From IMG/VR virus record IMGVR_UViG_3300045918_000213, positions 1-27,133 of that record: a DNA stretch of 27,133 nucleotides; one strand, 5' to 3'. Below the pieces are notes generated by a model. It searched no databases. It was not told where the DNA came from and worked only from the letters and a program-made list of their open reading frames with translations. The DNA comes from a virus. A program made the position numbers and the translations under genes. Positions 1 to 27,133 of this stretch are shown piece after piece. Numbering within the stretch: the stretch's first letter is position 1; each line of letters begins with the position of its first letter.

Positions 1-199
1 GTTCGTAGGGTGCTATTCGTAAATCGAGGGGGGTACGTTGGGCGGTAGGCATAGAACTCCGCTCTGGGGCTGTGAGCGGAGTTGTGTGTATGCAACGAGT
101 GTGGTGGGTACACCACAGAGTGGGTACCCCCTTCTATACACCTTTACCCCAAGTACACACTCTATAAATCATATATATAAGTACAGACCTATTAATTCT
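1..199. other. Structured, partly AT-rich non-coding left end
   Basis: No convincing gene is visible here. The stretch lies downstream of the leftward early operon. It holds two clean inverted repeats: a 10-bp stem at 55-64 / 74-83 (AACTCCGCTC with its complement, 9-nt loop) and a 7-bp stem at 100-106 / 111-117 (TGTGGTG, GGTA loop). Bases about 133-198 are strikingly AT-rich for this genome, with TATATATAA near 172-180. The word GGGTAC occurs three times. Neither hairpin is followed by a good T-run on either strand, so neither is a textbook intrinsic terminator. The AT-rich tract could be a promoter or an unwinding site; the sequence does not decide. Confidence 0.45.
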
Positions 200-859
200 T
201 CAGGCTGACAGCCCCAGCTCGGCGTATGCGGCCTGGACCTTCAACGCCTGCGCAACGGCGTCGGCGCGCGCGTCATGCGCGACGCCTGCCTGGAAATCGG
301 GACGGTCGTCAGGGCCGTTGGGCCATGCGAGGTCCACCACCGTGCGCACGTCGCGCCAGTTGCTGAAGAAGAATGGCCATGGCGCCTTGACGGCTTTGCA
401 GGCGCTCTCGAGGATGATGCAGTCGAAGCTCGGGCTGTTGGCCCAGACGACCGTCGACGGCGCCAGCGACCTGTACGGGGCTCGTAGAGGCGACTGCTCG
501 CCACGGTCAGTCGCATACCGGTTGAAGTCCGCCAGCGCCTGGAAGAGGCTGACGCTGTCTCCAGTGACCAGCGCTTTGATTGCCTCCGGCGACTGCTGCA
601 GCCACCACTTCAGGGTGCCGCCGTCCACGCCCGGGCGCTGCTTCACGGCGTCCTCGATGTCGACGTTCCGGAGGAACGCTCGGTCGTAGAGTTCGTCCCA
701 GGTGTTCAGGCGCTGGGGATCGAAGATCGTGGCGCCGATCGTGACGATGGGCGCGTTCGCGTGCGTCGCCAAAGTCTCGATGTCGACCATCACGCAGGAC
801 GATAGGTCAGGGGCAGCCACGGGCTGTGCCTCCTTAGGCGGAGGGAAGAAATCATTCAT
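200..859 (-). CDS. DEDDh 3'-5' exonuclease (Rv2179c / T4 DexA-like)
   Basis: This 219-residue protein has the full DEDDh exonuclease set: D26 and E28 in MVDIETL, D146 in the SPSFD segment, and H195 with D200 in HDARAD. The KWWLQQS segment near residue 84 is typical of the Rv2179c/DexA-like branch of DnaQ-fold exonucleases. It probably trims single-stranded DNA or RNA 3' ends during phage replication or host DNA breakdown. It is the last gene of the leftward early block, downstream of the DNA polymerase, which fits a nucleic-acid role. The start at MNDFF has only a weak Shine-Dalgarno, and the first 20 residues precede the fold, so a later start is possible. Exact substrate is inference. Confidence 0.85.
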   Translation of the reverse strand: MNDFFPPPKEAQPVAAPDLSSCVMVDIETLATHANAPIVTIGATIFDPQRLNTWDELYDRAFLRNVDIEDAVKQRPGVDGGTLKWWLQQSPEAIKALVTGDSVSLFQALADFNRYATDRGEQSPLRAPYRSLAPSTVVWANSPSFDCIILESACKAVKAPWPFFFSNWRDVRTVVDLAWPNGPDDRPDFQAGVAHDARADAVAQALKVQAAYAELGLSA

Positions 860-914
860 TGGGGGATCCGGTGGTTGGGACCGGCGGATCCTGATACGGC
901 CCCGCGGGGGCTGT
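860..914 (-). promoter_or_regulatory. Intercistronic hairpins before the exonuclease gene
   Basis: The 55-bp gap carries a GCCCC-GCG-GGGGC stem (899-911) five bases after the upstream stop codon. It also carries GGATCCG at 864-870 facing CGGATCC at 885-891, with an alternative CCGGT/ACCGG pairing (868-872 / 880-884). The second structure covers the ribosome-binding region of the exonuclease gene and could limit its translation. There is no T-run, so a pure intrinsic terminator is unlikely. Function is inferred from position only. Confidence 0.4.
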
Positions 915-1178
915 CTAGTTCTGGACGGGCGGGATGTAGCGCAGCCGACCGGTGATGGTCGTCTGCAGCTCCTGGTTGCTCTCGTGCGCTTTGCGCAGAG
1001 CCTTGAGCAGCTCGTCGCGCTGGGCTCTCAACCGCTGAATGTCTCGATCCTTGCCAGCGAGCGCTTCGCGCAAGCTGACGACATCCCCCAACCCGCGAAG
1101 GAGCGTGAGGATCTCGTCAGCCCAGGCGGGGGCTTTGAGTGTAGGGATGGACATGCCCCTGACGGTACCGGGCACCAT
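915..1178 (-). CDS. Small coiled-coil phage protein, unknown function
   Basis: Protein of up to 87 residues with no recognised family. Its middle (about residues 30-72) is rich in L, R, E and K with heptad-like spacing (for example DIQRLRAQRDELLKALRKA), so a coiled coil is likely. The ATG at 1178 overlaps the TGA of the upstream 31-residue gene as TGATG, which suggests translational coupling. An internal ATG at 1154 (MSIPTLKAP) is a reasonable alternative start, giving 79 residues. Neither start has a strong Shine-Dalgarno at good distance. It sits between a tiny membrane protein and the exonuclease gene. Confidence 0.6.
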   Translation of the reverse strand: MVPGTVRGMSIPTLKAPAWADEILTLLRGLGDVVSLREALAGKDRDIQRLRAQRDELLKALRKAHESNQELQTTITGRLRYIPPVQN

Positions 1179-1273
1179 CAGGGGCTGCCAATCAGCGCGT
1201 GGCAGGCGTGACCCATCAGGGCCACGACCACCAGCGCGCAGGTGAGGAAGGCGAGGCGACCGAGGGTTCTCAC
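1178..1273 (-). CDS. 31-residue single-pass membrane protein
   Basis: A short frame starts with GTG at 1273, overlapping the TGA of the upstream gene as GTGA, and ends in a TGA that overlaps the next ATG. The peptide begins MRTLGRLAFL and holds one hydrophobic stretch, roughly residues 7-21, rich in L, V, A, F with cysteines at 12 and 24. Overlap at both ends with neighbouring genes is the main reason to accept it. A moderate AAAGAG sits upstream. Such micro-proteins are common in phage early operons; function cannot be guessed. Longer readings of this frame upstream run across the neighbouring gene and look like shadow sequence. Confidence 0.4.
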   Translation of the reverse strand: MRTLGRLAFLTCALVVVALMGHACHALIGSP

Positions 1274-1605
1274 GGCCGCTCTTTCGCTACGCTTAGCGCA
1301 ACAGCGGCGTCGTCCCAAGGATCGACTCGTTGCACCGCGAGGCGCTTCTGGACGGACTTGGACTCGCCCGCCGCGAGGGCGGCAGCGGCGATCTCTCGCG
1401 CCTCGCGGTCGTCGCAGTTCTCCCAATCGGTGAGTCTCGTTAGCACTGCTCTAAGCCTCTCAACCTGCGCGACCAGCCTCTCGACCTCGCAGCACTTCGC
1501 GTCGTAGTCGTCAAAATGCACATATGTGCCGTCATCCAGCGCAGCCATATCACATGAGCATTCGCCAAATGAGTCGTGGCAAAAATCGAAACGCGTGATG
1601 CTCAT
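1270..1605 (-). CDS. Hypothetical early protein, Cys-rich N-terminus and helical middle
   Basis: 111-residue protein beginning MSITRFDFCHDSF. The first 40 residues contain five cysteines and several D/H residues (FGECSCDM, YDAKCCEVERL), then a leucine-rich helical stretch (residues about 38-60) that could form a coiled coil. The layout, a short acidic head with YDAK followed by a VERL..QVERL helix, is reminiscent of Ea22-like accessory phage proteins, but I cannot assign it firmly. The ATG at 1605 overlaps the upstream TGA as ATGA and is preceded by a GAGGG-type Shine-Dalgarno. Part of a chain of overlapping small genes. Confidence 0.7.
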   Translation of the reverse strand: MSITRFDFCHDSFGECSCDMAALDDGTYVHFDDYDAKCCEVERLVAQVERLRAVLTRLTDWENCDDREAREIAAAALAAGESKSVQKRLAVQRVDPWDDAAVALSVAKERP

Positions 1606-1808
1606 GTCTCGCCCTCTTTCTCAGGTGTCGCGGGCTTGGCGGCGGCGCGGCCGAGATCGCAGCCATCATCACTGCGCACGCCGTTAGATGCTTCTGGAAT
1701 CTCTAGGTAGTTGAGCCACGGCGGCAACTGAATGCCACAACTACCGAAAAGCCCCTTCGGTTCGCGGTATCGGTTGGGCGCGAAGAATTCACAATCGCCG
1801 CAGTTCAT
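1602..1808 (-). CDS. Small Cys-containing early protein, unknown function
   Basis: 68-residue protein starting MNCGDCEFFAPNRY. The CxxC at residues 3-6, a third cysteine in GLFGSCG and a fourth in DDGCDL near residue 53 suggest a metal-binding knuckle, as in small phage proteins of the pattern MxCxxCxFF. The start is chosen because GGAGG lies seven bases upstream and the ATG overlaps the preceding TGA as ATGA. The frame stays open further upstream but there reads as shadow of the neighbouring gene. Its own stop overlaps the next start in the same way. Role unknown. Confidence 0.7.
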   Translation of the reverse strand: MNCGDCEFFAPNRYREPKGLFGSCGIQLPPWLNYLEIPEASNGVRSDDGCDLGRAAAKPATPEKEGET

Positions 1809-2236
1809 GGCTTGACCTCCGGTTGCGCAGGTGACTGCTGTACACCGCCGCAAGTGCAAAGCCCAATGTCCCGGCGGCACGCAGTACACCGAATGCGGAT
1901 GCTGCCTTCCTTCGGCCCCGCCTCGGGCGCAGCGGGCAACAGCGACTTTCCTTCCATAGTGCGCAAGCCAGATGGCTCGTCCATGTGTCCCTGCGAGGGC
2001 GCAGCGTCGTGCGGCAACCGGAACCCGTTGCCGTTCGGGTCGTGGTACTTGTTCCACACAACCTCGTCGCTAACGGTCATGTCGCAAGGGTCGCCCCACC
2101 CCCACATGACGCGCATGTCGGCCTTCACCTTCGCCAACTCCGCAACGTGCCGTAGGCACTGGGCACGCGCCTCGTCCAGTTGGGAGCGGAGTAGGTTCAT
2201 CTCCCGCACAAGCGCCTCTACGAATTGGTCACTCAT
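1805..2236 (-). CDS. Hypothetical early protein, helical N-terminus and C-terminal Cys cluster
   Basis: 143-residue protein starting MSDQFVEALV, with AAGGAGA seven to eight bases upstream and an 8-bp overlap with the preceding gene. Residues about 5-40 look like an amphipathic helix or coiled coil (LRSQLDEARAQCL). The middle has an aromatic, acidic segment (WNKYHDPNGNGF). Near residues 115-130 a CTAC...C.C cluster (RCTACRRDIGLCTCGG) looks like a small zinc-binding element. I do not recognise a family. The upstream in-frame extension is dismissed because it is arginine/proline-rich shadow sequence without a ribosome-binding site. Confidence 0.7.
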   Translation of the reverse strand: MSDQFVEALVREMNLLRSQLDEARAQCLRHVAELAKVKADMRVMWGWGDPCDMTVSDEVVWNKYHDPNGNGFRLPHDAAPSQGHMDEPSGLRTMEGKSLLPAAPEAGPKEGSIRIRCTACRRDIGLCTCGGVQQSPAQPEVKP

Positions 2237-2681
2237 CGCTGTTCTCCTTGGCGGCGGGCGGCAGGGGGATGCGGTCAGACTCCGTTGTCGTGAACTTCGT
2301 GTTATGCGCCTCAATCGCGGCGCGGAGTTCGCCATACGCACGCAACATCCCGTTGAATGCGCGCTGCGCGTTGTCTCGTTCATAGCGCGCCTCTATCGCG
2401 GCGCGGAGGGCGTCGCGGTCGTCGCGCAACTTGTCGCGAATCTCCATCCACTCTATGCAGTGTCGGCGCTTCTCGGCCAACTCCGCACGCGCCTCGTCGC
2501 GCTCGGCCTTCGCCTTGGCCCACGCCTGCGCCAGCGGGGTGTCGTACAGGGCTTGCAATGCAGCCTTCGCCTCGTCCAGTTTGGCGCTGAGCGTCAACTT
2601 AGACGGGCAGCTGTGGAACGTGACGCCTGAATCGTTAAGGTGGTAGGCGCAGCCACATTCCGTGCAGATTCGCTCACTCAT
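2229..2681 (-). CDS. Hypothetical early protein, N-terminal Cys motif plus long coiled coil
   Basis: 150-residue protein starting MSERICTECGCAYHLND. Its N-terminus has CTECGC followed by H14 and a later HSC, a plausible single zinc-binding site. Residues about 28-130 are strongly helical with E/K/R/A/L composition, best read as a long coiled coil. Shine-Dalgarno GGAGGAGA lies about seven bases upstream and the ATG overlaps the upstream TGA as ATGA. It could be an adaptor or DNA-binding accessory factor. That is inference from the Zn-motif-plus-coil layout only. Confidence 0.7.
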   Translation of the reverse strand: MSERICTECGCAYHLNDSGVTFHSCPSKLTLSAKLDEAKAALQALYDTPLAQAWAKAKAERDEARAELAEKRRHCIEWMEIRDKLRDDRDALRAAIEARYERDNAQRAFNGMLRAYGELRAAIEAHNTKFTTTESDRIPLPPAAKENSDE

Positions 2682-2884
2682 GGCCAGCTCTCCTCCACTT
2701 CGTACTCCCGGCCGTCGCTTTCCTCCACTTCGTATCCGTCGACTTCGTCGGCCTCTTCGCCGCATACGCGGCACTCGAAGTGCGAGCAGTCGCAGGTCCC
2801 GTTGGGGATGCTCGGGTCGCCATACCAGTCCTTGATGAACTTCCAGTCGTGGCCCTCGATGTCGCACTTATTTGGAATATTCAC
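2678..2884 (-). CDS. Small Cys/His protein with very acidic tail (GTG start)
   Basis: 68-residue protein. The GTG at 2884 is chosen because GAAGGAGG lies eight bases upstream, inside the end of the polymerase gene; an ATG at 2905 would place that Shine-Dalgarno inside the coding region. C8, H13, then CDCSHFECRVC (about residues 32-42) give enough Cys/His for one or two zinc sites. The last 26 residues are about half Asp/Glu and contain a short duplicated YEVEES element, visible also in the DNA as two copies of TCCTCCACTTCGTA. It overlaps the polymerase stop by 17 bp, so the two are likely coupled. Function unknown. Confidence 0.75.
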   Translation of the reverse strand: MNIPNKCDIEGHDWKFIKDWYGDPSIPNGTCDCSHFECRVCGEEADEVDGYEVEESDGREYEVEESWP

Positions 2885-4685
2885 GGCTGAAACCTCCTTC
2901 CGCACTGAGCGGTAAGTCCTGACACCACTCAGCGGGAGTGGACATTTCGTCGAGCATGTATTCGAGAGCCTCGTCGGCTTCGTCCTCGGGGACGAGCGCG
3001 ATGATTTCGTCGTGGCTCATCATCACGACAGGCCAGCGCGCGTCGATGATCAGCATCTTCTCGACGATCAGGTCTCTGCTCGAGCCTTGGCTGAAATGCT
3101 CCATCAGCGTTCCGCCCCACAGGCGGTGATAGACCTTGCCGCGGCGATAGCAGTAGTTGCCGTCGTCGTCGATGTGCATGTCCGGATACATCCGGAACGA
3201 GCCGTTGGGGTACCAGATCATGCCGTTCGCGGCATCGAATCTGATGTTGTTGCGGTACTCCATCACGCCTGCGCCGAGGCTCATGAAGCCCAGCGCCGCG
3301 TCGAAATCCTTCCACGAGGTCGGGATCTGGTGGTTGCGCGTCCGCCATCCATACACGGCGGTCTTGCACGTCTCGAGGGGTAGGTTGACCTTCATGCCCA
3401 TCTGCCCACTCGCGAGCGTGCCTTGGTACTTGGGCGGGCCCATGCCGAACCCGAGACCAAGTACCAGAACCTTTCCACAGAAACGTTCGACCGGATGCTC
3501 GGTCTTGATCACTTCAAAGCCGAAGGTGCTGCTCGCTTCGCGGGCGTAGATGTCCACGCCCGTCGCGAACGCATCGAGAATCTGTCGTGCACCCGCGAAC
3601 CAGGCTGCTTTGCGTGCCTCGATCTGGCCGGAGTCCGCCACGACGAGCACGTAGCCCTCGGGCGCTCGGATCGCTCTCCGTAGCGTCGACCCACGCGGAA
3701 AGTTCTGCATGTTCATTCTGTTGGCGCCGCCAAAGCGCATCGTGTGCGCTGCGGCCAGCCCATATCCAACGGGCAGCTTGCCTGTCGAGCCCGCAAGGAT
3801 CAGGCGCGAGGCGCGCGTGCGGATCAGTGTGCTCTTGACCTGAAGGCGCGCGTTCGCGAGGTTGCGCACGCGCTCATCCTCATGCGTCAGCAGGTCCTGG
3901 AAGTCTTCGTCCGACTTGGCGAACGCAAACGTGCGCTTGCCGGTCTTCTTCGAGATCTTCGTAGGTACTTCCACGCCGTAGCTCTCGAGCTTGGTTGCGA
4001 CGATCGGATTGCTGCCGAGCTGCTTCTCGGTCATGCCCGCCAGCGCGATCGCTGCAGCCATCTCCTGTTCGGCCTCGACGCGTGCAATCTCTGCCAGCTC
4101 GAGATTGACCTCGAGTTTGGCTTCGACGAACATGCGCAGTGTCAGGTCGATGAGCTTGCGCTCGCGATCTGGCAGCAGGCCCCAGAACTTCTTGTAGAGC
4201 GTATGCGTCGAGTCGACGTCGTGGTTGTTGTATTCCTCGACCATCGCTCTCATCGACTGCGGGATCTCCCGCAGGCCCTTCATCTTCGACAAAACGTCGG
4301 GCTTGGTCTCCATCGCGAAGAACGTGCAGATCTCGTCGAGCGAGTGGCCCTTCGGCCGCCCCTGCAGCAACACACGCGAGGCGAACAGCGTGCAGGCGTA
4401 TTCCTTCGGCTTGATGCCGAAGTGTTCGGTCATGATCAGCGCATCGAACAGCGCGTTGTGCGCCACGAAGCGCGTCTTGGTCCAGTCGATGGTCTCGAGT
4501 AGCACGCGAACTTCGCTCTCACCCACTGCGTGCTTCGTCACCATGCCTGTGGCGGACCCACATACGGATACGCTGAGCACCAGGAAGCGCTTGTCGCGAA
4601 CGTATTCGGAGTAGGACAGCTTCTTGAGCGTGAAGTCCTTGTCGAAGAACGTCTCGAAGTCGACGATGGCGTAGTCGAGAATCAT
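2868..4685 (-). CDS. Family-A DNA polymerase with 3'-5' proofreading exonuclease
   Basis: 605-residue replicative polymerase. Residues 1-170 form the proofreading domain: D9 and E11 in VDFETF (Exo I), D81 in AHNALFD (Exo II), Y152 and D156 in YNNHD (Exo III). The polymerase core has motif A at 349-358 (VADSGQIEAR, catalytic D351 with E356), motif B at 401-416 (RFCGKVL then GLGFGMG), and motif C at 557-560 (SHDE, catalytic D559). MNMQNFPRG before motif A is typical of phage Pol I enzymes. There is no 5'-3' exonuclease domain, as usual in T7-like forms. The start MILDYAI has AGGA eight bases upstream; a 35-residue in-frame extension is rejected because it crosses a structured leader. It should drive phage genome replication. 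Confidence 0.95.
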   Translation of the reverse strand: MILDYAIVDFETFFDKDFTLKKLSYSEYVRDKRFLVLSVSVCGSATGMVTKHAVGESEVRVLLETIDWTKTRFVAHNALFDALIMTEHFGIKPKEYACTLFASRVLLQGRPKGHSLDEICTFFAMETKPDVLSKMKGLREIPQSMRAMVEEYNNHDVDSTHTLYKKFWGLLPDRERKLIDLTLRMFVEAKLEVNLELAEIARVEAEQEMAAAIALAGMTEKQLGSNPIVATKLESYGVEVPTKISKKTGKRTFAFAKSDEDFQDLLTHEDERVRNLANARLQVKSTLIRTRASRLILAGSTGKLPVGYGLAAAHTMRFGGANRMNMQNFPRGSTLRRAIRAPEGYVLVVADSGQIEARKAAWFAGARQILDAFATGVDIYAREASSTFGFEVIKTEHPVERFCGKVLVLGLGFGMGPPKYQGTLASGQMGMKVNLPLETCKTAVYGWRTRNHQIPTSWKDFDAALGFMSLGAGVMEYRNNIRFDAANGMIWYPNGSFRMYPDMHIDDDGNYCYRRGKVYHRLWGGTLMEHFSQGSSRDLIVEKMLIIDARWPVVMMSHDEIIALVPEDEADEALEYMLDEMSTPAEWCQDLPLSAEGGFSREYSK

Positions 4686-5003
4686 TCTTGGTGTCCTGTT
4701 GGTGGCGGTCGATAAGACCAACCGGTAACTGGGGCTGCATGCTTTGGAATCCACGGTGCTGGCTCTCCACCACCGCGCATTCCAAAACATTCGCTCTCAA
4801 CCACTGCGCGCTCCTGGCCCCTCCGGGGGCCACAACGAAAAAACCCCCGCGCCGCCCTCCGTTGTTGGGAGGACGACACGGGGGCTTCCGGCTTTGTCTG
4901 TGGGCCGGCACCGCGGACTACATTTGGTATAGCGCCTGTCCTCGCGCTGGTCTCGGGCTGGTGGTGGGTGTGCGTCCACACCCACCATTGCCGCCTGAGA
5001 TGG
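4686..5003 (-). promoter_or_regulatory. Structured leader before DNA polymerase (four hairpins)
   Basis: No gene is seen in these 318 bp. In the leftward direction it carries: an 11-bp hairpin at 4962-4987 (TGGTGGGTGTG with its complement, CGTC loop), an intrinsic terminator (listed separately), a 6-bp GGCCCC hairpin at 4816-4831, and a large stem at 4743-4786 with outer arms TTTGGAAT/ATTCCAAA and inner CGGTG/CACCG. It probably contains the promoter that restarts transcription for the polymerase operon after the terminator, and it is also a candidate replication origin by position. I see no clear -35/-10 pair. Confidence 0.5.
4838..4884 (-). terminator. Rho-independent terminator (leftward)
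   Basis: On the minus strand a two-part GC-rich stem (CCCCCG 4844-4849 with CGGGGG 4879-4884, and CCCTCC 4855-4860 with GGGAGG 4867-4872, six-base loop) is followed directly by six T residues (A-run at 4838-4843 on the plus strand). This is the best intrinsic terminator of the left arm. It ends transcription after the 245-residue gene, so the polymerase operon needs read-through, antitermination or its own promoter. Confidence 0.85.
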
Positions 5004-5741
5004 TTACGCGGCGATGCCGAACTCGTCGCCGATGAGCCGCGACGTCACGTCGTTGCTGTGCTTCGGGGCCTCGACCTCGTTCTTGTGCTGCGCCGCATAC
5101 GCCTCGGTGAGGCGCTTCGCAGCGTAGTCGCAGACCTTCTGCGTCTGACGGTCCCAGTCGAGGTTGATGGTCATGCCGGACTCGATGAGGGCGAGCTTGT
5201 GGATCGCGGCCTCACGGAACGCCTGACGCGCACGCGACAGGTTGCCGTTGATCCGCTCGTCCTCGGCCGTGTCCTGACCCTGTCCGGCGAGGTACTGCGC
5301 GCGATCGAGCGCATCCTCGATCTGCTTCGTGGCGTTGCAGGCGTTCCACGTCAGCGCGCTGTCGAACAGCGTGCGCATCGCGTACAGGAAGTTGTTGTTC
5401 GTGTACTTGTCGCCGGCGGCGTACGTCTCGGCCAGCCCCTTGAACTGGAGGCCCAGCTCCTTCGCCAGCGCCTTGTCGGACTCCTCGAGCTTCGAGACCG
5501 CGGTGCGCAGGCGCTGCGGGGCATCGACGCTGATCTTCCTCACGAATGAGGTGAGCGCCGAGTAGCGCCCGTTCTGCATCGTGAAGCCGTTGATGTACCA
5601 CGCCTTGGGAGCGGCGGGCGCATCCGAGTTCGGCTCCGGGTTCTCCGTGTTCGTGCGCGCGATGACGCCCTCGGGGGTGCCGCTGAGGCCCGGCTCGGTG
5701 GTCGGGGTGAAGCCATCGGCGAGAACGGTGTTGTTCTGCAT
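5004..5741 (-). CDS. Hypothetical early protein (245 aa), unrecognised
   Basis: The protein starts MQNNTVLADGF, with AGGA about ten bases upstream. Residues 1-55 are low-complexity, rich in P, T, N and S, and probably disordered. Residues about 55-215 are mixed but mostly helical (VRKISVDAPQRLRTAVSKLE, then AALDRAQYL-like helices), with a YTNNNFLY segment in the middle. The last 30 residues are polar. I do not recognise a family. Length, position ahead of DNA polymerase, and its own terminator suggest a well-expressed early protein, perhaps a DNA-binding or replication accessory factor; that is inference only. An upstream in-frame extension lacks a ribosome-binding site and overlaps the next gene. 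Confidence 0.75.
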   Translation of the reverse strand: MQNNTVLADGFTPTTEPGLSGTPEGVIARTNTENPEPNSDAPAAPKAWYINGFTMQNGRYSALTSFVRKISVDAPQRLRTAVSKLEESDKALAKELGLQFKGLAETYAAGDKYTNNNFLYAMRTLFDSALTWNACNATKQIEDALDRAQYLAGQGQDTAEDERINGNLSRARQAFREAAIHKLALIESGMTINLDWDRQTQKVCDYAAKRLTEAYAAQHKNEVEAPKHSNDVTSRLIGDEFGIAA

Positions 5742-5790
5742 GATCTTGATTCCTATGAGATGAGGTTGTTGAGAACAGTGATCGACAAAA

Positions 5791-5982
5791 TCAAACGACG
5801 TTGAAAGGATCGCGGGACTCGAAAGTGATGCGGCTGTAGAGCTTGTCGGCCGCCTCTTCGTCGTCCTCGGCGTCACACAGCAGCACGAGTGGGTCGTCAT
5901 CGTTGCTGGTGAGGAGGGCCATCACCCTCGGGTTCGAGAGGCTTACGGCATTGAGGCTCGCCATCATGGATTTGCTGGACAT
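5791..5982 (-). CDS. Small acidic early protein (63 aa), unknown
   Basis: The frame starts MSSKSMMASL with CAGGAG seven bases upstream. The protein has a polar N-terminus, a hydrophobic middle (VMALLTS, LVLLCDA) and a strongly acidic DAEDDEEAAD patch, ending in a short SRITFESRD strand-like tail. No known domain. It follows one of the three repeated intercistronic hairpins (6017-6044), so its message may be a processed or attenuated segment of the operon. An internal ATG (MASLNAV) is a weaker alternative start. Confidence 0.65.
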   Translation of the reverse strand: MSSKSMMASLNAVSLSNPRVMALLTSNDDDPLVLLCDAEDDEEAADKLYSRITFESRDPFNVV

Positions 5983-6016
5983 TCGGTATCTCCTGCGCCC
6001 TGAATGGGCACGGCGA

Positions 6017-6044
6017 AACCCCGAGCCTTTAGTGGCCCGGGGTT
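6017..6044 (-). repeat. Intercistronic hairpin repeat, copy A
   Basis: AACCCCG and CGGGGTT arms with an inner GCC/GGC step and a TTTAGT loop, 7 nt after the stop of the 86-residue gene. In leftward reading the distal arm ends CTCGGGGTTTC, followed by CGTGCC. The same arm and tail recur at 6902-6938 and 7469-7495. Only three Ts follow the stem, so termination would be weak; RNase III processing or attenuation is possible. Confidence 0.7.
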
Positions 6045-6050
6045 CGTCGA

Positions 6051-6311
6051 TTACTGAGGCGCTTTCGGGGCGCGACGGTGGGGCTTGAAGCGCCAGCCGG
6101 CCTCCCACTTCTCTTCGGCTTCATGCAGCATGCAGCGCAGTGAGGCGGCGAGTTCTGCGTGGGTGATGAGCCCGGTAGCGCACTGGTCTAGGATGCCGAG
6201 GCGGTTGGCGTGCTCGCGCACGATCTGTTCGATCTCCCACGCCTTGATCTCGGCCGCGGTCGGCAGGGGTGTTTCGAGGCCGGTGATCTCGTCGATGTAG
6301 GTGCCGGTCAT
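6051..6311 (-). CDS. Small early protein (86 aa), unknown
   Basis: The protein starts MTGTYIDEITG with CTGGAGA eight bases upstream. Composition suggests three helices (residues about 18-40, 50-70), with acidic/aromatic WEIEQIV and EEKWEAGW segments and a basic C-terminus (KPHRRAPKAPQ). There is no recognised domain. A short basic tail on a helical protein is compatible with nucleic-acid or host-protein binding, but this is only a guess. It begins two bases before the stop region of the upstream 68-residue gene and is followed by repeat hairpin A. Confidence 0.65.
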   Translation of the reverse strand: MTGTYIDEITGLETPLPTAAEIKAWEIEQIVREHANRLGILDQCATGLITHAELAASLRCMLHEAEEKWEAGWRFKPHRRAPKAPQ

Positions 6312-6312
6312 G

Positions 6313-6519
6313 TCAGGTCTCCAGTGCGGTGCGCTTGCCGAGGCGCATGTGGTGGATCGCGCGGTGATTCAGCAGGCGTGCGGTGTTCACGCACATGCGG
6401 GTGAGGCCTTCCGAAGGCGTGTAGCTCGGGCTACGCGAGTCGCGGAGGGCGTGAATGGTTTCGACGGCGCAGTGGCGCAGCTTGCCGGCTTCGTAGAAGC
6501 ACTGGTCGCGGAATTGCAC
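6313..6519 (-). CDS. Small early protein (68 aa, GTG start), unknown
   Basis: The GTG at 6519 is used because TAGGAGA stands six bases upstream, and the TAG of that Shine-Dalgarno is itself the stop codon of the preceding gene, which favours re-initiation. The peptide is basic, with HALRDSRSPSYTPSEG in the middle and several H, R and C residues (DQCFYEAGKLRHC). The RxxSPSYTPSEGL and TARLLNHRAIHHMR segments look like a compact helical nucleic-acid binder, but no family is recognised. Confidence 0.6.
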   Translation of the reverse strand: MQFRDQCFYEAGKLRHCAVETIHALRDSRSPSYTPSEGLTRMCVNTARLLNHRAIHHMRLGKRTALET

Positions 6520-6528
6520 GGTCTTCTC

Positions 6529-6753
6529 CTAGGCCCAGAGGACGCGATCAGCGTCGATACGCTGACGCAGGTTGAGTTCGCGCATTGCGGCCGCCAGCGT
6601 CTGCTGATGGCTAAGACGCGAGGCGAGTTCCATCGTGTAGCAGTCGCCGTCCATGACGACTGTCTCGACGGGGCGGCTGTAGCCCTCCGTTTTCTCTCTG
6701 AGGACGGCGATGAATTCGCGCAAGTCGTTGGTGCTGATGCAGTCGAAGGACAT
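6529..6753 (-). CDS. Small early protein (74 aa), unknown
   Basis: The frame starts MSFDCISTND with GAGGAG six bases upstream; the start lies 11 bases inside the end of the upstream 33-residue gene. A mixed helix/strand pattern is visible: TNDLREFIAVLREK (helix), VETVVMDGDCYTME (strand pair), then SHQQTLAAAMRELNLRQRI (helix). No motif is diagnostic. Its TAG stop doubles as part of the next gene's Shine-Dalgarno, so this gene and the next are probably translated together. Confidence 0.65.
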   Translation of the reverse strand: MSFDCISTNDLREFIAVLREKTEGYSRPVETVVMDGDCYTMELASRLSHQQTLAAAMRELNLRQRIDADRVLWA

Positions 6754-6763
6754 GGCACTCTCC

Positions 6764-6865
6764 TCAAGGCGCGGCGAGGATGACGAGGCCCACGATGGCG
6801 ATGGCGCCCCAGCAGGCAAACGGAACGAGGTCGTACGCGATACGATCGGTCGAAGGGAAGTTCAT
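6764..6865 (-). CDS. 33-residue single-pass membrane protein
   Basis: A short frame starts MNFPSTDRIAYDLV with TGGAGA seven bases upstream. Residues 14-31 are one hydrophobic transmembrane helix (FACWGAIAIVGLVILA), ending two residues later, so the N-terminus is polar and the C-terminus essentially the membrane anchor. It follows repeat hairpin B, which sits between it and the upstream gene. Tiny membrane proteins in early operons often target host envelope functions or exclude other phages, but no homology supports that here. Confidence 0.6.
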   Translation of the reverse strand: MNFPSTDRIAYDLVPFACWGAIAIVGLVILAAP

Positions 6866-6901
6866 GATGATTCTCCAGATGCCGGTAGTGGCATGGAGAA
6901 A

Positions 6902-6938
6902 CCCCGAGAAGGCTGGCGACTGCCAGCCTTTCCCGGGG
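6902..6938 (-). repeat. Intercistronic hairpin repeat, copy B
   Basis: The strongest of three related hairpins: inner arms AAGGCTGGC/GCCAGCCTT (9 bp, GACT loop) on outer arms CCCCG/CGGGG. It starts six bases after the upstream stop and ends about 35 bases before the next start. Read leftward it ends CTCGGGGTTTC and continues to TGCCACTACC, words shared with copy C. Confidence 0.75.
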
Positions 6939-6944
6939 ATCAAT

Positions 6945-7235
6945 TCACTCGGCGAGTGGGTCGGCCTGTTCGCGCGCGTACGCGCTATCGGCGTGGAAGG
7001 GCTCGACGTAGTCGTAGACGCCGTCCTTGATGGCGGAGTTGTCAGGCCAGACCACGACGCTGTCGTCGAAGCGGCGCTGGACCTCGGCGTCAAGGACATC
7101 GAGTGCGCAGTCGATGATCTTGTGGTTTAGCGTGAGGCAGTGGGCGTCGCACAGCTCGTTCAGGTGGAGGCTGATTATGCTGAGGAAGTAGTGGGCGCGA
7201 TCGAGGGTCGTCTGGTCGATGGTGCTGAGACTCAT
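6945..7235 (-). CDS. Small early protein (96 aa), unknown
   Basis: The start MSLSTIDQTT has AGGAGA five to six bases upstream, where the TAG of the preceding gene merges with the Shine-Dalgarno (TAGGAG). The protein is helical in its first two thirds (HYFLSIISLHLNELCDAHCL, KIIDCALDVLDAEVQRRF), then acidic with aromatic residues (YDYVEPFHAD). Three cysteines and four histidines are spread out without a clean zinc motif. No family is recognised. Repeat hairpin B follows its stop. Confidence 0.65.
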   Translation of the reverse strand: MSLSTIDQTTLDRAHYFLSIISLHLNELCDAHCLTLNHKIIDCALDVLDAEVQRRFDDSVVVWPDNSAIKDGVYDYVEPFHADSAYAREQADPLAE

Positions 7236-7244
7236 GGTCTTCTC

Positions 7245-7433
7245 CTAGTAGAGGCAGTCGGCGGTGTTGTAGGGGTCGCAGCCGAACGTGTAGCCCGGCA
7301 TGACAGGGACGACGATGGCGTCGAGGCCAACGAGGCGCATCTCGTTGGCGGCTTCGGCGGCCATGTCGAGAGGGCGAGGATCGAGGTGAACGATGACGCC
7401 GGTGGCGATGAACTTGACGCGTACGCTGAACAT
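7245..7433 (-). CDS. Small early protein (62 aa), unknown
   Basis: The frame starts MFSVRVKFIATGVIVHLDP, with TGGAGA seven bases upstream. A beta-strand-like N-terminus is followed by a helix (MAAEAANEMRLVGLDA), then a strand and a loop carrying two cysteines (YTFGCDPYNTADC). The beta-alpha-beta pattern suggests a compact folded domain, but nothing assigns it. It lies directly behind repeat hairpin C and its TAG stop becomes part of the next gene's ribosome-binding site. Confidence 0.65.
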   Translation of the reverse strand: MFSVRVKFIATGVIVHLDPRPLDMAAEAANEMRLVGLDAIVVPVMPGYTFGCDPYNTADCLY

Positions 7434-7468
7434 GGCAGTCTCCAGAATGGTTGGTAGTGGCACGACGA

Positions 7469-7495
7469 AACCCCGAGCCACTGAGGCCCGGGGTT
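7469..7495 (-). repeat. Intercistronic hairpin repeat, copy C
   Basis: Arms AACCCCG/CGGGGTT with inner GCC/GGC and a five-base loop, differing from copy A almost only in the loop. It begins seven bases past the TAA of the 74-residue gene. Leftward reading gives GGCTCGGGGTTTCGTCGTGCC, followed by ACTACC as in copy B. Confidence 0.7.
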
Positions 7496-7501
7496 CGGCG
7501 G

Positions 7502-7726
7502 TTAGATTGCGAGCACTTCGTCGAGGGTCATGGGCGGGAAGCGGCGGTCCCACTCGGCGAAGAGGGCGTCGAGGTGCGCATGCTCGGCTTCGAGCGTCAT
7601 GATGTCGCTACCGTCGAGATCGTCGAGTGCCGCAGCGCCGTTCTGTGAGATGAAGGCGGCGGTGTCCTGGATGTCGACGAGGAGATCTTCGACGCTGAGG
7701 CGCGCGAGGCTGTTGAGGTCGGTCAT
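7502..7726 (-). CDS. First gene of the leftward operon (74 aa), acidic, unknown
   Basis: The start MTDLNSLARLS has CTAGGAGC six to seven bases upstream, the same leader seen before two other genes of this operon although no gene ends in that TAG. The protein is acidic and helical (SVEDLLVDIQDTAAF, TLEAEHAHLDALFAEWDRRF), with a short hydrophobic end (LDEVLAI). It is the promoter-proximal gene of the leftward block, so it should be made first and most strongly. First-expressed small acidic phage proteins are often host-takeover or DNA-mimic proteins; for this one that is only a possibility. Confidence 0.65.
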   Translation of the reverse strand: MTDLNSLARLSVEDLLVDIQDTAAFISQNGAAALDDLDGSDIMTLEAEHAHLDALFAEWDRRFPPMTLDEVLAI

Positions 7727-7783
7727 GGTCTTGCTCCTAGGGATGTGGTGATACGTCTAACCCACCGCGCCACTGCGATCCCA

Positions 7784-7988
7784 GTGACTAAGCAGGCTAA
7801 TTACCCAACGCACCCTCGAGCGCAGCTACGAAGTAGCTGCGTGACCGCGCTACGAGGTAGCCAAGCCACTAAGTCACCCAGTGGCGCGAGTTCTTCACAA
7901 CGATGAATTTGGAAGAAGGTCCCTTGGCGACTACGAGTTCCGAATTCCGGTTCTTCGGGAGCCGAGGTTTGCGGACGCGGTGACTTAG
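7784..7988. repeat. GTGACT(A/T)AG words, cluster 1
   Basis: Exact copies lie at 7784-7792 (plus), 7869-7877 (minus, inside CCACTAAGTCACCCAGTGG) and 7980-7988 (plus), with a partial GACTTAG near 8105. The same word recurs inside the large terminase gene at 9958-9966 and 9993-10001. Spacing is irregular and both orientations occur, as for protein-binding sites rather than a tandem repeat. Confidence 0.55.
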
Positions 7989-8055
7989 CAGCTTTGCCAC
8001 GTATGACCAATGAGGTCCCGGATAGCGGATTGTTGAAAAAATTTTTAGTTTTCAT
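7801..8055 (-). CDS. Doubtful 84-residue frame in the control region
   Basis: A leftward frame starting MKTKNFFNNPLSG is open for 84 residues across the divergent region. For it: an AT-rich, lysine/asparagine-rich start as often seen at real gene starts, and correct orientation. Against it: a poor Shine-Dalgarno at long spacing, a C-terminal part that simply translates the two palindromes, and no recognisable domain. The palindromes look more like operators, so I favour non-coding DNA, but a small regulatory protein cannot be excluded. Confidence 0.25.
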   Translation of the reverse strand: MKTKNFFNNPLSGTSLVIRGKAAKSPRPQTSAPEEPEFGTRSRQGTFFQIHRCEELAPLGDLVAWLPRSAVTQLLRSCARGCVG

Positions 8056-8131
8056 ATGCGCGTTTGCTCGCCTATCCGGCGTAAGGCGTTGAACGAGCAG
8101 CCCCGACTTAGTGCAGCTAAGGTGGCCGCCC

Positions 8132-8554
8132 ATGAAAACCAAGCAATGCCCGTCGTGCAAACGGACGCTTGACCGCCAGAGAGACTTCTACCGGATCGAG
8201 ACACCGAAGATCACGCGCACGTCGTCCTACTGCCGACGCTGCTCGTCGGACAAGGTCATGGAGCGCTGGCGCGCCCGCCGACTGCGGAACATGGAGAAGG
8301 TCGTGGCGCACCTCCAGTCGAACGCCTGCGTCGACTGCGGCGAGGAGGACTGGCGCGTTCTGGAGTTCGACCACCGCGAACCATGCCTCAAGGTCGACGC
8401 GATCACGAATCTTGTGAACCGCGTCCCATGGAACCGAGTGAAGGCCGAGATGGAGAAGTGCGAGATCAGGTGCGCGAACTGCCACCGACGCAAGACCCAG
8501 GTCGACTTCGGCCACTACGCCTACCTGAACCTACCGACAGGAGTCCTGCACTGA
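8132..8554 (+). CDS. HNH endonuclease
   Basis: 140-residue protein beginning MKTKQCPSCK. A zinc ribbon uses C6, C9, C34 and C37. The HNH part follows: CVDCG (C66, C69), EFDHRE with D80-H81, and CEIRCANCHRRKT with C114, N116, C117 and H118, closing the beta-beta-alpha-metal fold. Phages often carry HNH proteins beside the terminase genes, where some are required for terminal cleavage of packaged DNA; others are homing nucleases. As the first rightward gene, two small genes ahead of terS, a packaging role is plausible. Shine-Dalgarno is weak (AAGGTGG). A GTG 21 bases upstream is less likely as the start. Confidence 0.85.
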   Translation: MKTKQCPSCKRTLDRQRDFYRIETPKITRTSSYCRRCSSDKVMERWRARRLRNMEKVVAHLQSNACVDCGEEDWRVLEFDHREPCLKVDAITNLVNRVPWNRVKAEMEKCEIRCANCHRRKTQVDFGHYAYLNLPTGVLH

Positions 8555-8757
8555 TGGACGAAGCCGACACCAGCGACCGCTTCGAGGCCATGCGGACCAT
8601 GACCTTCGATACTTTCCTCCAGAACTGCGTGGTCGACGCCATGACAAACGACGCGCAACACGTCAGTTTCACCATGAACTACCGCGGCAACGTCGTCGAA
8701 GCCGAGTTCAACATCAAGCGCGTCATAGTCCCTGGGTTCACAGATACCAAGCACTGA
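8554..8757 (+). CDS. Small protein (67 aa) in packaging operon, unknown
   Basis: The start MDEADTSDRFEAM overlaps the HNH stop as TGATG, with AGGAG ten bases upstream. The protein is short, with an acidic N-terminus, a helical middle (FDTFLQNCVVDAM) and a likely beta hairpin (HVSFTMNYRGNVVEAEFNI). No family is recognised. Tight coupling to HNH and to the following gene suggests co-expression with the packaging genes. Confidence 0.7.
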   Translation: MDEADTSDRFEAMRTMTFDTFLQNCVVDAMTNDAQHVSFTMNYRGNVVEAEFNIKRVIVPGFTDTKH

Positions 8758-8766
8758 GGAGTGCCC

Positions 8767-9027
8767 ATGCAAACCGAGTCTTTCAAGGTTCCGCAGCTCA
8801 AGCTCCGCGACATTAAGTCGTTCGAGGACCTCTTCGCGAACATGCCGCCGGAGGGCATGAGCGGAGTCGAGTGCGGCGTATTGGATCATCAGGGCCAGGA
8901 GGGTGCAGTGTTCATCATCCTCGGCCCGGATACGTCGCTGCTCGCCGGGCACATCGCTAATTTCGTGAACGAGCTGTTCAACGCCGCGTCGAGCGGCCTC
9001 GAACTCGGCGACTCGGACGACGAGTAG
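8767..9027 (+). CDS. Small protein (86 aa) in packaging operon, unknown
   Basis: The ATG at 8767 is chosen over a GTG at 8761 because GAGGAG lies five bases upstream of the ATG. The sequence reads MQTESFKVPQLKLRDIKSFE, then a beta-like segment (GAVFIILGPDTSLLAG), a helix (HIANFVNELFNAAS) and an acidic tail (GDSDDE). Nothing assigns it. It sits four bases before terS and may be a minor packaging or head accessory factor; that is positional inference only. Confidence 0.7.
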   Translation: MQTESFKVPQLKLRDIKSFEDLFANMPPEGMSGVECGVLDHQGQEGAVFIILGPDTSLLAGHIANFVNELFNAASSGLELGDSDDE

Positions 9028-9031
9028 CCGC

Positions 9032-9484
9032 ATGCCGGACTACACGGCCATCACCAACGACCTCTCCCACAAGGAGCGACTCTACGTCCAGGCCAAGTTA
9101 AAGGGCCTGGACGAAAGGGCTGCCGCTGCTGCTGCGGGCCTGTCGGTGACGTCGGCGGTCATCAAGCGCTGCCAACCAGTGCTCGAGGAAGCGCGCCGCC
9201 TGGACGCCGCTGAAGTCGGCATGACGCGCGACAAGCTGTACGACATGCTCATGGAGGCGTGGCGAATGTGCGTCGACGCCAAGGAGATGGTGCTTGTAGC
9301 ACGCTCGCTAGCCGAGCTATACGGCCTGAACGCAGCCAAGAAGATCCAGGTCGAGCAGAACAACACGACCACCGTGCGCGTCGAGCAGCTCAAGGGCATG
9401 ACGCTACAGGAGCTGGAGAAGCTCGCCGGCCGCGAGATCGTGGACGCGGAGTTCACGGTGCAGAAGCAGCTCACGAATGGCTAG
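9032..9484 (+). CDS. terS: Terminase small subunit
   Basis: 150-residue protein directly upstream of, and overlapping by 8 bp, the large terminase gene. The N-terminal part has an HTH-like pattern (KERLYVQAKLKGLDERAAAA then AGLSVTSAVIKR), as in small terminase DNA-binding domains. The middle is helical (MTRDKLYDMLMEAWRMC, KEMVLVARSLAELYG), as needed for oligomerisation, and the end carries a polar, beta-prone tail (NNTTTVRVEQLKGMT). The family recognises the packaging site and presents DNA to TerL. No clear Shine-Dalgarno is present, so coupling with the upstream gene is likely. Assignment rests on architecture and position rather than one diagnostic motif. Confidence 0.8.
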   Translation: MPDYTAITNDLSHKERLYVQAKLKGLDERAAAAAAGLSVTSAVIKRCQPVLEEARRLDAAEVGMTRDKLYDMLMEAWRMCVDAKEMVLVARSLAELYGLNAAKKIQVEQNNTTTVRVEQLKGMTLQELEKLAGREIVDAEFTVQKQLTNG

Positions 9485-11504
9485 AGCCCACCGGAAGCAA
9501 TTCCACGACCCCTGCCGCCGCTGCATCAAGGCGGAGGCCGGGAAGGAAGATCCTCGGCATCTGTGCGATCCGTGCTCTGCCGCCGCGAACTCCGCGTACG
9601 AGATCCTAAACCACCTGCGCGAACACCGCGACGAGATGCCGGACTGGATCGAGCGAGTGTCGGAGGCCATCGGCGCGCAGCCTCATAGGGCCTCCTCCGC
9701 CCTCGGCAAACTCATCGAGGACGTCCGCGACCGCGGGGTGATCCGCAACACGGTGCTGCGCCGCCTTGGAATCAAGGCCCCAAAAGAGGGTACGCCCGCC
9801 CAGCGCATCAAGCTCACCGCGCCGAAGGAGCGGCTGCACGTACCGAAGAACGCGCTGAAGGATGGCCAGCCGCTCCTCGACCGCGCCGTGCGCATGATCG
9901 AGAGCGGAATCGTCCCGGCCCGACCCATCGAGCGCCAAGTCACTGAGTCACTTAGCCCTAAGTCACAGCCCACCCAGCAGCAAAGTGACGCAGTGACTAA
10001 GGAACTGGCCGAGCGGGAGCTGGCCCGGCGCAAGCTGCTGCGGTTCGTCCTGCGCATGTACCCGGAGTACAAGGTCGGCTGGTTCAACATTGACCTGTGC
10101 GATCGGCTGGAGAAGTTCCTCCAGGACGTGATCGACCGCAAGAGCCCGCGACTGATGCTCAGCGTGCCGCCGCGCCACGGGAAGAGCTTCATCGTCTCCG
10201 AGAAGTTCCCGGCCTGGGCGCTGGGGCGCAACCCATCGCTGGAGTTCATCTCGACGTCGTACGGTCAGTCCCTGGCGAACGACTTCTCGTACAAGGTCCA
10301 GAACCTGCTGCAGATGCCGGAGTACCGCTCGGTGTTCCCGGACTGCGAGCTGGAGGAGGGAAGGTCGTCCATCGAGTCGTGGCGCACCACGAAGGGCGGC
10401 CAGTACCACGCCGTCGGCGCGGGCGGGCCGCTGACCGGCCGCGGCGCCCACGTCCTGAACATCGACGACCCGATCAAGAACCGCGAGGAGGCCGACAGCG
10501 CGAACATCCGCCAGTCGCTCTACAACTGGTACACGTCCACGGCGTACACCCGCCTGATGCCGGGCGGCGGGGTGCTGATCACCCAGACCCGCTGGCACGA
10601 CGATGACCTGATGGGCCGGCTGGAGGCGGAGTTCAAGGTAGCGCTGCGCCAGCTCGCCGACACCGGCGTGTTCCCGGAGGACGCTGACCGCTGGGAGATC
10701 ATCTCGTACCCGGCGATCGCCACCCAGGACGAGGAGCACCGGAAGCGCGGCGATGCGCTGCACCCAGGCTGGATGCCGCTGGGCGAGTTGCTGAAGCGCA
10801 AGCGCGCGCTCGGCCCGCGCGACTGGTCGGCGCTGTACCAGCAGAACCCGGTGCCGGACGAGGGCGGGTACTTCAAGCCCGGGTGGATCCGGTACGCCGA
10901 CACGATGCCGAAAACCGACACGCTGGCGATATACGCGGCGGTCGACTTGGCGGTGTCGAAGAAGGAGACGGCGGACTTCACGGCGATCGTCGTGGTCGGC
11001 GTGGACCAGCTCAACAACATCCATGTGCTCGACCTGCGCCATGGGCGCTTTGACTCGATGGAGATCATCGACCAGCTCTTCGACGTCTGGAAGGTCTGGC
11101 GGCCCCGCCTGATCGGTATCGAGGAGGGTGCCATCGCGTCGTCCATCGGACCGTTCCTGAACAAGCGCATCCAGGAGGAGCAGATCTGGGAGATGGCGAT
11201 CGAGCCGCTGAAGATCCGCCGAATGGATAAGGAGGCTCGCGCCCGGTCGATCCAGGGTCGCATGAGCCAGGGGAAGGTGTTCTTCCCGAAGAATGCGGAG
11301 TGGACGCCGACTCTGGTCAACGAGCTGCTGCGGTTCGGGCAGACGGCGCACGACGACTGCGTGGACGCGCTGGCATGGATCGGACAGATGCTCGAGACCA
11401 TCGTGGCGCCCGAGGCGCCGACCCGGCAGAAGACCGAGAGCTGGCGCGACAAGCTGCACAAGTTCGCCGGCGAGCAGGAGAGCGGGTCGTGGATGGCGGC
11501 TTAG
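9477..11504 (+). CDS. terL: Terminase large subunit with N-terminal Zn/helical extension
   Basis: 675-residue packaging motor. ATPase: Walker A SVPPRHGKS (229-237), Walker B HVLNIDD with D330/D331, coupling motif ITQTRW (368-373). RNase H-like nuclease: D490 in AAVDLA, E549 in IGIEEG, D630 in DDCVDAL. TerL enzymes of this type are about 480-550 residues; here about 185 residues precede the ATPase. This extension has a CxxC pair (C13/C16, C30/C33) consistent with a zinc site, a helical segment resembling an HTH (about 60-100), and a Ser/Gln/Pro linker (about 155-172) whose DNA carries the GTGACTTAG-type repeats. The start overlaps terS by 8 bp. The motor cuts and pumps DNA into the prohead through the portal. 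Confidence 0.95.
   Translation: MARAHRKQFHDPCRRCIKAEAGKEDPRHLCDPCSAAANSAYEILNHLREHRDEMPDWIERVSEAIGAQPHRASSALGKLIEDVRDRGVIRNTVLRRLGIKAPKEGTPAQRIKLTAPKERLHVPKNALKDGQPLLDRAVRMIESGIVPARPIERQVTESLSPKSQPTQQQSDAVTKELAERELARRKLLRFVLRMYPEYKVGWFNIDLCDRLEKFLQDVIDRKSPRLMLSVPPRHGKSFIVSEKFPAWALGRNPSLEFISTSYGQSLANDFSYKVQNLLQMPEYRSVFPDCELEEGRSSIESWRTTKGGQYHAVGAGGPLTGRGAHVLNIDDPIKNREEADSANIRQSLYNWYTSTAYTRLMPGGGVLITQTRWHDDDLMGRLEAEFKVALRQLADTGVFPEDADRWEIISYPAIATQDEEHRKRGDALHPGWMPLGELLKRKRALGPRDWSALYQQNPVPDEGGYFKPGWIRYADTMPKTDTLAIYAAVDLAVSKKETADFTAIVVVGVDQLNNIHVLDLRHGRFDSMEIIDQLFDVWKVWRPRLIGIEEGAIASSIGPFLNKRIQEEQIWEMAIEPLKIRRMDKEARARSIQGRMSQGKVFFPKNAEWTPTLVNELLRFGQTAHDDCVDALAWIGQMLETIVAPEAPTRQKTESWRDKLHKFAGEQESGSWMAA
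9938..10001. repeat. GTGACT(A/T)AG words, cluster 2 (inside terL)
   Basis: Within the TerL linker coding region lie CTAAGTCAC at 9958-9966 and GTGACTAAG at 9993-10001, plus partial AGTCAC copies at 9938 and 9946 and GTGAC at 9985. They match the words in the divergent region 2 kb upstream. The encoded peptide is low-complexity, so the DNA may be under its own constraint, for example as a packaging site. Confidence 0.5.
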
Positions 11505-11563
11505 ATTGCAGCCCCGATGCCGGAAGCCTGAGAGTAGGAAGCTACACGCCCTAGCGGAACCAA
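11505..11563 (+). other. Short gap between terL and portal
   Basis: 59 bp without a gene. No hairpin with a T-run is seen. An AGGAAG lies too far (about 24 bases) from the portal ATG to serve well, and the nearer GCGGAA is weak, so portal translation may start inefficiently or use another signal. Confidence 0.4.
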
Positions 11564-13795
11564 ATGCTCAACGCAAGCCCGGTGTCACCCACTCCAGCGG
11601 AGTCAGAAGAGGCCCGACGCCAAGGCGCGAAGGATCTCTCTGACGAGCTGTACATCGTCACGTCACAGTGGCACGGGTACACCCGCGCCCGCGACAACGG
11701 GCACCTGAACTACATCCGCGACGCGAAGCTGTACGACAAGTACTACTACGGCGACCAGTGGGCCGACGACGTCCTGTCGGAGCTAAAGGCGTCGCGGCGC
11801 CCGGCGCAGACCGTCAACATGATCCTGTCGACCGTCAACGCGGTCACCGGTGAGTACCTCGCCACGCGCCAGGACATCGACGTCAAGCCGGTCGACAAGG
11901 ACGCGGACGAGAGCACGGCCGGCGCGCTGTCGAAGGTGATCCACCAGATCCTGCACGACTCCCACTCGAAGTATGTGGAGAAGCAGGTGTTCATGGATGG
12001 CGTCATCCAGGACCGCGGATACTTCGATATCCGCATGAACTACGAGGACAACGTCTTCGGCGACATCCGCGAGAATGCGCTGGACCCGATCGACGTGCTG
12101 CTCGACCCGGGTGGTCGGGACTACGACCCGAAGACATGGGCCGAGATCTACACCACGCGGTGGATGACGCCGGACCAGATCGAGGAGATGTACGGGAAGG
12201 AGCTGGCCGACAAGATCCGCTTCGTCGATCCGGGCATCAGCTTCGGCCTCGACTCCATCGAGTTTGACCCGTCGACGTTCAGCGGTCGCGACGCGTTCTA
12301 CACCGCCGGACCGATCGGCTTCCAGTACCGCGAGGACTGGAAGCAAGTGCGGCGGGTGCGCGTCATCGAGCGCCAGTGGTACAAGATGTCGCAGCGATCG
12401 TTCTTCCTTGACATCGCGACTGGCGATACGTCGCCGGTGCCGGACGGCTGGGACAATACCCGCGTCCAGCGCGTCATCGACGCGATGGCGAAGGAAGGGC
12501 AGGAGATGGAGATCATCAAGCGCAACGTGCGACGCGTGCGCTGGACGGTCTCGTGCGACAAGTTCCTCGTGTTCGACAAGTGGTCGCCGTACAACCGCTT
12601 CACGATCATCCCGTTCTTCCCGTACTACCGCCGCGGCAAGCCGTTCGGCATCGTGCGCAATCTCATTTCGCTGCAGGACATCCTGAACAAGGTCTCGTCG
12701 CAGGAGATCCACGTCGTCAACACGACGGCAAACAGCGGCTGGCTGGTCCAGACCGGCGCACTGAAGAACATGACAGTGCAGCAGCTCGAACAGGTCGGCG
12801 CCAAGACCGGCCTCGTGATCGAGTACAACAAGAGCTTCGAGGCGCCGGCGAAGATCCAGCCGAACTCGGTACCGCAGGGTCTCGAGCAGATCAGCCACAA
12901 GGCGATGGTTTACTTCCGCGAGGTCAGCGGCGTCAGCGACGCCATGCTCGGCCAGCCGGGCCGAGAGATCAGCGGCCGGGCGCTGGAGTCGAAACAGCAG
13001 CGCGGGCTTCTGCAGCTCGATCTCGTCTTCGACAACCTCGCGTACACACGCCAGTTGCGCGGCGAGTTCATGCTGGAGTTGATCCAGACGTTCTATAAGG
13101 ACCCACGCATCATCAAGATCCTCGCGCACGACGTCGAGGAAGGCGAGCAGCAGAAGGAAATTCTGCTCAACGCTCAGGTCGCCGCCGACGAGATCGTGAA
13201 CGACGTGACGTGCGGGAAGTACGACGTCGTCATTACCAGCCGCACATCGAAGGACACCGAGCAGGACTCGATCTTTGCCCAGCTCATTCAGCTGCGCGAA
13301 GTCGGCGTCAAGGTGCCGGACTTCACCCTCATCGAGAACTCGAACCTGGAGAACCGCAAGGAAGTCGCGGACTGGGTACGGAAGCTCGAAGGCGCGGCCG
13401 CGCCGACGCCGGAAGAGATCCAAGCCGCGCAGCAGGCGCAGGAGATGGAGTTGCAGATGCAACTCGCCGCGATCGACGAAAAGCGCGCCAAGGCGCAGAT
13501 GCTCATGGCGAACGCGCAGTACTTCATGGCGCAGGCCCAGGCGCTGCCGGGCCAACAGCAGGCAGAGATGATGAAGATCGGCATGGAGATGCGGACGCGC
13601 GTCGAAGAGATGCAGCAGGAGATGGAGACATCGCGGCGCGAACTCCTTACTCGACTCACCATCGCCCAGAAAAAGAGCCAGACGGAGACGTACACCGCCG
13701 GGCTGCAGACGATTGCCAAGAGATTCGAGACCGAGGCCAAGGAGCGCATCGCGAACACGCGCTCCGAGTCCCGGATTACATCGAAGAGAGTCTAG
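11564..13795 (+). CDS. P22-like portal protein
   Basis: 743 residues, close to the 725 of P22 gp1. After a disordered N-terminus, YIRDAKLYDKYYYGDQWADD and RPAQTVNMILSTVNAVTGEY (about residues 46-100) are typical of the P22-type portal family. The middle carries the LDPGGRDYDPKTWAEIY region, and the GVSDAMLGQPGREISGRAL segment near residue 460 is also conserved in this family. From about residue 610 the protein becomes a long helix rich in Q, E, M and A, equivalent to the P22 portal barrel that reaches into the capsid. The portal forms a dodecamer at one vertex, docks TerL during packaging and later holds the tail adaptor. It lies between terL and the scaffold, as expected. Confidence 0.93.
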   Translation: MLNASPVSPTPAESEEARRQGAKDLSDELYIVTSQWHGYTRARDNGHLNYIRDAKLYDKYYYGDQWADDVLSELKASRRPAQTVNMILSTVNAVTGEYLATRQDIDVKPVDKDADESTAGALSKVIHQILHDSHSKYVEKQVFMDGVIQDRGYFDIRMNYEDNVFGDIRENALDPIDVLLDPGGRDYDPKTWAEIYTTRWMTPDQIEEMYGKELADKIRFVDPGISFGLDSIEFDPSTFSGRDAFYTAGPIGFQYREDWKQVRRVRVIERQWYKMSQRSFFLDIATGDTSPVPDGWDNTRVQRVIDAMAKEGQEMEIIKRNVRRVRWTVSCDKFLVFDKWSPYNRFTIIPFFPYYRRGKPFGIVRNLISLQDILNKVSSQEIHVVNTTANSGWLVQTGALKNMTVQQLEQVGAKTGLVIEYNKSFEAPAKIQPNSVPQGLEQISHKAMVYFREVSGVSDAMLGQPGREISGRALESKQQRGLLQLDLVFDNLAYTRQLRGEFMLELIQTFYKDPRIIKILAHDVEEGEQQKEILLNAQVAADEIVNDVTCGKYDVVITSRTSKDTEQDSIFAQLIQLREVGVKVPDFTLIENSNLENRKEVADWVRKLEGAAAPTPEEIQAAQQAQEMELQMQLAAIDEKRAKAQMLMANAQYFMAQAQALPGQQQAEMMKIGMEMRTRVEEMQQEMETSRRELLTRLTIAQKKSQTETYTAGLQTIAKRFETEAKERIANTRSESRITSKRV

Positions 13796-13817
13796 AACCA
13801 CCAGCGAGGATTAGACG

Positions 13818-14927
13818 ATGCCAGACGCAGCACCGCCGGCCGCACCGCCGGCCCCGACCGATATTCAGATCCAGGACCCGGTCAGCGGCCAGAAGGTCTC
13901 GGCCTTCCTCGGCAGCGACTTCAGTGACCAGGATGTGTCCACCGCGTCGCCCGAAGATCGCGGCGACGTGTTCGAGCCGCAGCCGGATGAACCGTCCAAC
14001 GTCGTCGTGCGCGAGCGCAACGATAAGGGCCAGTTCGTAAAGCCTGACGAAAAGCCGGCCGACCCGCCCGCGGATCCTCCGGCCGACCCGCCCGCGGATC
14101 CTCCGGCCGACCCGCCGGCCGACCCGGTCGTGCCGCCCGCGGATCCTCCGGCCGACCTGCCGGCCAAGGGGAAGGACAACCCGATGATCCCCCGCGCGCG
14201 TCTCAATCAGGAGATTGAGAAGCGGCGGAAGCTGGAAGCTGAATTGGCCGCGCTCAAGGCGACCCCGCCTGCGCCGGCCGACCCGGCCGCGCCAGCTCCA
14301 GCCCCGGTGTACGACTTCGGAGCCAAGGAATCGGAGTACATCCAGCTCCTGACCGAAGGCGCGCTCGATAAGGCGGCCGCCCTGCGGACCGAGATCACGG
14401 CCGAGACGATCAAGCAGATCACTGAGACCGTCGGCAAGCAGGCCGAGGAGCGGGCGGTCCAGCGCGTCGAGGCGAATTCCGAGAACGCGCAGATAGAATC
14501 GATCGCCAACGACTACGCGGCGAAGTACCCCCAGCTCGACACCAACAACGAAGAGGGGTTCGATCAGTCGCTCGTCGACGAGATCAAGGTGTTCTACGCC
14601 GGGTACACCACGCAGTACGGCCGCATCCAAGCTTTCCAGAAGGCGTGCGAGGCGGCGATCAAGCTGCGCGGACTGGAGATGGGCGGCACGACCGCGGATC
14701 CGCCGGCCCCGCCGGCCCCGCTACCGAAGCCAAGCGGTACGGCGAAAGCCGTGCGGGACGCGGCGGCCGCGGCGCGCAGCCAGCCTCCAGTACTGTCAAG
14801 GAACGGCACTGGCGACAACGCGGCTGCTGGCGGGTACGCGAATATCGACGTGCAGAACCTGACTGCCGCCGAGATGGACGCACTCCCTTCCGAGATCCTT
14901 GCGCGACTGCGCGGCGACTACATGTAG
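13818..14927 (+). CDS. Head scaffolding protein
   Basis: 369 residues, placed between portal and major capsid as scaffolds are. The N-terminal third is disordered and acidic, then comes a tandem (A)DPP repeat (about residues 79-115). Next is a helical region (ARLNQEIEKRRKLEAELAAL, about 132-152; EITAETIKQITETVGKQAEE, about 190-210) of the coiled-coil type usual in scaffolds. The C-terminus is Ala/Pro-rich and ends with a helix-turn (NLTAAEMDALPSEILARLRG) that could bind the capsid. Shine-Dalgarno GAGGA lies about eight bases upstream. It should guide prohead assembly and leave afterwards. Assignment is from position and composition. Confidence 0.8.
   Translation: MPDAAPPAAPPAPTDIQIQDPVSGQKVSAFLGSDFSDQDVSTASPEDRGDVFEPQPDEPSNVVVRERNDKGQFVKPDEKPADPPADPPADPPADPPADPPADPVVPPADPPADLPAKGKDNPMIPRARLNQEIEKRRKLEAELAALKATPPAPADPAAPAPAPVYDFGAKESEYIQLLTEGALDKAAALRTEITAETIKQITETVGKQAEERAVQRVEANSENAQIESIANDYAAKYPQLDTNNEEGFDQSLVDEIKVFYAGYTTQYGRIQAFQKACEAAIKLRGLEMGGTTADPPAPPAPLPKPSGTAKAVRDAAAAARSQPPVLSRNGTGDNAAAGGYANIDVQNLTAAEMDALPSEILARLRGDYM
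14057..14165 (+). repeat. 24-bp tandem repeat encoding ADPP units
   Basis: Two perfect adjacent 24-bp units (14057-14080, 14081-14104), each beginning GGCCGACCCGCC and containing GCGGATCCTCC, are followed by degenerate partial units to 14165. They encode repeating Pro-Ala-Asp-Pro, an extended acidic linker in the scaffold. Copy number is likely to vary between relatives by slippage or recombination. Confidence 0.85.
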
Positions 14928-14935
14928 TCGCGTCG

Positions 14936-14963
14936 CCCGTGCGGAGCACACACTCCGCACGGG
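14936..14963 (+). terminator. Perfect 11-bp hairpin after the scaffold gene
   Basis: CCCGTGCGGAG and its exact complement enclose a CACACA loop nine bases after the scaffold stop. No T-run follows, so it may be a weak or factor-dependent terminator, or an RNA-processing or mRNA-stabilising structure separating scaffold from capsid message. Confidence 0.5.
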
Positions 14964-14982
14964 CTGCAGCCCCGCGCTGAAT

Positions 14983-15082
14983 CTGCGTTAATCACGCACA
15001 GCACTTGATCTCGCTGCGTTAAGTCGAGATCAGCCGGCCCACTTCACGGGCACATCGCCAGTTCGACTGCGTTAAGCCGAAC
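14983..15082 (+). promoter_or_regulatory. Capsid-gene leader with three CTGCGTTAA elements
   Basis: CTGCGTTAA occurs at 14983-14991, 15014-15022 and 15067-15075. Copy 2 is the loop of a perfect 8-bp hairpin (TGATCTCG 15006-15013 / CGAGATCA 15025-15032). Copy 3 is the loop of GTTCG/CGAAC (15061-15065 / 15078-15082). Copy 1 instead pairs TGCGT with ACGCA (14984-14998). Stems differ while the loop word is kept, which points to a selected RNA or DNA element controlling the capsid gene. Function is unknown. Confidence 0.6.
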
Positions 15083-15119
15083 GATAGCCCTCGCTCTCAT
15101 CGGATTCTTAACCCTACAC

Positions 15120-15139
15120 GCCCCCGGAAGGGGCAGGAG
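15120..15139 (+). promoter_or_regulatory. Hairpin abutting the capsid Shine-Dalgarno
   Basis: GCCCC-CGGAA-GGGGC (15120-15134) is directly followed by AGGAG (15135-15139), seven bases before the GTG start of the capsid gene. The stem does not cover the Shine-Dalgarno; it may keep it exposed and support high translation. Confidence 0.55.
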
Positions 15140-15146
15140 TTGAACT

Positions 15147-16265
15147 GTGTCGATTACGAATTTCAGTCTCCTCACGTCGAACCAGAAGACCCTCTGGGCG
15201 CGCGACATGTGGAAGATGGCTCGCAACCTGAGCTTCATCAACAAGTTTGCGGGCACTGGCCCGAACGCATGCGTGCAGCGCGTGACCGAGCTGCGCAAGG
15301 ACGAGAAGGGCACCCGTGCGGTGATCACCCTGATCGCGGACCTGCTGGGTGACGGTGTCGCTGGCGACACGGCCCTGGAAGGCAACGAAGAGGCCGTCAA
15401 GTCGTACGAGCAGACGATCCGCGTGGATCAGCTCCGTCACGCGAACCGGCATCAGGGTCGCCTCGCCGAGCAGAAGTCGGTCGTCAACTTCCGCACCGAG
15501 TCGCGCGATGTTCTCGCGTACTGGCTGTCGGACCGTATCGACCAGATGGCGTTCCTGACGCTGGCCGGCATCACGTTCGACAAGAAGACGAATCTCGCCG
15601 CGCGCACCGGCTCCGCCCTGACTTCGCTGGAGTTCGCGGCTGATGTCACGGCCCCGTCGACGAACCGCTACCTGCGGTGGTCGGCCTCGGGTTCGGGCTC
15701 GCTGCTCGCGGGCGACACGACCTCGGTCGCGGCCTCGGATACGCTGTCGTACGGCGCCCTCGTCCGCATCAAGGCGTACGCGAAGACGCAGTACCTCCGC
15801 GGCATCCGCGGTGCTGGTGGTGACGAGTTCTACCACCTGTTCGTGACCCCGCAGGGCATGAGCCGCCTCAAGCTCGATCCGGACTTCCTGGCGAACGCTC
15901 GCTGGGCGCAGGCCGGCAAGGGCGATGCGTCGATCACGCAGGCGGGCACGGGCTCCAGCGTGATGGTCGATGGCATCATGATCCACGAGTACCGCCACGT
16001 TCCTAACACGCTGGGCCTCGCCAGCGCGTCGAAGTGGGGCGCGGGCGGTCTGGTCGACGGTCAGGCGGCGCTGTTCTGCGGCGCGCAGGCCCTCGCGATG
16101 GCTGACATCGGCGACGCCGAGTGGGTCGAGAAGCTCTTCGACTACGAGAACTCGCCGGGCATCAGCACGGGCAAGATCTTCGGGTTCCTCAAGCCGAAGT
16201 TCACGTCCATCTACACGGGTACCACCGAAGACTTCGGTGTCATCCGCCTCGACACGGCCATCTAA
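15147..16265 (+). CDS. Major capsid protein, N4-gp56 family
   Basis: 372 residues starting with GTG (Shine-Dalgarno AGGAG, seven bases). The segments VTELRKDEKGTRAVITLIAD (residues about 46-65) and TALEGNEEAVKSYEQ followed by RVDQLRHANRHQGRLAEQKS are characteristic of the N4-gp56/DUF4043 capsid family, as is AYWLSDRIDQMAFLTLAGI near residue 124. The C-terminal half (YHLFVTPQGMSRLK, MIHEYRHVPN) fits the HK97-like fold of this group. It builds the icosahedral shell around the scaffold. This capsid type next to a P22-type portal is a mosaic arrangement. The unusually structured leader suggests special control of its expression. Confidence 0.92.
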   Translation: MSITNFSLLTSNQKTLWARDMWKMARNLSFINKFAGTGPNACVQRVTELRKDEKGTRAVITLIADLLGDGVAGDTALEGNEEAVKSYEQTIRVDQLRHANRHQGRLAEQKSVVNFRTESRDVLAYWLSDRIDQMAFLTLAGITFDKKTNLAARTGSALTSLEFAADVTAPSTNRYLRWSASGSGSLLAGDTTSVAASDTLSYGALVRIKAYAKTQYLRGIRGAGGDEFYHLFVTPQGMSRLKLDPDFLANARWAQAGKGDASITQAGTGSSVMVDGIMIHEYRHVPNTLGLASASKWGAGGLVDGQAALFCGAQALAMADIGDAEWVEKLFDYENSPGISTGKIFGFLKPKFTSIYTGTTEDFGVIRLDTAI

Positions 16266-16277
16266 GGAGTACTGAGC

Positions 16278-16688
16278 ATGGCGATCACGATTGATTATGG
16301 TCGGCAGTGGGCGCTCGAAGCGACCGTGTCGTTTGCTTTCGGCGACCTGACGTCAGGCGCTGCGACGGATGCCGTCAAGCTGCCGCCGGGTGCGGTGGTT
16401 CACGGCGGCCGCGTGTACACGGACACGGCGTGGAACTCGGGCACCAGCGACACCCTGTCGGTCGGTGACTCGGTCTCGGCGACCCGGTACATCAACGCCT
16501 CGGCTACCGCGCTGCGGACCGCGGCGCTGAACACCGAGTTCGCGTCGACGGCGAACGGCTTCAAGTACGCCGCGGGCGGCACCATTCAGGTGACCATCAC
16601 TCGCGTCGGTACGGCAGCCACGGCAGGTGCGGCCCGCATGTACGTCCGGTACACGAACGACACCCGCGCGAACGAAGTCCAGCAGTAG
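16278..16688 (+). CDS. Probable capsid decoration / small virion protein
   Basis: 136 residues starting MAITIDYGRQW, with the capsid stop codon forming part of its Shine-Dalgarno (TAAGGAG). Composition is rich in A, T, G, S and V with alternating beta-strand patterns (GAVVHGGRVYTDTAWNSG, TIQVTITRVGTAATAGAARM), typical of compact beta-rich decoration or cement proteins. It is followed by a strong terminator, so it should be expressed together with the capsid at high level. No diagnostic motif; the role is inferred from fold pattern and neighbours. Confidence 0.65.
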   Translation: MAITIDYGRQWALEATVSFAFGDLTSGAATDAVKLPPGAVVHGGRVYTDTAWNSGTSDTLSVGDSVSATRYINASATALRTAALNTEFASTANGFKYAAGGTIQVTITRVGTAATAGAARMYVRYTNDTRANEVQQ

Positions 16689-16696
16689 AGCGACTG

Positions 16697-16777
16697 ACCC
16701 CGTAAGGCCGGGGTGTGGTTTCTTGCCGGTGGTAGGCCTTCGTCGGGGGAGTGATCCCCCGACGCTTTTGCCACCGG
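16697..16777 (+). terminator. Tandem terminator after the capsid module
   Basis: The first hairpin is ACCCCG/CGGGGT (16697-16702 / 16709-16714) followed by GTGGTTTCTT. The second is a perfect 9-bp CGTCGGGGG/CCCCCGACG stem (16741-16764, AGTGAT loop) followed by CTTTT, enclosed by an outer CCGGTGG/CCACCGG pair (16726-16732 / 16771-16777). It should cut transcription after the capsid and decoration genes and lower that of the tail genes. Confidence 0.85.
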
Positions 16778-16798
16778 TGCCCCCAACAAGGAAGAGAC

Positions 16799-17239
16799 AT
16801 GGCCTTCATTACCGCCCGCAAAGACCTCTACGTCATTACGAAGATGGGTCACTCGTTCCGCGTGACCGCGAAGACCCCTAAGGAAGTTCCTGACATCGTC
16901 CTCGACGCCGCGCTCGAAGCGGGTTGCGTCGAGTGCGACGCCGTCGGCAACCTGATTCTGCGCGATGACGTGCAGGAGACGGAGACCGCGGCGGCACCGC
17001 TGGAGCCGAACGAAGCGCTGCTGGCCGAGGTCCCGGTGCTGAGCGCCGAGGATCGCCAGGACGAAGAGAAGCGCCGCGACGCCGTCGTAGCCGCGATCAA
17101 GTACCTGCTCGAGGTCGGCGACCCGAAGGACTTCCGCAAGGACAACACCCCGAAGGCGGCCTCGCTCGCGCGAGTGCTCGGCTTCGATGTGACTGTCTCC
17201 GAACTCCTGCAGGCGTTCACGATCGTCCAGAAGGAGTAG
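16799..17239 (+). CDS. Virion-operon protein (146 aa), unknown
   Basis: The start MAFITARKDLYVIT is preceded by AAGGAAGAG about four bases away. An N-terminal beta-like part (DLYVITKMGHSFRVTAKTP) precedes a helical acidic linker (QETETAAAPLEPNEALLAEV). The C-terminal part (YLLEVGDPKDFRKDN, then TPKAASLARVLGF) resembles the short repeat DFRxDGxPKxxxLxxxLGF common in small phage head proteins found between capsid and adaptor genes. A head-completion or accessory role is likely by position; no biochemical role can be read off. Confidence 0.65.
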   Translation: MAFITARKDLYVITKMGHSFRVTAKTPKEVPDIVLDAALEAGCVECDAVGNLILRDDVQETETAAAPLEPNEALLAEVPVLSAEDRQDEEKRRDAVVAAIKYLLEVGDPKDFRKDNTPKAASLARVLGFDVTVSELLQAFTIVQKE

Positions 17240-17242
17240 TCC

Positions 17243-17926
17243 GTGGCTGTCCCTGCATCTGCACTGATCAGCACGATCCGTGATCAGCTGCAGGACACCG
17301 ACGCCGGTGCGTACCGCTGGAGCGACGCAACGCTCCTGCGGTACCTCAGCGAAGGCGAGCGCGAAGTCGTGAGCTGGCGTGCGGACGCCAACACGATCGA
17401 GGCGCTCCACGTCGTCTCCAACACAAACCCGCGCCGCGCCTGCCCGGCCGACAGCATCTCGCTCGTCACGGTCGTGTGCAACGCGACGTCCGATAACAGT
17501 CGCGGCGGCGCCATCCGGCGCATCCTGGCCGACATCCTCGACGCGGTAGACCCGAAGTGGCGCAGCGCCACGGCGCCGACCAGCCGAGACGCAGACGCGT
17601 TCTATGACGGGTACGTCCACGACCCCCGCGAGCCGAACGTGTTCTGGCTCTACCCGCGCCCTCAGTCCGGACAGAACGTGTACCTGACGTACGTGCAGCA
17701 GCCGGCGCAGCTGACGCTCACATCGTCGGATATGAACATCAACCAGCAGTACCACGTTGCCGTAACCGAGTGGGCACTGTTCCGCGCTCTCTCTAGCGAG
17801 GGCCGATACTCGCAGCCGGCGATCGGGAAGCAGCATTTCGAGTTGTTTGCCAGCACGCTGAAGCTGAACCAGCAGGAGTACCGCACGCTAGTGCGCCGCT
17901 CCGCTGACGTGGAGAAAGGCCCGTGA
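17243..17926 (+). CDS. Head-tail adaptor candidate (227 aa)
   Basis: GTG start with AAGGAG five to six bases upstream. The N-terminus (SALISTIRDQLQDTDAGAYR, WSDATLLRYLSEGEREVV) is typical of phage adaptor proteins (DUF6682-like), where the first helices bind under the portal. The central YDGYVHDPREPNVFWLYPRP and the NINQQYHVAVTEWALFRAL helix are also usual there. It probably forms the ring that joins portal and tail. Family naming is from memory of the pattern, not from a search. The following gene overlaps its stop by GTGA. Confidence 0.75.
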   Translation: MAVPASALISTIRDQLQDTDAGAYRWSDATLLRYLSEGEREVVSWRADANTIEALHVVSNTNPRRACPADSISLVTVVCNATSDNSRGGAIRRILADILDAVDPKWRSATAPTSRDADAFYDGYVHDPREPNVFWLYPRPQSGQNVYLTYVQQPAQLTLTSSDMNINQQYHVAVTEWALFRALSSEGRYSQPAIGKQHFELFASTLKLNQQEYRTLVRRSADVEKGP

Positions 17927-18621
17927 CCGATATCAGCATCTTCCGTCCTGAGCTGAAGCTCGCGGCCGCCGGCCTGCCCGAAGTCATCTGCGACCGTATC
18001 GCGTGGCGCACGCTCAACGACTGGTTCCAGAGTACCGAGGCATGGAAGGTCGAGCTGACCGATCCAATGGACTACGACCCGTCCGTGACGACGTACGACC
18101 CGTCGCTGTTGCTGCCCACGGGCGCAGCAGCTGCGCGCGTCGTATCGGTGCGGTGGCGGCCGGACTCGACGAATTCGATCAACTCATACGGCCAGTGGTC
18201 GCCAGGGTCGAACAACAAGAAACTGCGCTTCTTCACCCGCGAGGCGCTCGACGCGAAGTGGCCGGGCTGGGAGACGGACGTTGACCTCCGACCGTGGCGC
18301 TATACGTCGGAGACCTCCGGCACCGCGCGCTTGCACCCAGCCGCCCTGCAGTATGTCCCGTCTGCCGTCGAGATGACGGTGGCTTGCACCATTGCCGCAG
18401 GTTTCACAACGTTCCCGGATTGGATGTACCAGAACTTCGTCGAGCAGCTGCTGCCAGGTATGTACGCGCGCCTGTACCTCATGCCGAAGAAGGACTGGTC
18501 CGACCTCAAGCTCGGCGCCGCGTACAAGGCGGAGTTCGAGGCCAGCATGCGCTCCGTCAAGAGCGAAGCCGAGTCGGACTACGGGCGGCCGACGCTCGAA
18601 GTATCGTACGGCGGGTTGTAA
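17923..18621 (+). CDS. Tail/connector structural protein (232 aa)
   Basis: GTG start overlapping the previous TGA (GTGA), so translation is coupled. The start reads MTDISIFRPELKLAAAGLPE. DPSVTTYDPSLLLPTGAAAA and the long aromatic, mixed beta stretch to about residue 160 are followed by helices (FVEQLLPGMYARLYLMPKKD, KAEFEASMRSVKSEAESDYG). This resembles connector proteins encoded between an adaptor and a tail nozzle in podoviruses, analogous in place to T7 gp11. The exact role is inferred from order only. Confidence 0.65.
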   Translation: MTDISIFRPELKLAAAGLPEVICDRIAWRTLNDWFQSTEAWKVELTDPMDYDPSVTTYDPSLLLPTGAAAARVVSVRWRPDSTNSINSYGQWSPGSNNKKLRFFTREALDAKWPGWETDVDLRPWRYTSETSGTARLHPAALQYVPSAVEMTVACTIAAGFTTFPDWMYQNFVEQLLPGMYARLYLMPKKDWSDLKLGAAYKAEFEASMRSVKSEAESDYGRPTLEVSYGGL

Positions 18622-18624
18622 CCC

Positions 18625-20781
18625 ATGACGAAGTTCGTCATGCAGGGCTTCAGCGGAACGCGTCCCAAGCTGTCGCAGCGACTGCTTGCGGATAACGATG
18701 CTGTGGTTGCCGAGAACGCGCGAATCGAGACCGGCGAGGTCTTCGGGTGGAACAATCCGTCGAGCGTACACGCCCTGTCTGGCGCCACCCCCCGCCGCAC
18801 GATCTACAATTTCGGCACCGCGGCCAGCCCTAACTGGCTGAGCTGGGCGACAGACGTCGACGTGGCGAAGTCGCCGATCGTCGGAAATGTCGACCACCGC
18901 ACGTACTACACCGGCGACGGCGTCCCAAAGACGATCAACGATGCGCTGGTTGCGGCCAACTCCTGGTACCAGCTCGGGCTTCCCGCGCCAGTCGTCGCTC
19001 CTACCCTAGCCGCGCCGGCGCTGAACACCAGCGGCACGGTCGACGGCAACATGACGCGCACGACCGCGATCGTGACGTTCGACCCGCCGGGCACCATCTT
19101 CACGCAGAACAGCCACAGTGCCGACACGTTCGCGCGCGGCGCGACGTCGGCGATTACGCAGCGGTTTCTGTTCTCGAAGTTCGTTATTGGTACCGTTCTG
19201 AACGTCAAGGAAGTCCTCGACGACAATACGTTCGTGATCGAAGAGCTGAACGGCGGCGTCGTTATCACCGAGGGCGACACGTTCGAGGCAGGGTGGCTGG
19301 TTGAGCCGTACAGCGCAGTCATCCCAGCCGCTGTTCACGGACACATGTCGCTCCCGAGCGGCATGCACTGCACGATCACCAATCACGGCCTCCGCAAGGG
19401 CGACACGTTGACAGTGACTGCCGTGAGCGTCGTCCCGCAGTGGGACGGCTGGCGCGGCAAACTGACGACCGGATCCACCGCGTCGCTCACCGGCCCGCAA
19501 GAGTTCACTCCGCAAGACGCGACCGGCAACGTCAGCTTCGACGTTTATACGAACTGGTCGTTCTCGGTACAGCGCGATCAGGCAGCGGTGGCAGTCCGCG
19601 AATACGTCTTCACCTGGGTCACGGATCTGAGCGAGGAGAGCGCGCCGAGCTTGCCGACTGACCCGCTCCTCGTCATGGACGGCGACGCCGTGACGATCTC
19701 GGGCTTCGGTACCGCGCCATCCACGGATCGAGTGATTTCAAAGATCCGCATCTACCGCACCGTTACTGGCACGAACGCGACCGCGTTCCAGTTCGTCGCG
19801 GAAATCAACGCCGGTGTCGGAACGTACATCGATACGCTGCTCGACACCGAGCTTGGCGAAATCCTGCCGTCAGATGCGTGGGATCCGCCGCCGTCGGACC
19901 TGATCGGAATCATCTCGACGCCAACGGGGTTCATGGCAGGCTTCAGCGGGAATATGCTGTGCTTCTCGGAGCCGGACTACCCACACGCATGGCCGACGGA
20001 ATACCGGTTCGCTACCGACTGGCCGATCGTCGGCATCGCGCAGGTAGGGCAGACCGTGTTCGCGATGACGGAGGCGATGCCGTACGCCGCGTCTGGCATC
20101 CATCCGCGCAACATCGCACTGCGACGGATCGAGGCGCACGAAGCCTGTGTCTCGAAGCAGTCGATCGTCGTCTGGGCGGGGTACGCGTACTACGCTAGCC
20201 CTAACGGCCTGATCAAGATCAACGAGTACGGCCCGGTGAACCTCACTGCCGAGCTGTACACCCGCGAGCAGTGGCAGGCGCTGACACCGTCCACCATCGA
20301 CGGCAAGATCCATAACGGTCGCTACATCGGCGTGTGGGGTGCCCCAGGTGCCGGTGGGATATTCATCCTCGACCTGAGCAAGCCGCAGCAGGGCATCGAG
20401 ACATTCAGCGGCTTCTACTATGGCGGGTACACCGAGCCGAGTAACGGCGACCTATATCTGTCCGATGGCGGCAACGTCGTCAAGTGGAACGGCGGCACGA
20501 CAGCAACGGTGACATGGAAGTCGAAGGTTTTCGGTGCCACCGGGCCGATGAACCTCGGCGCTGCACGCGTACTTGCCACCGCGTACCCCGTGACGCTGAA
20601 CGTGTACGACGCCGAGACCAGCACACTAATCGCAGCGCGCACAATCGCGAATGCCGAGCCGACTCGACTCCCGAATGGAAAGCTGTACAACCAGTTCCAG
20701 TTCGAGGTGGTGTTCCCCTCGTCGACGTCGGTGAAGTTCGTCGCCGTGGCTGAGACGCTCGCCGAGCTGTCGGATACCTGA
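18625..20781 (+). CDS. Tail tube/nozzle-like protein (718 aa)
   Basis: MTKFVMQGFSGTRPKLSQRL then LLADNDAVVAENARIETGE matches the usual start of podovirus nozzle proteins (many begin with a phrase GxxPrLxxxLLpdnxAxxAxNxrl). A beta-rich insertion follows (about residues 130-330). A region with FTWVTDLSEESAPS and KIRIYRTVTGTNATAFQFV (about 330-390) is fibronectin-like. Then comes a beta-propeller-like part with FSGNMLCFSEPDYPHAWPTE and WAGYAYYASPNGLIKINEYG. It likely forms the tail nozzle, analogous to T7 gp12. Placement after two connector genes and before the fibre gene supports this. Confidence 0.75.
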   Translation: MTKFVMQGFSGTRPKLSQRLLADNDAVVAENARIETGEVFGWNNPSSVHALSGATPRRTIYNFGTAASPNWLSWATDVDVAKSPIVGNVDHRTYYTGDGVPKTINDALVAANSWYQLGLPAPVVAPTLAAPALNTSGTVDGNMTRTTAIVTFDPPGTIFTQNSHSADTFARGATSAITQRFLFSKFVIGTVLNVKEVLDDNTFVIEELNGGVVITEGDTFEAGWLVEPYSAVIPAAVHGHMSLPSGMHCTITNHGLRKGDTLTVTAVSVVPQWDGWRGKLTTGSTASLTGPQEFTPQDATGNVSFDVYTNWSFSVQRDQAAVAVREYVFTWVTDLSEESAPSLPTDPLLVMDGDAVTISGFGTAPSTDRVISKIRIYRTVTGTNATAFQFVAEINAGVGTYIDTLLDTELGEILPSDAWDPPPSDLIGIISTPTGFMAGFSGNMLCFSEPDYPHAWPTEYRFATDWPIVGIAQVGQTVFAMTEAMPYAASGIHPRNIALRRIEAHEACVSKQSIVVWAGYAYYASPNGLIKINEYGPVNLTAELYTREQWQALTPSTIDGKIHNGRYIGVWGAPGAGGIFILDLSKPQQGIETFSGFYYGGYTEPSNGDLYLSDGGNVVKWNGGTTATVTWKSKVFGATGPMNLGAARVLATAYPVTLNVYDAETSTLIAARTIANAEPTRLPNGKLYNQFQFEVVFPSSTSVKFVAVAETLAELSDT

Positions 20782-20783
20782 TC

Positions 20784-23444
20784 ATGGCGACGCTGACCAA
20801 AGTCGCGCCGAAACAGTCGTTGCAGGTGCCGGCCGATGCGCCCCCTGGCGTTGCCCAGTTTCTGACCGGCATCAAAGAATACGTCGACCAGATCCAGGGC
20901 AACGCCCGCGCGCCGCACGATCGCGTGCCGACGCTGCGCGAGCTGGCGGAAGCCGGCCTCGTCACCCTGAATACGAAGAACGGCTACGCGACAATCGACG
21001 GCACCCTGAGCAAGGACGCCGTGGCGTCAGTCATCAAGACCGCGAACAGCCTCGGGCTGACGACCGGGACGGGCACCGGCACCGGCACGACGGGCACCGG
21101 TACGACAGGCGTGGCGCTGCCAACGACCCCATCGGGCTTCACGGCCGTCGGAGCGTTTACGAACGTCATCCTGTCATGGGACGCTGCGGCATACGCCGGG
21201 CACGACTACACCGAGATATTCCGCAGCACGACCTCGACATTCACAGCGGCGGTCTCGGTACAGTCATCGAAGTCGTTCGTGTTCACTGACCCAGTTGGGC
21301 CGAACGTCACGCGCTACTATTGGATCCGGTTCGTCAATTCAAACGGGGTAGCCGGTACAGTCGTCGGCCCGGTAAGTGCGACGACGGCGCTGATCGACGG
21401 CGCTACGCTGGCGCTTGGTTCCGTCGACACTAGCGCGCTCGTGTCCGCGCTCCAGTCCCGTATCGACTTGATTGATGCAGCTGCTGCCGTCTCGGGCAGC
21501 GTCAACGCGCGCCTCCTGGCAGACGCTAACGCAGCCGCTGCCGCGCTCGCTACTGAGGTTTCCGATCGGTCGACCGGCGACGCGGCGCTTCAGACTCAGA
21601 TCGACACGCTGGCCGTCATGGCCGGTGGCGATACGCCGACGATTCTCGCCGCCATCAGTACGGAGCAGACCGCGCGCATCGCTGCGGATGCGGCCGAAGC
21701 GGCGGCCCGCACGACGATGCTGGCACAGCTGACTGGTGGTTACACCGGTACTGACGTCACGCTGCTGACGACGGGACTGATCTACAACGAGAGCGTCGCC
21801 CGCGCGTCAGCCGACGCCGCCGAGGTGTCGGCCCGCTCGGCACTGTCCACGACAGTCACGACGAACTACTCCACACTCAACGCCGCAATCACGAACGAGG
21901 CATCGCTCCGGACTACGGCCGACAGCTCGCTCGCGACTTCGATCTCGAGCGTATCAGCTACGGCCTCGGGCAAGAACAAAGTGTTCGTGCAGAGTGGCAC
22001 ACCCACGGCGACGTCTACTGCGGACCTGTGGATTGACACCGGGCACGGTAATCTCCTGAAGTACTGGAACGGTACTGCGTGGACGGACACCGACGATACC
22101 CGCATCGCGACGAACGTCGCGGCGATTGCCACCGAGACCAGCGCCCGCGTCAGTGGCGACGCCGCGAACGCGTCGTCTATTACGACGATCGACGCGCGAG
22201 TGACGACCGCAGAGAGCAACATCGTAACGAACGCGGCCAGTATCAGTACGGAGACGACCGCGCGGGCGAGTGCCGATACGGCCATCGCGTCCACGATCAC
22301 GACCTTGACCGGCCGAACGACAACGGCCGAGACGAACATCACGACGCTGTTCAGTACGACCGGCACGCAGGCGACGGACATCACGACGCTATACGCGACG
22401 ACGGCCGGGCATACCTCGTCGATTTTGACGCAGGCCGCCACGCTCACGGCGCTCGGCGGGCAGTACACAGTCAAGATCGAGGCAGGCGGCCGAGTAGCCG
22501 GATTCGGCCTTGCCAACACGGCGGCCGACGCGGTCGGCTCCGTGTTCGCGATTGTCGCCGACGCGTTTTACATCGCGCCCGTAGGCGGATCCTCGACCGG
22601 CGCCGCCGCGTTCGCGTACTACTCAGCCCCAACGACGATCAATGGCGTGGCGGTTCCGGCGGGCCTGTACCTGTCGAACGCGTTCATCAGCAACGGCGCG
22701 ATCGCGAACGCCCAGATCGGCGTGGCAGCAGTCGATACCGCCAAGATCGCCGACGCTGCGATTACTGTCGCCAAGATTGCTGATGCGACAATTACCGCCG
22801 CGAAGATCGCCGATGCGACGATCACTACGGCGAAGATCGCCTCCGCGGCCATCACGTCTGCGCTCATCGCCGACGCATCTATCACGACAGCGAAGATTGG
22901 CGACGCGTCGGTTAGCACCTTGAAGATCCAGGGCAACGCCGTGACCGTTCCGTCATCGGCGTACGTGTATACGGCGATCGCTCCGACGTCGTCACTGCCA
23001 CCAGGGCACTCGATTGGCTACAACGACGGCACCTACACGTACGCGCTGGTCCCGAATTTCGCCCTGACTGCGTGGTATGACGCCGCGTCCGTGACAGTGG
23101 TGTCGAGCGGCCAGCGCCAGAATATCTGGTACCGACTGAACGCGTTTGTCAGCGTCGTCCCCGGCGGCGGCGATGTCGACCAGGTCGTGTGGCGCGTCGT
23201 GCGGAACAACGGGATCTTGGACGTCGAACTCACCGGATCGCGGAACCGTATCGTCGCCGATAGCGCGGACACGCGACTCCAACCCGTCGTCGACAAGTGG
23301 CGCGGAACGATCATGGTCGACGACACGCCGGTAGCCGGGACGTACACCTACAAGCTGCAGGTGGCGACGGACACGCACGCCGCGTCCCCTTCGGACATGT
23401 ACTTCAGCGACGCCGGCATCATGGTCATTGAAACGAAGAGGTAA
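20784..23444 (+). CDS. Tail fibre / tip attachment protein (886 aa)
   Basis: In order: a short N-terminal helical domain; a Gly-Thr linker (about residues 94-110); an FN3-like domain (TPSGFTAVGAFTNVILSWDA, about 112-205); long helical repeats rich in A, T, S, D (TEQTARIAADAAEAAARTTM); a QSGTPTATSTADLWIDTGHG..WNGTAW unit (about 397-435); a DUF1983-like core (KIEAGGRVAGFGLANTAADA, about 565); a collagen-like or stalk repeat of (I)ADA(T/S)ITxAKI units (about 648-715); and a beta-rich C-terminal domain that should contact the host surface. Such proteins determine host range. The combination resembles C-terminal parts of lambda J-type tip proteins grafted onto a podovirus fibre. Confidence 0.88.
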   Translation: MATLTKVAPKQSLQVPADAPPGVAQFLTGIKEYVDQIQGNARAPHDRVPTLRELAEAGLVTLNTKNGYATIDGTLSKDAVASVIKTANSLGLTTGTGTGTGTTGTGTTGVALPTTPSGFTAVGAFTNVILSWDAAAYAGHDYTEIFRSTTSTFTAAVSVQSSKSFVFTDPVGPNVTRYYWIRFVNSNGVAGTVVGPVSATTALIDGATLALGSVDTSALVSALQSRIDLIDAAAAVSGSVNARLLADANAAAAALATEVSDRSTGDAALQTQIDTLAVMAGGDTPTILAAISTEQTARIAADAAEAAARTTMLAQLTGGYTGTDVTLLTTGLIYNESVARASADAAEVSARSALSTTVTTNYSTLNAAITNEASLRTTADSSLATSISSVSATASGKNKVFVQSGTPTATSTADLWIDTGHGNLLKYWNGTAWTDTDDTRIATNVAAIATETSARVSGDAANASSITTIDARVTTAESNIVTNAASISTETTARASADTAIASTITTLTGRTTTAETNITTLFSTTGTQATDITTLYATTAGHTSSILTQAATLTALGGQYTVKIEAGGRVAGFGLANTAADAVGSVFAIVADAFYIAPVGGSSTGAAAFAYYSAPTTINGVAVPAGLYLSNAFISNGAIANAQIGVAAVDTAKIADAAITVAKIADATITAAKIADATITTAKIASAAITSALIADASITTAKIGDASVSTLKIQGNAVTVPSSAYVYTAIAPTSSLPPGHSIGYNDGTYTYALVPNFALTAWYDAASVTVVSSGQRQNIWYRLNAFVSVVPGGGDVDQVVWRVVRNNGILDVELTGSRNRIVADSADTRLQPVVDKWRGTIMVDDTPVAGTYTYKLQVATDTHAASPSDMYFSDAGIMVIETKR

Positions 23445-23449
23445 TCGAA

Positions 23450-23626
23450 ATGGCATTTTTCGTGGTCTGTAATCCTGACGGCATCGTCGTGCGTGGTGGG
23501 CAGGTGCCGGATTCGGACTGGGTTCCCCTCCAGGCGCACGGCTCGGGCGAGACGGCGTATGAGGTCGACCGCCAGTACGAAGACTGGAAGTACCGCATGG
23601 TCGACGGCGTCCTGACCACGATGTAG
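23450..23626 (+). CDS. Small protein (58 aa) behind the fibre gene
   Basis: A short frame starts MAFFVVCNPDGIVVRGGQVP, with GAGG about eight bases upstream, and ends GVLTTM. The pattern VVCNPDGIVVRGG...W then YRMVDGVLTTM is beta-rich with several aromatics (DSDWVPLQ, YEDWKYRMV). Small proteins of this style commonly follow fibre genes and may be fibre-associated or assembly factors. A GCCCC/GGGGC hairpin lies just after its stop. No family can be named. Confidence 0.65.
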   Translation: MAFFVVCNPDGIVVRGGQVPDSDWVPLQAHGSGETAYEVDRQYEDWKYRMVDGVLTTM

Positions 23627-23628
23627 CA

Positions 23629-23644
23629 GCCCCAGTTCCGGGGC
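23629..23644 (+). terminator. Small hairpin after the 58-residue gene
   Basis: GCCCC-AGTTCC-GGGGC starts two bases beyond the TAG. No T-run follows, so it is at best a weak terminator; it may simply punctuate the message. Confidence 0.35.
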
Positions 23645-23680
23645 CTCAGGCTACGACTTCCCACCACTGCAGGAGTCTGT

Positions 23681-23848
23681 ATGACTGGTAATTCAGCGGG
23701 CGACGCCCTGGCTGTCGTCGCATTCTTCGGTCTGGCGTTCTTTGTCTGGCGCCTGATCTCCGGCCCAAGCAAGCGCCCGGACCTCACCGGCCCGCCCGAT
23801 ACGACCGGTGAACCGCCCAAGACCCTCCCGGACGACTACGTCTCGTGA
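23681..23848 (+). CDS. 55-residue single-pass membrane protein
   Basis: The start MTGNSAGDALAV has AGGAG five bases upstream. Residues about 8-26 form one hydrophobic helix (LAVVAFFGLAFFVWRLI), followed by a Pro/Asp/Thr-rich cytosolic or virion-facing tail (GPSKRPDLTGPPDTTGEPPK). Its size and topology would suit a small holin or pinholin-like protein or a virion membrane peptide. There is no adjacent endolysin to support lysis, so no function is assigned. The next gene overlaps its stop as GTGA. Confidence 0.65.
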   Translation: MTGNSAGDALAVVAFFGLAFFVWRLISGPSKRPDLTGPPDTTGEPPKTLPDDYVS

Positions 23849-24030
23849 GCGACCTTGGAATTGACCCCGCCGCCGCGTGCCGAGCGGCCCGGGTCTTATT
23901 CACTGACGCCACCATCCGAACGCCGATCAGTGCGACGTTCGATCTCGCGCAGCTGTATGCCCTGATGATCATGATCGAGACGGGAAAAGTCAGGCTTGTC
24001 AAGCCCGACGAGCAGCCCCCAGAGGCGTGA
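23845..24030 (+). CDS. Small helical protein (61 aa, GTG start), unknown
   Basis: GTG at 23845 overlaps the TGA of the membrane-protein gene. The sequence MSDLGIDPAAACRAARVLFT, then a helix (FDLAQLYALMIMIETGKVRL) and a polar end. It is probably a small soluble helical partner of the neighbouring membrane protein or a virion accessory factor. No family is recognised. Confidence 0.6.
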   Translation: MSDLGIDPAAACRAARVLFTDATIRTPISATFDLAQLYALMIMIETGKVRLVKPDEQPPEA

Positions 24031-24079
24031 GCTAGGGTCACAGGACCCGTAATTTCCCGACTGGGAGCTAGCTCCGCTC
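24031..24079 (+). promoter_or_regulatory. Hairpin-rich gap before the ejection-protein genes
   Basis: 49 bp with GGGTC-ACAG-GACCC, TCCC-GACT-GGGA and the palindrome GAGCTAGCTC next to each other just ahead of the next ATG. The GGGAG that could serve as Shine-Dalgarno is about 13 bases away and lies in a stem, so translation of the next gene may be structurally controlled. No T-run is present. Confidence 0.35.
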
Positions 24080-24778
24080 ATGAACTTTGAAGGCGTATGG
24101 ACGCAGGGCGACACCCCCGGAGAGAACCGCCTACTCGTATCGGCGCGCGATCTCTCCGAGAACGCCGCGACTTCATTCAATCCCGCGATCAACGCGCGCC
24201 TCGCGGCGTTGCGCAATCCGGGGGCGGAGAAGGGCGCCTCTGCGACTCGAGCGGCGGCCGACGCTGCTCAGCGTACGGCTGTCCCGGCCCAGAACGGCGT
24301 CGGCCGCGGCCCGTCACTCGCTGGCCTTGTCACTCGGGCTGGCGCGCTCGCGCGTGTGTCGTCGTTCGGGGATCAGGCGGTCGAGAAGCAGAACCTGCAG
24401 GACCGGATCGCGATGCTGCGCGGCGCGCGCGGTATCCGAAACAACTCGTACACCGGCCAGCAGCAGATCGCCGAAAACGAAGCGATGCTAGCGCGTTCGC
24501 AGATCGAAGCGAACACCATCACGAAGAACGCACAGGCGAACATGTGGGGCAGCATGGCCGGCGCGGCGGTCGGGTACGGCGTAAACGCGTTCAACCAGCC
24601 GGGCTGGAATGCAGACCCTAAGTACGCGCAGCAGCTGTCGACGTACTCACCGACGATCAACGGCGGACCGACGCTGAACAGCTCGGGGCTTGATTGGATG
24701 AACGACGTGACCGCTACGCCGATGATGAAGCCCGCGGTCAGCTACTCGCCACAGGCGTTCAACACGATGGTCGGCTAA
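24080..24778 (+). CDS. Internal virion (ejection) protein candidate, gp14-like
   Basis: 232 residues, starting MNFEGVWTQGDTPGEN. The middle (QNLQDRIAMLRGARGIRNNS, then YTGQQQIAENEAMLARSQIE) is a long helix, followed by a small-residue segment MWGSMAGAAVGYGVNAF (about 153-169) that may be membrane-active. The end is polar and Asn/Thr-rich. This arrangement and the position at the head of three coupled genes resemble T7 gp14-type internal proteins that form part of the DNA-ejection channel. Family assignment is inference. The next ATG overlaps its stop as TAATG. Confidence 0.65.
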   Translation: MNFEGVWTQGDTPGENRLLVSARDLSENAATSFNPAINARLAALRNPGAEKGASATRAAADAAQRTAVPAQNGVGRGPSLAGLVTRAGALARVSSFGDQAVEKQNLQDRIAMLRGARGIRNNSYTGQQQIAENEAMLARSQIEANTITKNAQANMWGSMAGAAVGYGVNAFNQPGWNADPKYAQQLSTYSPTINGGPTLNSSGLDWMNDVTATPMMKPAVSYSPQAFNTMVG

Positions 24779-25524
24779 TGACTAACTTCTTCACCGAGAA
24801 CAAGAACACGTACTTCGGCTCGGACGCGCTGCACTCTGGCGAGAGCGCGCTGCGCCAGTTCACCTACAACAGCATGACCGATTATACCAATCGGTTTAAG
24901 GCGCTGGAGTCGTCGATTTCTAAGCCGGTCGACGTCGAGCAGATGCGGACCGATGCGTCGACGCGCGCGCGGGCCGCGTACAGCGGGACGACCGACCAGA
25001 TGGCTCGCGCCCGTACAAACCTCGACATGGGCGCGCGCGGCGACCAGATCTCTTCGGAGAAGCGCCGGGTCGGGCTCGCCCGCGCGATCTCGGACGTGGA
25101 CGCGCAGAACCGCGCGATCACCAGCGGACGGGCGATGACGAAGGACGCACAGTCGAGCGCGCTCGATATGTACGGCAGCGACCTCAGTACGGCGCGCTCG
25201 CTGATGTCGTCGGTGGCGGCGGCTGAAGCAGGTCGCGACTCGGCTGCTCGAATTGCCTCGGCTCAGCAGTCCGCCGCAGACGACCAGATGGTCGCTTCGG
25301 TGTTCGGCGCGGCGGTGAGTGCGATCTCAGATCGCCGCCTCAAGAAGCACATCCGCCGTATCGGTTCGCTGCCGAGCGGCCTGTCGGTCTACGAATACAG
25401 CTACGTCTGGGACGACGCCAAGCACGTTGGCGTCATGGCCGACGAGGCGCGCGAGCTGTTCCCTGACGCGGTCCACACGATGGCGTGCGGCTACCTGTGC
25501 GTCAACTACGCGGGGATCCAGTAA
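24778..25524 (+). CDS. Virion protein with C-terminal S74-type chaperone domain
   Basis: 248 residues from the ATG overlapping the previous stop (TAATG). Residues 1-180 are helical and polar (STRARAAYSGTTDQMARART, ARSLMSSVAAAEAGRDSAAR). Residues 184-248 match the intramolecular-chaperone (Peptidase S74) signature: SDRRLKKHI, then GLSVYEYSYVWDD, VGVMADEARELFPDAV and a final GYLCVNYAGIQ. S184 and K189 hold the spacing of the known catalytic Ser-Lys pair, so self-cleavage is possible. Such domains normally trimerise fibres and are cut off. Finding it on a helical protein among ejection genes, at the minimum size, is unusual. It could be an adhesin or a tail-associated trimer. Confidence 0.75.
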   Translation: MTNFFTENKNTYFGSDALHSGESALRQFTYNSMTDYTNRFKALESSISKPVDVEQMRTDASTRARAAYSGTTDQMARARTNLDMGARGDQISSEKRRVGLARAISDVDAQNRAITSGRAMTKDAQSSALDMYGSDLSTARSLMSSVAAAEAGRDSAARIASAQQSAADDQMVASVFGAAVSAISDRRLKKHIRRIGSLPSGLSVYEYSYVWDDAKHVGVMADEARELFPDAVHTMACGYLCVNYAGIQ

Positions 25525-27133
25525 TGCCGAGCACGTTCAATTCCTTCGGCGAAGGGATGATGCAGGGTTTCAATCTGGTCGACACCGTGTTCGCCCGTCG
25601 GCAGCAGCTCTCCATGCAGAAGCAGGAAATGGAGATGCGGCAGCGCCAGGAGGCGCGAGTCGAGTCGAAGTGGAACGAGGACCAGCTGACGACCGGCGTC
25701 GATCGCATCCAGCGCGCCGCCTCGCTCGAAGCGCAGCGCTTTGGTGGCGACATCTCAAAGCTGCCGGAAGACCGACAGAAGTTCTACCATGACCAGCTCG
25801 ACTCGCTAGTCAATACGCACGGCACACTGCAGGAATCTGATGCCTTCAAGAACGGAGGCACGGAATCGACACTCGCGGCGTATAGCCCGTCGTTCGCCGC
25901 ACAGGCGAAGGACACCATGCTCTCGGATACCGAGAGCCGACTCGCGCGCTCGCAGGTTACGCAGGAGCAGCAGCCCGCTCCGCAAGCCCGGGCAGCGACC
26001 TCGTCGCTCCCGAACCAGCCGCTGTTCCGCCAGCCAGCCCCCGCAGCAGCTGCGCCCAGCGGCGTGCAGCCGACTGCTCCCGCTGCTGGTCCGCCCCCCG
26101 CGAAGCCAGTCGCCGTTCCTGCCCCCGCCCCGCAGCAGCCGCCTAGCCCGCACCCGGGCGGCGACTTCCTTTCGCAGACGGCGGGGGCCGACAACTCGGA
26201 CACCACGCATGCGGTTACCCCGCTCGGCCGCGCTGCGGAGGCTGTCGGTGACGTCGTCTCTACCATCGACGGCCTTCCTCGGCAGTACGCGAAGAAGGTG
26301 CTCGGACTGATCGGCGACGCCGGCGACGCAGTCTCCCGACTCACGAAAGTCGGCGCGTCGGACTTCACGGCTATGCTCGACTCGGACGATAAAGGGCACG
26401 GCCGCGCGATGCGAGAGTACGCGCGCCGAGAGCCGGCTGCTGCTGCAAAGGACTACGTTACGGCGCGCGCCGAGATGACGCCTGCCCAACTCAAGCAGCT
26501 CGACCCTGTGATGCGCCCAGTGCTGACCGGCCAGCTCACGGCGCTGCACGCTGCGTACGATAAGGATATTCGCAACTTCGGTGTCGCGGCGCAGATCTCG
26601 GCCACGAACGCCGCGCTGAGCGACATGGAGGCGAAGCACACAGTCACGACGGCGCTCGGCTTTGACAAGAGCAAACCGATCCCCGTCAGCGACGCGCTCG
26701 TCGCCAAAGTCAACCCGGCCGCAGCCGCAGCGGCCCCGCCGTTCCAGTCGCCTGACTCCAAAGTCGGCCTCGCGCGCAACAGCGTCCTGGCGCAGAGCGC
26801 GGCGAACCTCGCTGCTGCCAATCGCCCCGCGCCGACCGCGGCGACAACCCCCTCCAGCCGCACGCTGGCGCTGCGCGCGCCGCAGTCGGCCGCAGTCCAG
26901 AACGGCTACGCCGCACCCGACATGCCGGCGCCGGCAAGCCCGACCCAAGCTGCGCCACAGAAGCCGCCAACGATCTCGGCGCAGGCGCTCAACGATGCCG
27001 ATCTCCTGTTCCGTAACAAGCGACTGAATGTCGAGCAGTACCAGCACTTCCTGCGCACCGGGACGCTTGGCCCCGACGGCATGGACGTCCTCAGCAAGTT
27101 CAAGCCCGACGAGGTGTTCACGTACTTCGACGG
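25524..27133 (+). CDS. Large virion/ejection protein, partial (runs off window)
   Basis: The frame opens at an ATG overlapping the previous TAA (TAATG) and stays open for at least 536 codons to the edge. It begins MPSTFNSFGEGMMQGFNLVD. Residues about 20-75 are a helix rich in Q, M, R and E (SMQKQEMEMRQRQEARVESK). Residues about 150-215 are Pro/Ala/Gln-rich and disordered, then come helical stretches and a second Pro/Ala region (about 390-490), and finally a structured start (LNDADLLFRNKRLNVEQYQH). Size, composition and place after two probable ejection proteins suggest a T7 gp15/gp16-like internal virion protein or a giant virion enzyme. The catalytic part, if any, lies beyond the window. Confidence 0.7.
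   Translation, partial: MPSTFNSFGEGMMQGFNLVDTVFARRQQLSMQKQEMEMRQRQEARVESKWNEDQLTTGVDRIQRAASLEAQRFGGDISKLPEDRQKFYHDQLDSLVNTHGTLQESDAFKNGGTESTLAAYSPSFAAQAKDTMLSDTESRLARSQVTQEQQPAPQARAATSSLPNQPLFRQPAPAAAAPSGVQPTAPAAGPPPAKPVAVPAPAPQQPPSPHPGGDFLSQTAGADNSDTTHAVTPLGRAAEAVGDVVSTIDGLPRQYAKKVLGLIGDAGDAVSRLTKVGASDFTAMLDSDDKGHGRAMREYARREPAAAAKDYVTARAEMTPAQLKQLDPVMRPVLTGQLTALHAAYDKDIRNFGVAAQISATNAALSDMEAKHTVTTALGFDKSKPIPVSDALVAKVNPAAAAAAPPFQSPDSKVGLARNSVLAQSAANLAAANRPAPTAATTPSSRTLALRAPQSAAVQNGYAAPDMPAPASPTQAAPQKPPTISAQALNDADLLFRNKRLNVEQYQHFLRTGTLGPDGMDVLSKFKPDEVFTYFD

Follow-up and report, generated by a model that had tools for sequence, protein, structure and literature searches.

Three copies of a hairpin-bearing leader, each placed directly behind a stop codon and ahead of the Shine–Dalgarno (SD) sequence of the next gene, punctuate the early operon of an uncultured phage, and at least four related phages, this one included, carry repeated hairpin–SD leaders between their small early genes. 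The leaders recur in position and in structure, the stem covaries in one of the relatives (L013), and leaders have been copied without the genes behind them. We propose that they are terminator-derived punctuation that is read through and by which the early mRNA is split into units translated apart from one another, a reading to which we give an even chance and under which partial termination, translational insulation, and SD control would operate at the junctions.

A repeated hairpin in the early operon

The window analyzed here is an entire IMG/VR virus record of 27,133 bases. Its rightward genes include those of a large terminase, a P22-type portal, and a Phage_capsid_3 capsid protein, and its leftward genes include that of a family A DNA polymerase. 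The closest named relatives are Pseudomonas phages KPP25 and phiR18, Acidovorax phage AP1, Aeromonas phage phiA008, and the uncultured podovirus MW202615; the capsid protein is 57 per cent identical to that of KPP25. Since the genomes of the nearest named relatives measure 55–65 kb, the record is probably half of a genome or less. Judged by its sequence, it is a fragment of a P22-portal/KPP25-like podovirus, an uncultured bacterial virus.

Nine small genes occupy the leftward region 7726–5004 (Table 1), and only gene 9 has a PHROG match below an E-value of 0.01, to a family without known function. Four internal junctions without a hairpin are 9, 10, 9, and 1 nt long, and the genes that meet there are therefore probably translationally coupled. 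The hairpin-bearing gaps span 68–79 nt, and the positions of the hairpins would thus split the operon into four translation units. The module is present in three of the four gaps longer than 20 nt; the fourth, a 49-nt stretch ahead of gene 9, shows no hairpin (z = +0.73) and is the only wide early gap without the module.

Table 1. Early genes, hairpin-bearing junctions, and terminator of the window
Feature	Coordinates	Strand	Description
Early gene 1	7502..7726	-	74 aa, orphan; own leader without significant hairpin (z -0.63)
Early gene 2	7245..7433	-	62 aa; follows hairpin C
Early gene 3	6945..7235	-	96 aa; 9 nt from gene 2; no match in phage tblastn
Early gene 4	6764..6865	-	33 aa; hydrophobic by eye; follows hairpin B
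Early gene 5	6529..6753	-	74 aa; 10 nt from gene 4
Early gene 6	6313..6519	-	68 aa; GTG start; 9 nt from gene 5
Early gene 7	6051..6311	-	86 aa; 1 nt from gene 6; no match in phage tblastn
Early gene 8	5791..5982	-	63 aa; follows hairpin A
Early gene 9	5004..5741	-	245 aa; preceded by 49-nt gap
Junction A	5983..6050	-	Between genes 6051-6311 and 5791-5982; hairpin 6045-6016, arms 6044-6017; tail TTTCGCCGTGCCC
Junction B	6866..6944	-	Between genes 6945-7235 and 6764-6865; hairpin 6938-6902, longer inner stem; tail TTTCTCCATGCCACTACC
Junction C	7434..7501	-	Between genes 7502-7726 and 7245-7433; hairpin 7499-7465, arms 7495-7469; tail TTTCGTCGTGCCACTACCAACC; SD TGGAGA
Strong U-tract terminator	4889..4839	-	22 bp stem + TTTTTT, 3' of gene 9; in-genome yardstick for real terminators

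The first-pass annotation had described one hairpin repeated between early genes, just past a stop codon and about 35 bases ahead of the next start; this observation is genuine, and the positions given for the three copies are correct. The distance from the stop codon is 6 nt at A, B, and C (stops at 6053–6051, 6947–6945, and 7504–7502), and the distance from hairpin to ATG is 34, 36, and 35 nt, respectively (ATG at 5982, 6865, and 7433). The sequence CTCGGGGTTTC is identical in all three copies, and B and C additionally share TGCCACTACC, both as described. One detail needs correction: read leftward, TGCC is preceded by G or A (GTGCC, ATGCC, and GTGCC), not by C or A.

The stems are GC-rich, 13–16 bp long, and encoded on the minus strand. 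All three retain CCCCGGG...CTCGGGG with the same G-U pair; the inner stem consists of two pairs in A and C, which have unlike loops, and is different and longer in B. Past the stem, TCTGGAGA is also common to B and C, and TTTCG(T/C)CGTGCC to A and C. The repetition therefore spans the 3' arm, the tail, and partly the SD context, and the earlier remark that it exceeds the needs of a generic terminator holds for the shared 3' tail and SD context and for TGCCACTACC in B and C.

Within the window, CTCGGGGTTTC was not found beyond the three copies on either strand with up to one mismatch. The three junctions have a string of up to 11 nt in common, compared with at most 7 nt in 2000 dinucleotide shuffles of the junctions. 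The junction shuffle is the fitting test of chance, since 11-mers in three copies are by no means unusual across this GC-rich window (67 kinds in the whole window; 9–28 per shuffle in 20 shuffles). The MFE z-scores of the junctions are -4.2 (A), -5.9 (B), and -2.0 (C). A search of positions 4700–8200 against Rfam returned nothing above the gathering threshold, with the best sub-threshold match on the terminator at 4889, and L013, L183, and L244 likewise gave no Rfam score above that threshold.

Repeated leaders in related phages

We collected IMG/VR loci from alignments of the portal (80 loci), the polymerase (80 loci), and the capsid protein (80 rows, 78 new loci) and surveyed 170 loci including the window, and then 78 further loci, for hairpins that share a 3' arm and a tail. 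Repeated junction hairpins were found in the window, L013/L091, L183, and L244 only, where the 170-locus survey covers groups of three or more and some of the loci surveyed are overlapping parts of one contig. L013 and L091 are one phage (99.9 per cent identical), and L179 is the same contig. The survey gives no estimate of frequency, because many loci stop short of the early region. The other groups that it returned were, as far as reviewed, protein repeats or coincidental matches within GC-rich coding sequence, and were rejected.

Six leftward junctions of L013 have the order stop codon, hairpin of 12–22 bp, SD, and start codon. Four of these copies share GGTTGTCC(T/A)(T/A)TT-type tails that continue to GTG(T/G)TGT, and copies 1 and 5 diverge; copies 2 and 6 are 85 per cent alike over 68 columns. 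L183 has five junction hairpins with (C/T)CTTTT(C/T)G...TGTGTAT tails, the fifth of which (936–917) was read from the sequence, and L244 has two with TCTGCTTTTGTGTT. KPP25 carries single, unlike hairpins at some early junctions, and two of the three that were scored have U-tracts. The annotation would have counted absence of the shared tail from close relatives against its reading, and on this point the outcome is mixed: the exact tail occurs in no collection searched, and what the relatives L013, L183, and L244 do possess is a repeated hairpin and tail of their own at the equivalent junctions.

An exact search with CTCGGGGTTTCKYCRTGCC gave one match in each of three IMG/VR contigs (L004 and L005 have no hairpin there, and L006 has a lone terminator-like hairpin) and one match in each of 11 genome contigs from several phyla, about the number expected by chance. 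The longer tail of B and C had no match in the exact-sequence search. Neither blastn of the early region nor tblastn of the proteins P0009, P0003, and P0007 found a match in 50,697 phage records, P0009 and P0010 had no IMG/VR relatives as single-protein queries, and a profile of the tails recovered neither the window copies nor convincing new phages.

Compared with the SD removed, the leaders of the window and L013 rise above shuffles (6/1000 by the maximum and 3/1000 by the sum). With both the SD and the T-run removed, the mean over copies was reached by 1/1000 shuffles for the window and L013 and by 0/1000 for each of L013/L183, L013/L244, and L183/L244, but such means overstate significance because the copies are not independent. 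Judged by the best single pair, the same comparisons are unremarkable (38/1000 for the window and L013, 113/1000 for L013/L183, 178/1000 for L013/L244, and 253/1000 for L183/L244). For the window against L183 and L244, the values are 134/1000 and 97/1000 by the mean and 56/1000 and 335/1000 by the best pair. Homology of the tails between phages is thus suggestive only.

Possible termination or processing at the leaders, and their copying

A terminator scan that requires a U-tract directly behind the stem, with 5 or more T in 8, flagged none of A, B, and C and did flag the terminator at 4889–4839 (as 4887–4841). Terminator scores are -2.9 (A), 17.0 (B), and 13.0 (C) versus 50.7 for the true terminator, and the U-run of the window copies amounts to three consecutive U only. 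The same scan flags five of the six L013 copies (10 sites on both strands, versus 2.3 expected). Copy 1 of L013 has the same stem as copy 2, plus TTTTCTTTTT, and the tails of L183 contain 4–5 T. The L013 scan results, together with copy 1, indicate that some members of the family are credible terminators, of which the copies in the window look like weakened forms. Like ordinary intrinsic terminators, the window copies have a stable, GC-rich stem soon past a stop codon, and the L013 and L183 copies have a U-run behind it; unlike them, the window copies have only the three consecutive U and share sequence past the U-run, and the genes downstream appear to need read-through.

A consensus scan limited to sigma-70-like promoters found none in the window or L013 junctions and gave one match over 20 kb versus 2.6 expected. 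It is weak evidence of read-through, because none was found at the head of the operon either. Ten records, four of them complete genomes of relatives and six of them IMG/VR records that may be fragments (the window among them), yielded no gene for a single-subunit (T7-type) RNA polymerase in a search that detects T7's own. The strong terminator at 4889–4839 precedes the polymerase gene and points the same way, which means that somewhere this phage must either restart transcription or antiterminate.

We favor the following account, in which the module would be a terminator-derived intergenic RNA element copied three times along the early operon. Each copy begins with a GC-rich stem-loop past the stop codon, continues with a short U-run and a pyrimidine/A-C-rich tail, and ends with the SD of the next gene. 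Given the three-base U-run and no promoter-like sequence in the junctions, RNA polymerase most likely reads through the window hairpins for the most part. The hairpins would mark 3' ends via partial termination or trimming and would keep ribosome loading apart on either side, and a tail that folds back onto the SD would hold down translation of the next gene, clearly in B and partly in A.

The chief rival to read-through punctuation is RNase III-type processing as in the T7 early mRNA, in which the transcript would be cut at the hairpins into stable units, sometimes with a freed ribosome-binding site; we consider it possible but unlikely. In a T7 control, the same scan found stems before genes 0.3, 0.5, 1, and 1.3 (four of six junctions examined) and none before 0.7 and 1.1. 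These T7 stems, which are RNase III sites, form one family in which pairing is kept and inner bases vary, and they end about 23–36 nt before the start codon. Processing would fit this T7-like geometry and related stem family, and cut-to-translate control would suit the masked SDs of B, L183_4, L183_5, and L244_2 (see below). The T7-type site, an irregular helix of about 20 bp with an upper and a lower stem around an internal loop, is matched by L013 copy 3, whose 22 bp stem contains a 2x2 internal loop, and roughly by copy 4, which adds a second lower stem. It is absent in the window, where the lower stem beneath the hairpins is at most 2–4 bp. The lower stem is also missing in most copies of the relatives, and RNase III has no need of the U-runs behind the L013 and L183 stems. 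The tails of L013 resemble those of T7 at 12/1000 by the mean, with nothing by the best pair.

T4-type PeSL are mobile regulatory cassettes that carry an early promoter; as at the junctions here, a stem-loop recurs in the spaces that separate small early genes. Mobile terminator-plus-promoter cassettes of the PeSL or ESAS type, in which the hairpin would end one transcript and a promoter in the tail would start the next, are an improbable explanation here. Repeated, genome-specific versions among early small genes and conservation past the U-run would be expected of them, and the Adephagia ESAS hold putative SigA-like promoters within inverted repeats (PMC11373665). Such a promoter was not detected at the junctions by the sigma-70-like scan, nor were -35/-10 hexamers within the junction inverted repeats, although a consensus scan is a weak test of either. 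Were a -10 box to lie in the conserved tail, transcription would, moreover, start at or beside the SD, and the polymerase search described above argues against promoters of the T7 type.

In five L013 copies, a 14-pair stem is paired in 70 of 70 cells, three pairs have changed on both sides, and none of 500 shuffles had a covariation score as high; five related rows are few, copies in one genome are not independent lines, and copy 5, which has another length, was left out. It is structure that the L013 stems retain. In a further alternative, the repeats would act in the DNA, as inverted repeats for binding of a phage regulator or for recombination, and the RNA fold would be a by-product. Copying within genomes is evident, and similar inverted repeats in Adephagia are proposed regulator sites (PMC11373665). 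However, G-U pairs are retained in the stems, some changes are one-sided (e.g. C-G to U-G in L013), and the repeats keep a fixed place between stop codon and SD in a single orientation, on the transcribed strand of the early operon. We regard this alternative as very improbable.

Leaders are more similar within a phage than between phages (24.0 over 29 pairs versus 14.3 over 91 pairs). Among the early proteins of the four phages (30 entries), the only related pair is L183_2 and L244_x (32.5 per cent identity, E = 3e-8), and the module is present at L183_2, whereas L244_x has no hairpin. Leaders that are alike in front of unrelated proteins indicate that the leader was copied and the gene was not. 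The annotation's suggestion that hairpin, ribosome-binding site, and orphan gene had been copied as one cassette, to which the close likeness of copies within a phage lends some color, is already contradicted by the sequence and scarcely credible: neither inside one phage nor from phage to phage are the genes that follow the hairpins related, and the repeated unit would comprise the hairpin and the leader with its SD only.

Pairing of the SD and comparison with known systems

A second hairpin at junction B, UUCUCCAUGCC/GGCAUCUGGAGAA, pairs the SD (paired 0.99, leader z = -4.7). At junction A, a second, short hairpin (GCCC/GGGC) reaches part of it (paired 0.58, leader z = -2.4), and at junction C, the SD is paired at 0.70. 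When the 16 leaders were folded alone, the SD was almost fully buried (paired 0.96–1.00) in four, namely B, L183_4, L183_5, and L244_2, the last three with leader z of -5.0, -1.9, and -3.8, respectively. The anti-SD strand is the U-rich tail in L183_4, L183_5, and L244_2 and the UUCUCC tail in B.

Control leaders (n = 127) were taken from KPP25, AP1, phiA008, and six hairpin-free genes of the window. The mean leader z is -1.48 at the junctions (n = 16) versus -0.06 in the controls (Mann-Whitney P = 0.001), and values below -2 occur in 5 of 16 junction leaders versus 5 of 127 controls. SD pairing averages 0.65 (n = 16) versus 0.51 in the 96 controls with a recognizable SD (P = 0.037, in a test devised after the folds had been seen). 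Leader z is above 0 in four of the 16 (wC, L13_1, L13_2, and L244_1), and within the window operon, the unpaired values of the SD overlap between genes behind hairpins (0.01–0.40) and the other six (0.02–0.50). SD masking is not general and concerns a subset of the copies. We also rejected a pure leader role, since ahead of the operon's first gene a significant hairpin is present in L013 only (z = -3.64) and not in the window, L183, or L244.

A bolder version of read-through punctuation, which we hold with considerable doubt, is a two-hairpin module of KPP25/P22-portal podophages. Hairpin 1 would punctuate the transcript, the U-rich tail would serve as the anti-SD strand of hairpin 2, and read-through RNA would stay untranslated until hairpin 2 is opened or cut; copied within the genome while genes change, the module would be a standard socket for new early genes.

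The small early genes that phages keep acquiring share one transcript, and each must be expressed at a level of its own. A repeated, maintained, gene-independent leader module would, if true, show how orphan genes plug into an early operon. Its repeated stop–hairpin–SD junctions would give a sequence handle for early operons in uncultured phages, and with the module one could test directly if the tail of a terminator also serves as an anti-SD sequence.

The T7 early sites are similar in position, as hairpins of one family that separate early genes and lie a few tens of nt ahead of a start codon, but they have an upper and a lower stem around an internal loop, whereas the window copies are single stems. 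In the T4 genes e, soc, 49, and I-TevI, leader hairpins that bury the SD block translation of read-through transcripts (PMC3014915 and PMC2988022); the predicted folds of B, L183_4, L183_5, and L244_2 are comparable. Each T4 case is one late gene that has a late promoter close to the 5' arm; in the phages studied here, the module recurs across the early genes, and the sigma-70-like scan found no promoter. In cluster K mycobacteriophages, an inverted repeat lies directly upstream of a translation-start element (SAS/ESAS) at many small non-structural genes (PMC3203893, PMC12699233, and PMC11373665), and the ESAS consensus differs by subcluster (PMC3203893), as leaders differ between the phages here. 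The ESAS is tied to the 13-bp SAS, whereas the repeats here lie against the upstream stop codon and have U-runs behind them in relatives; the SAS (GGGATAGGAGCCC) matched the window at three sites with three mismatches versus 7.3 by chance, and at none of A–C.

Repeats and an ORF near the early operon

The intergenic regions ahead of the early operon in the window and in L013, a locus of a related uncultured phage, contain GTNACTNAG repeats and have in common a similar stretch, GTCACC(G/C)CGTCC. Counted over each whole source, GTNACTNAG occurs 8 times in the window (1.7 expected) and 10 times in L013 (1.9 expected). The repeat region is a candidate origin or operator array. Of the window's GTNACTNAG sites, five lie within the terminase ORF (9939-10001), upstream of its conserved part.

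The cysteine/histidine pattern of the ORF adjoining the repeat region looks, by eye, like that of an HNH endonuclease. An ORF similar to it, again by eye, is present at 1843-2229 of locus L010.

Sequence features in the window and related loci
Feature	Location	Direction	Setting
GTNACTNAG repeats	window 7784-7988	both orientations	intergenic, ahead of early operon
GTNACTNAG repeats	L013 3015-3200	both orientations	intergenic, ahead of early operon
ORF, HNH-like Cys/His pattern (judged by eye)	window 8111-8554	rightward	adjoins repeat region
U-tract terminator, 22-bp stem	window 4889-4839		between gene 9 (last of early operon) and DNA polymerase gene, same direction
Perfect 13-bp inverted repeat, without U-tract	window 14935-14964		flanked by two rightward structural genes
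Imperfect CTGAACCGGAGGGCT(C/G)G repeats, three copies	L244 about 1570-1450	minus strand

Terminator before the polymerase gene

Because the terminator precedes a polymerase gene of the same direction, expression of the polymerase requires either a separate start or antitermination. The terminator has a weak, below-threshold match to Rfam F6.

Hairpins in related phages

The CTGAACCGGAGGGCT(C/G)G repeats of L244 precede a gene whose relative in L183, another related phage locus, has the hairpin module. In L013, five of the six junction hairpins have a UUAC, UAAC or UCAC loop, possibly a protein-binding loop or merely a stable tetraloop. A UAAC loop is likewise found in the T4 polymerase operator, where the start lies about 40 nt downstream (PMC3014915).
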